The notes under the pieces are model-generated. The model worked only from the letters and a program-made list of their open reading frames with translations, made no database searches and had not been told where the DNA came from. A stretch of 64,000 nucleotides of DNA, taken from positions 137,516 to 201,515 of the forward strand of contig JAILZL010000001.1 of the NCBI GenBank assembly GCA_023512475.1, given 5' to 3'. The position numbers and the translations under genes are program-made. Of this stretch, positions 1 through 64,000 are shown one piece after another (within the stretch, counting starts at the first letter, position 1; every line of letters begins with the position of its first letter). This DNA is from Syntrophobacterales bacterium. GTDB lineage: Bacteria > Desulfobacterota > Desulfobaccia > Desulfobaccales > 0-14-0-80-60-11.

Positions 1-1404
1 CTCACCTTCTCCAAACGCCTCCCCGCCGCCCGCCTGGCCAAATGGCAGGCCTTGGGCATCTCCCCCCGGGGGGTGGACTGGGAAGTGACGGAGATGCTGC
101 ACCGCACCCACATGGGGGTGGACAACGACTATGTCAACCTCCTCCTCCAGGCCCTGCGCTGCGCCCTGGCGGACGGCTGGGGCGGCTCCATGATCGCCAC
201 CGAGATTTCGGATGTGCTCTTCGGCACCCCCACCCCCACCCCCAGTGAGGTGAACATCGGCGTCCTCAAGAAGGACCAGGTGAACATCATCCTCCACGGC
301 CACAGCCCCCTGGTGAGCGAGATGGTGGTGCGGGCCGCCCAGGAGCCGGCCCTGCTGGCCCGGGCCCGGGAGCTGGGGGCCGCCGGCATCAACCTGGCGG
401 GGCTGTGCTGCACCGGCAACGAAGTGCTGATGCGTAAGGGCATCCCCATGGCCGGCAACCACCTGGTGCAGGAACTGGCCCTCCTCACCGGGGTGGTGGA
501 GGCCATGGTGGTGGACTACCAGTGCATCATGCCGGCGGTGCCGGAGGTGGCCGCCTGCTATCACACCCTGTTTTTCACCACCTCCGCCAAGGCCAAATTC
601 CCCAAGGCGGTGCATCTGCCCTTCAGCCCGGAAAACGGCGAGGCCCTGGGCCGGGAACTGGTGAGCCGGGCGGTGGAGAACTTCGCCCGCCGCCATCCGG
701 CCAAAATCCACCTCCCCGACGCTCAGACGGTGCGCCAGATGAGCGGCTTTTCCGTGGAGGCCATCCTTAGGGCCCTGGGGGGCACGCCGGAACCTCTCCT
801 CCACGCCATCAGGGCGGGCCAGATCCGGGGCGCCGCGGCGGTGGTGGGGTGCAACAACCCCAAGGTCACCCAGGACCTGGGCCATACCACCATCACCCGG
901 GAGCTCATCGCCCATGACATCCTGGTGGTGGATACCGGCTGCACCGCGGTGGCCACCGCCAAGGCGGGCTTGAAGCAGCCGGAGGCCGCGGCCCAGGCGG
1001 GTCCGGGCCTCCGGGCCGTGTGCGAGGCTTTGAAGATCCCGCCGGTCCTGCATATGGGCTCCTGCGTGGACAACACCCGCATCATCAACCTGGTGGCGGC
1101 CCTGGCCAACGCCCTGGGGGTGGACGTGGACCAGCTCCCGGTGGCCGCCGCGGCGCCGGAGTGGTATTCGGAGAAGGCCGCGGCCATCGGCTGCTATGCC
1201 GTGGCCACCGGCGTGTTCACCGTGCTGGGGGTGACGCCCCCGGTTTTGGGCAGCAAAAACGTCACCGAACTCCTCCTCTCCGGCCTCCAGGAGCACCTGG
1301 GGGCCTGTTTTGCGGTGGAGCCCGACCCCCGGAAGGCCGCCGCCCTGATGATCCGCCACATCGAGGGGAAACGCCAGGGGCTGGGGCTGGACAGCCGGCT
1401 GTAA
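1..1404 (+). CDS. cooS: Anaerobic carbon-monoxide dehydrogenase catalytic subunit (5' truncated by window edge)
   Basis: Frame open from base 1; C-cluster-type motifs ILHGHSP, AGLCCTGNE, DYQCIMP, VDTGCTA, MGSCVDN, IGCYAVATG. Confidence 0.93.
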   Translation, partial: LTFSKRLPAARLAKWQALGISPRGVDWEVTEMLHRTHMGVDNDYVNLLLQALRCALADGWGGSMIATEISDVLFGTPTPTPSEVNIGVLKKDQVNIILHGHSPLVSEMVVRAAQEPALLARARELGAAGINLAGLCCTGNEVLMRKGIPMAGNHLVQELALLTGVVEAMVVDYQCIMPAVPEVAACYHTLFFTTSAKAKFPKAVHLPFSPENGEALGRELVSRAVENFARRHPAKIHLPDAQTVRQMSGFSVEAILRALGGTPEPLLHAIRAGQIRGAAAVVGCNNPKVTQDLGHTTITRELIAHDILVVDTGCTAVATAKAGLKQPEAAAQAGPGLRAVCEALKIPPVLHMGSCVDNTRIINLVAALANALGVDVDQLPVAAAAPEWYSEKAAAIGCYAVATGVFTVLGVTPPVLGSKNVTELLLSGLQEHLGACFAVEPDPRKAAALMIRHIEGKRQGLGLDSRL

Positions 1405-1702
1405 ATGGGGGTGGTTCACCCAGGGTGAGGGAGAAGGGGCCAGTGGGGCGGGGCCGCCGTAGTCCCGCCCTCCTCCCCATGAATCTTGCCGGCATACTCC
1501 CGGGGGAGAGAGGAGGGGCGTGCGGCCCGCTTCCCTCCCCCCACCGTCCGACCCTGGCCGCAACGACAGTCCCAAAAGAAGCCGAGGGACCTCGGCAGTC
1601 CCCCTCCCCCGGGGCCCGCCGCCGAAAAGGATTGACAATCCGGGCGGCGCACAGTAAGAAATAGACCAAAATACGCCGCATTATTTCAGGGAGGGGAGCA
1701 TT

Positions 1703-2029
1703 ATGGCGGGTGAACCCTTGGAAGTGAGCGACGCCAGCTTTGAGGAGGACATCCTCAAGTCCGACATCCCGGCTCTGGTGGACTTCTGGGCGGCCTGGTG
1801 CGGGCCCTGCCGGGCGGTGGCCCCGGTGGTGGAGGAACTGGCCCGGGATTATGCCGGCAAGGTGAAGGTGGCCAAGATGAACGTGGATGAGAACGCCAAG
1901 ACCCCGGCCAAATACGGCATCCGCGCCATCCCCACCCTCATCATCTTTAAAGGCGGCCAGGTGGTGGAGCAGATCACCGGCGCTGTCTCCAAGGGCGTCA
2001 TCGAAGCGGCTTTGAAAAAGGCCCTGTAA
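1703..2029 (+). CDS. trxA: Thioredoxin
   Basis: 108 aa, WCGPC active site, thioredoxin-length ORF. Confidence 0.93.
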   Translation: MAGEPLEVSDASFEEDILKSDIPALVDFWAAWCGPCRAVAPVVEELARDYAGKVKVAKMNVDENAKTPAKYGIRAIPTLIIFKGGQVVEQITGAVSKGVIEAALKKAL

Positions 2030-2042
2030 TTTTGCCCCCGGC

Positions 2043-2975
2043 ATGACCTCCTGGGATTACGACGTCATCATCATCGGCGGCGGCCCCGCCGGTCTGACGG
2101 CCGGCATCTACACCGGGCGGGCCCGCCTCAAGGCCCTCCTGGTGGAGAAGCTCATCCATGGCGGGCAGATGATGACCACTGACCTGGTGGAAAACTACCC
2201 CGGATTTCCCGAGGGCATCTCCGGTCCGGAGTTGAGCGACCGTATGCGCCGGCAGGCGGAGCGCTTCGGGCTGGAAATCATCACCGGGGAAGTCCAGGAG
2301 ATCAGGCCCGGCGACCCGGTGCACACCGTAGTGCTGGCGGACCGGGAGCTCACCGCGCCCGCCCTGATCATCGCCACCGGCGCCAGCTACAAGCACCTGG
2401 GGGTTCCCGGCGAGGCGGAGCTCGTCGGCCGGGGCGTCAGCTTCTGCGCCACCTGTGACGGCGCCCTCTATCGGGATCAGGAGATCGCCTTGGTGGGGGG
2501 CGGCGACACCGCCCTCACCGAGACTCTCTTCCTCAGCCGTTTTGCCCGCAAGATCCATCTCATCCATCGCCGGGACCAGTTTCGGGGGGCCAAATATCTC
2601 CAGGAGCAGGTCCTGGCCTTGGACAAGGTCCAGGTCCACTGGGACTCGGTGGTGGAGGCCTTTGAGGGGCAAGACGCCCTGGAAGCGGTGCGCCTGAAAA
2701 ACGTCAAAACCGGCCAGGTGACCCGCCTGCCGGTGAGCGGCTGCTTCGTGGCCATCGGCATCACTCCCAACACCGCCTTCCTCAAAGACCTGCTGCCCAT
2801 GGATGAATGGGGTTTCCTCTTTACCGATGCCGACATGGCCACCACCATCCCCGGCATCTTCGCCGCCGGGGACGTGCGCTCCAAAAACCTCTGGCAGATC
2901 GCCACCGCGGTAGGGGACGGCGCCATCGCCGCCCACGCGGTGGAAAACTACCTCAACCGCCTCCGCAAGGAGTAA
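2043..2975 (+). CDS. trxB: Thioredoxin-disulfide reductase
   Basis: GGGPAGLTAGIYTGRA FAD motif, CATCDG redox motif, GDVRSKNLWQIATAVGDG C-terminus. Confidence 0.94.
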   Translation: MTSWDYDVIIIGGGPAGLTAGIYTGRARLKALLVEKLIHGGQMMTTDLVENYPGFPEGISGPELSDRMRRQAERFGLEIITGEVQEIRPGDPVHTVVLADRELTAPALIIATGASYKHLGVPGEAELVGRGVSFCATCDGALYRDQEIALVGGGDTALTETLFLSRFARKIHLIHRRDQFRGAKYLQEQVLALDKVQVHWDSVVEAFEGQDALEAVRLKNVKTGQVTRLPVSGCFVAIGITPNTAFLKDLLPMDEWGFLFTDADMATTIPGIFAAGDVRSKNLWQIATAVGDGAIAAHAVENYLNRLRKE

Positions 2976-2980
2976 CTCCC

Positions 2981-3694
2981 ATGCAGCGCCTCAGGTGGGC
3001 CCCCCTCGGCTTGGTGTTGTGCCTGGCCCTCAGCGGCTGTGGCACCATGAAGGGCTGGTTCTCCAAAAAAAAGCCGGACAAACCCCCGGATGTCCTGGCG
3101 GAAGAGGGCATCAAGCAGTTAAAGAAGAAAAAATATGAAGACGCCATTGAGACCTTTGAAAAACTCAAGGACCGCTATCCTTACAGCGATCAGGCGCTTC
3201 TGGCCCAGGTGAAACTGGCGGACGCCTATTTCTATAAAAAGAAATACGAGGAAGCCCTCCAGTCCTACAAGGAATTCGAAAAGCTCCACCCCACCAACAA
3301 GGCCGTCCCCTATTGCATTTACCGCCAGGGGCTGTGCTATTATATGCAGCGCTCCACCATCGACCGGGATCAGACCCCCACCGCCAAGGCCATGGCGGAA
3401 TTCAAACGGCTGAAAGAGAAATTCCCCGACTCGGAATACGTCCCCAAGGCCGAGGCCTACATGGCCAAATGCCGGCAGGATCTGGCCGCCCATGAATTTT
3501 ACGTGGGGGAATTCTACTACCGCACCAAACGCTACTCTTCGGCGCTGGAACGCTTCCAGACCCTGGCCCAGGAATACCCGGAATACAAGTCCGCCCAGGT
3601 GAAGGATTACATCGCCAAATGCCAGACCCTGGCGAACCATCCGGAAAAGAGACCCGGAAATTTCATCACCAACCTCTTTGACGCCCGCTGGTAA
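2981..3694 (+). CDS. bamD: Outer membrane protein assembly factor BamD-like lipoprotein
   Basis: Lipobox LSGCG, TPR-like repeats, internal ATG at 2981 immediately after trxB. Confidence 0.85.
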   Translation: MQRLRWAPLGLVLCLALSGCGTMKGWFSKKKPDKPPDVLAEEGIKQLKKKKYEDAIETFEKLKDRYPYSDQALLAQVKLADAYFYKKKYEEALQSYKEFEKLHPTNKAVPYCIYRQGLCYYMQRSTIDRDQTPTAKAMAEFKRLKEKFPDSEYVPKAEAYMAKCRQDLAAHEFYVGEFYYRTKRYSSALERFQTLAQEYPEYKSAQVKDYIAKCQTLANHPEKRPGNFITNLFDARW

Positions 3695-3710
3695 TGTCTC
3701 CGGGGAGGGC

Positions 3711-3729
3711 CGGGGCTGACCCAGCCCCG
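3711..3729 (+). terminator. GC-rich hairpin downstream of bamD
   Basis: Perfect 8-bp stem CGGGGCTG-ACC-CAGCCCCG 17 nt after the stop; no clear U tract. Confidence 0.4.
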
Positions 3730-4008
3730 CTCTCCCCCACCCTGTCCCTCTCTCCCGTCATCGGGGGCGCCCCAATTCCCGGTCACCGGTCGGACCCAGG
3801 AGTGTGAGTTTATTCGGGGCTTGCCCCCTCGTTTTTCCAGGAAATGCCGGCAGGGAAGAGGGCCCCGGCTCCGGTAGTTGCTGCCGGAAGCCCGGTAAAC
3901 AGGTCACCCGAAACCCGCGGGCTGCCGGGCCGGGCGGCCGCCCCGAGCCCGTGGGCTCCGGGGTCTGCACCCAGATCCGGAGGCGGGCCCCTATCCCGGC
4001 CAGTCGCC

Positions 4009-4773
4009 TTACCGTAGCTTCAGCTCCAGGCCCTCCAGGGGGACGAGGCTGGGGTAGTGGGTGAGATCAAAGCTGATGGGGGTGATGGAGATGTAGCCGG
4101 CCTGCAGGGCGCCGTAATCGGTGTTCAGGTCCAGCTCCTGGCGCTCGTTGATCTCCGCCAGCCAGTAATAGACCCGCTCCCGGGGATCCACCCGGCGCTC
4201 GAAGTGCTCCACCAGGCGGCCGGTGTCCTGGCGGGTGATGCGGATGCCCAGGATGTCCGCCTCCGGCCGGGCGGGCAGGTTGACGTTGAGGCACACTTTG
4301 GGGGGCCAGGCGGGCCAGCCGGCCAGGGCCGCCACCAGACGCCGGGCCAGGCGGGCGGGGCCGGAGAAATCCGCCTGCCGATAGGTGTCCAGGGAAAAGG
4401 CGATGCCCCGGATTCCCAGGATGACCGCCTCGGTGGCGGCGGACACGGTGCCGGAGTAAAGCACGTTGATGCCCACGTTGGGGCCCAGGTTGATGCCGGA
4501 GACCACCAGATCCGGGGGCCCGTTTAACAGTTCCGCCAAGGCGATCTTCACGCAGTCCGCCGGGGTGCCGGTCACCGACCATCCCCTGACCCCGCCCGGC
4601 AGCAGCACCTCCTTGACCCGCAAGGGGTGGCTTAAGCTGATGGCGTGCCCCACGGCACTCTGTTCCGTGTCCGGGGCCACCACCGCCACTTCCCCCACAT
4701 GGCGCAACTCCCGGTACAGGGCGCTCAGCCCGGGGGCGAAAATGCCGTCATCGTTGGTCACCAGGATTTTCAT
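4009..4773 (-). CDS. surE: 5'/3'-nucleotidase SurE
   Basis: MKILVTNDDGIFAPGL N-terminus, VVAPDTEQSAVGHAIS, SGINLGPNVG. Confidence 0.96.
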   Translation of the reverse strand: MKILVTNDDGIFAPGLSALYRELRHVGEVAVVAPDTEQSAVGHAISLSHPLRVKEVLLPGGVRGWSVTGTPADCVKIALAELLNGPPDLVVSGINLGPNVGINVLYSGTVSAATEAVILGIRGIAFSLDTYRQADFSGPARLARRLVAALAGWPAWPPKVCLNVNLPARPEADILGIRITRQDTGRLVEHFERRVDPRERVYYWLAEINERQELDLNTDYGALQAGYISITPISFDLTHYPSLVPLEGLELKLR

Positions 4774-4899
4774 CCGTCAGCAGTCCTGTGGTGTCGTCGC
4801 CGCTCTCCCGTTTTCGGCAGGACCGCGGGCCGGATCTTCCGCCCCTGTGAGGCAGGCTGCCGGCCTCCGGCCTGCCGCCTGCCCGCGGCCTGAGGTGGA

Positions 4900-6249
4900 T
4901 TAAGGGGGGGTGCCGCTCTTGTCCGGAGGCGGCTGGACGAGGCGGGCCAGGTCGCCCTGCCACTGCTCCAGGCCGCTCTTGGGCAGGAGCGCCGTCTCCT
5001 GCTTGCCGCCCCGCTCCAGCCGCACGGTGAGCTTGTCCTTGTCCGCCTTCCCTATCTGGGTCAGGCGGAAAAGGAGTTCCCCGGCCCCATCCCGCACCTC
5101 CACCAGAAACTCCCGCTTCCCGCTCCCGGCCTGAGGGAGCAGCCGGTCATACTCCAACTCCTGGAGCTTGATGAGGGCCGCCTCCAGACGCACCGCGGGC
5201 TGGCGCACCTCCCGGCCGTCGGGGCCGGTGAGTTTCCAGGCGTCCTTCTCCTTCACCCCGGTCCACGGCTTGTCGGGCGGCCCCCAGCTCAGCCGGGCCG
5301 CCTCCCCCACCTCCCCGGACCACAGGCGCCGGTCCTCCAGGGTGGCGGCCAGCCCCAGCAGGCGCTGCCCCACCTCGGACTCCACCAAGAACAGCTCTCC
5401 TTTCGCCTCTTGGCGGGCATAGTAATCGCCCTCCCGCCGGCCGCCCAGGATCAGGCTCTGGGGCGGCTGCTCCGGCAGGAAGACGCTGACCTCGGCCGTG
5501 GGGAGGGGGGCAAAGCCGAGCTGGGACTCCGGGGGAGGAACGGGGACAAATTCCTTCACCCGGGCCAGGGTGAGGAAGCGCAGGAAGGCCTCCAGGCGGT
5601 CCTTGCGCACCTTGACCTCCTCCCGGCCGTTCCAGCGCCACAGTCCGGCCGGGGTCTTTTCCAGCTCCAGGGTGCCGGGGCCGGCGGCCAGCCGCACCTT
5701 GGTCACCTTCTCCGGGGCAAAGTCAAAGAGCGTCTTGTCCCGGAAGGCCTCCAGGGGCCGGTCCAGGGTGTCTTTGGTGGCGGCGCTCAGGGTAAAGAGG
5801 CGGTTTTCCTCCCCCCGCTGCACGTAGTAGCCCAGCTGCCCGGGGGTGGCCTGGCCCACCTTCAGCCGGTGGGTCTGGCCGTGGGCCGTCACTTCCACCA
5901 CCAGGGGGGGCTGGTCCAGGCCATAGGCCTTGGGGTCCCCCAGCTCCCCCAGGTCCCGCTCCCGGTCCAGGGTGGCCAGCAGACTGGCCTGGCTGCGGGC
6001 GGTCTCCTGATCGGCCTTGGCCTGCAAGGGTTTTTCCAGCCGCCAGGTCTTCTCCTGGCGCACCAGGCGGATCTCCTGGTCTTTTTTCCGCAGGACGATG
6101 GCGGTGATCTCCTCCTCCTTCACCGGCAGGAGGCGGCGGGCCTCCCGCTCCTGGCGGGCGGTGCGTTCCTGGTGCCAGGAGACGAGGAAGTAGCCGGCCG
6201 TCAGCACCAGCAGGATCACCACCAACGACAGCAGACGGCGGGGATGCAT
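4900..6249 (-). CDS. DUF4340-type membrane-anchored protein
   Basis: N-terminal TM helix; VRKKDQEIRLVRQ..TWRLEKPLQAKAD; downstream of GldG-like gene; start chosen at internal ATG 6249. Confidence 0.7.
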   Translation of the reverse strand: MHPRRLLSLVVILLVLTAGYFLVSWHQERTARQEREARRLLPVKEEEITAIVLRKKDQEIRLVRQEKTWRLEKPLQAKADQETARSQASLLATLDRERDLGELGDPKAYGLDQPPLVVEVTAHGQTHRLKVGQATPGQLGYYVQRGEENRLFTLSAATKDTLDRPLEAFRDKTLFDFAPEKVTKVRLAAGPGTLELEKTPAGLWRWNGREEVKVRKDRLEAFLRFLTLARVKEFVPVPPPESQLGFAPLPTAEVSVFLPEQPPQSLILGGRREGDYYARQEAKGELFLVESEVGQRLLGLAATLEDRRLWSGEVGEAARLSWGPPDKPWTGVKEKDAWKLTGPDGREVRQPAVRLEAALIKLQELEYDRLLPQAGSGKREFLVEVRDGAGELLFRLTQIGKADKDKLTVRLERGGKQETALLPKSGLEQWQGDLARLVQPPPDKSGTPP

Positions 6250-6262
6250 GCCCGATCCTCCC

Positions 6263-7720
6263 TCAGCGGCGGGCCCGACGGCGCACATAGGCCGCCACCC
6301 CGGCCGCGAGCATGGCCCCGGGGATCACGATCAGGGTAAGGAAAAAGAGGCCATAGATCTGCCAGCTGGTGAGGCTCAAGGGCTGCGGCTTTTTCTCGTC
6401 CCGCCGGATGAGGATCTGCTTTTCCTCCTCCGCCAGGAAATTCACCGTGTTGAGAAACAGATCGCCATTCATGGAGAGATTGAAATAGCCGTTGGTGGCG
6501 AAATCCACATCCCCGAACACCGCCAGGTAGGCGGTTTTGCCCTTCTCCTGGGGCTTATCCGGCGCCGCGGTGGGCCCCGCCGCGGCGTCCTTGCGCTCCG
6601 GCGGCTTCAGCTCCACCAGCACCGCCAGATTGAAGGGGCCCTGCCGGTCCTTTTGGGGATTGAAGTCCCACTCCTCCTTTTTCAGAACCTCCCGGCCGAT
6701 CTTCTCCCAGCTCGTCTGGGTGGAGAGGGCCAAAGGCAGGCCGGCGGCTCCGGGGAGATCCCGGCGCAGGCCCAAAGGCCGGGCCAGGGGAAAGAGGGTG
6801 ACCACGTTGGTGAAGTCCCGGGTGATGCGGTGCGGGCCGTACTTCACCGCAATGGGCATGACCACGCTGGCCCCCAGGGCCTGGCTCACCTGATTGTGAT
6901 CCAGGACCAGACCGTCGTTGAGCTCCACCCCATAGCCGGCCAGGAAATCCTTAAGGCCCGCATCCTGGAAGGGCTCCAGCATCATCAGGAGCCGCCCGCC
7001 CCGGCCCAGATACTCCTTCAGGGCGGCGATTTCCTGGGGGAAGAGGGGCTTGACCGGCCCGGCCACCACCACCGCCGCGGCCTCCGGCGGGATCTTGCCC
7101 TGCTGCAGGAGATTGAGCTCAGCCAACAGAAAGCCCTCGTTTTCCAGGGCCCGCTTGGCGGTGAGGAGGCCTTCCCGGCGGGGCTCCTCCAGGCTCCGCT
7201 CCCCGTGGCCGGTAAGGAAGTAGACCTTTTTCTGCTGGGGCCGCAGAAGCCGGCGCAGGGCCTCGGAGAGAGCCTCCTCGTCGGCCCGGTCCGCCATCTG
7301 CCGGCGGCCGTCGTATTCCAGGAGCACATTTCCCGGAAACCGGAAGCCCGCCTCCCGGGCCTTGTGGGGCTCCCGGTCCGGGTCCACAAAGGTGAAGGAC
7401 ACCTTGGGGTTGGCATAGGCGTAGTTTTCCAGCACCTCCCGGGCCCGCTGCCTGTCCCCCTGCCCCTCCGGGAAAAAGGCGGTCAGGGTCAGCGGCTTGT
7501 CCACGTCTTTAAGGAGCGCCAGGGTGACGGCAGTGAGGGATTGGGATTTGCCCTGGGTCAGATCCAGGCGCCCGGGGTAGCGGCCCGCCAGGAGGTTGAC
7601 CACCACCAGAATGGCCAGCACCAACGCCACGGCGGCCGCAGAGCCGCCGCCATAAAGCACGGTGCGGGTGGAGAGACGATCACGCAGAGCCACGGCACCT
7701 ATCCATCTCAGGCGCGCCAA
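6263..7720 (-). CDS. GldG-family ABC-type auxiliary protein
   Basis: N- and C-terminal TM helices, VYFLTGHGERSLEE motif, overlap with ABC permease gene. Confidence 0.82.
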   Translation of the reverse strand: MARLRWIGAVALRDRLSTRTVLYGGGSAAAVALVLAILVVVNLLAGRYPGRLDLTQGKSQSLTAVTLALLKDVDKPLTLTAFFPEGQGDRQRAREVLENYAYANPKVSFTFVDPDREPHKAREAGFRFPGNVLLEYDGRRQMADRADEEALSEALRRLLRPQQKKVYFLTGHGERSLEEPRREGLLTAKRALENEGFLLAELNLLQQGKIPPEAAAVVVAGPVKPLFPQEIAALKEYLGRGGRLLMMLEPFQDAGLKDFLAGYGVELNDGLVLDHNQVSQALGASVVMPIAVKYGPHRITRDFTNVVTLFPLARPLGLRRDLPGAAGLPLALSTQTSWEKIGREVLKKEEWDFNPQKDRQGPFNLAVLVELKPPERKDAAAGPTAAPDKPQEKGKTAYLAVFGDVDFATNGYFNLSMNGDLFLNTVNFLAEEEKQILIRRDEKKPQPLSLTSWQIYGLFFLTLIVIPGAMLAAGVAAYVRRRARR

Positions 7721-8478
7721 CGGCGGGATTCCAGCTGCCGCTGGGTGAGAAACAGGAAAAAGTAGATGAAACTCAGGTAAAAGACCACATCCCGGGTGTC
7801 GATGACCCCCCGGGCCAGATTTTCAAAGTGCTCCAGCAGGGACAGGGCGGCAAACAGCCCCCCCCAGCCCGCGGCCCCCAACTCCTGCTGCCAGCCGATG
7901 AGCCAGAACAGGAGCAGGAAGGCAAAGGCCAGCACCGCGGCGATGATCTGGTTCTCCGTGAGGCTGGAGGCGAACAGCCCCAGGGCCAGACAGGCCCCCC
8001 CCAGGAGCACCAGCCCCAGATAACCGCTGGCCAGGGCCCCCCAGTCCAGACGGGTTATCGGCGCCACCGACAGGGGATAGATGACGGTGATGGCCAGGAG
8101 GAGGAGATAGACCAGGAGGGCCGCCAAAAATTTCCCCCCGATAATGGCCGCATCGGTGAGGGGATAGGTGAAGAGGAGCTCGGCGGTGCCGGAGCGCTTC
8201 TCCTCCGCCAGCAGGCGCATGGTGATCAGGGGGACCAGAAACAGAAAGACGATGGCCAGGGTGCCGAAAAGCGGCCGGAAGACCATCTGCTGGGGGGTGA
8301 GCATGGCCGCCAGTTGCGGGTTCTGGGCCCCCTGGAAGCTCAGGAGGTTGTAATACAGCAGGTTGGCGTAGAAAAAGTACCCCCCCAGGAGCAGAAAGCA
8401 GAAGCCCACCAGATAAAAGATGGGGGTGGCGAAGTAGATGGTGAGCTCTTTCCGCACCACCGCCCCGATGCCGGACAT
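7708..8478 (-). CDS. ABC transporter permease (GldF/ABC-2 type)
   Basis: KELTIYFATPIFYLVG, RLLAEEKRSGTAELLFTYPLTD; start at internal ATG 8478. Confidence 0.87.
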   Translation of the reverse strand: MSGIGAVVRKELTIYFATPIFYLVGFCFLLLGGYFFYANLLYYNLLSFQGAQNPQLAAMLTPQQMVFRPLFGTLAIVFLFLVPLITMRLLAEEKRSGTAELLFTYPLTDAAIIGGKFLAALLVYLLLLAITVIYPLSVAPITRLDWGALASGYLGLVLLGGACLALGLFASSLTENQIIAAVLAFAFLLLFWLIGWQQELGAAGWGGLFAALSLLEHFENLARGVIDTRDVVFYLSFIYFFLFLTQRQLESRRWRA

Positions 8479-8480
8479 CC

Positions 8481-9413
8481 CTAGGCCTCCTCCTCCGTCA
8501 CCAGATTGAGGAAGACTTCCTCCAGGGTGAATTCCTGGGCCTTGAGTTCCCACAGGTTCCAGCCCCGGCCCACCACCAGGCGGGCCAGCTCGGGCCGGAG
8601 ATCGCCGTCGTCCCGGCCCACCACCAGATAGCGGTGCTCGCCCAGGGGGGAGACCTCCTGCACGCCCTCCAGCCCCTGAAGCGCCGCCAGCACCTCCTCC
8701 ACGGGCCCGTCCACCGCCAGATGGACCCGCAGGCCCCGGCTGAGCTGGCGGGAGAGGTTCTCCGGGGTGTCCGAGGCGATGATCTGGCCCCGGTTGATGA
8801 TGATCACCCGCTGGCAGAGCTGGCTCACCTCCGGCAGGATGTGGCTGGAGAGGATCACGGTGTGCCGTCCGGCCAGCTCCTTGATGAGCTGACGGATCTC
8901 CACGATCTGGGACGGGTCGAGCCCGATGGTGGGTTCGTCGAGAATCAGGAGGGGCGGGCGGTTGAGGAGGGCCTGGGCCAGCCCCACCCGCTGGCGGAAG
9001 CCCTTGGAGAGGGCGCCGATGCGGGTGCCCACCACCTCACTGAGGCCGCACTCCTGCACCACCTGCTTCAGCTCCGCCCCCCGCCGGTCGCCGGTCACTC
9101 CCTTGGCCCGGGCGGCAAAATCCAGAAACTGGCGCACGGTAAGGTCGGGGTACAAGGGCACGTTTTCCGGCAGATAGCCCAACGAGCGCCGGGCCTTGAG
9201 GGAGTCTTCCACCACATCATGGCCGTTGATGCGGGCGCGCCCGGAGGTGGGGGTGAGGTAGCCCGCCAGAATCTTCAGGGTGGTGGTCTTGCCGGCGCCG
9301 TTGGGCCCGAGAAAGCCCACGATCTCGCCCGCGGCCACCGCGAAGCTCACCCGGCTGATGGCCAGGTGGGGGCCGTAATACTTGGTCAGGTCCTGAACCT
9401 CAATCATCATCAC
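8481..9413 (-). CDS. ABC transporter ATP-binding protein
   Basis: Walker A GPNGAGKTTT, LSKGFRQRVGLAQAL signature, LILDEP Walker B. Confidence 0.93.
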   Translation of the reverse strand: MMMIEVQDLTKYYGPHLAISRVSFAVAAGEIVGFLGPNGAGKTTTLKILAGYLTPTSGRARINGHDVVEDSLKARRSLGYLPENVPLYPDLTVRQFLDFAARAKGVTGDRRGAELKQVVQECGLSEVVGTRIGALSKGFRQRVGLAQALLNRPPLLILDEPTIGLDPSQIVEIRQLIKELAGRHTVILSSHILPEVSQLCQRVIIINRGQIIASDTPENLSRQLSRGLRVHLAVDGPVEEVLAALQGLEGVQEVSPLGEHRYLVVGRDDGDLRPELARLVVGRGWNLWELKAQEFTLEEVFLNLVTEEEA

Positions 9414-9582
9414 CGACGACCATTCCGAGGGGGTTCCCAGGCCCCCGCCTTCTCCTCAAGCGCCGTGATCGGGCAGGGGTGGGGGGGGGCGTGGCAGAGG
9501 GGGCACGGAGCGGTCCCCCGGCCCCCTCTTTCACCCCCATGTATTTTCCGGCCCGGCCGGGGGCAGGAAAAGCCCCGGGGAT

Positions 9583-10512
9583 TCAGGCCGCCCGCGCCGC
9601 CCGGAAGGCCGCCACAGTGCGGGCCAGACCCTCCTCCAGGGCAACCGTGGGCTGCCAGCCCAGGCGTTCCCGGGCCAGGGCGGCGTTGAGGGCGCTGCGC
9701 CGCTGCTCTCCGGGTTTGGCGGGTCCGTGCACCGGCTCCCGGGGGGAGCTGCACAGCCGCTGCAGGTGGCGGTACAGGGTCAGGATATCCGTCTCCTGTC
9801 CGGTGCCGATGTTGAAAATGCCGGAGGTGGGGTGATCGAGGGCCAGGAGATTGGCCGTCACCACATCCTCCACGTAGACGAAGTCCCGGGTCTGCAGCCC
9901 GTCGCCGTTGATGACCGGCTGTTCGCCGGCCAGGAATTTTTCGATGAAGATGGCCACCACCCCCGCCTCCCCCCAGCCGTTCTGCCGGGGGCCGTAGACA
10001 TTGGCGTAGCGCAGGGAGATGGGCAGGAGGCCGTATTCCCGCTCATAGAAGTGGAGGTAATGTTCCACCGCCAGTTTGGCCACCCCATAGGGGCACTCCG
10101 GCCGAGGGGCGTCGCTCTCCCTGGCCGGCACCGGCGCGGCATCGCCGTAGATGGCGCCGCCGGTGGAGGCGAAAATGAACTTCCTCACCCCGGACCGGAC
10201 CGCGGCCTGACAGAGGTTGAGGGACCCGAGGATGTTTTCCCGGGCGTCAAACAGGGGATCGGCCACCGAATGGCGCACGCTCATCTGGGCGGCGTGGTGA
10301 ACAATCACCTGGGGCCGGAAGTCCAGAATGAATTCATAGGCCTCCCGGCTGTTGATGTCCAGGGGGAGAAACCGCGCCGCCGCCGGCACCTGCTCCCGCC
10401 GGCCGCTGGACAGATTGTCCAGGACTGCCACCTCCCAGCCCGCCGCCACCAGACGGTCGGCCACATGGGAGCCGATGAAGCCGGCTCCGCCGGTCACCAC
10501 CACGCGCTGCAT
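9583..10512 (-). CDS. NAD-dependent epimerase/dehydratase (UDP-glucose 4-epimerase-like)
   Basis: VVTGGAGFIGSHVADRL, YGVAKLAVE (YxxxK); start at ATG 10512. Confidence 0.88.
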   Translation of the reverse strand: MQRVVVTGGAGFIGSHVADRLVAAGWEVAVLDNLSSGRREQVPAAARFLPLDINSREAYEFILDFRPQVIVHHAAQMSVRHSVADPLFDARENILGSLNLCQAAVRSGVRKFIFASTGGAIYGDAAPVPARESDAPRPECPYGVAKLAVEHYLHFYEREYGLLPISLRYANVYGPRQNGWGEAGVVAIFIEKFLAGEQPVINGDGLQTRDFVYVEDVVTANLLALDHPTSGIFNIGTGQETDILTLYRHLQRLCSSPREPVHGPAKPGEQRRSALNAALARERLGWQPTVALEEGLARTVAAFRAARAA

Positions 10513-10912
10513 TCCGCTCTCCCTTCCGGCCGGCCGCGGCCGCGCCTTTCCGGCCGCTGCCCTGCCCGATGTTATATCACAAAACCCGCCGGCGGCAAGA
10601 AGGCCCTTGCGTCCGGCTTCCCTTTCCCTTTTTCGACGGAAATGGAAAAAAGGTGAGAATTTTTTCAATAACCTGCGAGAGGGAGGTAAGGGGCGCACGG
10701 TTTCCTGCCCTTCCGCCCCCGGCGGGGTGGGGCGGGTGGTGGGGGGAGGCCGCTCCCCTTAAGGAAACCGCCTGCCCCGTGTAAATTAAATGGACTTTGC
10801 CCTTTTTTCCCGGTAAGGTGTATCCGAGCCCACGGGGCGGGCGAGGGAGGCTAGCAGGAGGCCGGGGGCGTCCGATCCCGGGGTGGAGGCAATACCTTTT
10901 CGGGAGGGGGAG

Positions 10913-12355
10913 ATGGTGCGGATCATCCTCATGTTGGCCCTGGGGCTGCTTCTGGCCGGGGCAGGGGGAACCCTGGCCGCGGAGGCCCCGGTGATGACCC
11001 TGCCGCAGCTCATGGACCTGGCCCTGAAATACAGCCCCGAAGTCAAGGCCAGCCAAAGCGAGGTGGACTATGCCCGGGCCCGAAAAAATGAGGCCCACGG
11101 CTACCTTTACCCGCAACTGGAGGCCACCGCCCTGGGGAGTGTCGTCCCCAATTCCCGGGCGCCGTTTTTCAAGGATCTCAACGGCTCCAAAGTGCTCTTT
11201 TACCCCGACCCGGCGGACCAGCTCCACGGCGTCAACGTCTTCGGCCGCCTGGACGTCACCATCATCCAGCCCTTGTACACCTTCGGCAAGATCAAGTTCA
11301 GGGAGCGGGCGGCGGAGAGCTACATCAAGGTGAAGCAGGCCGGGGTGGAGAGCAAACAGGGGGAAGTCCTCACCCGGGTGGCCGAGGCCTACTATGGGCT
11401 CATCCTGGCCAACCAGGGCAAGGATGAGGTGAAGGAGGCCCGCACCTACATCAGGGACATCAAGGAGCGCCTCCAGCGCCTCATGCAGGTGGGCTCCGCC
11501 ACGGTGAAGGAGACGGACAGATACCGTCTCGCCGCCTACGAGGGAGGCCTGGAGAAATTCGCCGCCGAAGCCGAGGAGGGCTCCAAGCTGGCCTATCAGG
11601 CCCTCAAAGCCATGACCGGGATGGGCCCCGGCCAGGAGTTCCGGGTGCCCACCGACCTGCCGGCGGCGGAGCCCCTCCGGGAGGATCTGGACCACTACGT
11701 GCGCCTGGCCCTGGAGCTCAGGCCCGAATTCACCCAGCTCAAGGAGGGCCTCCGGGCCCGGCAGCTGTTGGTGGACGCCGCCCGGGCCGACCGCTATCCC
11801 TCCTTCTTCCTCATGGTCATGGGGGCCTTGGCCGGGGCGCCGGGCCGGGACCGCATCACCGGCAACTTCCGGGATCCGGCCATCGTGGACTACTACAACA
11901 CCGCCTTTGTGGCCCCCTTTGTGGGCATCCGCTGGAACTTCGACTTCGGCATCGCCCAGGCCAAGGTGCAGGCGGCCCAGGCCGAGCTGGCGCAGCTGAG
12001 GCACACGGAAAAGGCCGCCCTCATGGGCATCCCCCTGGAGGTGGCCAGGCACTACGCCAAGGCCCAGGAAAGCGCCAAGGCGGCCAAGGGCCTGGAGACG
12101 GCCTACATCAACGCCCGGCGCTGGCTGGTCACCGCCTTCAGCAACTTTGACATGGGCCTGGGACAGCTCAACGACATCTTCCAGGCCATCGAGCGTTACG
12201 GCAGGTTCCGGGGGGATTACCTCATGAGCCTCTATGAGTATAATCTGTCCCGGGCCAAGCTGGACCAGGCCACCGGCCTCTACCGCCGCACCCTGGCCCA
12301 ACGGGCCGTGCCGGCTGGCGGCACGCCCGGGAACCTGACGCCGGCCGCCCGCTAG
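10913..12355 (+). CDS. TolC-family outer membrane efflux protein
   Basis: Signal peptide then LMDLALKYSPEVKASQSEVDYARARKNEA; OEP-type repeats. Confidence 0.86.
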   Translation: MVRIILMLALGLLLAGAGGTLAAEAPVMTLPQLMDLALKYSPEVKASQSEVDYARARKNEAHGYLYPQLEATALGSVVPNSRAPFFKDLNGSKVLFYPDPADQLHGVNVFGRLDVTIIQPLYTFGKIKFRERAAESYIKVKQAGVESKQGEVLTRVAEAYYGLILANQGKDEVKEARTYIRDIKERLQRLMQVGSATVKETDRYRLAAYEGGLEKFAAEAEEGSKLAYQALKAMTGMGPGQEFRVPTDLPAAEPLREDLDHYVRLALELRPEFTQLKEGLRARQLLVDAARADRYPSFFLMVMGALAGAPGRDRITGNFRDPAIVDYYNTAFVAPFVGIRWNFDFGIAQAKVQAAQAELAQLRHTEKAALMGIPLEVARHYAKAQESAKAAKGLETAYINARRWLVTAFSNFDMGLGQLNDIFQAIERYGRFRGDYLMSLYEYNLSRAKLDQATGLYRRTLAQRAVPAGGTPGNLTPAAR

Positions 12356-12360
12356 CTGCA

Positions 12361-12409
12361 GGCGGGGAAGGGCCTGGGGGCGGTGCGCCTTACCCGCCCC
12401 TTCCCCGCC
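12361..12409. terminator. Hairpin between convergent genes
   Basis: Perfect 12-bp arms GGCGGGGAAGGG (12361-12372) and CCCTTCCCCGCC (12398-12409) between convergent stops. Confidence 0.45.
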
Positions 12410-12484
12410 GCCCGGAGATCCCACCGGGGCGGGCTCCCCGGAGCCCCTGCCTCTCTCCGGAAGTGCCCTTTCCCGGTTTCGCCC

Positions 12485-13087
12485 TCAGGGAATCACATCC
12501 AGCACCTGATACCCTGCCTTTTCCAGGGCCGCCACAATGGGGGCGAGGTCGCATTTCTGCAGGCGGAAGACATGCCGCCGGCGCCTCCCCCTGGTGGGCC
12601 CCAGGGCGATGTTGATGATCCGGCCCCCGGCTTTTTCCACCAGGGCCGTCACCTTCTCCAGCTCGGCGGGATCCTTGTCCAAAAGCACGTCCAGGCGGGA
12701 GCTGCTCCGGAGCAGGCCCAGCATGGAGAGGAAGGCGGCCAGAAGATCCAGGGTGGTGATCACCCCCACCAGCTTGTCCCCCTCCATCACCGGCATGCCG
12801 CCGATCTTGTGCTCATACATCAGGCGGGCCGCCTCCTCCACACTCGTCTCGGGACTGACGCTGATGGGGGCCTCGATCATCACATCCCCCACGGTGATCA
12901 CCTCCAGCATGGAGGCCAGCAGCACCTCCCTCAGCAGGCGGGAGGTGATCCAGCCCACCATCTGACCCTCCTTCATCACCGGCAGGTGGCGGATGTTGTG
13001 CTCCTGCATGAGTTTCAGCGCCTGATCCACCCGTTTGTCCGGAGTGATGGTGACCGGATTCTTGTGCATGATCTGCCCCACTCGCAT
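12485..13087 (-). CDS. CBS-domain pair protein with C-terminal ACT-like region (AcuB-like)
   Basis: VGQIMHKNPVTITPDKRVDQALKLM and VGDVMIEAPISVSPETSVEEAARLM repeats. Confidence 0.85.
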   Translation of the reverse strand: MRVGQIMHKNPVTITPDKRVDQALKLMQEHNIRHLPVMKEGQMVGWITSRLLREVLLASMLEVITVGDVMIEAPISVSPETSVEEAARLMYEHKIGGMPVMEGDKLVGVITTLDLLAAFLSMLGLLRSSSRLDVLLDKDPAELEKVTALVEKAGGRIINIALGPTRGRRRRHVFRLQKCDLAPIVAALEKAGYQVLDVIP

Positions 13088-13237
13088 CTGTGCGCCTCCC
13101 AGGCAGGAATTGGGGCCAGAGTAAAACAAACAGGCGGGAATTTCCAGGAAATTCCCGCCCGCCGGGTCCAGGGTGACGGCCCGCCGCCGTGCCCGCCCCC
13201 CTTCTGAAGGGGGAAAGCCCGGGGCGCGGCCGGTCCG

Positions 13238-14359
13238 TCAGTTGGTGGCCAGGACGCTTTGCATGGTGGCCACCAGGTGTTCCGCCTCGCCGATATAGCA
13301 GGAGAGATTGGCCCGGTGATTGGCCAGGATCCCGTCCTTGGCCGCATCGGTGATGAGCCAGGGGGACAGGTGCGTGCCGCCATGCAGGGCGTGGATGGTG
13401 TCGTCCATAAGCTTGTGGGTGTTTTTCTTCAAGAGCTCGGCGGCAAAATCCTCTTTGACCGCCTCCAGCATCTGGGACATGCCCACCGCCACCCCCTGGG
13501 AGAAGTAGAAATAGTCGTCCGTCCGCGTCCAGCGCACCGGGGTACCGTCCGCTTCGGTATCCTTGATGAGGTTATGGTAGCAGCTCCCCAGGATGTCCTT
13601 GTAGTTGCCCAGCAGGGCGATGAGGTTGTCCACCCGGGCGTAAAAGCGGCTGCGGCCCCGCTTCAGGTCCTCCATGTAGATCTTGAGATCCGTGATGGCC
13701 TCCCGGTACTTGCCGGAGGCGGAGGGGAACCAGTATTTGTCCGGGCTCACCATGAGAAAGTTCATGGCTTCATTCACCTGAGGGTTGTAGGCCTCGGTGA
13801 TGGCGAACCGGGTCAGGTTTTCATTGAGGACCACGATGGTGCGCCGGGCCACCTCCAATACCCCCAGCTGATGGTGGTTGACGTTGTCGGTGAGGCCCAG
13901 TTTGCCGAAGACGATGGTGTTGGGGCGCCAGCCGAAGAACCGCTTGTTGACCTCGTCGTCGATGATCTTGACGAGGGCCTGGGTGAAGGCCACTCCCTTC
14001 ACCGTCACCGGGGCCGGGGGTGGGGTCCCGGGCGCCAGGGGCGGCGCCGCCGGCGCCGGGGTCGGCCCCGGTGCGGGGGCCGGAGCCGGGGACGGCGCCT
14101 TCTGGGCCTCGGCCGCCGGTTCCTCGGGTTTGGTCTCCGCCGGAGCCGGGCCGGGCGGCCCCGGGGTGGGGGCCAGGGCCACTTCCTCCCGTCCTTCCGG
14201 GGTCGCCTGCATCCCTTTCCAGCGCCCATGCAAAAACAGGCCCACAAAAAAGAGGAGCACCAACGCCACGATGACCAGCAGGCGGTGCTTCAGCAGTCCG
14301 AAGAGGGAGGAACCGGGAGGCGGTTCCGGGGGCAGCGGTGCGGGCATCTCAGTGCTCAT
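13238..14359 (-). CDS. DUF2333-family protein
   Basis: Single TM helix near N-terminus, Pro/Ala linker, conserved-looking C-terminal domain (FGWRPNTIVFGKLGLTDNVNHHQLGVLEVARR). Confidence 0.65.
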   Translation of the reverse strand: MSTEMPAPLPPEPPPGSSLFGLLKHRLLVIVALVLLFFVGLFLHGRWKGMQATPEGREEVALAPTPGPPGPAPAETKPEEPAAEAQKAPSPAPAPAPGPTPAPAAPPLAPGTPPPAPVTVKGVAFTQALVKIIDDEVNKRFFGWRPNTIVFGKLGLTDNVNHHQLGVLEVARRTIVVLNENLTRFAITEAYNPQVNEAMNFLMVSPDKYWFPSASGKYREAITDLKIYMEDLKRGRSRFYARVDNLIALLGNYKDILGSCYHNLIKDTEADGTPVRWTRTDDYFYFSQGVAVGMSQMLEAVKEDFAAELLKKNTHKLMDDTIHALHGGTHLSPWLITDAAKDGILANHRANLSCYIGEAEHLVATMQSVLATN

Positions 14360-14937
14360 GGCTGAGGGGACTCCTTGGCGGCGCCGGCGTGGGGGGCCTC
14401 CGCAAACACTTCCGCGTCAAACACATATATTCGGGTCTCCGGGTCTTTCCAGGCCGAGGGGGGCAGGCCTGCCTTACAGCAGGTCTGCTCCAGAAAGGTG
14501 AGGCGGTCCCAGCGGTATTCCGTGGCCACCTGCGGCAGAAGCAAGCCCCGGCAGGGGCCCCGCTCGATATACAGGCCATGCCTGCCCACCTCGATCTCCT
14601 GGACGTCCTCAATCCGGCGCATGGGGGACAGGACGGAGATCTCCAGCTCCACCTCCGGCAGCTCCGGGGCCGTCAGGGGCGCAAAGCGCGGGTCCTGAAA
14701 GGCGGCGGCCTGGGCCATTTCCGCCACCGCCTGGGCCAGGGGCTTGACCGCCTCCAGATAGCCGATGCAGCCCCTGAGCCGGCCCTGGCGGTGCAGGGTG
14801 ACAAAGACCCCCCGGGGCTCCCGCACGGCCGGGGGCAGATCCGGGGGCAGCTCCAGGGCCCGGCGCTCCAGCCCCGCCGCGATGCTGTCCCGGGCGATGC
14901 GGAGGAGGAGGCGCTGTTCGGCTGCCGAAAGAGGCAT
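14356..14937 (-). CDS. AMMECR1 / AmmeMemoRadiSam system protein A
   Basis: GVFVTLHRQGRLRGCIGYLEAVKPL, ELEISVLSPMRRI. Confidence 0.87.
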   Translation of the reverse strand: MPLSAAEQRLLLRIARDSIAAGLERRALELPPDLPPAVREPRGVFVTLHRQGRLRGCIGYLEAVKPLAQAVAEMAQAAAFQDPRFAPLTAPELPEVELEISVLSPMRRIEDVQEIEVGRHGLYIERGPCRGLLLPQVATEYRWDRLTFLEQTCCKAGLPPSAWKDPETRIYVFDAEVFAEAPHAGAAKESPQP

Positions 14938-15114
14938 GGGGCGTCCACCCACGGGCAGATGATCAGGCCGCGGCCGCGACCCGGATGACGGGGCGTCTTC
15001 CTCATTAAATCAGATTTCCTCCCCGTGTCAATGGCAGCCCGCCCCGGGCTCCCCCTGACTTGCATCCGCCCCCCGGAAGGGGTACATTTCCAAAAACCCC
15101 AAGGCGCGCCCCAC

Positions 15115-15816
15115 ATGCAGACCTATCCCCTCTTCGCCATCCTCACCGGCCGACCCGTCCTGGTGGTGGGGGGCGGCGCGGTGGGGGAGCGCAAGGTCCT
15201 GGATCTGCTGGCCGCCGGTGCCCACGTGACGGTGGTCAGCCGGGAGTTTACCCCCCGGCTGCGGGAGCTGGCGGCCGCAGGCAGGATCCGGGCCGTGGCG
15301 GGGGATTTCGAGCCCGGGCAGGTGGCGGGCATGGCCCTGGTAGTAGGGGCCACCGATGACCCGGAGGTTAACCTCCGGGTGAGCCGGGCGGCCCAGGCGG
15401 CCAACATCTGGGTCAACATCGTGGACGCCCCGGAGCTCTGCACCTTTATCGTCCCGGCCCAGGTCCGGCGGGGGGAGCTCACCCTGGCGGTGAGCACCGG
15501 CGGCGCCAGCCCGGCCTTGGCCCGGCGCCTGCGGGAGACCCTGGAGCACACCTTCGGCCCGGAATACGGCCCCTACCTCAGGCTGCTCCGGGCGGTGCGG
15601 GAGCGGGTGCTGCAGGTGCGCCGGGGCCACCCCGCAAACGCCGCCCTCTTTGCCCGCCTGGTGGACTGCCCCCTGCGGGAGGCGGTGGCCCGCCGGGACC
15701 GGGAGGCCATCCGGCGGCTGTTGGCCGAAACCCTGGCGGGGGTGCTCCCGGAGGCCGTCCTGGAAGAGCTGGGCGGCCTGATGGGGGAGGAGGAGCCGCC
15801 TGGCGCGGGGCTCTGA
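15115..15816 (+). CDS. Precorrin-2 dehydrogenase / sirohydrochlorin ferrochelatase (Met8/CysG N-terminal type)
   Basis: VLVVGGGAVGERKVLDLLAAGAHVTVVS, NIVDAPELCTFIVPAQVRRGELTLAVSTGGASPALA. Confidence 0.9.
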   Translation: MQTYPLFAILTGRPVLVVGGGAVGERKVLDLLAAGAHVTVVSREFTPRLRELAAAGRIRAVAGDFEPGQVAGMALVVGATDDPEVNLRVSRAAQAANIWVNIVDAPELCTFIVPAQVRRGELTLAVSTGGASPALARRLRETLEHTFGPEYGPYLRLLRAVRERVLQVRRGHPANAALFARLVDCPLREAVARRDREAIRRLLAETLAGVLPEAVLEELGGLMGEEEPPGAGL

Positions 15817-15920
15817 GGCCCCAGGCCCGCGGCTCCCAGGCCTGCGGGCGAACACCACGACCTTCACGGAGACGGCCCCCAGGGCCCGCCCCGTATCTTG
15901 GGTGCCTGGGGACCAGACGC

Positions 15921-16751
15921 ATGGCCGCACTTTTGACCTCCCTCATCCTGCTGGCCTATGTCGGCGGCACCGCCGCCTACCTGGCCTACGTCTTTGTGCA
16001 GCGGGAGGGGCTTTCCCGGGGGGGAGCCGGTTGCCTGGCTGCCGGCTGGCTGGCCCACACCGGCGAGCTCCTGCGGCGCTATCTGACGCTGGGCCATCTC
16101 CCCATGGCCACCCCGGGCGAGGCGCTGTTCTTCTTCAGCTGGACCCTGACGGCCGTCTTCCTCGTCCTCACCTGGCGCTTCCCCATCCGCATTCTGGGAG
16201 CCCTGGTGGCGCCGCTGGCGGCCCTGATGGCCGCGGCCTTGTGGCTCCTCCCCAGCCGTCCGGGGACCATCTCCCCTTTGCTGTCGGGCTTCTGGCTGCA
16301 CCTGCACGTCCTGCTGGCCCTGCTGGGCACCGCCGCCCTCACCCTGGCCGGGTTGGGAGGGGTGTTGTATCTGCTTCAGGAGCGCCAGCTGAAGCAGAAA
16401 AAATTCGGCTTCTTCTATCGGCGGCTGCCCTCCCTGACCCAGCTGGACCGCCTGAATCATTGGTGCCTCACCCTGGGCTTCCCCCTGCTCACCTTGGGGA
16501 TCATCACCGGATCTCTGTACGCCCAGCTCACCCTGGGGCGCTTCTTCAACTGGGATCCCAAGGAGATCCTCACCCTCATCGCCTGGCTGATCTACACCAT
16601 CCTCCTGCATGAGCGCCTCACCGTGGGCTGGCGGGGCCGGCGGGCCGCCTGGCTGGCCGTGGGGGGGTTGGGCGTCATGGTGCTGGCCTTTGTGGGGGCC
16701 AGCCTCTGGTTCAGCGGCTACCACAGCTTCGGGAGTTTCCGGACGCCATGA
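15921..16751 (+). CDS. Cytochrome c assembly protein CcsA/HemX-like
   Basis: Polytopic; FNWDPKEILTLIAWLIYTILLHERL heme-handling motif; overlaps hemA. Confidence 0.86.
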   Translation: MAALLTSLILLAYVGGTAAYLAYVFVQREGLSRGGAGCLAAGWLAHTGELLRRYLTLGHLPMATPGEALFFFSWTLTAVFLVLTWRFPIRILGALVAPLAALMAAALWLLPSRPGTISPLLSGFWLHLHVLLALLGTAALTLAGLGGVLYLLQERQLKQKKFGFFYRRLPSLTQLDRLNHWCLTLGFPLLTLGIITGSLYAQLTLGRFFNWDPKEILTLIAWLIYTILLHERLTVGWRGRRAAWLAVGGLGVMVLAFVGASLWFSGYHSFGSFRTP

Positions 16752-18055
16752 ATCTGGTGCTGGTGGGGGTCAATCACAAGACGGCGCCGGTGGAGCTGCG
16801 GGAGAAGCTCTGCGGGCTCTTTCCCGACCCGGGGACGGCCTACCAGCGGCTGACGGCCATGCCGGAGCTCTCCGAGGTGCTGTATTACAACACCTGCAAC
16901 CGGGTGGAGGTGCTGGCCGTGGCCCCGGAGGCCGACGCGGGCATCCGCCGCCTCAAGAGTTTTCTCGCCTCCCACCCCGAGGTGCACCCCGAGGAGGTGG
17001 AACATGCGCTGTATGTTCACCAGGGGGAGGCCGCGGTGCGCCACCTCTTCCGGGTGGCCGCCAGCCTGGATGCCCTGGTGGTGGGGGAGCCCCAAATTCT
17101 CGGGCAGGTGAAGGCCGCCTACCGCCTGGCCACCGAGCACCACGCCACCGGCCCCATCCTCAACCGCCTGCTCCATAAGACCTTCTCCGTGGCCAAGAAG
17201 GTGCGCACCGAAACCGGGATCGGCGACCACGCGGTGAGCGTCAGCTATGCCGCCGTCAGCCTGGGGAAAAAGATCTTCGGCGACCTGGGGGGCAAAACCG
17301 CCCTCCTCATCGGCGCCGGAGAAATGGCGGAGCTGGCCCTGGAGCACCTGCGCCGGCAGGGGGTGGCTCAGATCATCATCGCCAACCGCACCCTCGCACG
17401 GGCCGCCCGTCTGGCGGAGCGTTTCCGGGGCCGGGCGGTGCCCCTGGAGGGCCTGGAGGAGGAGCTCCTGACCTGCGACATCCTCATCAGCTCCACCGGT
17501 TCCGAAGGCTATGTGCTCACCCGGGAGCAGGTGGCCGCGGCCATGCGCCGCCGGCGGCAGCGGCCCCTGTTCCTCATTGACATCGCCGTGCCCCGGGATC
17601 TGGACCCCCGCATCAACGAGCTGGAATATGTCTATCTCTACAACATCGACGACCTGAAGGAGGTGGTGGAGACCAACGTGCAGCGCCGCCAGCAGGCCGC
17701 CGCCCAGGCCGAGGGCCTGGTGGCCGCGGAGACCCTGAAATTCCTGGACTGGCTCAAGACCCTGGGGGTCTTTCCCACCATCATCGCCCTGCAGGAGAAG
17801 GCCCGGGCCATCTGCCGCCAGGAGCTGAAAAAGACCTTAAGCCACCTGGGCCCCCTGACCCCCTCGCAAGTGGAGGCCCTGGAGGTCCTCACCCGCTCGG
17901 TGGCCGCCAAACTGCTCCACGATCCCATCATGTTCCTCAAGCGCAACCACCACAGCCGCCATGCTGCGGCGGAGATCACTCTGGTGCGCCGCCTCTTCAA
18001 CCTGGACCCCGAGGAAGAGCACCTCCAGACGCCCTCCCGGGCAGAGTCCGAATAA
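16748..18055 (+). CDS. hemA: Glutamyl-tRNA reductase
   Basis: VGVNHKTAPVELREKL, YYNTCNRVEVLA, VVGEPQILGQVK. Confidence 0.96.
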   Translation: MNLVLVGVNHKTAPVELREKLCGLFPDPGTAYQRLTAMPELSEVLYYNTCNRVEVLAVAPEADAGIRRLKSFLASHPEVHPEEVEHALYVHQGEAAVRHLFRVAASLDALVVGEPQILGQVKAAYRLATEHHATGPILNRLLHKTFSVAKKVRTETGIGDHAVSVSYAAVSLGKKIFGDLGGKTALLIGAGEMAELALEHLRRQGVAQIIIANRTLARAARLAERFRGRAVPLEGLEEELLTCDILISSTGSEGYVLTREQVAAAMRRRRQRPLFLIDIAVPRDLDPRINELEYVYLYNIDDLKEVVETNVQRRQQAAAQAEGLVAAETLKFLDWLKTLGVFPTIIALQEKARAICRQELKKTLSHLGPLTPSQVEALEVLTRSVAAKLLHDPIMFLKRNHHSRHAAAEITLVRRLFNLDPEEEHLQTPSRAESE

Positions 18056-18198
18056 CCCGCGGCCATTGCCTAAGCTCCCGGAAAAGGTTATCTTTTAGTT
18101 GTCCTTGCGGGGAGAGGGGGATAGGGGACCTGGGCAGGCCCCCCGCCCCGGGCGGCAGGTCGGGAAGGGGTTACCCTGGCCGGAGATGCGGGGTTTTT

Positions 18199-18585
18199 AT
18201 GTCCAAGATCATTGATATCGAGGAGCGCCTGCAGCGGGAGCAGAAAAAGAAGCTGAAGGTGGACCGGGCCAAAAAGGTGGAGATGGTCCGCAAGATCCTG
18301 CAGTGCACCCGCTGCCTGTCCCGCTGCCTCAAATGCGGACTGCACTTTGAGGCGCAGCAGATCTACAAGCGCTACCGGGGCTTCCGCTTCTGCGACAGCT
18401 GTCAGGAGGAATACGACGAATATCTGCGGCTGATCCAGGGACAGGGGGACCCCCGGTATCCCTGGCACAACCGGCAGTGGCGGCGCACCTGGGAGACCTG
18501 GCTGGCGTATCAGCAGGCCCTGAAGGAATACGGCGAATCCCCGGAATTCCTGGATCTGGTGCGGGAGGTGGAGTCAGAGCATTGA
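18199..18585 (+). CDS. Conserved-looking Cys-rich protein of unknown function
   Basis: 128 aa with three CxxC pairs: CTRC, CLKC, CDSC. Confidence 0.7.
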   Translation: MSKIIDIEERLQREQKKKLKVDRAKKVEMVRKILQCTRCLSRCLKCGLHFEAQQIYKRYRGFRFCDSCQEEYDEYLRLIQGQGDPRYPWHNRQWRRTWETWLAYQQALKEYGESPEFLDLVREVESEH

Positions 18586-18621
18586 GGGGAGAGGCCGGGG
18601 CCTCCCCCCATGACGGCGTGG

Positions 18622-18819
18622 CTATTTGCTGCCCACCCCCAGACGGTAGGCGTGCTGCAGCATCTCCATGGCGAAATCGAAGGCGCTCTGGCCGTCCATG
18701 GTGAATTCAAAGTGCGTCACCGAGCCGGTGAAGATCATCAATTTCAGCACGCCCTCGGGACGCTGCGCCACCGCGATCTCACCTTTGGGTTCCAAGGTTT
18801 TGAAGGTGCGATGAACCAT
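18622..18819 (-). CDS. Small hypothetical protein
   Basis: [41 protein letters not shown]-richer upstream region. Confidence 0.5.
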
Positions 18820-18899
18820 CTCATTCCTCCCAGCCGGGTAAGTTTCCTGAATGCTCAACCTTAATCGAATTCCCCGGGAAATTCAACCTAATTTCACCC

Positions 18900-20801
18900 A
18901 TGGCGCGGTCTGAGCCGGAATATGACCTCATCGTGGTGGGGGCCGGGCATGCCGGCTGCGAGGGGGCCCTGGCGGCGGTGCGCATGGGTCTGAGTGTGCT
19001 GCTCTTCAACCAGAATCTGGACACAGTTGCCCACATGGCCTGCAACCCGGCGGTGGGGGGCCTGGCCAAGGGCCACCTGGTGAAGGAGATTGACGCCCTG
19101 GGCGGCGTCATGGGCTGGCTGGCGGACCGGACCGGCGTCCAGTTCCGCACCCTCAACCTCTCCAAGGGTCCGGCGGTGCGGGGCACCCGGGTGCAGTGCG
19201 ACAAGCCCGCCTATCGCCTGGCCATGAAGCTGTACCTGGAGGCCCAGCCCCGGCTGCACCTGAAGGAGGCCACGGTCACCCGGCTGCTGGTGGAAGACGG
19301 CCAGGTGAAAGGAGTGCTGGATGCCTACGGCATGGCGTACCGGGCCCCGGCGGTGCTCATCACCACCGGCACCTTCTTAAACGGCCTCATTCACATCGGC
19401 CCCACCAAGATCCCCGCCGGCCGGGCGGGGGAATTCGCCGCCCTGGATTTGGCGCAGCACTTGAAGGAGCTGGGCTTCCGGATGGGGCGCATGAAAACGG
19501 GCACGCCCCCGCGTCTTAGGGCCGCCAGCATCGACTTTGCCGGCATGGCCCGCCTGGAGGGCGACCCCCGGCCCCGGCCCTTCTCCTGGCGCACCACCGC
19601 CCTGCCCGCCGAGCAGCTCGTCTGCCACGTCACCCACACCACCCCGGCGGTGCATGCGTTTCTCCGGTGCCACATCCGCCACTCCCCCCTGTACAGCGGC
19701 GAGATCACCGGAGTGAGCGCCCGTTACTGCCCTTCCCTGGAAGACAAGGTGATGCGCTTCCCCGAGAAGCTGAGCCATCAGGTGACCCTGGAGCCCGAAG
19801 GCCGGGACACCCAGGAGATCTACGCCAAGGGCCTGGGGAACTGCCTGCCGGTGGAGCTGCAGCTGGAGCTCTTCCGCCAGGTGCCGGGGCTGGAGCACTG
19901 CGAGGTCATGCGGCCGGCCTACGCCATCGAATACGACTACGTGGACCCCTTACAGCTCCAACCCACCCTGGAGACCAAGCTCATCCGCGGGCTGTATCTC
20001 GCCGGGCAGATCAACGGCACCTCCGGCTATGAGGAGGCCGCGGCCCAGGGGCTCTGGGCCGGGATCAACGCCGCCTGCCGCATCCTGGGGCGGCCGCCCT
20101 TCGTGCTGCACCGCTCCCAGGCCTATATGGCGGTCCTGGTGGACGATCTGGTCACCAAGGGCACCAAAGAGCCCTACCGCATGTTCACCTCCCGGGCGGA
20201 GTACCGCCTGCTCCTGCGGGAGGACAACGCCGACCGGCGCCTCACCCGCCTGGGCTTCGAGCTGGGCCTGGTGGACCGGGAGGCCCTGGAGCGCCTGGAG
20301 GAAAAGGAGCGCCTCCAGGCCGAGGAGGAGGCGCGGCTTCAGGGCCGGCGGGTCTTCCCCACCCCCCAGGTGAACCTGATCCTCCAGGAGGTGGGCACCA
20401 CCCCTGTGAGCGAACCCACCCCGGCCCTGAAGCTCCTGAAACGGCCGGAAATCAGCCTCGCCACCCTCTACCGCCTCCTGGGGGAGGAGCCGCCGGTGCC
20501 CCCGGAGGTGGCGGAGCAGGTGGAGATCGCCTGCAAATACGAAGGCTATCTCCAGCGCCAGGCGGAGACCGCCGCCAAGCTGGCCGCCTGGGAGGCCCGG
20601 GAGATCCCCGCCTCCCTGGATTACGACCGCATTCCGGGGCTGTCCCACGAAGTGCGCCAGAAGCTGAAGGAGGTGCGGCCCCGGACCCTGGGGCAGGCCG
20701 CCCGCATCTCCGGCATCACCCCCGCCGCCTTAAGCCTCCTCCTGGTGTTTATCAAGCGCCTGAAGGGGCCCGATCCCGGCCCCCCCTCCCGGGAGGCGTA
20801 A
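18900..20801 (+). CDS. mnmG: tRNA uridine-5-carboxymethylaminomethyl synthesis enzyme MnmG
   Basis: [54 protein letters not shown]. Confidence 0.97.
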
Positions 20802-21199
20802 GGGCCTCGGGCTCTGGTTCCCGGCCTTGGGGAAGGCGGGCAACCCCGGGCGGTTCTGTACGGGGCAAAAGTCACCGCCAGAAAAAGAGGGGCTTGCCGG
20901 TCCTCCCCGGGCCGCCATAAGCCCGGCCCGGTCCGGGGGTGGGGCGCGGGTTCCAGGCCGGCAGCCCCCCACTCCCTGCCGGCCCGTGAACCGAGGCGGG
21001 GCCGGAATTCCCGGATTGCTCCGCCGGACCCGTCAATGGCCGGAGATGGGCTGGAGGCCGGAGCCCCGAGGCGCGGCCGTCACCGGGCCGAAGCCTTTCC
21101 TCCGCCCGCCAACCACGGTCCGGTCATCCTGCCCTCTGTCCTTGTGACACCGCAGGCGCCGGCGGCCTCCCGCCCCGGAGAAACCTTGTCCCGGGATGT

Positions 21200-21892
21200 T
21201 CAGGTGCTTTCCGGGGAATTTTCCAGACGCCCGTCCTTGAGGTGATAAATGACGTCGAAGCCCTCGATCATCCGGGGATCGTGGGTCACGGTGACAACGG
21301 CGGTCCGGTGTTCCCGGGCGATGCGCTTGAGGAGGGCCATCACCTTTTTCCCCCGGGCGGTATCCAGGGAGGCGGTGGGTTCGTCGGCCAGGATGAGTTG
21401 GGGACGGTTGGCCAAAGCCCGGGCAATGGCCACCCGCTGCTGCTCGCCGCCGGAGAGCAGGGCCGGCAGATAATCGGCCCGCGCGCTGATCTCCATGTAC
21501 TCCAGCAGTTCCATGACCCGGGCCGCGGCCACCTTGGGCGCCGTGCCCACCAGGGTCAGGGGGAACAGCACGTTTTCCCGGGCCGTGAGAAAGGGGATCA
21601 GGTTGGCGGTCTGAAAAACAAACCCGATCTTTTCCCGGCGCAGGCGGCGCACATCCAGCCAGGTGGCGCCGTCCCGGTAGATGGTCTGGCCGTCAAAGAC
21701 CACGGTGCCGGAGGTGGGTTCCAAAATCAGGCTGATGCACAGGAGCAAGGTGGTTTTGCCGGAGCCCGAGGGGCCCATCAGGGCCACCAGCTCCCCGGCC
21801 TCCACGGTCAGGCTCACGCCGTCCAGGGCCCGCACCTCCAGATGCCCATGGCCGAAGACCTTGGTGATCCCCTGGACTTCCAGCAGCGCCAT
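21200..21892 (-). CDS. ABC transporter ATP-binding protein (LolD/DevA-type)
   Basis: GPSGSGKTTLL, LSGGEQQRVAIARAL, LILADEPTASLD; start at internal ATG 21892. Confidence 0.9.
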   Translation of the reverse strand: MALLEVQGITKVFGHGHLEVRALDGVSLTVEAGELVALMGPSGSGKTTLLLCISLILEPTSGTVVFDGQTIYRDGATWLDVRRLRREKIGFVFQTANLIPFLTARENVLFPLTLVGTAPKVAAARVMELLEYMEISARADYLPALLSGGEQQRVAIARALANRPQLILADEPTASLDTARGKKVMALLKRIAREHRTAVVTVTHDPRMIEGFDVIYHLKDGRLENSPEST

Positions 21893-23088
21893 CACTGGCC
21901 CCCCAAAGCCAGCCCCGGCGGAGTCCGCAGCACCTGCCACACCCCCAGGACGCTGGCCAGAAAGCCCCCCACCAGGGCCACCAGGAAGGTGAACATCGTA
22001 TCCCCGGGGAGAAGCAGGATCTTGCGGGGGAAGAGGTCCACGATACTATAGATGAGGCCCAGCCCTATAAGAAAACTGCTCACGGTCATCAGGAGGGATT
22101 CCTCCAGGATCATGCGCACCACCGTCCAGTTGGGCGCGCCGATGAGCTTCATCACCGCGATGCTGCGGATCTTCTCCATGGTGAAGGTATAGATCACCAA
22201 GGAGATGATGACCACGGAGACGAGGAGGAGGAGGGTGCGGAAAAATAACAGCTGGGCGCTCATGCGGGCCAGACGGCCCCGGATCACCAGCTCCACCTCC
22301 TCCTGGGTGGTGAAGACCGACAGATAGAGCCAGTCCCGGATGTGGGTGGCCACCTGGACCCGGTCGGCTCCAGGCTCCAGCCTGACCAGCACGGCATTGA
22401 TGATGTGGGTGTCCGGGGCCAGGTGGGGCAGGAGCCGCTCCACCTGGGCCGGGCTCACACCCTGGGCGGCCAGACTGCGGCGCTGACGCTCCCTTTGGTT
22501 GCGCACCTCTTCATTGTCCCGCTGGAAGAGGAACTCCTGGGCGTCGGCCAGCGAGAGGTATACCAGGGGTTCGCCATCCGTGGCCACCGCTTCCCGGGTG
22601 AGACCCACCACCGTGAAGGTATGCAGGCCCAAAGGCACCTTTTCCCCCATCCGCACCCCCAGTTTCTCATGGGCCACCATTTCATAGTGGGCCTGGGTAA
22701 TGGGCCGGCCCCGGGTGAGCTCTCGCGGGCCTCCCAGACCGCCAAAGACCTCGTAGCCGATGATGCTGAACCGGCGGCTCACCCCTTTGATGGACCGCTC
22801 CACCGGATAGTAGATGAAGGGACTGGCCTGGGCCACACCGGGGACCGCGGCGACGCTGTCCGCCAGGATTTCGGGGAGGCTGGACTGCTCATTGAAAGGG
22901 CCCCCCCGGTCCCGTTCCACCACCCACAAATCCGGGCCGGTATGGGTGATGAGGGCGGTTCCTTCGAAGACATTGCCCCGGTAGACCCCGTTCATGGTCA
23001 GGACAATGGTGAACAGCAGGCCCACGCCGAGGACGGTGGCCAGGAAACGCCCTTTATGCAGCTTCAGGTCCCGGACGGCCAGATCCAT
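21892..23088 (-). CDS. ABC transporter permease (DevC/MacB-like FtsX superfamily)
   Basis: MDLAVRDLKLHKGRFLATVLGVGLLFTIVLTMNGVYRG; C-terminal TM helices; 1-nt overlap with ATPase. Confidence 0.86.
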   Translation of the reverse strand: MDLAVRDLKLHKGRFLATVLGVGLLFTIVLTMNGVYRGNVFEGTALITHTGPDLWVVERDRGGPFNEQSSLPEILADSVAAVPGVAQASPFIYYPVERSIKGVSRRFSIIGYEVFGGLGGPRELTRGRPITQAHYEMVAHEKLGVRMGEKVPLGLHTFTVVGLTREAVATDGEPLVYLSLADAQEFLFQRDNEEVRNQRERQRRSLAAQGVSPAQVERLLPHLAPDTHIINAVLVRLEPGADRVQVATHIRDWLYLSVFTTQEEVELVIRGRLARMSAQLLFFRTLLLLVSVVIISLVIYTFTMEKIRSIAVMKLIGAPNWTVVRMILEESLLMTVSSFLIGLGLIYSIVDLFPRKILLLPGDTMFTFLVALVGGFLASVLGVWQVLRTPPGLALGGQ

Positions 23089-23402
23089 TATCCGCCCTTG
23101 CCCTCCGGTGCTGCGGGTACCGGCCGGACCCGGCCGCCGGGCTTCAGGGTCCCGGGCTGGACCGCTACCAGGTCCCCTTCCTCCAGGCCGGCGAGCACCG
23201 CCACCCGGGTGCCGTCACTGATCCCCACCGTGACGGGCTGGAATATCAGGCGTCCCTGGGCCACCTTGAGAACGCCGGCACCCTCCTGGCGGCTGAGGAG
23301 GCTGGTCACCGGCACCACGCAGGCCCGCTGACGCCCGGTGGCGATGGTGACCTCCGCCTCCTCGCCGATCACCAGCGGGTCGGGCAGGGTTTCCAGGGTC
23401 AA
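23088..23402 (-). pseudogene. C-terminal remnant of HlyD/MFP periplasmic adaptor
   Basis: TLETLPDPLVIGEEAEVTIATGRQRACVVPVTSLL..GISDGTRVAVLAGLEEGDLV is MFP C-terminal-like; N-terminal adaptor region absent. Confidence 0.75.
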
Positions 23403-24345
23403 ACAGGGGAAATTCCATGAACACCCCGGCCAGCCATTCCTCCCGGGTGCCTCCTACGTCCCGGTGTCGCACTCCGGTGCTGCCCTGCAGGCTGATCTCA
23501 GGGAAATAACCGCCCCGGGCCGCCTGGAGGAGGGCCCGGCTCTGGGCCAGCTCCGTTTTCAGGCGCTTGATTTCGGGATTGGCGGTCTCCGCCTGGCGCC
23601 AGAGGTCGGCAAAATCCCCGGCCGGCTCCGTGGCCGGGGAAAATTTCCCCTGAATGTCCATCTCTGCCCTCTCCTCAAGACCGAGGCTGCGGGCCAGGAT
23701 CTCCCGGGCCAGGCGCACCGCACTGTGGGCCTCCGCCAGGCCCTGCTCCGCCTCCAAAAGCTGGGACCGGGCCTTGGCCACATCCACCTGGGTGATTTTC
23801 CCCGCCCGGAAAAAAGCCTCGGTGAGCTCCATGAAGGCCCGGCGCTCCTGCACCGCGGTTTCCGCCACCCGCACCCCCTCCTTGGCCTCCAGGAGGCGCT
23901 AGAAGGCCTCGGTGACCACATAGGTCACCTCATCGGCGGCCCGGGCCACGTCGTACTCCTGCGCCTTGACCCCCAGCAGGGCGGCCCGGGTGGCATAGTA
24001 GGTCTTCAGACCGTCAAAGATCAATTGTTTCCCGGTGAGGCTGGTGAGACCCTCCCGGCCGAAAAGCTTCTGCGTGGTGCCGGCCCCTCCCGGAGAGAGG
24101 CGGTTCGGATCCACCCTCTGATAATAAGAGATCAGGGTCACCCGGGGAAAGAATCTGGCCCGGGCCGCCTCATAATCCGCCGTCAGCTCCCGGATCCGTT
24201 CCCGGGCGGCCCCCAGGCCCGGGTTCTTGTCCCACGCCAGCGCCAGGCACTCCGCCAGGGTCAGCGCCCGATCAGCGGCGGCCCAGGTCCCGGGGACGGC
24301 CACCACGAAAACCAGCCACGCCACGGCCAACGACAGGAAGAGCAC
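23403..24345 (-). pseudogene. TolC-family protein, interrupted by in-frame TAG and truncated
   Basis: Signal peptide plus OEP N-half (23899-24345), TAG at 23899-23901, same frame continues RLLEAKEGVRVAETAVQERRAFMELTEAFFRAGKITQVDVAKARSQLLEAEQ to about 23405. Confidence 0.82.
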
Positions 24346-24519
24346 CAGGTCCTCCTTTCCTCACACCCCTCGGGGGCGGCGCCGGTCCCGCACCGGCGGC
24401 CATCCGGTCCGCGACCGGTCAGCGCCTTTCCGTCTTCCCCGGAAAACTTTTTCCCCGGCTTGGGGAAGGACCCCCCCTGAGGCAGGACCATGTCCGCTTC
24501 CGGCAGGAGGGCGGCCCGG

Positions 24520-24957
24520 TCATAAATCCCCCAGGATCATCCCCCGCAGCCGCCCCCCGCCCCGCCCCGAGCCGGGCCCGCTTTCCTGGATCTCGGGACG
24601 GACCAGGAACGGCAGGAGGAGCAGCAGGGCCAGGAGGAGGGCATAACCCCAGGCCAGGCGGCGGCGCCGGCGGGCATCGGGCACCCAGCGGGCAAACAGC
24701 CCGGGGAGCATCAGCCAGTGCAGCACGATATGCACCCCCACCAACGCCAGCAGGGCACAGCCCAGGTAAAGGTGGAGCACCCCCCAGGCATGCCGGTCCA
24801 GACCGAGGAGGGTGAGGGTTACCTGCCGGCCATACGCCTGGGCGGCCTCCCGGCCGGGCAGAAGGACGTATTTCATGAGAAACCCCAGGCCGGCGATGGC
24901 GGCCAGGAGCACGCCCAACAGGACATCGACGAGAAAGGTGAGGCGAAGCTGGTCCAT
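24520..24957 (-). CDS. DUF4405-like cytochrome-b-type membrane protein
   Basis: Four hydrophobic helices with RHAWGVLHLYLGCALLALVGVHIVLHWL (His residues). Confidence 0.7.
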   Translation of the reverse strand: MDQLRLTFLVDVLLGVLLAAIAGLGFLMKYVLLPGREAAQAYGRQVTLTLLGLDRHAWGVLHLYLGCALLALVGVHIVLHWLMLPGLFARWVPDARRRRRLAWGYALLLALLLLLPFLVRPEIQESGPGSGRGGGRLRGMILGDL

Positions 24958-25341
24958 AACCGCCGGATGGCGCCCGAGGGGAGGGGTCTGCTTCCTGCCC
25001 TCACTTATGGGGCTCAAAAAGTTTTCCTCTGCCGCTGAGGCTGCCCGCATGGGTGGGTGAGGATCATCTCATGGGACACGGAAGAAAATGCTCAGGAAAC
25101 CTGGCCAGCCGCCGCATCCCGCCCCCGGCTTGTGTCGCTCTCCCGGATCAGGGGGGAAGGGAAGGAGAAGGAGGCGGCGGCGGACCGCCCGGTGGAGGAC
25201 GTTCCCGGCCCGGGCTCCCTGCCGGCCTCCGGCATCCTGCTTCCGGGCAGCCTTCCCGGGATCCAGCCAGGTTGCGGCCCTCCCGGGTCAAGGCCGGTGT
25301 CCAGTTCCCACCCTCTGAACCGGCAAACCCCCGGCAGGAAC

Positions 25342-25378
25342 AAAAACGGCGCTCCGGTTTCAGAGCGCCGCAATTTTT
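25342..25378 (-). terminator. Rho-independent terminator
   Basis: CGGCGCTC(N8)GAGCGCCG perfect 8-bp stem flanked by AAAAA and TTTTT; could act on both strands. Confidence 0.75.
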
Positions 25379-25737
25379 CCGGGTGAAGGAAAACCACCAG
25401 CCGGCCGGCGGCCGCAAGGCCCCCGCCTGGCCCGCAGCTTACGGATGCCGGTCTCCCGGGGGGGAGGCGAGCCGCCCCTCCCCCGGCGCGTATGGCAGAT
25501 TTCGGTCCATTATCCAGGAGGTCCCCCTTCCGGAACCTCCATGGGCGGAAACCTGCCCGGGCTCCGGGTCCGTGTCCCCCCAGGCCGGGGAGAACCGCCG
25601 GAGCGGCAGCTCCCCCGCTCCTGGTCTCCCTCCCCACCCGGCGGTGGGGGTGGAAAGAGAGCAGGAATCACGGCCCCCCTTCCCAGCCACGCCTAAGGGG
25701 ATTGCCGCAGTGCGGGTCAGGCCTGACCTTTCCGGCC

Positions 25738-25971
25738 TTAATACCGGCCCCGGCTCTTCTGGTAGCGATCGTAGAGAAAGCCGCCCAGCACGCCGGCACC
25801 GCCGCCCACCGCCGCCCCCACCGCCGGAGACCCGGCGGCCCACCCGATAAGGGCGCCGCTGGAGGCGCCCACCGCGCCGCCGCTCAGCATGCGCTGCTCG
25901 GTGGAACTCATGCCGGCGCAGCCGGCCAGAAGAAGAGTCCCCACCAACATCAGAATCATGACCCGTTTCAT
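25738..25971 (-). CDS. Glycine-zipper lipoprotein
   Basis: Lipobox LLAGCAG followed by GGAVGASSGALIGWAAGSPAVGAAVGGGAGVLGG. Confidence 0.8.
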   Translation of the reverse strand: MKRVMILMLVGTLLLAGCAGMSSTEQRMLSGGAVGASSGALIGWAAGSPAVGAAVGGGAGVLGGFLYDRYQKSRGRY

Positions 25972-26064
25972 GGTTCACCTCCCCCTGGGCCCCGCTTTCT
26001 CCCCCGGGTGCCCTGCGTGCTTTGGACCTGCGGCCGTGCCGCCCCTCGGCCCCGCACCTTCGGA

Positions 26065-26439
26065 TCAGGGCTGCCGGGCCCCCTCCCTAAAGGCGCCCGG
26101 CAGATGCCGCCTCAGCAACACCTCCAGCACCGTGGTGGCGGTCTTGTCCGGGTTCTCCCGGTAGAAGCGGTCCACCTCCTGCAGGAGCTCCAGGGCGGTG
26201 GCCCGCTGCATCTCCTGGCGCACCGCCTGGGAGACGGCCGAGATCGTGCCCGCCTTGGCGGCCGCGGACACCTCCAGATCCGCCAGGTTGCTCAATCCCC
26301 ACAGATAACCCAGCTTGACGTCCTGGGAACTCCTGGCCCAATGGCTGCCGTCCCACAGGAACCCCTGGCCGCCGGCGGGCAGGGCGGCCAGGGTCAGCCA
26401 CAGGCCGGTGGCCAGCCAGACGCCTCCCGAAGCCCTCAT
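26065..26439 (-). CDS. Small secreted protein, paralog of upstream gene
   Basis: Signal peptide; WDGSHWARSSQDVKLGYLWGLSNLADLEVSA. Confidence 0.72.
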   Translation of the reverse strand: MRASGGVWLATGLWLTLAALPAGGQGFLWDGSHWARSSQDVKLGYLWGLSNLADLEVSAAAKAGTISAVSQAVRQEMQRATALELLQEVDRFYRENPDKTATTVLEVLLRRHLPGAFREGARQP

Positions 26440-26819
26440 TTGGCGGCCTTGGCCGGGGCCTCCGGCGGGCAGAGCTTGGTGCAGCGCCGCAGCACCACCT
26501 CAATCACCGGCATGGCCCGCTGTTCGGGATGGTCCTGATAAAACTTGTCCACCTCCTGGATGATCTGGGTGATGGTGAGATTTTTCAGCTCCTCCACGAA
26601 GGCCCGGGAGATGCAGGGGCCCCGGCCGGCGCCGCCGGCGGCCACTTCAAAATCCGCCATGTTGCCGATGCCCTTGATATAGGCCACCTTGATCTCCTGG
26701 GACATGGTCTGCCAATGACTGCCATTCCACAGCTCCGGCTTGCCTTGGGCCGCGGCCGGGTGGGCGGCGAGGCAGATCAGCATCAGGGTCGCTCCCGCCA
26801 GATAACTCAGCCTGCGCAT
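26436..26819 (-). CDS. Small secreted protein, paralog of downstream gene
   Basis: Signal peptide; WNGSHWQTMSQEIKVAYIKGIGNMADFEVAA; 4-nt overlap with next gene. Confidence 0.75.
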   Translation of the reverse strand: MRRLSYLAGATLMLICLAAHPAAAQGKPELWNGSHWQTMSQEIKVAYIKGIGNMADFEVAAGGAGRGPCISRAFVEELKNLTITQIIQEVDKFYQDHPEQRAMPVIEVVLRRCTKLCPPEAPAKAAK

Positions 26820-26851
26820 TGTGGTTCTCCCTTCTGTGGGGGAGCACCGCC

Positions 26852-27202
26852 TCAGGTGTTCCGGGCCGAGGCCCCCCGGGTGGTGGCCACCCCTTTCTTG
26901 CGGCTGGCTTTGGGTGATTTCTTCTTCCCCGACGCCACCGTCTTTTTCCCTTTCTTCTTGCTGCTTACCTGGGAGGCCGGGCGGGGTTTGCGCCCCGGTT
27001 TCACTGTCGGGGTGGCGGGGGAAGGTTTCTCTGTTTCCGCCGTCGGCCCTTCCGGATGCTTGCTCTCCGGGTGGGCCAGGGGCCGGTTGCCTTCCAGGAT
27101 GGGCGGGATAGCCGGAGGTGGCCCCTCCTGCTGTGCCAGGAGAGGAGGAACCAGAGCCAGGCAGAGCAGGCCGGTGAGGGCAAATTCTCCCAGTCGCTTC
27201 AT
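26852..27202 (-). CDS. Small secreted lysine-rich protein
   Basis: Signal peptide then Pro-rich linker and KKKGKKTVASGKKKSPKASRKKG tail. Confidence 0.65.
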   Translation of the reverse strand: MKRLGEFALTGLLCLALVPPLLAQQEGPPPAIPPILEGNRPLAHPESKHPEGPTAETEKPSPATPTVKPGRKPRPASQVSSKKKGKKTVASGKKKSPKASRKKGVATTRGASARNT

Positions 27203-27372
27203 GGCCGGTTTCCTAAATCGGGACGGGACTGTTTATTCAGGGGGCAGGGCTGCGGAGGACAGGTCCCCCGCTTTCCTCTCTCCCCCGTATGCCTGGAGAA
27301 AACCGGGGGCGGGATGCCAGTCTCGCCACCTGGCACCCCGGAACAAACACCTGGTGTGAGCCGCCTCTCAGC

Positions 27373-27627
27373 TCAGGAGGTGGGCTGCTCGACCTTCTTG
27401 GCCTTGGTCTTGCTCTTCTTGGCCTTGGCGGTCTTGGATTTCTTGGCCTTCTTGGTGGTGGTCTGTTTCTTCTCGGTTTTTTCGGTGGCGGCGGTTTCCG
27501 CCTTCGGAGCCTGGGATTCCACCGCCGGCGCCGGCGGCGCGACCTTCTCTTCCTTCTGGGCCAGCCCCATGGCGGGCAGGCTCAGGAGAAAGGCTCCCCC
27601 CACAACCCAGGTCAACAACTTTTTCAT
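27373..27627 (-). CDS. Small secreted lysine/alanine-rich protein
   Basis: MKKLLTWVVGGAFLLSLPAMGLA signal peptide; KKQTTTKKAKKSKTAKAKKSKTKAKK tail. Confidence 0.65.
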   Translation of the reverse strand: MKKLLTWVVGGAFLLSLPAMGLAQKEEKVAPPAPAVESQAPKAETAATEKTEKKQTTTKKAKKSKTAKAKKSKTKAKKVEQPTS

Positions 27628-27654
27628 CAGGCCCATCCTCCAAAAATAATTAAG

Positions 27655-27731
27655 TGGTGGCGGTGCAGGGATTCGAACCCCGGACACTGCGGATATGAGC
27701 CGCATGCTCTAACCAGCTGAGCTACACCGCC
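27655..27731 (-). tRNA. tRNA-Met(CAT), elongator-like
   Basis: GGCGGTGTAGCTCAGCTGGTTAGAGCATGCGGCTCATATCCGCAGTGTCCGGGGTTCGAATCCCTGCACCGCCACCA folds as cloverleaf, CCA encoded; CAT could also be tRNA-Ile2. Confidence 0.92.
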
Positions 27732-27846
27732 ATCCCCATATTATATATTCCCCCCTCCGGCGCCCTGTCAAACGAAAATTCCGGCCGCACGGGGAGGGTC
27801 AGGCGGCGGTGGGCTTTGCTCATTAGACCCCGCCGGCCCGAGACTG

Positions 27847-28527
27847 TTAACCGGCGGTCGGGTTGCCGTGACCAGCCCGGGAGGCCAGCTCCAGGAGCTG
27901 GGAGAAACGGCCGATGAGGGCATCCGGGTCCGCCGCCGCCAGCCGGGCCGGATCGCCGTAGCCGTAGGTCACCGCCACGGTGGCCGTGCCGGCGCCCTTG
28001 CCGGCCAGCACATCCGCGGGCTTGTCCCCCACCATGAGGCTGCGCTCCGGCCGGGCGCCCAGCTCCCGGATGAGGGCCGCCAGACCCCGGGGGTCCGGCT
28101 TCAGAACCCCGTAGCTGTCCCCGCCTTTGATCGCCAGGAAGAAGGGCTGAAGCTGAAGGCGCGCCACAATGCCCACCGTCAGGGCGGTGAGCTTGTTGGA
28201 GAGCACCGCCAGCTTCCGGGGGGCCAGGGCGGCCAGGGTCTCCCGCACCCCGGGATAGAGGCGGGTGTGCACCACCAGATGCCGGGCGTAATAGTCCAGA
28301 TAGCGGCGGCGCACTTCCCCATACAGCTCCTGGTGCTCCGGCCCCAGGGCCCGGCGCAGGAAGGTCTCCTCGCCCCCGCCGATCATCTCCGCCACCGCCG
28401 CCTCCGGATACCCGGGAAGCCCCACCGCCCCCAGGGCGTGGTTGAGGGCCGCGGCGATATCCGGCACCGTGGCCGCCAGGGTGCCGTCCAGGTCAAAGAC
28501 GATGAGCTCCGGGGTGAAAATGGGCAT
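27847..28527 (-). CDS. gph: HAD phosphatase, phosphoglycolate phosphatase-like
   Basis: LIVFDLDGTLAATVPDIAAALN, VLSNKLTAL, MVGDKPADVLAGKGAG. Confidence 0.84.
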   Translation of the reverse strand: MPIFTPELIVFDLDGTLAATVPDIAAALNHALGAVGLPGYPEAAVAEMIGGGEETFLRRALGPEHQELYGEVRRRYLDYYARHLVVHTRLYPGVRETLAALAPRKLAVLSNKLTALTVGIVARLQLQPFFLAIKGGDSYGVLKPDPRGLAALIRELGARPERSLMVGDKPADVLAGKGAGTATVAVTYGYGDPARLAAADPDALIGRFSQLLELASRAGHGNPTAG

Positions 28528-28560
28528 AAGATGTCTGGAGCTCATCCGGGCACAGGGGCC

Positions 28561-29550
28561 TCAGGCCCCCGGACCGCCCGCCGCTTCCCCCGCCCCCCTT
28601 TGGAGTTCCTGCCAGGAAGGCAGGACCCCCAGGCCATGGGCGCATTGCACCGCGCTCAGGATGGCCCCCTCCAGGGCCGCCTGGGCCAGCAGTCCCACCA
28701 CATGCAGATCCGCCCGCACCTCGGGGTGGGCCAGGACAAAGATGATATCGCCGTCAAACAGGGTGTGCACCGGCTGGATGCAGCGGGCCAGGGCGTTGTG
28801 GCCCATCTGGGCGATCTTCTGGGCCTCCTCCCGGGTGAGGCGGGCGTTGGTGGCCACCACCCCCACGGTGGTGTTGGGCTCCCCGAAGCGCTGCCGCACC
28901 ACCCCCCGGCGGATGTGGCGGGCGCTGTCGGCGAACTCCCGGCTGTCCGGGGCGGTGCGGGCCCCGGCCACGATCTCCCCCGTCTCCGGATTGACCACAT
29001 CCCCGAAGGCGTTGACCACCGCCAACGCCCCCACCTGCAGGCCCTCGGGGCCGCTCAGGTGGGCGGTGCCCAGCCCCCCCTTGGTGGCCTGGCGGATGCC
29101 GAAGAGCTTCCCGACACTGGCGCCGGTGCCCGCGCCCACGCTGCCGTCCCCCTGGGGCTCGGTGCGGGCCGCCAGGCAGGCAGCGTAGCCCATGGCCCGG
29201 TCCGGCCGCACCCGGCAGTTGCCCAGGGAGAGGTCGTAGATCACCGCGGTGGGGACGATGGGCACCCGGGTGATGGCCACATCAAAGCCCCGGCCCCGCT
29301 CCTCCAGAAATTCCATCACCCCGCCGGCGGCGTCCAGGCCGAAGGCGCTGCCCCCGGCGATGCACACCGCGTGGATCTCATTGACCACGTGCAGGCCCAG
29401 AAGGGCATCCAGTTGCCGGGTGCCGGCGGCGGACCCCCGGATGTCCACGCTGCCCACGGTTCCAGGGGGACACAGGACCACGGTGCAGCCGGTGAGGTTC
29501 TTGTAGTCGCTGGCGTGCCCCACGGCAAAGCCGGGCACCCGGGTGATCAT
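28561..29550 (-). CDS. P1-family (DmpA-like) peptidase
   Basis: VPGFAVGHASDYKNLTGCTVVLCP, GSAFGLDAAGGVMEFLEE, ATKGGLGTA; 4-nt overlap with upstream gene. Confidence 0.88.
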   Translation of the reverse strand: MITRVPGFAVGHASDYKNLTGCTVVLCPPGTVGSVDIRGSAAGTRQLDALLGLHVVNEIHAVCIAGGSAFGLDAAGGVMEFLEERGRGFDVAITRVPIVPTAVIYDLSLGNCRVRPDRAMGYAACLAARTEPQGDGSVGAGTGASVGKLFGIRQATKGGLGTAHLSGPEGLQVGALAVVNAFGDVVNPETGEIVAGARTAPDSREFADSARHIRRGVVRQRFGEPNTTVGVVATNARLTREEAQKIAQMGHNALARCIQPVHTLFDGDIIFVLAHPEVRADLHVVGLLAQAALEGAILSAVQCAHGLGVLPSWQELQRGAGEAAGGPGA

Positions 29551-31382
29551 GGGGCCCCCTCCGCCGGAACCACCCGGCCGTCCCGGATGGTGAGAAGATA
29601 GACCGTCAGTTCGGCCTGGCGGGCGGAGTTGAAGCCCTTGAACCACGGCACCGGGGGGCCGCCCCGGAAGGACCGGAGCTGCTGTACCGCCTCCTCCCGG
29701 CCGGCGACACCGGCCGCCGCCAGCTGGGCCAGAAGCCTTCCGGCCAGATACCCCTGGGCGGCGAAATAATCCGGCGCCTTGCCGTAGCGCTGCTGATAGG
29801 CGGTGATGAACTCCTTGACCGCCGGGTCCGGATCCCCCGGGAAGAAGCCCTCCGGGAAGATGAGGCCCTCCAGGCGGCGGGCCTGGGCCGCATCGGCCGG
29901 GTGGGCCAGATTGGTGCCCAAAAGGGGGAGGCGCCGCAGCGGATGCTCCGCCACCTGGCTGAGCAAGGCGCTGAGGGTGGCCGCGTCATCCGGGACAAAC
30001 CAGGCGTCAAAAGGCCGGGCCTCCTCCGGGGCCGAAAAGTGGGCCAGGACAGGGGAAAGGGCCACGGCAAAGTCCCCGGTGCCGGGAGGGTAGGTTTCCT
30101 GGGCCGCGACCTGGCCGCCCTGCCTCTGGAGCTCCTCCGCAAACAGCCGGCTGAAGGTGCGGCCGTAGGTGGAATCCGGGGCCAGGAGGGCATAGCGGCG
30201 CCAGCCCCGTGCCAGGCCGTAGCGCACCAGCTCCTGCACCTGACGCCGGGGGGTGAGGAAGGCCTGAAAGACCCACTCCCCGGCCTCCGTCACGTCGGCC
30301 CGCTGGGTCAGGGCCAGAAGGGGCAGCCCCGCCTCCTGGGCGGCCCGGGCGGCCTCCGGAGCCTCGGTGAAGGAAAAAAAGCCGGCCACCGCCACGAGGT
30401 GGGGCTGGCGGGCCAAAGCACTCACCGCCTGGGCCGCGCCGGCGCCGCCCGCCTCCTGGAAGACCACCTCCACCGGCGTCCCCCGGAGGGCCAGCTCCAG
30501 CCCCTGCTTCAGGCGCTGCCCCGTCTCCGCCAGCTCCCCCGTCAGGGGAAGCACCGCCCCCACCCGCAGCCGGGCGGGAGTGAGGAGGTGCCCCGCCGCC
30601 TGGGCCTCGGGGGTGCCCGGGTAGCGCTCGCTGAGCAGGGTGAGCCAGCGCCGGGCCTCCTCAATGCGGCCCGCCCGCCGGGCGTGGTCCGCCAGCCGGG
30701 CCAGCAGGGCGGCGCTCACGGGGGTGTCCCGGTACAGATTGGCCAGGCGCTCCAGATCAGCCGGCGTGGCCTGCTCCAGCAGGCGTTTCTTGAGAAAGTC
30801 AAACCACTCGGCATCCCCCGCGGCCAGGTCCTGGTGGGCCAGGCGCAACCGGGAAAAGGCCGCCTCCACCCGCCCCTGTTTCAGGGCGATTTCCGCCAGG
30901 AGGGCGTTGGTGGAAAAGCGCAGGGACACCGGCAGATCCGCGGCGGTGAGGGGTTCCAGGATCTGCAGGGCCCGGGTGTATTGCCCCAGCTTGTAATACG
31001 CCCGCCCCAGGCCGTAGCGGATCTCCCGGCTCTGGTCCAGGTCCGGGTTCTGGGCCAGGAGGGTTTCATAGCGGCTCACCGCCCCGCCCCAGTCGCCCAC
31101 AAGGCCGGTGATCTCCGCCTCCCGCAGCCGGGCCCGGAAGGCCTGGGACCCCTGGGGGTGGCGGCTCAGGTAGGTCCGGTAGTCCCGGAGGGCCTGGTCA
31201 TAGTCCTGGCGGCGGTAGGCGGCCTCCGCCTGGTGGAAGAGCTCCTCCCCCGCCGCCGCCGGCGGGGCGGCCGGGCGGCGGGCCTCCACCTGGATCTGGG
31301 GCTGCACCACCACTGGGGGCGGCGCCACACAGCCCGTCAGCAAAAGCGGGACAAAAAGGATGGCGGACCAGAATCTCAGCAT
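29547..31382 (-). CDS. LpoA/LppC-like lipoprotein with TPR and periplasmic-binding-protein-like domain
   Basis: Lipobox LLTGCVA, TPR-like N-half, GAVLPLTGELAETGQRLKQGLELAL. Confidence 0.82.
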   Translation of the reverse strand: MLRFWSAILFVPLLLTGCVAPPPVVVQPQIQVEARRPAAPPAAAGEELFHQAEAAYRRQDYDQALRDYRTYLSRHPQGSQAFRARLREAEITGLVGDWGGAVSRYETLLAQNPDLDQSREIRYGLGRAYYKLGQYTRALQILEPLTAADLPVSLRFSTNALLAEIALKQGRVEAAFSRLRLAHQDLAAGDAEWFDFLKKRLLEQATPADLERLANLYRDTPVSAALLARLADHARRAGRIEEARRWLTLLSERYPGTPEAQAAGHLLTPARLRVGAVLPLTGELAETGQRLKQGLELALRGTPVEVVFQEAGGAGAAQAVSALARQPHLVAVAGFFSFTEAPEAARAAQEAGLPLLALTQRADVTEAGEWVFQAFLTPRRQVQELVRYGLARGWRRYALLAPDSTYGRTFSRLFAEELQRQGGQVAAQETYPPGTGDFAVALSPVLAHFSAPEEARPFDAWFVPDDAATLSALLSQVAEHPLRRLPLLGTNLAHPADAAQARRLEGLIFPEGFFPGDPDPAVKEFITAYQQRYGKAPDYFAAQGYLAGRLLAQLAAAGVAGREEAVQQLRSFRGGPPVPWFKGFNSARQAELTVYLLTIRDGRVVPAEGAP

Positions 31383-31517
31383 AAGGCAGTGAGAATAGTG
31401 AGGGGAGGGCCGGGAGACTGCGGGCCCCCGTCCTCCCCTGGGGTCGGCTCCCCGCCCTCCACAGGCAGGGAGGTGCGGGGGCGGGGTTGAACCCCTCCCC
31501 CCGGCTTGGGGTCCGGT

Positions 31518-33413
<1,896 letters not shown>

Positions 33414-33434
33414 TCGTTATCCTCCTCGCAAAAC

Positions 33435-34022
33435 TTAGGCGGAAATATCGATGCTCGATGACGCGGGCTTGTTACCGCTCCGGGCCACCACCACCATGGC
33501 GGGGCGCAGGAGCCGGGTCCGGAAGAGATAGCCCCGCTGCAGTTCCTTGGTGACGGTCTGGTCCGCCAGCTCCGGGGCCTCCTCCTCCATAACCGCATGA
33601 TGGTAGGCCGGGTCGAAGGGCTGGCCGACGCTTTCCACCGGCGCCACCCCGAATTTCTGCAGGACCTTGAGAAACTCCTGGCGCACCAGCTCCAGGCCTT
33701 CCATCAGGCCCGGGGGCGCCTCGAACTGGCGGCCGTTTTCCAACGCCCGCTCCAGATTATCCAGGACCGGCAGCAGCTCCCTGAAGACCGCCTCGTTGGC
33801 GTACTGCACCAGCTCGGCCCGCTCCCGTTCGGCCCGCTTCTTCATGTTCTCCAGTTCGGCGGCGTAGCGCAGGAGCTTCTCGTGGCACTCCTGGGCCTCC
33901 TGGGTCTTCTCCGCCAGCTGCCGTTTCAGCTCCTCCAGGCCGGGCTCGGCCTCCGGAGCCTCGGTGGCGGGGGGCTCTGCCGCCGTAGTGGTGGGTTCGT
34001 CCCGCTTCTCGGTGTCAGACAT
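33435..34022 (-). CDS. grpE: Nucleotide exchange factor GrpE
   Basis: LLRYAAELENMKKRAERE, LPVLDNLERAL, FDPAYHHAVM. Confidence 0.93.
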   Translation of the reverse strand: MSDTEKRDEPTTTAAEPPATEAPEAEPGLEELKRQLAEKTQEAQECHEKLLRYAAELENMKKRAERERAELVQYANEAVFRELLPVLDNLERALENGRQFEAPPGLMEGLELVRQEFLKVLQKFGVAPVESVGQPFDPAYHHAVMEEEAPELADQTVTKELQRGYLFRTRLLRPAMVVVARSGNKPASSSIDISA

Positions 34023-34096
34023 GGGGTGCATAAACCTCCCAAACCATAATCATCCCGGGCGATGGCTGCAACGGGCGGACAACAGGGATGCGGGAT

Positions 34097-35152
34097 TCAG
34101 GTGTGGTGCTTTCTCAGCCAGTCGGTGACCAGGGCCGCGGTGTAGCGCACCACCGGGACGATGCGGGCGTAATCCATGCGCATGGGGCCGATGACCCCCA
34201 GACTCCCCACCGGCGCGTCATCCAGAGAATACGAGGAGGCCACCAGGCTGAGCTGCATCTCCGGAAACTTGTCATCCGGGCTGATGATGATCTGCACCCC
34301 CTGGGAGGCCAGGGTCTGGTCCAGGAGGGCGATGAGGTGATGCTTTTCCTCAAAGGCCCGGAAGATGGCCCGGATTTTGGCCACATCCGCCGCGAACTCG
34401 GGGTAGTCCAGGATGTGGCTGGTGCCCTCGATCATCAGCTCGCCCCGGTCCTCCGCCGCCAGGGCCTGGCGGCTCAAGTTCAAGGCCTGGGCCACCATCT
34501 TGTCAAACAGGTCCTTGTCCTGGGCCATCTGCTCCAGGATGCGGCGCCGGGCCTCCCCCAGGGTCAGGTTCTGGCACAGGTCGTTGAGATACCGGCTGAA
34601 GCGGTCCAACTGCTCCTGGCTGAAGGTGACGCCGCTCCGCAGAAACCGGGTCTGCACCTGCTGGTCCTGGGAGACCAAAAGCACCAGGACAAAGTCCCCT
34701 CCCAGGCTGATGAACTGGATGTGGCGCAGATGCACGGCCCGGGGCCGGGGCGTGAGGACCAGGGCCGTATGCCCGGTGGCCGCCGACAGGGCCCGGGAGG
34801 CCTGCCGGAAGAGGTCCTGGGGCTCGGCCGCCACCGGCTTGAAGACCTCCCGGATCTGCCGCCGGGCCCTGGCTTCCAGCTCCCTCACCGGCAGGATGTG
34901 ATCCACATAATAGCGGAAGGCCAACGCCGTGGGCACCCGGCCGGCGGAGGTGTGGGGCTGGCGCAGATACCCCCGGTCCTCCAAATCCAGCATGACGCTG
35001 CGGATGCTGGCCGACGAGAGATTGAGGCCGGAAAGTTTCGCCACCACCCGGGACCCCACCGGCTCCCCGGTGGCAATGTACTGGGTCAGCACGGTGCTGA
35101 GGACGCGCTGCTCCCGCTCCGTCAAGGTGTCCGCCGCAGTAACCATATCCAT
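34097..35152 (-). CDS. hrcA: Heat-inducible transcriptional repressor HrcA
   Basis: LTEREQRVLSTVLTQYIATGEPVGSRVVAK, SSASIRSVMLDLEDRGYLRQPHTSAGRVPT. Confidence 0.96.
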   Translation of the reverse strand: MDMVTAADTLTEREQRVLSTVLTQYIATGEPVGSRVVAKLSGLNLSSASIRSVMLDLEDRGYLRQPHTSAGRVPTALAFRYYVDHILPVRELEARARRQIREVFKPVAAEPQDLFRQASRALSAATGHTALVLTPRPRAVHLRHIQFISLGGDFVLVLLVSQDQQVQTRFLRSGVTFSQEQLDRFSRYLNDLCQNLTLGEARRRILEQMAQDKDLFDKMVAQALNLSRQALAAEDRGELMIEGTSHILDYPEFAADVAKIRAIFRAFEEKHHLIALLDQTLASQGVQIIISPDDKFPEMQLSLVASSYSLDDAPVGSLGVIGPMRMDYARIVPVVRYTAALVTDWLRKHHT

Positions 35153-35161
35153 GCCTGTTTC

Positions 35162-35190
35162 AAAGTAAGGTGGCCCAGCGTCAATGTCAA
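35162..35190 (-). promoter_or_regulatory. Candidate sigma70-like promoter for hrcA-grpE-dnaK
   Basis: TTGACA-N17-TACTTT on the minus strand upstream of hrcA. Confidence 0.4.
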
Positions 35191-35324
35191 GGGATTTGTC
35201 CCAAATTCAGGGAGTTACCATTTTCCCGGTGCCCCCGGCTCCGGGTGGGGCCCTCCGCTCCCGGGGCAAAGCGGCCGGGGGAGTGGCGCCCGTCCCCTTT
35301 GCCGGTCCGGCCATCTGGCCCTCT

Positions 35325-36002
35325 TCACCCCTGACAGCGGTGCCGGATGCTTTCCCCTTCCGCGGCGTAGACCACCTGTTCGGCGATATTGGTGGCGTGA
35401 TCCCCCACCCGCTCCAGGTGGCGGGCCACACTGATCTGGGCCTCCCCGAAGCTGATGACCTCGTCGGCCACCATCTCCCGCAGGACCTCCTGGGTGAGGT
35501 GGCGGTACAGCTCATCCACTTCGGCGTCCGCCCGGCAGACCTCCCGGGCCAGGGCGGGGTTTTGCTCCACATAGGCGGTGAGGCTGCGGCGCACCATGGT
35601 GAGCACCAGCTCCGCCAGCCGGGCCATCTGCGGGTGAAAATCCCGGCCCCCCGGGGGCTCCAGGGAGAGGGCCTCCTCGGCGATGTTCACCGCCAGATCG
35701 CCGATGCGCTCCAGCTCGGCAATGATGTGGTCCGCGGCCATGATCTGCCGGAGATCCGCCGCCACCGGCTGGTAGAGGGCGATGAGGCGCACGCAGTCGC
35801 CGTCGATGGCCTCCTCCAGGTCGTTGATCTCCCTGTCTCCGTGGATGACCCGGCGGGCCAGCTCCCGATCCCGCCGCAGGAAGGCCTGCACCGCCCGATG
35901 AATGGCCTCTTCCGCCATCCCGGCCAGGGTCAGGAGCCGTTCCTTGAGGCGGGTGATTTCCTGCCGGAACTTGTCCGGCTGTCTGCTGGGCATCTCAGCC
36001 AT
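35325..36002 (-). CDS. phoU: Phosphate signalling protein PhoU
   Basis: RVIHGDREINDLEEAIDGDCVRLIALYQPVAADLRQIMAADHIIAELERIGDLAVNIAEEA; two PhoU repeats. Confidence 0.93.
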   Translation of the reverse strand: MAEMPSRQPDKFRQEITRLKERLLTLAGMAEEAIHRAVQAFLRRDRELARRVIHGDREINDLEEAIDGDCVRLIALYQPVAADLRQIMAADHIIAELERIGDLAVNIAEEALSLEPPGGRDFHPQMARLAELVLTMVRRSLTAYVEQNPALAREVCRADAEVDELYRHLTQEVLREMVADEVISFGEAQISVARHLERVGDHATNIAEQVVYAAEGESIRHRCQG

Positions 36003-36101
36003 GATGCACCTCCCGGCCTGGAACCACGGCGCGCCAGGGCCGCGGCCCTGCCTGGCTGTAATTGTTTCACAGATGCGGCCGGAAACCAAGGTTTTCCGGA
36101 G

Positions 36102-38750
36102 TCAGCCGCCCGCCGCGGCGCGGCGGCGCCGGAATTTGCGCCCCTCCTCCAGGAGCAGGATCAGGGCCGCAAAGGGCACCAGGGTCAACCACACCCAGCC
36201 GGGCAGGGGTGCGGTGTCGAAGATCTCCTGACCCCAGGGGTGGTAAATCAGAAAGGCGGCCAAAAGGAGCTCCAGGACGATCCCCGCCCACAGCAGCCGG
36301 TTGCTGAACAGGCCGATGCTCCGCAAAGACTCCAGGGAGGAGCGGCAGGCCAGGACATTGGCCACCTGCATGAGGACGATCCCCAGAAAGGTGGCGGTGG
36401 CCGCCTGGCGGGCCAGAGGATCTTCCAGGGGCAGCACCTGCCCCCAGCTCCAGCCGCCGGCGTGCAATACCGTGAAATAGGCAAACAGAACGCCCAGGCA
36501 GCTGCTCAGCCCCAGAAAGACATAGCCCCGGAAAAACACCTCCCAGTCGAGCAGCGGCCCCGACCGGGGGGGCCGCCGCATCAGGGCCGGCTCCACCCGC
36601 TCCACTCCCAGGGCGAGAGCCGGCAGGGTCTCCGTTCCCAGATCTATGGCCAGGATCTGCATGACCGTGAGGGGCAAAGGCAGGGGCAGAAAGGAATACA
36701 GCACGTAGGGCACCACCTCCGGGGTCAGGTGGGCAAAGATATAGATGATGAATTTCCGGATATTCTCAAAGATGGCCCGGCCTTCCGCCACCGCCGCCAC
36801 CATGGTGGCAAAGTTGTCATCCAGGAGCACCAGGTCCGCGGCCTCCCGGGCCACGTCGGTGCCGATGAGGCCCATGGCCACCCCGATGTCCGCCTGGCGC
36901 AGGGCCGGGGCATCATTGACCCCGTCGCCGGTGACCGCCACCCGGAGCCCCATCTCCTGCAGGGCGGTGACGACGCGCAGTTTGTGGCGGGGGGTCATGC
37001 GGGCGAAGACCGGCTCTCCCTGCCGGAGGCGGTCCTTCAGCTCCTCGTCGCTTAAGGCCTCCAGCTCCGGCCCCTCCATCACCCGGGTCTGCTCCCCGGC
37101 CAGGCCGACCTGCCGGGCCACCGCCAGGGCGGTGCGACCGGCATCGCCGGTGACCATGAGCACCCGGATGCCGGCCGCCTGACAGGTGGCCACCGCCTGG
37201 GGCACTTCCGGCCGCACCGGGTCGGCCAGGCCCATGAGCCCGACGAAGCTGAGGCGGCTTTCCAGAACCTCGTCCGGCGGCAGAGCCGCCTGTTCCTCGG
37301 GGGCCAGGGGCCGGAAGGCGAAGGCCATCACCCGAAGCCCCCGGTCCATGAGGCCCTCGCAGGCCGTCTGGATCTCCTGCCGCTGGGCCTCGGTGAGGGG
37401 GACCGCCTCCGGGCCCAGAATCACCCGGCTGCACCGGGGCAGCACCGTCTCCAGGGCCCCCTTGGTGAGAACCAGGGTCTCCCCCTGGACCCGGTGCACC
37501 GTGCTCATGCGTTTGCGGTCGGCGTCAAAGGGCACCTCCCGCAGGCGCTCCCCGGTCAGGTCGGCCTGAAGCTCCCGCACGGCCTGAAGCAGGGCCACTT
37601 CCGTGGGATCCCCCTGATACCCGCCCCCCGTGAGCACGGCATTGTTGCACAGGCCGGCAATGGTCAGCAGCAGCCGGTGGCCGAACTGGGGGCCGGAGCC
37701 GGCTCCGGGGGGCAGCCACATCTCCTGGACCTGCATGCGGTTTTCCGTCAGGGTGCCCGTCTTGTCGGAGCAGATGACCTCCACCGATCCCAGGGTCTCC
37801 ACCGCGTTCAGGTTCTTCACCAGGGCCTTTTTCCGGGCCAGGCGCTGGGAGCCCAGGGCCAAAGACAGGGTCACCGTGGGCAGGAGCCCTTCCGGGACGT
37901 TGGCCACGATGATGCCCACGGCGAACAGGAAGTTCTGCCAGAAGCCCCGGCCGATGGCCACCCCCAGGGCGAAAAACCCCAACCCCAGGATGAGGGCGAT
38001 CACCGCCACCACCCGGGTGAGGCGGGCGAGCTCCCGCTGCAGGGGGCTCAGGCCCGGCTCCACCCCCGCGGTGAGGTGGGCGATCTTGCCGAATTCGGTG
38101 GCCATGCCGGTGGCCACCGCCACGGCCTCCCCGCTGCCGTTGACCACCAGGGTGCCGGCAAACACCAGGTTGGGGCTGTCCAGATACTCCCCCGGGAAGG
38201 GCTCGGCATTGCGGGCCACCGGGGCTGACTCCCCGGTCAGAGGCGCCAGATTCACCATCAGGCGGCTGGCCGTCAGCAGCCGGGCATCCGCGGGCACCTT
38301 GTCCCCCGCCTCCAGCAGGAGGATGTCCCCCGGGACCACCTCCCGGGCCGGGATGGTGGTCAGGGCCCCTTCCCGCCTCACCGTGACATTGAAGGGCAGC
38401 AGGCCCTTCAAGGCCGCCAGCGTCCGTTCCGCCCGATACTCCTGGATAAAGGTGAACAGCGCGTTGACGAGGATGACCCCGATAATGGCCCAGCCCAGGC
38501 GGCCCAGCCCTTCTTCCGGCTGGAAATAGGCGGAAAGAAAGCACAAAAACGCCGCGATCCACAGCAGCACGGCCAAAAAATGGCTGAATTGGGCCAGAAA
38601 GCGCCGCCACAGGGGGGTGCGGCGCACCTCCCGGATCTCATTGGGGCCGTACTCCTCCAGCCGGCGGCGGGCCTCGGCGGCGGTGAGGCCGGTGTCCCGA
38701 CTGGCCAGGGCCTTCAGGGCCTCTTCCCGGGTGAGCGCCTGGATGCTCAT
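36102..38750 (-). CDS. Cation-translocating P-type ATPase (PMR1/calcium-type)
   Basis: DKTGTLTENRMQ, VTGDGVNDAPALRQADIGVAMG, TGESAPV. Confidence 0.93.
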   Translation of the reverse strand: MSIQALTREEALKALASRDTGLTAAEARRRLEEYGPNEIREVRRTPLWRRFLAQFSHFLAVLLWIAAFLCFLSAYFQPEEGLGRLGWAIIGVILVNALFTFIQEYRAERTLAALKGLLPFNVTVRREGALTTIPAREVVPGDILLLEAGDKVPADARLLTASRLMVNLAPLTGESAPVARNAEPFPGEYLDSPNLVFAGTLVVNGSGEAVAVATGMATEFGKIAHLTAGVEPGLSPLQRELARLTRVVAVIALILGLGFFALGVAIGRGFWQNFLFAVGIIVANVPEGLLPTVTLSLALGSQRLARKKALVKNLNAVETLGSVEVICSDKTGTLTENRMQVQEMWLPPGAGSGPQFGHRLLLTIAGLCNNAVLTGGGYQGDPTEVALLQAVRELQADLTGERLREVPFDADRKRMSTVHRVQGETLVLTKGALETVLPRCSRVILGPEAVPLTEAQRQEIQTACEGLMDRGLRVMAFAFRPLAPEEQAALPPDEVLESRLSFVGLMGLADPVRPEVPQAVATCQAAGIRVLMVTGDAGRTALAVARQVGLAGEQTRVMEGPELEALSDEELKDRLRQGEPVFARMTPRHKLRVVTALQEMGLRVAVTGDGVNDAPALRQADIGVAMGLIGTDVAREAADLVLLDDNFATMVAAVAEGRAIFENIRKFIIYIFAHLTPEVVPYVLYSFLPLPLPLTVMQILAIDLGTETLPALALGVERVEPALMRRPPRSGPLLDWEVFFRGYVFLGLSSCLGVLFAYFTVLHAGGWSWGQVLPLEDPLARQAATATFLGIVLMQVANVLACRSSLESLRSIGLFSNRLLWAGIVLELLLAAFLIYHPWGQEIFDTAPLPGWVWLTLVPFAALILLLEEGRKFRRRRAAAGG

Positions 38751-39589
38751 ACCCCAAAACCCCGGGGCAGATGGATGATGAGGTTGCAGGGCGTCTCCCT
38801 AAGCACCTCCTCCACCGGGTTGCCGCTCACCAGGCTGGCCAGCAGCCCCCGGGTGCTCCCTCCCATGATAATGAGGTCATGGCGGCTGACCGCCGCCTCG
38901 GTGGTGATGGCCGCCGCCGGGCGGCCCCGGCGGAAACGCTGGCGGGTCTCCACCTGGAAGCGGGCCAGGAGGGTCATAAATTCCTCCATCCTCCGGATCA
39001 CTCCGGGCTCCCGCTCCGTGACCGGCACCTCCCCCGCCCCCCGGAAGAAGCGCTCCAGCCGGCGGGGGGCGTGGAAGAGGGTGACCCGGGCCCCGAAGGC
39101 CTGGGCCAGCAGGCCCACCAGCAGGGCCCGCTCCTCCAGGTGGGGGATGGTCCCCCTCAGCGGCACCAGGAGGTGGCGGGAGATGACCCGGCCGGGATGC
39201 ACCACCCGCACCAGGGCCACCGAGCAGGGCAGGGTGAGGGACAGGCGCCGGGCTATGGTCCGGGTGAAATAACGCCGGGAGAGGTCCTCCCGCCGGGTGG
39301 CCACAAAGGCCAGGTCCACGTGCTGCTCCCGCACCAGGTGCTTCAGCTGGCGCACCGGCTCCCCGGTGCTCAGGAGGCTCTGCACCGGCACCTTCTGGGC
39401 AGAGGCCTCCAGGAACAGCCGCTCCAGCGCGGCTTCGACGCTCCGTACCACCTCCAAAGGCAGTCCCGGGGGCGCCACAAAGGCCAGGGTAAGGGAGGCC
39501 CCCGCCGCCGCGGCCGCCGCCACGGCGTAGCGGGCCGCCGCCTCGGAGTTGCTGTGTTCGTTGATGGCTGCCAGGATGTGCCGATACAT
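38747..39589 (-). CDS. Universal stress protein family, probable tandem domains
   Basis: ILAAINEHSNSEAAARYAVAAA N-terminus; IMGGSTRGLLASLVSGNPVEEVLRETPCNLII C-terminus. Confidence 0.83.
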   Translation of the reverse strand: MYRHILAAINEHSNSEAAARYAVAAAAAAGASLTLAFVAPPGLPLEVVRSVEAALERLFLEASAQKVPVQSLLSTGEPVRQLKHLVREQHVDLAFVATRREDLSRRYFTRTIARRLSLTLPCSVALVRVVHPGRVISRHLLVPLRGTIPHLEERALLVGLLAQAFGARVTLFHAPRRLERFFRGAGEVPVTEREPGVIRRMEEFMTLLARFQVETRQRFRRGRPAAAITTEAAVSRHDLIIMGGSTRGLLASLVSGNPVEEVLRETPCNLIIHLPRGFGV

Positions 39590-39785
39590 GCTGCCCCCGG
39601 GAGGAAAACGACGCCGGAAAGGCCCCGGCCACGGCCGCCTCCGGAGGAGACGGTCTCCCTTCAGGTCCGGGAAGGGGCCAGGGGGCGGGAAACCCTGCCT
39701 CCCCCCACCCCGTCCCGGGAAGAGGAGCTTATGGGCGGGGGGCCGGTTCCCCCCGGCTGGTGGCACCGCCACCGAGGCGGGCCTC

Positions 39786-40526
39786 TCAATATCTCACGCT
39801 CACCAGAAACAGCCCCTGGGGCGGGGCGGTGGGCCCCACCCGGGTGCGGTCCGGCCGGGCCAGGAGCTCCGCCAGGTCACTGACGGGGCGCTTCTTCAGG
39901 CCGATCTGCACCATGGTACCCACCAGGCTCCGCACCATGCCCCGGAGGAAACCGGTGGCGGTGATGCGGAAGAGAAACATATCCCCCTCCCGCTGCCAGC
40001 AGGCCTCCTCCACCCGGCGCCGGGTGGTGCACACCGCGCTGCCGCTGGCCTGAAAGGCGGCGAAGTCATGCTCGCCTACCAGCAGCCGGGCGGCCTCGGC
40101 CAAGGCCGCCTCCTCCAGGGGCGGCGCCACCTGCCAAGCGTAGCGCAGGCTCAAGGGGGAGCGCACCGGGCGATTGAGCAGCCGGTATTCATAGGTCTTG
40201 GCCCGGGCGGATTTGCGGGCATGGAACCCGGCCGGCACCTCGGCGGCCGCCAGAACGGCAATATCCGGCGGCAGAAGCGAGTTGAGGCCCGGAACAAAGG
40301 CCCTCAGCGGCAGGGAACTGCGGGTGTGGAAATTGGCCACCTGCCGGAGGGCGTGCACCCCGGCGTCGGTGCGGCCGGAGCCGATGAGGTGGACCCGCTC
40401 CCCGGTGAGGATGGCCAAGGCGGTTTCGATGGTCTCCTGCAGGGTGAGGGCGTTTTTCTGACGCTGCCAGCCGTGGTAGCGGGTGCCGTCGTATTCCAGC
40501 TCCAGGCGGAGGTTGCGGGGGCCCAT
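39786..40526 (-). CDS. truA: tRNA pseudouridine(38-40) synthase
   Basis: LELEYDGTRYHGWQRQ, GSGRTDAGVHALRQVANF. Confidence 0.96.
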   Translation of the reverse strand: MGPRNLRLELEYDGTRYHGWQRQKNALTLQETIETALAILTGERVHLIGSGRTDAGVHALRQVANFHTRSSLPLRAFVPGLNSLLPPDIAVLAAAEVPAGFHARKSARAKTYEYRLLNRPVRSPLSLRYAWQVAPPLEEAALAEAARLLVGEHDFAAFQASGSAVCTTRRRVEEACWQREGDMFLFRITATGFLRGMVRSLVGTMVQIGLKKRPVSDLAELLARPDRTRVGPTAPPQGLFLVSVRY

Positions 40527-40543
40527 GGCCGGGCACCACCATC

Positions 40544-41587
40544 TCAAGGGGTGAGGGGGGCGGCCTCCAGGCCGGTGGTCTCCGGGAATCCGGCCATGAG
40601 ATTGAAATTGCACACCGCCTGGGCGGCGGCGCCCCGTCCCAGATTGTCGATGGCGGCCACCACGATCACCCGGTCCCCCTCAGGGTGCACCTTGAGCCCC
40701 AGATCGCAGAAATTGGTGCCCCGCACCTGGGCGGTGGTGGGGAGGGCGCCCGGGGGCAGCAGCCGCACAAAGGGCTCCCCGGCGTAAAACTCCTCATAGA
40801 GCCGGTAAATCTCCGCTTCAGAGGCCGGCGCGGTCAGGGTGGCATACAGGGTGGCCAGGATGCCCCGGTTCATGGGCACCAGGTGCGGGGTGAAGGTGAG
40901 GCGTACCGGCTCCTCCGCCAAAAGACTCAGCTCCTGCTCCATCTCCGGGGTGTGGCGGTGTTCGAAGACCTTGTAGGCCCGGAAGCTGTCGGCCACCTCG
41001 CAAAAGGAGGTGGCCAGGGAGGCCCCCCGGCCGGCGCCGCTGACCCCGCTTTTGCAATCGGCGATGAGGGAATCGAGCCTGACCCGCCGGCTTTGGACCA
41101 ACGGCGCCAGTCCCAAAATGACGGCGGTGGGATAGCAGCCGGGATTGCCCACCAGGCGGGCCCGTGCGATCTTGTCCCGGTGGAGCTCCGGCAGGCCGTA
41201 CACCGCCTCGGCCAGGAGCTCCGGGGCGCAGTGGGGCTGATACCAAGCCTCATACACCGCCCGGTCCCGGAAACGGAAATCGGCGCTCAGATCCACCACC
41301 CGGCAGCCGGCGGCCAGCAGACGGGGCACCAGCTCCATGGCGGTCTGATGCGGCACCGCGGTGAAGACGAACTGCGCCCGGCCCGCCACCTGCTCCGGGT
41401 CCGGGGGGATGAAGTCCTGCCTGATGATGCGGGCCAAGGCGGGGAAGACCTGACCGACGGGCCGGCCCTGATATTCCCGGGAGGTGAGGGCCACGAGCTC
41501 GACTTTCGGGTGCCGGGCCAGGAGGCGCAGGAGCTCCAGCCCGGTATAGCCCGAGGCCCCGAAGACCGCCACCGTCACCTGGGACAT
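40544..41587 (-). CDS. argC: N-acetyl-gamma-glutamyl-phosphate reductase
   Basis: VAVFGASGYTGLELLRLLARHP, GNPGCYPTAVILGLAPL, PHLVPMNRGI. Confidence 0.96.
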   Translation of the reverse strand: MSQVTVAVFGASGYTGLELLRLLARHPKVELVALTSREYQGRPVGQVFPALARIIRQDFIPPDPEQVAGRAQFVFTAVPHQTAMELVPRLLAAGCRVVDLSADFRFRDRAVYEAWYQPHCAPELLAEAVYGLPELHRDKIARARLVGNPGCYPTAVILGLAPLVQSRRVRLDSLIADCKSGVSGAGRGASLATSFCEVADSFRAYKVFEHRHTPEMEQELSLLAEEPVRLTFTPHLVPMNRGILATLYATLTAPASEAEIYRLYEEFYAGEPFVRLLPPGALPTTAQVRGTNFCDLGLKVHPEGDRVIVVAAIDNLGRGAAAQAVCNFNLMAGFPETTGLEAAPLTP

Positions 41588-41597
41588 GGCGACGGGA

Positions 41598-41993
41598 TTA
41601 CCGCTTGGAGTACTGGCAGCCCCGGCGGGCGCCCCGGCGGCCGTATTTTTTGCGTTCCTTGATCCGGGCGTCCCGGGTGAGAAAACCCGCCTTCTTCAGG
41701 ATGGGGCGGTATTCGGGATTGAGCTCCTGCAGCGCCCGGCTGAGGCCGTGCTTGATGGCCCCGGCCTGGCCTTCAGGGCCGCCCCCGGTGACATTCACCA
41801 GGATGTCCAGGTCGGCGCCCACATTGAGGAGCCTCAGGGGCTGGCTGGCCAGATTGCGGGTGGTCTCCAGGGGGAAGTACTCCTGGAAGTCCCGCTCATT
41901 GACGATGATGCGGCCGGTGCCGGGCCGCAGATACACCCGGGCCACCGCCGATTTGCGCTTGCCCACCGCGTGGATGTTGAACGACTGGGCCAT
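41598..41993 (-). CDS. rpsI: 30S ribosomal protein S9
   Basis: [20 protein letters not shown]-terminal [16 protein letters not shown]. Confidence 0.97.
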
Positions 41994-42427
41994 TAGTCCT
42001 CCCAGGTCACCGGTTTGGGTTGCTGAGCGTCATGGGGGTGGCTGCCGCCGGCGTAAATCTTCAGCTTCTTCAACAGCTGGCGCCCCAGGCTGTTTTTGGG
42101 GAGCATGCCCCGGACCGCCTCGCGCAAGAGCTCCTCCGGCCGTTTCTTTACCAGCTGCCGGGCGGTGATGCTCTTGAGGCCGCCCATGTACCCGGAGTGG
42201 CGGTAATACACCTTCTGGTCCCACTTCTGCCCGGTGAGTCGCACCTTGTCGGCGTTCACCACCACCACAAAATCCCCGGCGTCGGTGTGCGGGGTGAAAG
42301 TGGGTTTGTTCTTGCCCCGGAGGGCCATGGCAATGCGGGTGGCCAGGCGACCCAGCACCTTGCCCTGGGCGTCCACCAGCAGCCATTCCCGGGGCACTTC
42401 CCCCTTTTTGGCCATATAGGTCGGCAT
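41993..42427 (-). CDS. rplM: 50S ribosomal protein L13
   Basis: [47 protein letters not shown]. Confidence 0.97.
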
Positions 42428-42686
42428 GGAAACCCTCGTGTACGAAATAACCTGGTAAATATATCGGGGGAGGACAGGGGTTGTCAAGTCTTCCCCCAGG
42501 AGGGCGGCTTTTTCCTCCGGCGGCCGGGGGACACGGCCGACTCACAGGCGCGCGCCTCTCCCCCTTCGCCCCGGTCTCCCCGGGGTCCCGGTCCCGGGAA
42601 GTCCGGAAGCCCATTTCCTCCCCCCGGCTTTTGGGCGACAATAAGGCAGGAGCAGAAAGGAGACCGCCATTTTCCCTGTCGTCCTG

Positions 42687-43268
42687 TTGGCTGTGGGAAT
42701 ACTTCTGGGGTCGGCCCTGCCGGTGCCGGCCCAGCCCGGGGGGCCGCCGGCCGTGCGCCGGCCGATGCCGCAGCAGCTCTTTCACACCGAGCGGGTGGAT
42801 GTGGTCTATGACCGCCGGGAGCATCTGGAGGAACTGGCCCGCCGGCTGGGGATCGCCCCGCCGGGTCCCGGAGCGCCTCCGGACCTGGGGGCCTTGGCCC
42901 TCCGGCTGGATGACATGCTGGCGGAGATCACCCGGGTGCTGCAGCGCCGGCCGCCACCGGGGGTGCGGCTGCGCCTGCGCCTCCTTCCCGATGCCCTGGC
43001 GGTGCGCCGGGAGCATGACGCCCTCACCGGCCGGGGAGCCCGGACTCCCGCTCCCCGGGGGTGGCTCCCGGCCTTCTATGAGCCCCGCCGCCGCACCCTG
43101 TACCTCTCGGTGGCGGACGCCCGGGTGGGGATTCTGGCCCACGAGCTGACCCACTTCGTCATCAGTGAGTCCCCGGGGGGGCGCCCCAGCGAGGCCTTTC
43201 AGGAATCCCTGGCCCGCTACCTGGAGGAGCGCTACCTCTCCGGGCGTTCCTTCGAGTTCCGGCCCTGA
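42687..43268 (+). CDS. Small exported protein with HExxH motif, putative metallopeptidase
   Basis: TTG start; hydrophobic leader ending ALPVPAQ; GILAHELTHFVISESPGGRPSEAFQESLARYLEERY. Confidence 0.65.
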   Translation: MAVGILLGSALPVPAQPGGPPAVRRPMPQQLFHTERVDVVYDRREHLEELARRLGIAPPGPGAPPDLGALALRLDDMLAEITRVLQRRPPPGVRLRLRLLPDALAVRREHDALTGRGARTPAPRGWLPAFYEPRRRTLYLSVADARVGILAHELTHFVISESPGGRPSEAFQESLARYLEERYLSGRSFEFRP

Positions 43269-43498
43269 CGGGCAGTCCCGGAAACGCCTCTCACCGCCTT
43301 CCGGACCCGCTCCCGGACTGGAAGGAAAAGGGTGGCCGGACAGCCCTGTGTGGAAAAATCCGGGGCCAAGGGGAAAGGCGAGGCATCACCTCCCCGGCAG
43401 CCCGGTCCGGACCGGAAAGGAACCACGCTGATTTCCTGCAATCCTTCCGAGTCCGGTTCCCCCCTCTTTGGACTACCCTGGGTAATGGAAAGGAAGAA

Positions 43499-45343
43499 TC
43501 AGCCTTCCCGGCCGGGGAGGAGGCGGAACATCTGCCGCCTGGCCCCAGGCTCCAGATGAAACTCCGCCGGCAGAGGTGCGGCCAGAGCTCCCTGGAAGGC
43601 CCGGCCCAGAGGGGTGGGCAGCAGGCGGCCCCGCTGGCGGCTCACCAGCGCCCCGGGCTCCTCGGTCCAGTGGGCGGCCAGCCAGTGGATGCCGGCCTGG
43701 GCCAGCCGGGGGCTTAAGGCCTGCACCTGGCGGGACTCCAGGGGCACGGCCCGCCACCCCAGCACCGCCGCGGGTTGGCGCCGGCCGGTCTGCAAAAGCC
43801 GGCGCACGGCCTCCTGGCCCCCGGAGGCCGAAAGCTCCAGGCCGTAGATGAGGTTGGCCACCTGGGAGCCGTCGGAGTAGCGCAGAGGGAAGCCGCTGAG
43901 GTCCCCGGCCAGCCCCGGGGCCAGGACCACCGCCCGGGGATGCTCCCGGCGCAGCTCCCCCAGCATGGCCAAAAGATGGTTGCGCCACACCGGCCAGGTG
44001 ACCCGGGGGAGCAGCCGGGCGGTGGCATCGCCCGGGCCGGGGTCGTGGGGGGAGCCGAAGAGCTGGAAGAGCACCGCCGGCTCATGGGCATAGCGCCGGG
44101 CCAGGATCCCCCAGAAATCCAGGGAGCCCGGATCCGGCAGGGGCGGGTCGTAGCTCGCGCCCCCGGGACCCCGGTGCGTGGGCAGCACGCTGGAGAGGAG
44201 GGAGAGCTGCACGATGGTGTACAGACCGGCGGCTGCCGCGGCCTCCACCGCAGCGTCCAGGGCCTCCAGATAATCCTCGCCCTCGGCTTCACCCCGGCCT
44301 TCCAGGGCCAGATCCTGGGCCAGGGGCAGCCGCACCGCGGTGGCCCCCCAGGCGCGGAGCAGGGCCGCCTCCTCGGGGCTCACGGGCACGGGAAAGGCGC
44401 CCTGGTGCGGGGCGGCCCGCTCCAGCCCCCGCAGGGTGACGCCCCGGAGAATCCGCACCCGGTCCCGTTCATCCACCACAAAGCGCCCCTCCACCCCCAG
44501 CCAGGGGAGGTGGCCGGACAGCACCCCGCTGGGCAGGCGGGCGGCTCCGGGCCGGGGATGGGGATTGTCCGCCGGCACGCAGGGGAGGCGGGCCGGTGGG
44601 GGGGGCCCCAGGGACGGCCGCCACTTCGGGGTGAGGCAGGTGGAGGCGGTGCGTGAACGCTTCTCCGGTCGGCGGGAGCCTGCCCGCGGGCGCTCTGCGG
44701 TCCGCCCTTTTTTCTGCGCCGCCAGGTGGCCGGTGGCCGGAGCCCGGGGCTTTTCGGGGGGCCGGGGGCGTCTTGCCCGGGGAGGCGCGGCCGCGGTCCG
44801 GGGGCGGGAGGGCGGGGGCGCCCCATTGTCCCGGGGCCGGGCTGCCCGCCGCTTTTCCTGAGGCTTTTTCCCCTCCCGCATGGCCGGCAGGTCCCGACGC
44901 GGCTTCTCTTTTCCCCGTGTGGCCGGGGCGCGGCGACTTGAGGTCTCCCTTTCCGGCCGGGGCGGGGTTGTGGGGGATGAGGCCTCACCCGGCGGCCGCG
45001 GCCGCCCTTTGGCCTTTTCGGTTCGCTTTGGGCTTTCCCGGGCGGTCCGCCGGACCTGCCGCCTGTCCTCCCGGGATTCCTGCTCCTTGGCCGCCTGCCG
45101 CCTTTCCTGCCGGCGTCGGGCCCCGAGCCGTTGCCGGCGGGCGGCCTCCTGTTCCTGCCGGCGCCGCTCGGCTTCCTCCCGCTCCCGGGCCTCCTGGAGC
45201 CCTTTGGCCCGGCGGGCCTCCTGGCGCTCACGCTCCCGGGCCCGGGCCGCCGCCTCCGCCCGCCGCTCCTCCTCCCGCCGGCGGACCCGGGCCGCCTCCC
45301 GTTCTGCCCGGCGGCGCTCTGCGGCTCTGTCTGTGCGGCTCAT
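43499..45343 (-). CDS. GH5-like protein with degenerate acid/base motif and long Arg/Glu-rich N-terminal region
   Basis: GH5-like region (ILRGVTLRGLE, ATAVRLPLAQDLAL, AVLFQLFGSPHDP) resembling 45685-48396; N-terminal ~250 aa low complexity. Confidence 0.72.
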   Translation of the reverse strand: MSRTDRAAERRRAEREAARVRRREEERRAEAAARARERERQEARRAKGLQEAREREEAERRRQEQEAARRQRLGARRRQERRQAAKEQESREDRRQVRRTARESPKRTEKAKGRPRPPGEASSPTTPPRPERETSSRRAPATRGKEKPRRDLPAMREGKKPQEKRRAARPRDNGAPPPSRPRTAAAPPRARRPRPPEKPRAPATGHLAAQKKGRTAERPRAGSRRPEKRSRTASTCLTPKWRPSLGPPPPARLPCVPADNPHPRPGAARLPSGVLSGHLPWLGVEGRFVVDERDRVRILRGVTLRGLERAAPHQGAFPVPVSPEEAALLRAWGATAVRLPLAQDLALEGRGEAEGEDYLEALDAAVEAAAAAGLYTIVQLSLLSSVLPTHRGPGGASYDPPLPDPGSLDFWGILARRYAHEPAVLFQLFGSPHDPGPGDATARLLPRVTWPVWRNHLLAMLGELRREHPRAVVLAPGLAGDLSGFPLRYSDGSQVANLIYGLELSASGGQEAVRRLLQTGRRQPAAVLGWRAVPLESRQVQALSPRLAQAGIHWLAAHWTEEPGALVSRQRGRLLPTPLGRAFQGALAAPLPAEFHLEPGARRQMFRLLPGREG

Positions 45344-45424
45344 GCTGAGGTCTCCTGGGCGCCTTTGGGGGCAGGCCCGGTGAAAGGGACCTTTCGAAAA
45401 GCCGGGGCGCCGGCCCTGCCCCTC

Positions 45425-45688
45425 TCAGGCGACTCCCGGCTCCCCGGGCTCTTCCGGCTCTTCCGGCTGGCGGGCCCAGACCTGCTGCAGGGCCTCCTGC
45501 AGGCGGGGGAAGAGGCGGGCCTCCATCTCCTTAAGCTCCCGGTCCAGGGCCTGGGCCCTGGCCGGGTCCACCTCCGCCGCTTCCAGACGCTCCACCAGCA
45601 GGGCTTCGAAGCGGTCCAGGTCCTGGGGGCGGGCCTGGGGGTTAAGGGCCAGAACCGCGGCCCGCTCCTCGGGGCTCAGGGCCATCAT
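45425..45688 (-). CDS. Small predicted helical protein
   Basis: MMALSPEERAAVLALNPQARPQDLDRFEALLVERLEAAEVDP; start overlaps stop of upstream gene. Confidence 0.6.
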   Translation of the reverse strand: MMALSPEERAAVLALNPQARPQDLDRFEALLVERLEAAEVDPARAQALDRELKEMEARLFPRLQEALQQVWARQPEEPEEPGEPGVA

Positions 45689-48396
45689 CGTCCCAGCTTC
45701 CATTCCAGGCGGTCCCGGAGAAATTTCAGGGTCAGCCGGTCCAGGCGGCAGCGGGTCATGGCGCCCTGGTAATAATAATCATCCATCAGATTGGGAAACC
45801 GGGGGTGGATGAGCTCCGGGTGGTAGCTGCGCCAGGAGGCCGGATACCCCCGGCCGTCCCGGCGGGGGTCGCTGGCGTAGCTCTGCCCGTCATAATCGGC
45901 AAAGCGCCGGGGGACGGGTCCCCCGGCCCGGGCCCGGCGCTTGCGGTTGACGCTGAAAAGTACCGGTGGGCTGTCAACATAAAGATCGGTGACGCCGCCG
46001 TTATCCCTCTCCCCCAAGGCATGGATAAGCTCGTGGAGCGGGGTCAGGACAGAGGCAGGGGGGGCGTGCAGGGCCACCACCCCCGGTTCCCGGGCCCGGC
46101 GGCGGTGATGATACTCCACCTGGTCATAGAGAAAACGGCGCCCCGCCGAGGCGGCGTCGTCCAGGGTGCGGTGGGCCGAGCTGCGCCGGTGGCTGGCGGA
46201 ATGAAAGAGCACGAAGCAGACATCGGCGCTCAGCCCTTTCGCCGCCAGATAGGCCTGGACCCGCGGCCGCATGGCCTCCATGGTGGCCCCGGCGATCTGT
46301 CGGCACAGGGCATGGGCCGGTACCACCGCCTCCGGAGCGAAGCGGGCCACCACCCGGATGTCCAGGGCATAGGGGTGCAGGAGAGTCTCCCGCCGGCCGA
46401 AGAGGGAGCGCAGGGCCTCGGCCACCGCCCGGTGAAAACGGTCCCGGCGGGCCAGGAGGGGGTCGGCGGCCACGGCCCCCGTCCGGGTCTCCACCACCGG
46501 GTTGGCCAGAAAGAGGATAGTGAAGCGGCGCGCCGCCGGCTTGCTCTCGTCCCCGGGATAAATCTCGCTGACGTCGCCGGGGGCGGCCGCCACCACCAGC
46601 CGGATGGGGTCGCTTCGGACCCCGTCCGGGCGCACCACCTCACACAGCACCTCCCCCAGCGGCACCGCGGCGGGCAGCTGCGGCACCAGCAGCAGATGGG
46701 GGAGAATCACCCGGGGCGCCACCCACACCGTGGCCCCCGGGGTGGAGAAAAGGACGCGGGTGCCGGGGGTGAAGTCATGGCCCTGCACCGCGAAAAAATC
46801 CTCCCGCCGGGCCGGGGTGGCGGTGATGAAGAAGCGGCCCCGGCCCCCCCGGAGCCGATCCAGGGCAAAGGCCAGCCGGGGGAAGGCGGGCATGGTGCCC
46901 AGGGCCGCCTTGACCAGCTCCCCGAACTCCGTGGGCCGGTGGTGGGGGCCATCCAGGATGTAGGTGCGCCAGGTGACCTGAGTGCCGTTGGGCAGGGTGC
47001 GGCTGCCGGTGCCCCGCTCCACCAGCAGGGGCCGGTCGGCCCAGGACCAGGCGGTCCAGCCGGCCAGACCGGGCCACACCCCCTGGCGGAAGCGGTGCAG
47101 GTCCCGGAGATACTGCTCCAGCTCCAGGCCCCAGCGGAGCTGGGCCGCCTCCCCGCCCCATTCGGTGAGGAAGATGGGATGGGCCTCCCGCAGGCGGGGA
47201 AAGCCGAACCAGTGATCCCAGTCGGCCGGGGTGGCGGTGCTGCGGCCGGGGGTGGTGTGATGATAGACGTGGGCGGCATAGACCGCATTGGGCAGGGTGC
47301 GGCCGCCGGGGAGGGGCACCGGAAAGTGGCGCAGGTTGAGGGCCCAGTCCCAGCCGCTGACAAAGAGGAGGGCCCGGCCGTGCTCCCGGTGGATCACCTG
47401 CTCCAGACGGCGGACCCAGGAGTGCCAGTGGTCCACCCACTCCCCCTCCGTGGCCAGGGCGGGGGTGAGGGCGGCCTGGTCGTCGGCCAGGGGCACGTGG
47501 GGTTCATTGAAAAGGTCAAAAAGCACCGCCGGCTCCCGCCGGTAGCGGGCCGCCAGCAGCCGCCAGAGGCGCACGGAATTCTCCTCCGGCATCGGCGGCA
47601 CCCGGTTCACCCGGCCGTCCGCCAGGTGCCCGAACTCCCGGTGGGTGTCGAACCACTGCAGATCCAGCAGGGTATAGGCGCCCTCCGCCGCGGCCCATTC
47701 AATGATGCGGTCCAGGTTGGCCAGGTAATCCTCCCGGGTGAGGGCCCACTCCTGGTTGAGGGGCAGGCGGATGATATTGGCCCGCCAGTGGCGAACGATC
47801 TCCCGGATGAGCTCCCGGGTGATGCCCGCGGCCTCCCGGGAGGTGGGCCGCCGCACCCCGGTGGGGTCCAAGCCCCCCCGGTCGGTGTACTCCATGCCGG
47901 AGAGGTTCACCCCCCGGAGCACCACCGGGTCGTCGTCCTCATCCACTAGGCGGTTGCCCGCCACTCGGAGCCACTTCAGGTTCCCGGAGAGGCGGCGGCG
48001 CACCGGCGGCAGGCGGGTGCCCGGCGGGGCCAGATAAATGGCGGGAGCCTGCCGGAAGTCGTGGGCCGCCAGGCTCTCCTCTTCCCGTTGGCGGCGGGGT
48101 AGGGGCCCATCGTAGGCAATGGCCCGGTAATACAGGTAGGGGTAGCGGCGCAGGGCCCGCCAGGCGGCCTCATCCAGCTGATAGCGGGCCCTGCCCTGCC
48201 GCACCGCCAGGGCGCCTTCGTCCCGGGAGGTGGAGAAATTCTCCGGCCGGCGCCTCCCCGCCAGCGCGCCGTTGAAGAGCACCGGGTCGCAGGTGACCTC
48301 CACCTCGCAGAACTGGCGGTCCGTCCTGATGGTGAAGGCCGGAGGCGGCCCGGTGGGATCCACCGTGGGACGCTCCGCCCGGATGCGCACCGTCAT
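45685..48396 (-). CDS. GH5-like glycoside hydrolase fused to a C-terminal HExxHxxGxxD metallopeptidase-like domain
   Basis: VVLRGVNLSGMEY, FDLFNEPHVP, PIFLTEWGGEA; C-terminal LHELIHALGERDNGG and NLMDDYYY. Confidence 0.8.
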   Translation of the reverse strand: MTVRIRAERPTVDPTGPPPAFTIRTDRQFCEVEVTCDPVLFNGALAGRRRPENFSTSRDEGALAVRQGRARYQLDEAAWRALRRYPYLYYRAIAYDGPLPRRQREEESLAAHDFRQAPAIYLAPPGTRLPPVRRRLSGNLKWLRVAGNRLVDEDDDPVVLRGVNLSGMEYTDRGGLDPTGVRRPTSREAAGITRELIREIVRHWRANIIRLPLNQEWALTREDYLANLDRIIEWAAAEGAYTLLDLQWFDTHREFGHLADGRVNRVPPMPEENSVRLWRLLAARYRREPAVLFDLFNEPHVPLADDQAALTPALATEGEWVDHWHSWVRRLEQVIHREHGRALLFVSGWDWALNLRHFPVPLPGGRTLPNAVYAAHVYHHTTPGRSTATPADWDHWFGFPRLREAHPIFLTEWGGEAAQLRWGLELEQYLRDLHRFRQGVWPGLAGWTAWSWADRPLLVERGTGSRTLPNGTQVTWRTYILDGPHHRPTEFGELVKAALGTMPAFPRLAFALDRLRGGRGRFFITATPARREDFFAVQGHDFTPGTRVLFSTPGATVWVAPRVILPHLLLVPQLPAAVPLGEVLCEVVRPDGVRSDPIRLVVAAAPGDVSEIYPGDESKPAARRFTILFLANPVVETRTGAVAADPLLARRDRFHRAVAEALRSLFGRRETLLHPYALDIRVVARFAPEAVVPAHALCRQIAGATMEAMRPRVQAYLAAKGLSADVCFVLFHSASHRRSSAHRTLDDAASAGRRFLYDQVEYHHRRRAREPGVVALHAPPASVLTPLHELIHALGERDNGGVTDLYVDSPPVLFSVNRKRRARAGGPVPRRFADYDGQSYASDPRRDGRGYPASWRSYHPELIHPRFPNLMDDYYYQGAMTRCRLDRLTLKFLRDRLEWKLGR

Positions 48397-48397
48397 C

Positions 48398-49198
48398 TCA
48401 GCCTCCGGAAAGGTCCCGGGCCACCGCCGCCAGGGCCGCGGCCAGCTGCCCCAGGTGCTCCTCCGCGGGCCGGGGCGGCAGCGCCGCCAGACGCCCGGCC
48501 AGCTCCCGGGCCGCCGGCGCCAGTTTCGGGACCTGGCCGGCCAGGGCGGTGAGGCTCTCCGCCACCGGCCGGAGGGCGTCGGCCACCTCCTCGGGGGCCT
48601 CAGGCGGGGCCGCCAGCACCCCCGAGAGCCGGGCCAGGGCCGTGGCCGCCAGCGGGGCCGCCGCCGGGGGAAATTCCCGGGCGAGGGCTTCCTGCAGCGC
48701 CTGGGCGGCCATCAGGACCGCCGCCAGGCCCCGGGCGCACGCCTCCTCCCACCGTCCCGGCGGGGTGGGCCGGACGGTGAGGGAGAGGGTGCTCAAGGTG
48801 TGGGGCGGAAAGAGGCCCGCCGCGGCCACCTGCAGCCCCGCGGCCCTCTCCTCCACCTGCAGGGCCGCTTTGAGCTCCAGACGGGCGTCGGCAATGACCC
48901 GGCCCCTCAGGCCCCGGGAGCCGGCCTCCAGGGCCTCCAGCACCGCCGCCAGGATCTCCTCCAGGGGCATCCCCCGGCGCCGGGCCACCGCCTCCTTGAG
49001 CTTTTCCCGCACCTCCCCCAGCTGGCTCTGGAGCCTCTCCAGGAACGCCTTCAGGCGGGCGTTTTCCCGCTCCAGCTCCGCCCGGACGCCCAGCGCGGCG
49101 TCCCGCTCCCGCCTCATGGTCTGGACCAGGGCCTCCGCCACCTCGGCCCGCACCTGGGCCAGGGTGGCCTGGCGGCGGTAGAAGTCCAGTTCGGCCAC
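48398..49198 (-). CDS. Coiled-coil protein of unknown function
   Basis: Helical N-half (ERENARLKAFLERLQSQLGEVREKLKEAV) then ARLELKAALQVEE..TLSTLSLTVRPTPP; 1-nt gap to next gene. Confidence 0.65.
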   Translation of the reverse strand: MAELDFYRRQATLAQVRAEVAEALVQTMRRERDAALGVRAELERENARLKAFLERLQSQLGEVREKLKEAVARRRGMPLEEILAAVLEALEAGSRGLRGRVIADARLELKAALQVEERAAGLQVAAAGLFPPHTLSTLSLTVRPTPPGRWEEACARGLAAVLMAAQALQEALAREFPPAAAPLAATALARLSGVLAAPPEAPEEVADALRPVAESLTALAGQVPKLAPAARELAGRLAALPPRPAEEHLGQLAAALAAVARDLSGG

Positions 49199-49199
49199 G

Positions 49200-49982
49200 T
49201 CAGTCCTCTTCGGCCCGCACCGTGGGGAGCAGGCGGAAGGTCATGCGCAAAGTGGAGAGGGCCCCGGGCTCCACCTTGCCCGCCTCCGGGGTGACGAAGC
49301 GGGGTTCCGTCTCCCCGGCCCGGGGGGCCTCCAGCACCCCCCGGGCCTCCACCTCCAGGGAGGTGAGGGCGGCGGCGTACTGTTTGCCCGGGGCCGCCCG
49401 GCCCTCCGCCAGGCCCTCCAGCACCCCGGCCAGCCTGCCGGCGAGATCGGTGGGGAAGACGTGCCCCACCACCCCCCGCTCGGCCAGCCGGTCCTGCAGG
49501 TGGGCAATCTCCTCCTTCAGTTTCAGCCGCTCGGCCTGCCATGCCTGACTGGCGGCCTCGTGCTCCCGGGTGACCTGCTCCAGGGCCGCCTTCACCGCCT
49601 GGGATACCTGGCGCTCCACATCGGCCTTGACCTGGGCCAGGTCCTGGAGGGCCTGGTCCCGCTCCCGTTTCCAGACCTCGGCCACCTCCTTGATGGTCCT
49701 CAGGCTCCCCAGCTCCGCCTCCTTGAGGCGCAGCTCCTCCTGGGTTTTGGCCAGGGCGGCCTCCAGCTCCCGCACCCGGCCCTGGGTGACCTCCACCCGC
49801 TGCTTCAGCTCGGCGGTGAGGGCTTCGGCCCGGGCCAGGGACTGCCGGGCCTCCTGGAGGTCCTTGGTGGCCGCCTCCAGCTTGAAGGTCAGCTCCCGGC
49901 GGGACTGTTCCACCAGGTTCAGCTGGGTGCGGACCTGGGCCAGCTCCAGTTTGACGCGTTCCAGTTCTTCCGGGGGAGGCAT
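49200..49982 (-). CDS. Coiled-coil protein of unknown function
   Basis: Long coiled coil then YAAALTSLEVEARGVLEAP..GALSTLRMTFRLLPT. Confidence 0.68.
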   Translation of the reverse strand: MPPPEELERVKLELAQVRTQLNLVEQSRRELTFKLEAATKDLQEARQSLARAEALTAELKQRVEVTQGRVRELEAALAKTQEELRLKEAELGSLRTIKEVAEVWKRERDQALQDLAQVKADVERQVSQAVKAALEQVTREHEAASQAWQAERLKLKEEIAHLQDRLAERGVVGHVFPTDLAGRLAGVLEGLAEGRAAPGKQYAAALTSLEVEARGVLEAPRAGETEPRFVTPEAGKVEPGALSTLRMTFRLLPTVRAEED

Positions 49983-49985
49983 GGC

Positions 49986-50633
49986 TCAGCTCCCCGGGCC
50001 GCCGCGGTGCTCCAGCACCCGGCCCGTTTCGTCGTCCACCTTCACCAGGGCCCGCAGGATGACGGTGCCGTCCTGTTCCGCGGTCTGCACGATGTACCAG
50101 GCCCGGGCGCCGCCGTTGAAATTCAGCGTCACCCGGGGTTCCGGCCGGCCCTGCGCGTCGGTGAAGAGGTGAGGCAGGGCCGCGGCCAGGGCCGCCTCCT
50201 CTGTCAGGGCCGGGGCGAGGGCGGCCGCCCCCGGGGGCGGCACCGCCACCACCGACAACTTCACGGTGCTGGCCGCCTGGATGTCATAGGAGAACTGGTT
50301 GGTGTAGCGGGCATTCACCGGCTGGGCCCACAGCCGGGGCAGGGGCTTTTTGATCACCCCGGCGACCCGGGAAGGCTCCGCCTTGGGGGCCGGTTGTTCC
50401 AGGGCGACCGCGATCTTGAGCTCCAGCTCGGTTTTGGGGATCTGATACCAGGTGGCCTCCAGGCCGTACTGGGAGAGCACCGGGTCCTCGAGGATGAGCT
50501 TCTGGATCTCGATGGAATGGCGGTCCAGTTCCGCCTGGGCCCGGCCGATCCCCGACCCCAGGGCCACCAGCAGCTCCTCCAGGGGCGTGGAGATCAGATC
50601 GGCGATCTGCTGGGCGGGAGTTCCGTTGGGCAT
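49986..50633 (-). CDS. Paralogous protein of unknown function (family member C)
   Basis: DLISTPLEELLVALGSGIGRAQAELDRHS, WYQIPKTELELKIAVALEQ, FSYDIQAASTVKLSVVAVPPP. Confidence 0.72.
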   Translation of the reverse strand: MPNGTPAQQIADLISTPLEELLVALGSGIGRAQAELDRHSIEIQKLILEDPVLSQYGLEATWYQIPKTELELKIAVALEQPAPKAEPSRVAGVIKKPLPRLWAQPVNARYTNQFSYDIQAASTVKLSVVAVPPPGAAALAPALTEEAALAAALPHLFTDAQGRPEPRVTLNFNGGARAWYIVQTAEQDGTVILRALVKVDDETGRVLEHRGGPGS

Positions 50634-50649
50634 AAGGTTCCTCCCGGAT

Positions 50650-51258
50650 TTACGGCGTGCGGGTGATGGTGGGCGGGCTGGTGAAGGTGTTCACCGTGGT
50701 TACCGCCGGCTCCAGGCGGGAGGGGGGCGGCACCGGACGCATCACCGCCCGGAGCACGCTGGCCCCCTGGGCCTGATAGCTGTATTTGTTGGCGGTGCGG
50801 TAATCCACCGTGCCGGCGTGGGCCCGGCTGCGGCCCAGCCCCAGGAACCCCGCGGCCCTCCCCCGGGTCTCCGTCTCCCGCTCCTCCCGCATGGTGATGG
50901 AGAGGCGCACCTCGATGGTGGCCTCGGTGAATTGATAAAACGTGGGCAACAATCCGGCCTGGAACATGCTCATCTTCACCGGCGGGGCCCCGGTGGCGGT
51001 CACCCGGGCGCCGGTGACCGGCACCGTCTCCCTGCGGGTGCCGCCGGCGCCGTCGGGGACCGTCACCTCCACGGTGCGCACCTCCGGCTCGATGATCTCG
51101 GTGACCTCGGTGAGCACCTCCACCTGGGTGTTCACCAGCGCCTTCATGGTTTCCAGGGAGTTGTGATCCAGGGCCGCCTGACCGTCGGCGATGGCCACGG
51201 CCAGGTTGCGCACCAGTTCGGCAAAGGGCAGATCCAGCAAATCGCGGCCGATGGCCAT
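50650..51258 (-). CDS. Paralogous protein of unknown function (family member B)
   Basis: DLLDLPFAELVRNLAVAIADGQAALDHNS, FYQFTEATIEVRLSITM, YSYQAQGASVLRAVMRPVPPPSRL. Confidence 0.78.
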   Translation of the reverse strand: MAIGRDLLDLPFAELVRNLAVAIADGQAALDHNSLETMKALVNTQVEVLTEVTEIIEPEVRTVEVTVPDGAGGTRRETVPVTGARVTATGAPPVKMSMFQAGLLPTFYQFTEATIEVRLSITMREERETETRGRAAGFLGLGRSRAHAGTVDYRTANKYSYQAQGASVLRAVMRPVPPPSRLEPAVTTVNTFTSPPTITRTP

Positions 51259-51279
51259 GGAGACTCCTTTCCGCCGCGC

Positions 51280-51909
51280 TTAACTGATGCTGACGGCCGC
51301 CGGCTGCCCCTGGAGCATGGGCAGGCAGTTGATGGTGAGCACCCGGGGCGTCAGGCGGCTGGGGGGCGGCACCGGCTTCAGGGTGGTCCTGAGCAGGCTG
51401 GAGCCCTCCGCCGAATAGGAGTAGGTGTTGGCGGTCTTGTAATTCACGTGGGAGGCGAAGGAGGCGGAGCCCCAGCCCCAGGAGGCGCTGGCCTCCAGGG
51501 AGGCGCCCACCTCGAATTCGCTGGAACTCGTGGTCTTCTGGGAAATGGACATCTTCACTTCAATGATGGATTCGGTGAACTGATAAAAGGTGGGGGAGAG
51601 CCCCGCCTGGAGCAGGGTCATGTCCTCCGGGTCCATGCTGTCGAACTTCACCCGGGCGCCGGTGACGATGATGGTCTCCCTCCGGGGGGTGCCGTCCTGA
51701 TCCCGCACCGTCACCTCCACGGTGCGGAAATCCGGCTCGATGATCTCCTGGATCTCCTGGATGAGCTTCACTTTTTCCCGGGCCAGCATGCGGGCGGTGG
51801 ACAGCGAGGTGCGGTCCAGGGCCAGCTGACCCTTGGCGATGGCGAAGGCGAGGTTCATCACCATCTCGGGAAAGGGGACGTCCAACAGGTCTCTGCCGAC
51901 ACTTCTCAT
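51280..51909 (-). CDS. Paralogous protein of unknown function (family member A)
   Basis: DLLDVPFPEMVMNLAFAIAKGQLALDRTS, FYQFTESIIEVKMSISQ, YSYSAEGSSLLRTTLKPVPPPSRL. Confidence 0.78.
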   Translation of the reverse strand: MRSVGRDLLDVPFPEMVMNLAFAIAKGQLALDRTSLSTARMLAREKVKLIQEIQEIIEPDFRTVEVTVRDQDGTPRRETIIVTGARVKFDSMDPEDMTLLQAGLSPTFYQFTESIIEVKMSISQKTTSSSEFEVGASLEASASWGWGSASFASHVNYKTANTYSYSAEGSSLLRTTLKPVPPPSRLTPRVLTINCLPMLQGQPAAVSIS

Positions 51910-52009
51910 ACAACCTCCTTGTCAGTGAGCTGGCCAGGACCGGAGGCCCGGAGGATGAAGGTTTTCGGTGAAGGGGGACCCCGGCCCGCCTTCCCCCCCC
52001 CTTACCGGT

Positions 52010-54193
52010 TCAGGCCGCGGGCGGCCCGCCCTCCCGGGCGAGGAGCTGCCGCACGGCGTTGAGGGCGAAGTGCTTCTTCAGGGCCCGGACCGCCTTGCCT
52101 TGGCCGTCCAGCTGCACGCCGCCCACGAAACTCACCAGCGGACAGGACCTCAGGACCTCCTTGCCCCCCGGGGGCATGCCGACGATGAAGCTCCCCCCGG
52201 CGGTGGCCATGAGGAGAAGACCGCCGTGGCGGGCCAGGTATTCCCTGAGGCGCCGGGCCACTTCCGGCCCCTGCTGGCCCTCGTGGGGCCGGACGAGGAA
52301 GAGCTCCGGCTCCGGCCCGGCGGGCCCGGGGGCGGCCTGACGCCGGGGCTGGCCCTTCAGGGCCAGGTGCCGCAGGCGCTCCAGGGCCTCCTCCCCCACC
52401 GCCACCAGGGCCCGCTGCCAGGCCTCCTGGCGGCGCCACTCGGAGAAGCCCTGGTCGGTGAAGAGCAGCCGCACCTGGTGCACCGGCGGCAGGGGGATGG
52501 GCGGCCACAGGGCGCTGGGGCCCACATACGGCACCCCCAGGGCGGCGCAGGCCAGGTCCAGGTCCGGGGCCCCGGTGCCGGAGCAGTCGATGACCAGGGA
52601 GATATGGGCCAGAGCCGGCAGCAGCTCCTCCACCGGCAGGCGCACCGGACTCTCGGGGTCGCCGCCGGGCCGGGGCACCGCCACCGCCAGCCCCGGGAAG
52701 ATGCGCTTCAGGAGCACCGCCAGGGAGAGCTCCGGCGGGCTCACCAGCACATAGCCGATGGTGGGGCGGGGGGCTCCGGGAAAGAAGGGGGGCAGTCTCA
52801 CCGGGATGCTGAGCTCCTCCCCCCGCCGGAAGGCCTCCTGGCGGATCTGGGCGCTCACCTCCCCCGCCCGGCGCTCCGCCAGCCTCAGGCTTACCCGGGT
52901 GCCGGGTGGCAGGGGCGCCAACGTCTCGGAGACCACCCCCTTCACTTCCGGGGGCAGATCCGGCAGGCTGGGGGCCGCTTCCCCCGCGGTCCAGGTGATG
53001 AGGCGGGAGCGCACCGGCTTGCGCCGGGGCGGGGCCCGGTGCAGGACCTCCTCCCATTGCCGGAGGATGTGGTCCCAGCTGTAGCCCAGGGCGAATTCCC
53101 GGGAGCGGCGGCTCCTCTCCGCCAACAGGCCGGGGTCGGCGTACAGGGCGGTGAGGGCCGCCACCGCCGCCTCCCGGTCCATGAGGCCCCGGACCAGGCC
53201 GAATTCATCCACCACCCCGCACTCCGCCGGGATGGCAAAACCATGCCCCGCCACCAGCTCCCGGCTGGCGGTGTAGGCCAGGGCCACGGGCACCACCCCG
53301 GCGCTGGCGGCCTGCAGGTTGGGGAGGCCGAAGCCCTCCCCCCAGGAGGTGAGGAGGTGCACATCCGCGGCGGCATAAATCTCCGCCAGCCGCTCCAGGG
53401 GGATGCCCCCGGAGGCCCGCATGCGGAAGCCCGGGGTGAAGCGTACCCGGTCCCTCAGCCCCAACGCCTCCAGGTCCTGGCGGATATTGTAGCGGTAGAG
53501 GTCACTGCGGGCCGCGTCATCCTCCGGGTCGGCGTGCAGGTGCAACAGCGCCTCCGGTTTGTCCCGGGCGAAGGCGGCGAAGATGTCCAGGAGCCGGGGC
53601 AGGAGCTTGCGGGGCTGGTTGCGGGCATCGGAGAGCACCACAAAGCGCCCTTCATACCCCAGGCGGGCCTTGGCCGCCGCCTTGTCAGCGGGCGGCGCGA
53701 AGAGCCCGGTGTCCACCCCGTGTGGGATGTAGGCAGCCGGGATGCCGCAGGCGGCGGAGACCTCCATGCCGAAGCGGCTCATGGCCACCGGCACATCGGC
53801 ACAGGACAGCACCTTCACCCAGCCGGCGGGGAGACGCCCCTCCGGGTCGGCCCCGTCCACCGGGTAGTAATGCACCCAGCGGGTCCCGGACTGGTCCAGA
53901 TAGCGCTGCACCGGCGGCTCGGTGAGGAAGCTCATCCACCAGATATCCGCCAGGGTGATGAGGAAGTGGGGCTGCAGGCGGTGGAGATAGCCCAGGAGAA
54001 CGTCGGCCCCGAAGCGGTCCCGGCGGACGGGGTGCACCGGGATGCCCTCCCAATGGGTGGTGGTGCCATACGCCTGCCAACCCAGGATCTCCAGACGGTG
54101 GCCCCGGCGGGCCAGCCGGCGGCAAACCTCCCGGGTGACCCCTCCGAAGCCGGAGGGGGTGGTGGGACTGTCGGAGACCCACAAGAGCCTCAT
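52010..54193 (-). CDS. GT4-like glycosyltransferase with ~300-aa C-terminal extension
   Basis: MRLLWVSDSPTTPSGFGGVTREVCRRLARRGHRLEILGW, IPHGVDTGLF, SWGEGFGLPNLQAASAGVVPV. Confidence 0.84.
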   Translation of the reverse strand: MRLLWVSDSPTTPSGFGGVTREVCRRLARRGHRLEILGWQAYGTTTHWEGIPVHPVRRDRFGADVLLGYLHRLQPHFLITLADIWWMSFLTEPPVQRYLDQSGTRWVHYYPVDGADPEGRLPAGWVKVLSCADVPVAMSRFGMEVSAACGIPAAYIPHGVDTGLFAPPADKAAAKARLGYEGRFVVLSDARNQPRKLLPRLLDIFAAFARDKPEALLHLHADPEDDAARSDLYRYNIRQDLEALGLRDRVRFTPGFRMRASGGIPLERLAEIYAAADVHLLTSWGEGFGLPNLQAASAGVVPVALAYTASRELVAGHGFAIPAECGVVDEFGLVRGLMDREAAVAALTALYADPGLLAERSRRSREFALGYSWDHILRQWEEVLHRAPPRRKPVRSRLITWTAGEAAPSLPDLPPEVKGVVSETLAPLPPGTRVSLRLAERRAGEVSAQIRQEAFRRGEELSIPVRLPPFFPGAPRPTIGYVLVSPPELSLAVLLKRIFPGLAVAVPRPGGDPESPVRLPVEELLPALAHISLVIDCSGTGAPDLDLACAALGVPYVGPSALWPPIPLPPVHQVRLLFTDQGFSEWRRQEAWQRALVAVGEEALERLRHLALKGQPRRQAAPGPAGPEPELFLVRPHEGQQGPEVARRLREYLARHGGLLLMATAGGSFIVGMPPGGKEVLRSCPLVSFVGGVQLDGQGKAVRALKKHFALNAVRQLLAREGGPPAA

Positions 54194-54315
54194 GGGCAGG
54201 CTCCCCGGCGGGTGAAGGGTGGGAGGGAGACTCGAAAGGAGAAGGGGGAAAGCCCCGGTCCCATTCCGAGGGGGTATGAATTACATGCAGCTTACCACAC
54301 TCGGGCCGGGCAAGG

Positions 54316-54367
54316 GAAATTTTAATTTCATTAAAAAGATTTTTATCATCATGAAAGTTCCCTTCAT
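54316..54367. promoter_or_regulatory. AT-rich divergent intergenic segment with two inverted repeats
   Basis: GAAATT-TT-AATTTC (54316-54329) and ATGAA-N7-TTCAT (54351-54367) between divergent genes. Confidence 0.45.
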
Positions 54368-54525
54368 ATAAGTTGGGGATAGCCGCCTGAACCCCGGGAC
54401 AGCCCCGGTCGCCTCCCTTTCCCCCTCCTTCCGGGGCAAACATGGCATAATCCCGGGGAGAGGGCGGGGGAGGGATGGCCGGCCTCCCGGCCCGCCCCGG
54501 ATAAAGCTCAGGAGAGGAGCATACT

Positions 54526-54996
54526 GTGCTGGAGATCGTCGTTCCCGGGTTTAAGAATCTGTCCCTGGCGCATCTGGTCCTGGATTTCAACGGCACCCTA
54601 GCCCAGGACGGCCGGCTGCTCGCCGGAGTGGCCCCCCGGCTGCACCGCCTGGCCCACAACCTGGCGGTACACGTGCTCACCGCCGATACTTTCGGGGGGG
54701 TGCATCAGGAGATGGCGGGGTTGCCAGTCACGGTGAGCGTCATCCCCCGGGGCGACGAGGCCCGGGCCAAGGCGGAGTTTCTCCGGGCTCTGGGGTCCCG
54801 GCACAGCGCCGCGGTGGGAAACGGCCGCAATGACGCCCTGATGCTGCAGGAGGCGGACCTGGGGGTGGCGGTGGTCCAGGAGGAGGGGGCCGCCCGGGAG
54901 GCCCTGCTGGCCGCGGACCTGGTGGCCCCCGGCATTACCGCGGCCCTGGACCTTTTCCTGGTCCCGGGCCGCCTCATCGCCACCCTGCGCGCCTGA
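54526..54996 (+). CDS. HAD-family hydrolase (P-type-ATPase-like soluble HAD)
   Basis: GTG start; LVLDFNGTLAQDG, VGNGRNDALMLQEADLGVAVVQEEGA. Confidence 0.82.
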   Translation: MLEIVVPGFKNLSLAHLVLDFNGTLAQDGRLLAGVAPRLHRLAHNLAVHVLTADTFGGVHQEMAGLPVTVSVIPRGDEARAKAEFLRALGSRHSAAVGNGRNDALMLQEADLGVAVVQEEGAAREALLAADLVAPGITAALDLFLVPGRLIATLRA

Positions 54997-55038
54997 GGCC
55001 GCCCGCAGGCCGCGCCCTGGGGGAACCGAGCCGGGGGT

Positions 55039-55593
55039 TCACCCGCCCGCCAGCGCCAGGCGGGGCACCAGGTCCAGGTCCCGGATCAGCCGGGCCACCG
55101 CCGGGGGCACCAGGTGCTCCCAGGGCTCCCCCCGGCCCATGAGGCGTCGGATGGCGGTGCCGGTGAGGCCCTTTTCCTCCGGGGATTTCCGCCACAGGAC
55201 CTCCACCCGCAGGCCCAGGGCGGTGAACTGGGCCAGCTTGCGTTCCCCCCAGGCATCGTAAATGGTGAGATAAAAGGTGGCCTGAAGAGGCACATAGAAC
55301 CGGTAGAGTTCCGGGAAATTGATGGGCAGGGGGACCAAGGCGAACTCCCGGCAGTCCAGCCCCGCCTCCCACAGGGCCTCCCGCACCAGGAGGTAGCGCT
55401 CATAGTAGGTGAGGGGATTGTGCTCCGGCGAACTGCGGCGGGGGTCGGCGGGGTCAAAGCGGGTGAGGGTGGGGTCCGGATTGGTGATGCCCACCACCAG
55501 CCGGCGGCAGCGGGCCTTGGCGGCCAGGACATATTTCAGATGATCCAGGTGAAAGACCTGGAAGCGGCCGTGCACCACCCCGAGCTCAGTCAT
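55039..55593 (-). CDS. NadM-type nucleotidyltransferase (NMN adenylyltransferase-like)
   Basis: GVVHGRFQVFHLDHLKYVLAAKARCRRLVVGITNPDPT; EEKGLTGTAIRRLMGRG. Confidence 0.8.
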   Translation of the reverse strand: MTELGVVHGRFQVFHLDHLKYVLAAKARCRRLVVGITNPDPTLTRFDPADPRRSSPEHNPLTYYERYLLVREALWEAGLDCREFALVPLPINFPELYRFYVPLQATFYLTIYDAWGERKLAQFTALGLRVEVLWRKSPEEKGLTGTAIRRLMGRGEPWEHLVPPAVARLIRDLDLVPRLALAGG

Positions 55594-56911
55594 GCTGTCC
55601 CCCTTTCTCCCGGCCCAGGCGCAGGGGCCGATATCTCCCCGGGAAAAAGGGCTGGTCCCGGGGGCTGTCCCGCAGGCCCATGAGCTTGCCCCGGTCCAGG
55701 AAGTTCAGAATCAGGGGCAGCAGCTCCTCCCCCCGCACCAGCCCCAGGGCCCCTTGGGCGCAATCGATTTCGGAAAACCGCGTGACCCGGTCCCGCCAGG
55801 GATATTTCCCCACCATCAGCAGGGGCACCGGCTCCCCGGAGTGGATCATGGGCCCGCAGCTGGGGGTGGCGTGGTCCGCGGTGATCACCAGGAGGGTGTC
55901 CGGGTCGGGGACGATCTCCTCCAGGGCCACCGCCAGAGCCTGGTCCAGGGCCTCGATCACCGCCCGCTTGTGGTGGGGATCCTTGGTATGGGCCGCTTCA
56001 TCCGGCGCCTTGGTGTGCACATAGACCAGATCATACTGCCGGGCCCGGGCGGCCTGGGTGAGCCGCGCCGCCAGATCCCGGGCGGGATCGTCCGTGTCCG
56101 GTGCCGGCGCCAGGGTGAATCCCAGAAAGCGGCACAGACCCCGGTAGAGGATCCCGGCCGCCACGGCCAGGGGCCGAAGACCCCATTTCTCCCCGAAGGG
56201 CATGACCGGCCGCCATTGGCCGGCCCGCTGCAGACCCACGGCATTGAGGGCGGCAAGCCCCGCCCGCCGCCGGGCCCGGTTCAGGGGATGGGCGGCAAGC
56301 CGGGCGTGGCTCCAGGCCACATAGGCGTTGAGGGCCTGGGCGGTGCGCCGGGCCCTGGGATCGGCCGAGTGCCCCTCCCAGGGCTGCACCTCCATCAGGG
56401 GCCGGCCCTCGTAGATGGGGTTGGAATCGGTGACCGCCGGCGACACCTCCCCGGAAAGCTTCACAATCCCCCGGATCCCCCCGGTGGGGATGAAGGTGAC
56501 CTCCACCCCCTGGTGTTCAAACTTCTCCACCGCAGCCTGCAGGCTTCGGGCCACCTCCTCCTCCACCCGGGGGTCCTCCTCCTGGAGGATGAGTTCCCCC
56601 CGCCGGCGGCGCACCGCGAAGATGCGGCCCAACAAGGCCACGTCGTGCTTCTCCAGGGGAATCCCCGCCCCCAGGGCTTCCAGATACCCCCGCCCGGGGA
56701 AGTCCGCCAGGGAATAGCCGAACAGGAGGACGTGGGCCAATTCGCTGGGAAGGGCGGCGCCCAGGCGCCAGGGGTGGAAGAGACCCGTCATTCCCAGGGC
56801 CGCCAGGCGGTCGAGATGGGGGGTCCGGGCCGCCTCCAGGGGGGTGCGGCCCCCCAACGCGTCATACGCCCGGTCCCCCAGCCCGTCCAGGATGAGGAGG
56901 ATGCAGCGCAT
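55586..56911 (-). CDS. Archaeal-type cofactor-independent phosphoglycerate mutase-like (alkaline phosphatase superfamily)
   Basis: LILDGLGDRAYDALGGRTPLEAARTPHLDRLAALGMTG; ADHATPSCGPMIHSGEPVPLLM. Confidence 0.85.
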   Translation of the reverse strand: MRCILLILDGLGDRAYDALGGRTPLEAARTPHLDRLAALGMTGLFHPWRLGAALPSELAHVLLFGYSLADFPGRGYLEALGAGIPLEKHDVALLGRIFAVRRRRGELILQEEDPRVEEEVARSLQAAVEKFEHQGVEVTFIPTGGIRGIVKLSGEVSPAVTDSNPIYEGRPLMEVQPWEGHSADPRARRTAQALNAYVAWSHARLAAHPLNRARRRAGLAALNAVGLQRAGQWRPVMPFGEKWGLRPLAVAAGILYRGLCRFLGFTLAPAPDTDDPARDLAARLTQAARARQYDLVYVHTKAPDEAAHTKDPHHKRAVIEALDQALAVALEEIVPDPDTLLVITADHATPSCGPMIHSGEPVPLLMVGKYPWRDRVTRFSEIDCAQGALGLVRGEELLPLILNFLDRGKLMGLRDSPRDQPFFPGRYRPLRLGREKGGQHD

Positions 56912-56965
56912 AAATTTTGTCCGGGATGGATGAGGGAGAAGGGCCCTCGGCCCTGGATCCTCCCC

Positions 56966-57847
56966 TCACCCTCCCCCCGAGCCCTCGCGCGGGGTGGGGC
57001 AGGGGGCCTTGGGAGAGGCAGCGGAAGGCCACCGCCCCCTTGTCCCCTCTTCTTCGGCCCGAAGCTGGAAATATTCCTCCACCACCGCCCGGGTCTGGCG
57101 CAGGCCCGCCTCGTCATGCAGCTCCAGCACCCACCAGCGGCAGAGGGGGAGGCTCTCCAGGAGTCGGAGGCGAGCCTCCATCTGGGCCAGGGTCCAAGGG
57201 GGCTGATGCCCCTCCTCGGTCTCCACATGATACACGTGGGCCTGCAGGATGCGGTCCGGATGGGGGGAGATGAAATCCTCCACCCGCCAGACGCCGCTTT
57301 GCACCGCCGGGGAAACCTGGGCATGGCCCACATCCAGGGTGCCGAAGGCGCCCGAAAGCCGGAGCAGCTTTTCATACAGCCGGGGGCGGCTGCTCCAGCC
57401 CCAGGCCAGGTTTTCCACGCACAGGCGCAGCCCCAGGCGGTGGGCGAACTGCACCAGCTCGGTCAAACCCGCCACCGCCGCGGGCCAGCTCAAATCGGCG
57501 CTGGACTCCCGCCCCAGACCGCCGAGGTGGATGGTGACATAGCGGGCCCCCACCTTGGAGAGGAGGCGGCAGGCCTCCCGGTACAAACTCCGGGCCCGGT
57601 GGGTCTCCCCGGGATCCTCGGCTCCCAGATCCACCCCCGGGAAGGCCAGATGAAACCGGACCTCCAGAGGTGAGAGGTTTGCCAGCTCCCGGGTGAGCTC
57701 CGCCTCCGCCCGGGGGGTGGCGGCCACCGCTTCCGCCGGGAGCGTCCAGTCAACCCCCTGGAGGTCCAGGTCCCGGGCCAGCTGCCGGAGTCTTCCCGCC
57801 TCCGGGAGGAAATTGCAGCAGGCGAGCTGCGGCCGGGGTTGCCTCAC
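56966..57847 (-). CDS. Sugar phosphate isomerase/epimerase-like TIM-barrel protein
   Basis: GTG start at 57847; YVTIHLGGLG, LRLCVENLAWGWSS, GTLDVGHAQVS. Confidence 0.75.
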   Translation of the reverse strand: MRQPRPQLACCNFLPEAGRLRQLARDLDLQGVDWTLPAEAVAATPRAEAELTRELANLSPLEVRFHLAFPGVDLGAEDPGETHRARSLYREACRLLSKVGARYVTIHLGGLGRESSADLSWPAAVAGLTELVQFAHRLGLRLCVENLAWGWSSRPRLYEKLLRLSGAFGTLDVGHAQVSPAVQSGVWRVEDFISPHPDRILQAHVYHVETEEGHQPPWTLAQMEARLRLLESLPLCRWWVLELHDEAGLRQTRAVVEEYFQLRAEEEGTRGRWPSAASPKAPCPTPREGSGGG

Positions 57848-57960
57848 GTGACCTCCCTTCCCACTCCCGCCTCCCTGAGGCTCCGGGCCTCTGGCCCGCG
57901 CTGAGCCCTGAGCGCCGCAGAAAAAAAAGGGCGGCCGCCGCGGCCACCCCCACCGTTGTC

Positions 57961-58036
57961 TGGCTCCCCGGGACGGACTCGAACCGCCGACCAAGTGGTT
58001 AACAGCCACCCGCTCTACCTGCTGAGCTACCGGGGA
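57961..58036 (-). tRNA. tRNA-Asn(GTT)
   Basis: TCCCCGGTAGCTCAGCAGGTAGAGCGGGTGGCTGTTAACCACTTGGTCGGCGGTTCGAGTCCGTCCCGGGGAGCCA; encoded CCA. Confidence 0.95.
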
Positions 58037-58249
58037 TCATGGGTTTCCGGCCCCTCACGGAGCCATGTCATCGTTCAATGTAGCAAGGCGGCCAGGAAAA
58101 TGCAACCCCTTTGTGCCTCCCGGAAAGAAGCCCTCAGACCCCGAAAACCGGGCCCGGTCTTTTAAGTTTTTCCCACCCCGGGTCGATGAGAGAAGAGAGC
58201 GGGTGGATGGGCCGCCCCGCGGTCGCCCGGCCCTGCCCCAGGACCTGAC

Positions 58250-61200
58250 ATGATGGATTTCTCCCGCAAGCACCGCGCCCTGCCGGCCACCCCGCCTCCC
58301 CGGTCCGGGATCCTGTGGGCGGCGGGCCTGCTGGGCCTGTGCCTTTCCGTGGGCGCCGCCCTGGCCGTCTGGGTCTGGGAGGAGGACAGCCGCCGCCTGC
58401 GTTTCCTCCACGAGGCCCGGGATGCGGTCAGCCGACTGGGCGGCACCATCCAGCAGACCCACACCGCCCTTACGAGCCTGGCCTCTTTTTTGGCCATCTC
58501 CCAGGAGCCGGGGCGGGAGCACTTCCGGCGCTTCACGGAGCCCTTCCTCTCCTATCTCCAGCCCACTTACAATCCGGGGCTGCGGGCCCTGGGCTGGGTC
58601 CCCCGGCTGCCGGCCGCGGCCCGGCCGGACTTTGAGGAGGCCCGGCGCCGGGAGGGCCTGGCGGACTTTCAGCTGAAGGAAAAGGACGCCTCGGGCAACC
58701 TGGTGCCGGCGGCCCCCCGGGAGGAATACTTTCCCCTCCATTTCGTGGAGCCCCTGCCGGGCCGGGAGGTCCTCCTGGGGTTTGACCTGGGCTCCGAACC
58801 CGCCCGGCGCCAAGCCCTGATCTGGGCCCGGGACCGGGGCGATCCCGCCGCCACCCGACCCCTGCTGCTGGCCCAGGAACAGGAGGGCTATAAAGGCATC
58901 CTCATCTTCTGGCCGGTCTTTCAGGGAGACCGGCCCCCCACCGGGGTGGAGGAGCGCCGCCGGGCCCTGACGGGCTTCGCCCTGGGCGTCTTCCGGGTGG
59001 CGGATCTGATAGGCCATACCTTCCCTGAGCGGGAGCGCAATCTCTGCCTGCACCTCTTCGATGACCTGGCCCCCCCGGGCGAGCGCTTTTTGGTATCCTA
59101 TTCCCTGCAAACCGCCGCCCCCCTGCAGGTGCCCCCGGACATGGACCCCGCCGCTTCTTGGCCGCCCGCCTGGACCTACACCGCGGTGGTGGACGTGGGC
59201 AGCCGGCTGTGGCGGGTGGTGGTGGTGCCCGCCACCCGGCCTTGGTGGCTTTTGACCCTCTGGCTGCCCCTCCTGGTGGGGCTCGGGGGGGCGGTGACCA
59301 CCGGCCTGCTGGTGGCTTTCCTGCACAAACGGCACCAGAACCTCGCCTCTTTGGCCGCCCTGAACCAGAGCCTGGAGATGCGGGTGGAGCGGCGTACCGC
59401 CGAGTTGCGGGCGGCCAACGCCTCCCTGGAGCGGGAGATCCGGGAGCACCGCCGGGCCCGCCGGGCCCTGGAGGAGAGCGAGGAGCGCACCCGGCTCATC
59501 CTCGACCATCTCCAGGCCGGCATCCTCATCGTGGAGGCCGCCAGCCGGCGGGTGGTGGAGGCCAACCCCAGCGCCCTGCGCCTGCTGGGCTGCACCCGGG
59601 AGGAGCTTTTGGGCACCGTCTGCCATCAGCGCCTCTGTCCGGCCGAGGCGGGCCGCTGTCCCCTCCTCGATCAGGGCCGGGCGGTGTACAACGCCGAGCG
59701 GGAGCTCATCCGCCGGGACGGGACCCGGCTCCCCATCCTGAAGACCGTGGTGCCCATCACCCTGGGCGGGCGGCTGCACCTGCTGGAAAGCTTTGTGGAT
59801 ATCTCGGCCCAGAAACAGGCCGAAGCGGAGCTCCGGGCCGCCCGGGAGGCGGCGGAGGAGCTCAACCGGCAACTGGCGGAGGTCAACCGCCAGCTGGAGG
59901 AGGCCATCGGCCAGGCCAATCTCCTGGCCACCCAGGCGGCGGTGGCCAATGTGGCCAAAAGCGAGTTTCTGGCCCGCATGAGCCACGAAATCCGCACCCC
60001 CATGAACAGCATCATCGGCTTCACGGAGCTTTTGGGCGACACCCCCTTAAGCGAGGAGCAGGCGGGCTTTGTGCGGAACGTCAAGCAGAGCGCCGAGGCC
60101 CTGCTGGCCCTCAACAACGACATCCTGGACTTCTCCAAGATCGAGGCCGGCCACCTCTCCCTGGAGGAGGTGGACTTCGACCCGGAACTCCTGGCCTACG
60201 AGGTCTGCGATCTCATCTCCCCCCGGCTGAAGGACAAGCCGGTGGAGCTCCTCTGCCGCATCGGCGATGAGGTGCCGGGGTTCGTCCGGGGCGACCCCGC
60301 CCGCTTCCGGCAGGTGCTCCTCAATCTCCTGAGCAACGCCGAGAAATTCACCCCCGCAGGCGAGATCGAGCTCTCCCTGGAGGTGGCGGAAACCCGGGCC
60401 GACGAGCTGCTCCTGTTGGTCAAGGTCCGGGATACCGGCGTGGGCATCCCGGAAGAGAAACAGGAGCAGATCTTTGACGCCTTCCAGCAGGCCGATGGCT
60501 CCATCACCCGGCAGTTTGGCGGCACCGGCCTGGGACTGGCCATCTGCCGCCAGCTGGCCCGGCTCATGGGGGGCGAGGTGCAGGTGACCAGCCGGGTGGG
60601 GCAGGGCAGCACCTTCTTTTTCACCGCCTGGGTGCGGAAAAGTGACAAGGCCGCCTCCGGCAGACCCATCCCCCAGGGGCTGGCGGGGAAAAGGGTGCTC
60701 ATCCTGGACGACAACGAGACCCACCTGGATATCCTGGGCCGCCTCCTGGGCCAGCTGGGCCTTAGGGTGACCGCCTTGTCCCGGGGGGAGGAGGTGCTCC
60801 CCACCCTGCAGGCGGCTCCCCCCGAGGATCCCTTTCACCTGGCCATCCTGGACATCCAGATGCCGGGCATGGACGGCTACTCCGCGGCCCAAAGCATCCG
60901 GGCCAGGGAGGCGGACGGGGGCCGCCTGCCCCTGTTGGCCTACTCCTCCTCCACGGATCAGCGCCGCTCCCGCTTTCTGGAGGCGGGCTTCGACGGCTTC
61001 CTGGTGAAACCGGTGAAACGGCCGGAGCTGGTGGCCATGCTCTCCCGCCTCCTGGGCGCCGACAACCCGGTGGCGGACAAAAGCCCCACCTTCATCACCC
61101 AGCAGACCCTGTGGGAGGACCTGAAGCATGGCACCCGCATCCTCCTGGTGGAGGACAATCCCGTCAACCAGAAACTGGCCCTGCTCATGCTCACCAAGGG

Positions 61201-61552
61201 GGGGTACCAGGTGGAGCTGGCCGAAAACGGTCAGGAGGCGGTGTCCAAGGTCATGGCCGATCCCCAGGCCTTTGATCTCATCTTCATGGACATGCAGATG
61301 CCGGTGATGGACGGGCTGGCCGCCACCCGGGAGCTCCGGCGCCAGGGCGTGGCCACCCCTATCATCGCCATGACCGCCAACGCCATGCGGGAGGACCGGG
61401 ACCGCTGCCTCCGGGCCGGCATGAATGACTACATCGCCAAGCCGGTGAAAAGGGAGGCGGTCTTTGAAATGATCCGCAAATGGGTGGTCCAGGGCGGCGG
61501 GCAGCCCCCCCGCCGGACCCCGCCCCCTGGGAGGGGGAGTCGGACGAAGTGA
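58250..61552 (+). CDS. Hybrid histidine kinase: CHASE, PAS, HisKA, HATPase, REC, REC
   Basis: CHASE-like periplasmic region (LRALGWVPRL, YFPLHFVEPLPGREVLLGFDL), MSHEIRTPMNSIIGF H-box, GGTGLGLAI, two REC domains (LDDNET..LDIQMPGMDG; VEDNPVNQ..MDMQMPVMDG). Confidence 0.93.
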   Translation: MMDFSRKHRALPATPPPRSGILWAAGLLGLCLSVGAALAVWVWEEDSRRLRFLHEARDAVSRLGGTIQQTHTALTSLASFLAISQEPGREHFRRFTEPFLSYLQPTYNPGLRALGWVPRLPAAARPDFEEARRREGLADFQLKEKDASGNLVPAAPREEYFPLHFVEPLPGREVLLGFDLGSEPARRQALIWARDRGDPAATRPLLLAQEQEGYKGILIFWPVFQGDRPPTGVEERRRALTGFALGVFRVADLIGHTFPERERNLCLHLFDDLAPPGERFLVSYSLQTAAPLQVPPDMDPAASWPPAWTYTAVVDVGSRLWRVVVVPATRPWWLLTLWLPLLVGLGGAVTTGLLVAFLHKRHQNLASLAALNQSLEMRVERRTAELRAANASLEREIREHRRARRALEESEERTRLILDHLQAGILIVEAASRRVVEANPSALRLLGCTREELLGTVCHQRLCPAEAGRCPLLDQGRAVYNAERELIRRDGTRLPILKTVVPITLGGRLHLLESFVDISAQKQAEAELRAAREAAEELNRQLAEVNRQLEEAIGQANLLATQAAVANVAKSEFLARMSHEIRTPMNSIIGFTELLGDTPLSEEQAGFVRNVKQSAEALLALNNDILDFSKIEAGHLSLEEVDFDPELLAYEVCDLISPRLKDKPVELLCRIGDEVPGFVRGDPARFRQVLLNLLSNAEKFTPAGEIELSLEVAETRADELLLLVKVRDTGVGIPEEKQEQIFDAFQQADGSITRQFGGTGLGLAICRQLARLMGGEVQVTSRVGQGSTFFFTAWVRKSDKAASGRPIPQGLAGKRVLILDDNETHLDILGRLLGQLGLRVTALSRGEEVLPTLQAAPPEDPFHLAILDIQMPGMDGYSAAQSIRAREADGGRLPLLAYSSSTDQRRSRFLEAGFDGFLVKPVKRPELVAMLSRLLGADNPVADKSPTFITQQTLWEDLKHGTRILLVEDNPVNQKLALLMLTKGGYQVELAENGQEAVSKVMADPQAFDLIFMDMQMPVMDGLAATRELRRQGVATPIIAMTANAMREDRDRCLRAGMNDYIAKPVKREAVFEMIRKWVVQGGGQPPRRTPPPGRGSRTK

Positions 61553-61591
61553 GTTTTTAGCCGTCCCCGCCACCCGGCAGACAAAGGTCCC

Positions 61592-61875
61592 CGGGAGGGG
61601 ACAGGCCCAGGATCGTGGCTTCCTGGGGGAGGCAGGCCCAGGGTGGAGGTATCTTTAAAAGGGGGCGGGGCGGACCGGTCATGCCTCCCAGGGAGAGGGA
61701 AACAGACTCAGGATGGGCTTCTTCGGAGGGGGAGCAGGGTCAGAGGGAGGTTTCTTCAGGGGGGAACAGCCCAAAAGGGAGCGGCACCAGGGGGGAGCAG
61801 GCCCGGAATGGTGGCTTCTACGGAGGAGGGACAGGCCCTGGATGGAGGTTGCCTCGGAGGAGGCAGGCCCCTTTT
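61592..61875 (+). repeat. Degenerate tandem repeat array, period about 32 bp, about 8-9 units
   Basis: CAG anchor of a GGGGGAGCAGGCCC(A/T)GGATGGxGGCTTCT-like unit at 61602, 61633, (weak unit), 61703, 61735, 61767, 61798, 61832, 61864. Confidence 0.7.
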
Positions 61876-62029
61876 ATATATATGGGCTGGCATGGACAAA
61901 GAGTGAGTCCTGCCGCGCCGGGATCACCCTCCTGGGAGACGCCGGCGCCGGCAGAGGGCCGGGGGAACCCGCTGCGGCTTTCCCCACACCGAAGGGGAAG
62001 AAACTCTGCACCTCCGGCGGGCGGCAGAT

Positions 62030-63199
62030 ATGAGGGAGGGGGCCCTTAAAGGAGGGATGGGGACAAGGGTCGCCATGGCCCAGGGGCGGTCTATGGGAGG
62101 ACATGGTTCAGAGCTGGCGCCGGGTGCCGTCTTCCTGAAGGAGGGGTCTCCCCCTTCCCCCCTTCCGGGGGAGCCCCCGGCCGCCGCCCCGGAGGTCTGG
62201 TCCGTGCTGGTGGTGGACGATCACCCCGTCACCCGCCGCCTGCTGGAGGTGCAGCTCCAGCGGGAAGGCTACCGCGTCCTGAGCGCCGCCCATGGACGGG
62301 AAGCCCTGGAGCGCCTGGGCGAGGATTTTTGTCCCTTGGTCCTTACCGACTGGATGATGCCGGAGATGGACGGCCTGGAGCTCTGCCGGGCCATCCGGGG
62401 ACGGGAGTGGGACTCCTATGTCTACCTCATCCTCCTCACCGCCCGGGATGCCTTGGATGACGTGCTCACGGGCCTGGAGGCCGGGGCCGACGATTACCTG
62501 GTGAAACCGGTGCACCCCATGGAACTCCTGGCCCGCCTGCGCACCGGCCGCCGCATCCTGGATTTGGAGCGCACCCTGAAGGAACGCACCCGGGAGATCG
62601 CCCGGCTGGCGGTCACCGACCCCCTCACCGGGGTCTATAACCGCCGCTACCTGATGGAGCAGCTGCCCCGGGAGCTCCGGCGGGCCCGGCGCTACCGCCG
62701 TCCCCTGGCCCTCATCCTCTGCGATCTGGACCATTTCAAGGGGGTGAACGACACCCTGGGCCACAAGGTGGGCGATGAAGTCTTGCAGGAATTCACCCGC
62801 CGTCTGGGAGGGCAGGTGCGCCAGGGAGTGGACTGGCTGGCCCGCTACGGGGGCGAGGAATTCGTCTTTGTCCTGCCGGAGACCGACCTGGCCGGCTGCC
62901 TGGCCCTGGCCTGGCGCCTCCGGGAGCTGGTGGCGGCTGCGCCCTTCCCCACCAGCGCCGGCCCGGTGGCGGTGACCGCCAGCTTCGGGGTGGCGGCGCT
63001 GCCGGCGACGGATGCGGCTCACCTGGGCGCCGAGGCCCTGCTGGCCCAGGCCGATGCCTGCCTCTATCAGGCCAAGGCCGCGGGCCGCAACCGGGTGGCC
63101 GGCCCCGAGGGCGGCACCGCGGGGAGGGATGAGGCCGGGAATAACCCTTGGCCCTCCCGGCCGCCGCGCCCCATGGCCGGCAGGCCCCCCAAGGAGTGA
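62030..63199 (+). CDS. Response regulator with GGDEF domain (diguanylate cyclase)
   Basis: VLVVDDHPVTRRLLE..LTDWMMPEMDGLEL REC; DPLTGVYNRRYL and RYGGEEFVFVLPE; exact start uncertain. Confidence 0.92.
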   Translation: MREGALKGGMGTRVAMAQGRSMGGHGSELAPGAVFLKEGSPPSPLPGEPPAAAPEVWSVLVVDDHPVTRRLLEVQLQREGYRVLSAAHGREALERLGEDFCPLVLTDWMMPEMDGLELCRAIRGREWDSYVYLILLTARDALDDVLTGLEAGADDYLVKPVHPMELLARLRTGRRILDLERTLKERTREIARLAVTDPLTGVYNRRYLMEQLPRELRRARRYRRPLALILCDLDHFKGVNDTLGHKVGDEVLQEFTRRLGGQVRQGVDWLARYGGEEFVFVLPETDLAGCLALAWRLRELVAAAPFPTSAGPVAVTASFGVAALPATDAAHLGAEALLAQADACLYQAKAAGRNRVAGPEGGTAGRDEAGNNPWPSRPPRPMAGRPPKE

Positions 63200-63206
63200 T
63201 TGTCCC

Positions 63207-63536
63207 ATGACGGAGATTTTCAGGCGACACGAGGTGTTGGAGCGCCTGGAGGGCGATGAGGACCTCCTCCGGGAGCTGGTGGACCTCTTCCTCTCCCAGT
63301 CCTGGATCCAAATCGGAGAGATGAAGGCCGCCCTGGCGGCGGGGGATGCCGCCTCCGTCTGGCACCAGGCCCATTCCCTCAAGGGCGCAGCCGCCGGCCT
63401 GGGTGCCGGGGCCCTCAGCTTCCAAGCCGCCCGACTGGAGAAGGCGGGCAAAGAAGGCGACCTGGAGGCCGTCGGCGCCCTGCTCCAGGCGGTGCAGGAG
63501 GAACTGAGCCGCTTCCAGCAGGCGGTGACCTCATAA
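63207..63536 (+). CDS. Hpt-domain phosphotransfer protein
   Basis: HQAHSLKGAAAGLGA Hpt motif; 109 aa. Confidence 0.88.
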   Translation: MTEIFRRHEVLERLEGDEDLLRELVDLFLSQSWIQIGEMKAALAAGDAASVWHQAHSLKGAAAGLGAGALSFQAARLEKAGKEGDLEAVGALLQAVQEELSRFQQAVTS

Positions 63537-63541
63537 GAGCC

Positions 63542-63628
63542 GGCCCCTCAGGAGCAGCGACCGTCGGGGCGATATGACCCTTGATGACCGTGGTAACGCT
63601 GGCCCTTCAGGAGCAGGGACCGTCGCGG
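63542..63628 (+). repeat. 28-bp imperfect direct repeat pair
   Basis: GGCCCCTCAGGAGCAGCGACCGTCGGGG at 63542 and GGCCCTTCAGGAGCAGGGACCGTCGCGG at 63601, offset 59 bp. Confidence 0.75.
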
Positions 63629-63632
63629 TCCC
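63616..63632 (+). promoter_or_regulatory. Short hairpin upstream of response regulator
   Basis: GGGACCG-TCG-CGGTCCC perfect 7-bp stem. Confidence 0.4.
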
Positions 63633-63650
63633 CTGGGCTGACCTGGATAT

Positions 63651-64000
63651 ATGGTGAACCCCGCGACCCCGGTTTCCCCCCGCAAAGTGGTGGTGGTCAA
63701 TGACGACCCCGTCCAACTGCGCCTGCTGGCCGCCATCCTGGGCAAGGAGGGGCTGCAGGTGGGCGGCGCGGCGGGCGTTCCCGAGGCCCTGGCTCTCATG
63801 GAGCAGGAGGGCCCCCCCGACCTTTTGGTGACCGACCTCCATATGCCCGGGATCGACGGCTGGCGCTTCTGCCGGCTCCTGCGCTCGGCGGAATACCCCG
63901 CCTACCGGCACATCCCCATCCTGGTGGTCTCCGCCACCTTTGCCGGGGTGGATGCCCGGGAAATCACCCGGGATCTGGGCGCCGATGCCTTCCTCTCCCT
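63651..64000 (+). CDS. Response regulator receiver protein (3' truncated by window edge)
   Basis: KVVVVNDDPVQLRLLAAILGKEGL..LLVTDLHMPGIDGWRF; frame open to end. Confidence 0.88.
   Translation, partial: MVNPATPVSPRKVVVVNDDPVQLRLLAAILGKEGLQVGGAAGVPEALALMEQEGPPDLLVTDLHMPGIDGWRFCRLLRSAEYPAYRHIPILVVSATFAGVDAREITRDLGADAFLS

What the first reader, a model, noticed from the sequence alone, without database searches (positions are those of the whole stretch)
43499..54193. Candidate undescribed operon: glycosyltransferase, paralogous helix-plus-beta proteins, GH5-metallopeptidase fusion and GH5-like pseudoenzyme
Nine same-strand genes sit in one block with mostly 1-20 nt gaps or short overlaps. They run from a GT4-like protein (52010-54193) through three clear paralogs (49986-51909) and two coiled-coil proteins (48398-49982) to a GH5/HExxH fusion (45685-48396), a small helical protein, and a GH5-like protein. 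I do not recognise this as any standard pathway, phage, secretion or polysaccharide operon. None of the paralogs or GH5 proteins has an obvious Sec signal peptide. Hypothesis only: the paralogs form a multi-subunit assembly and the GT and hydrolase/peptidase genes act as modifiers, processing enzymes or cargo.
Basis: partly seen in the sequence, partly recalled or inferred. Interest (0 to 1): 0.85.

Follow-up and report, generated by a model that had tools for sequence, protein, structure and literature searches.

The report
Uncharacterised protein assembly with sugar enzymes
This bacterium carries a compact set of unstudied genes, whose core (two related protein types, a coiled-coil protein and a small fourth protein) is found side by side in distantly related bacteria and in many methane-making archaea; it probably builds a multi-part protein complex, and in this one genus sugar-building, sugar-cutting and protein-cutting enzymes have been added to it.

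Summary
In detail: nine same-strand ORFs at the stated coordinates, mostly 1-21 nt apart. The core is not a one-off. P1/P2 (family A), P3 (family B) and CC1/CC2 (family C) match a cassette found as A-B-C-D in Methanosarcinales archaea (46 of 151 sampled genomes of the order have A), as D-A-A'-B-C on a Sphaerotilus plasmid and in genome G201, as D-A-B-C in an Acidimicrobiaceae contig and as B-C-A in two other bacteria. D, a ~85-aa protein elsewhere, is here the C-terminus of the glycosyltransferase, which ties that gene to the set. No Pfam, NCBIfam, PHROGs or PDB model names A, B, C or D, but A is a distant branch of DUF2589 (hhalign 95%, E 4e-8). The GH5-metallopeptidase gene accompanies the cassette in 3 of 3 genomes of this genus and was found in none of 77 other genomes searched. 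Its GH5 domain keeps both catalytic glutamates; the second GH5 has lost the NEP motif. Best reading: a cytosolic hetero-oligomeric scaffold of DUF2589-type subunits to which this genus has attached glycan- and peptide-processing enzymes. Assembly, localisation and substrate are inferred; AlphaFold models were poor and Foldseek against PDB gave nothing significant.

The parts
52010..54193 (-). GT: 727 aa; N-terminal GT4 glycosyltransferase (res ~1-390), middle region, C-terminal D domain
   Evidence: Pfam Glycos_transf_1 5e-9; PHROG 2170 2.7e-33; phage GT relatives 26-34% identity
52070..52297 (-). D domain (GT residues ~633-708), a stand-alone ~80-115 aa gene in relatives
   Evidence: Archaeal D profile E 0.0047; with Acidimicrobiaceae, G201 and Sphaerotilus D added E 8e-7; reversed/shuffled control no hit
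51280..51909 (-). P1, family A (DUF2589-like), 209 aa
   Evidence: dS 0.19-0.23 and omega 0.066, like ribosomal protein RpsI nearby
50650..51258 (-). P2, family A paralog (A'), 202 aa
   Evidence: 53% identical to P1; sister of P1 in the tree 99/97
49986..50633 (-). P3, family B, 215 aa with a C-terminal extension absent from archaeal B
   Evidence: B profile E 1e-50 (P3 is in the profile); 29-40% identity to B genes beside A elsewhere; A-B hhalign 99.7%
49200..49982 (-). CC1, family C: coiled coil plus C-terminal beta-type domain
   Evidence: C profile built without window sequences, E 8.6e-8
48398..49198 (-). CC2, family C paralog with helical C-terminal extension
   Evidence: C profile E 1.9e-7; fast evolving, omega 0.41-0.47
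45685..48396 (-). GH5M: 903 aa; N-terminal domain, GH5 domain (res ~135-420), linker domain, HExxH metallopeptidase domain (res ~620-903)
   Evidence: Pfam Cellulase 1.8e-19; PDB 4hty/8bn7 with NEP and second Glu aligned; peptidase domain 37% identical to a stand-alone Bradyrhizobium protein
45425..45703 (-). SM: 92 aa acidic helical protein, genus-specific
   Evidence: ORF conserved 73-75% in both other genus members; no family hit
43499..45343 (-). GH5b: ~260 aa Arg/Lys/Pro-rich tail plus GH5-like pseudoenzyme domain (NEP replaced by GSP)
   Evidence: Pfam Cellulase 6e-7; tail evolves almost freely

Best explanation
The locus encodes a hetero-oligomeric protein assembly built from a distant branch of DUF2589-type subunits (A, A', B: long N-terminal helix followed by beta strands), a coiled-coil spacer family (C) and a small adaptor (D). 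The A/A'/B subunits would pack through their N-terminal helices and shared beta region, C would extend from that core, and D would dock partners. In this genus D has been fused to a GT4 glycosyltransferase, docking that enzyme on the core, and a GH5 glycosidase-metallopeptidase, a small helical protein and a GH5 pseudoenzyme with a basic tail have been added downstream, so that the complex makes, trims or binds a glycan and may process a protein. All nine proteins look cytosolic. Shown: gene set, conservation, families, D fusion, GH5 catalytic residues. Inferred: physical complex, its geometry, docking by D, location and substrate.
For: A-B adjacency in every genome contigs locus not cut by a contig end, with C and, in most, D in fixed order across Methanosarcinales. 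Similar sets in Sphaerotilus, G201, Acidimicrobiaceae, a 'Deltaproteobacteria' MAG and a Spirochaetaceae MAG. D found at the GT C-terminus. P1/P2 have ribosomal-protein-like dS and omega 0.07-0.11, as for abundant structural proteins. Paralogous A, A' and B kept together fit hetero-oligomers. DUF2589 relatives also come as tandem runs (AF0414-AF0417 in PMC3949148). Members are fused to PASTA and DUF4332 helix-hairpin-helix modules, as expected of a scaffold with exchangeable adaptors. The GH5M gene co-occurs with the cassette 3/3 in the genus and 0/77 outside.
Against: No direct evidence of a complex. AlphaFold models are poor (P1 mean pLDDT 65, pTM 0.39; P3 53, 0.37) and Foldseek against PDB finds nothing significant. 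The GH5 genes are absent from every cassette outside the genus, so they may serve another purpose. 100 nt separate GT from P1 and 81 nt precede GH5b, and no sigma70-type promoter was found there to settle transcript boundaries. C-to-A/B homology is not established (hhalign 3-23%).
Confidence: 0.4

Rival explanations
1. Two separate things side by side: a conserved A-B-C-D cassette of unknown role, and a genus-specific glycan/peptide-processing set (GH5M, SM, GH5b) that merely neighbours it.
For: No GH5M or GH5b relative in any non-genus cassette locus; the peptidase domain is a stand-alone protein on rhizobial plasmids.
Against: 1-nt gap between CC2 and GH5M; all three genus genomes keep the order; the GT is linked to the set by its D domain.
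Confidence: 0.3
2. A tail-, injection- or pore-like delivery device: A subunits form a tube or beta-barrel and signal-less hydrolases are its cargo.
For: The Acidimicrobiaceae cassette lies directly downstream of a T4-gp19/TIGR02241 contractile-tail tube protein, the only one found in that genome. Neighbours elsewhere include signal-less hydrolases: SNase beside L039 and a PGAP1-like hydrolase beside G201. The P1 model has a long, low-confidence beta hairpin.
Against: One adjacency on a 7.3-kb contig; no gp19 match in the window's own genome, although the tool's controls were also silent; no sheath, baseplate or ATPase gene recognised in the loci read; Foldseek matches to pore formers all have E above 3.
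Confidence: 0.1
3. A viral or prophage cargo region.
For: The GT N-terminus resembles phage glycosyltransferases; one uncharacterised viral model matches P1 in Foldseek (E 7.6e-4).
Against: No A or B relative in IMG/VR and no P1 relative in GenBank phages; flanks are housekeeping genes (TruA, ArgC, RpsI, RplM); several archaeal copies sit near ribosomal-protein genes.
Confidence: 0.03

Closest known systems
DUF2589 (Pfam PF11655) tandem gene clusters, e.g. AF0414-AF0417 of Archaeoglobus fulgidus
   Same: Paralogs in tandem; N-terminal helix, beta strands and shared motifs (GGWGPxSA...Y); hhalign 95% over the full length
   Different: Pfam's DUF2589 model has no match in the window genome; A forms a separate clade on a long stem (100/100); partners B, C, D, GT and GH5M were not seen in the DUF2589 loci examined
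GH5 cellulases (PDB 4hty, 8bn7)
   Same: GH5M aligns over 284 residues with NEP and the second catalytic Glu conserved
   Different: Fused to an unnamed HExxH metallopeptidase domain, no signal peptide; GH5b has lost the NEP motif
GT4 glycosyltransferases, phage type (PHROG 2170)
   Same: N-terminal ~390 residues
   Different: Extra middle region and a C-terminal D domain
Contractile injection system tube protein gp19 / TIGR02241
   Same: Adjacent to the cassette in one Acidimicrobiaceae contig
   Different: Not found in the window genome; no other system parts seen

Membership tests
DUF2589 (PF11655) | Match to the Pfam model above its cut-off | tested here: not met
   No PF11655 hit for P1-P3 nor in the own genome at E<=1
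DUF2589 (PF11655) | Homology to true members over the whole domain | tested here: met
   hhalign 95%, E 3.8e-8 over 173 columns; phmmer 3e-6 to the L039 (L062) A protein
GH5 glycoside hydrolase (GH5M) | GH5 fold with two catalytic Glu | tested here: met
   Pfam 1.8e-19; NEP and TEWG aligned with 4hty
GH5 glycoside hydrolase (GH5b) | Acid/base Glu in NEP | tested here: not met
   GSP in place of NEP
Zinc metallopeptidase (GH5M C-terminus) | HExxH plus third ligand and Met-turn | tested here: inconclusive
   HExxH and LMD conserved with the Bradyrhizobium homolog; third ligand unknown
Contractile injection system | Tube, sheath, baseplate and ATPase genes in the locus | tested here: inconclusive
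   gp19 search of the own genome empty but its controls were silent; no such genes recognised near the cassette
Prophage | Virion or integration genes in the flanks | tested here: not met
   Housekeeping flanks; no viral relatives of A or B
Hetero-oligomeric assembly | Subunits bind each other | not testable with these tools
   No complex prediction or biochemistry available

The most novel reading that the evidence does not exclude
A previously undescribed cross-domain macromolecular assembly, made of DUF2589-superfamily A/B subunits, coiled-coil C and adaptor D, acts as a general intracellular scaffold onto which different lineages plug enzymes or adaptors: PASTA repeats in Methanosarcinales, DUF4332 helix-hairpin-helix in others, a glycosyltransferase and GH5-peptidase here.
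Probability: 0.35. Interest if true: 0.85.

Novelty: new variant of a known kind. Interest (0 to 1): 0.6.

Why it matters
A gene cassette kept in order across methanogenic and ANME-related archaea and several bacterial phyla, under ribosome-like constraint here yet named in none of the libraries searched, suggests a basic cellular structure that has been overlooked. The D-GT fusion and the GH5-peptidase fusion give a first handle on what such complexes act on, and Methanosarcina offers a genetically workable host to test it. It would also give a first testable setting for DUF2589, for which the open library searched holds a single passing mention.

Tried and rejected
Pfam, PHROGs and NCBIfam scans of A-D: no names. 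PDB sequence search with A: chance hits only. AlphaFold of P1 and P3: low confidence; Foldseek against PDB not significant. Viral origin: no relatives. Contractile-tail reading: one adjacency only, kept as a rival. Literature: DUF2589 in one open paper; no paper found for PF11655 or IPR024510. An eLife paper on conflict systems mentions PASTA-type kinases and Methanosarcina but not this cassette in the passages read. Shared domains between GH5M's N-terminus, middle regions and other cassettes' neighbours: none. C as a homolog of A/B: not established. G084 and G145 carry archaeal-like copies on short contigs and may be contaminated MAGs, so they were not counted as bacterial cases.
Full report
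OBSERVATION. Five of eight junctions are 1-21 nt gaps and one overlaps by 19; GT-P1 (100 nt) and SM-GH5b (81 nt) are larger. Upstream is a divergent HAD-like gene, downstream a convergent plus-strand gene and then ribosomal and biosynthetic genes. Both other available genomes of the genus keep all nine in order; omega is 0.07-0.47, so the ORFs are genuine. P1 and P2 show dS 0.17-0.23 against 0.25-0.49 for most neighbours and 0.19 for ribosomal protein S9, with omega 0.07-0.11. Low dS of this kind fits high expression, although these are short genes and the estimate is rough.

THE CORE IS A CONSERVED CASSETTE. None of P1, P2, P3, CC1 or CC2 has a meaningful Pfam, PHROGs or NCBIfam match; the coiled-coil hits are compositional. 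A scan of 85,488 species genomes with P1 gave 37 loci, most of them Methanosarcinales archaea and related ANME-type lineages. In all but one of these a P3 relative sits beside the P1 relative; the exception (L023) ends 12 bases after A. In L039 and L040 the C gene lies between the two. A third gene (C: coiled coil, a beta-type domain, and in archaea PASTA repeats) and a fourth of ~85 aa (D) follow. With profiles, the order is A-B-C-D wherever the contig is long enough in the Methanosarcinales loci, D-A-B-C in an Acidimicrobiaceae contig, and B-C-A without D in a 'Deltaproteobacteria' MAG (the same genome as G081, so of the window's GTDB phylum) and a Spirochaetaceae MAG; a Methanophagales contig has A-B-C. 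Genome G201 and a Sphaerotilus sulfidivorans plasmid both show D-A-A'-B-C; there the A genes are profile-supported and C in G201 too (E 8e-7), while D, B and the Sphaerotilus C rest on position and visual similarity (archaeal D profile alone: E 3.4 and 150). CC1 and CC2 match the C profile, built without them, at about 1e-7. In a sample of the Methanosarcina order, 46 of 151 genomes have A; in the window's phylum 7 of 298, two of these possibly contamination; in 349 genomes of the Acidimicrobiaceae contig's phylum only that one.

D IS PART OF THE GLYCOSYLTRANSFERASE HERE. The window appeared to lack D. A profile of archaeal D proteins hits GT residues ~633-708 with E 0.0047 in a search space of 4,186 ORFs; adding the Acidimicrobiaceae D (E 0.0007 by itself) gives 2.3e-4, and adding the G201 and Sphaerotilus D proteins, whose membership is partly positional, gives 8e-7. 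Reversed and shuffled GT give nothing. The window order is thus GT[D]-A-A'-B-C-C, matching D-A-A'-B-C elsewhere. This is the best evidence that the GT belongs to the set.

WHAT FAMILY. P1 is a remote relative of Pfam DUF2589: true PF11655 members fetched from the same phylum align with family A at hhalign probability 95%, E 3.8e-8, over the whole length, and one finds the L039 A protein directly at 3e-6. Pfam's own model finds nothing in this genome. In a tree, A is a clade (100/100) on a long stem; P1 and P2 are sisters. B is homologous to A (99.7%). C shares a look-alike motif, but homology is unproven (3-23%). DUF2589 has no known function: one open paper notes that DUF2589-related genes AF0414-AF0417 are up-regulated during growth on lactate (PMC3949148). 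DUF2589 genes also occur in tandem runs. Relatives carry extra modules: PASTA and DUF4332 helix-hairpin-helix in G806 and the Acidimicrobiaceae contig, DUF4332 in G797.

THE ENZYMES. GH5M's GH5 domain aligns with PDB 4hty over 284 residues, with NEP and the second glutamate (TEWG) in register, so it should be active. Its C-terminal ~285 residues are an unnamed HExxH domain with stand-alone relatives on rhizobial plasmids; the Bradyrhizobium copy keeps HExxH and a later LMD, and the Rhizobium copy looks broken. GH5b has GSP instead of NEP, so it is probably a pseudoenzyme, behind a fast-evolving basic tail. GH5M and the cassette co-occur in 3 of 3 genus genomes and GH5M is in none of 77 others sampled. 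No protein of the nine shows a signal peptide or transmembrane segment by a crude hydropathy scan.

MECHANISM. The simplest account is a cytosolic hetero-oligomer of A, A' and B with C as a coiled-coil extension and D as adaptor, to which this genus attaches a GT by fusion and, perhaps, the GH5-peptidase and GH5 pseudoenzyme. Conserved order, retained paralogs and strong constraint support an obligate complex; adaptor swapping supports a scaffold role. Physical assembly, stoichiometry, localisation and substrate are inference. AlphaFold (38 and 33 sequences) predicts an N-terminal helix with moderate confidence and beta strands with mixed to low confidence; Foldseek against PDB returned no significant match; against viral models one uncharacterised 178-aa protein matched P1 at E 7.6e-4, unidentified here.

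RIVALS. The GH5 genes may be neighbours rather than parts (0.3). A tail-, tube- or pore-like delivery device is suggested only by one gp19/TIGR02241 neighbour in an Acidimicrobiaceae contig and by signal-less hydrolases next to some cassettes; it is not excluded but thin (0.1). A phage origin is disfavoured.

VERDICT. A real, conserved and unnamed cassette, best described as a new, divergent branch of the DUF2589 kind with new partners. Interest 0.6: surprising breadth and a clear test path, but function and assembly remain inferred.

Noticed in passing
window 42687-43268 (+): Convergent gene just downstream of GH5b encodes a ~193-aa protein with a hydrophobic N-terminus and a HELTH (HExxH) motif; conserved at 82% in both other genus members.
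   Followed up: partly
window 45685-46539 (-); L082 9944-10900; L083 9654-10456: Unnamed HExxH metallopeptidase domain that also exists as a stand-alone protein on Bradyrhizobium and Rhizobium plasmids; the Rhizobium copy is split and lacks the HE.
   Followed up: partly
L037 510-941: The Acidimicrobiaceae cassette is directly preceded by a T4 gp19/TIGR02241 tail-tube-like protein, the only PF06841 match in that genome, and followed at some distance by a divergent subtilase-PKD protein.
   Followed up: partly
L039 7972-8919; L063 5855-7342: Hydrolases without signal peptides (SNase-like, PGAP1-like alpha/beta hydrolase) lie divergent and next to the cassette in two other genomes.
   Followed up: partly
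L106 7097-8284; L037 3360-4025; L107 6896-7627: DUF4332 helix-hairpin-helix domains recur in or beside DUF2589-like superfamily proteins, sometimes with PASTA.
   Followed up: partly
L107 6896-11861: A genome of the Methanosarcina order has a run of three helix-plus-strand proteins related to A/B a short way from a proteasome-activating AAA ATPase-like gene.
   Followed up: no
L112, L113, L110, L111: Plasmid DUF2589 genes in Vibrio, Fulvitalea and Streptomyces also come as tandem pairs or triples, in Vibrio with a ~92-aa neighbour.
   Followed up: no
L066, L067: Archaeal-type cassettes on short contigs of two bacterial MAGs of the window's phylum look like possible contamination.
   Followed up: no
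window 43499-45343 (-), first ~260 aa of GH5b: Arg/Lys/Pro-rich tail open in all three genus genomes but with pN 0.30-0.45, nearly unconstrained.
   Followed up: partly
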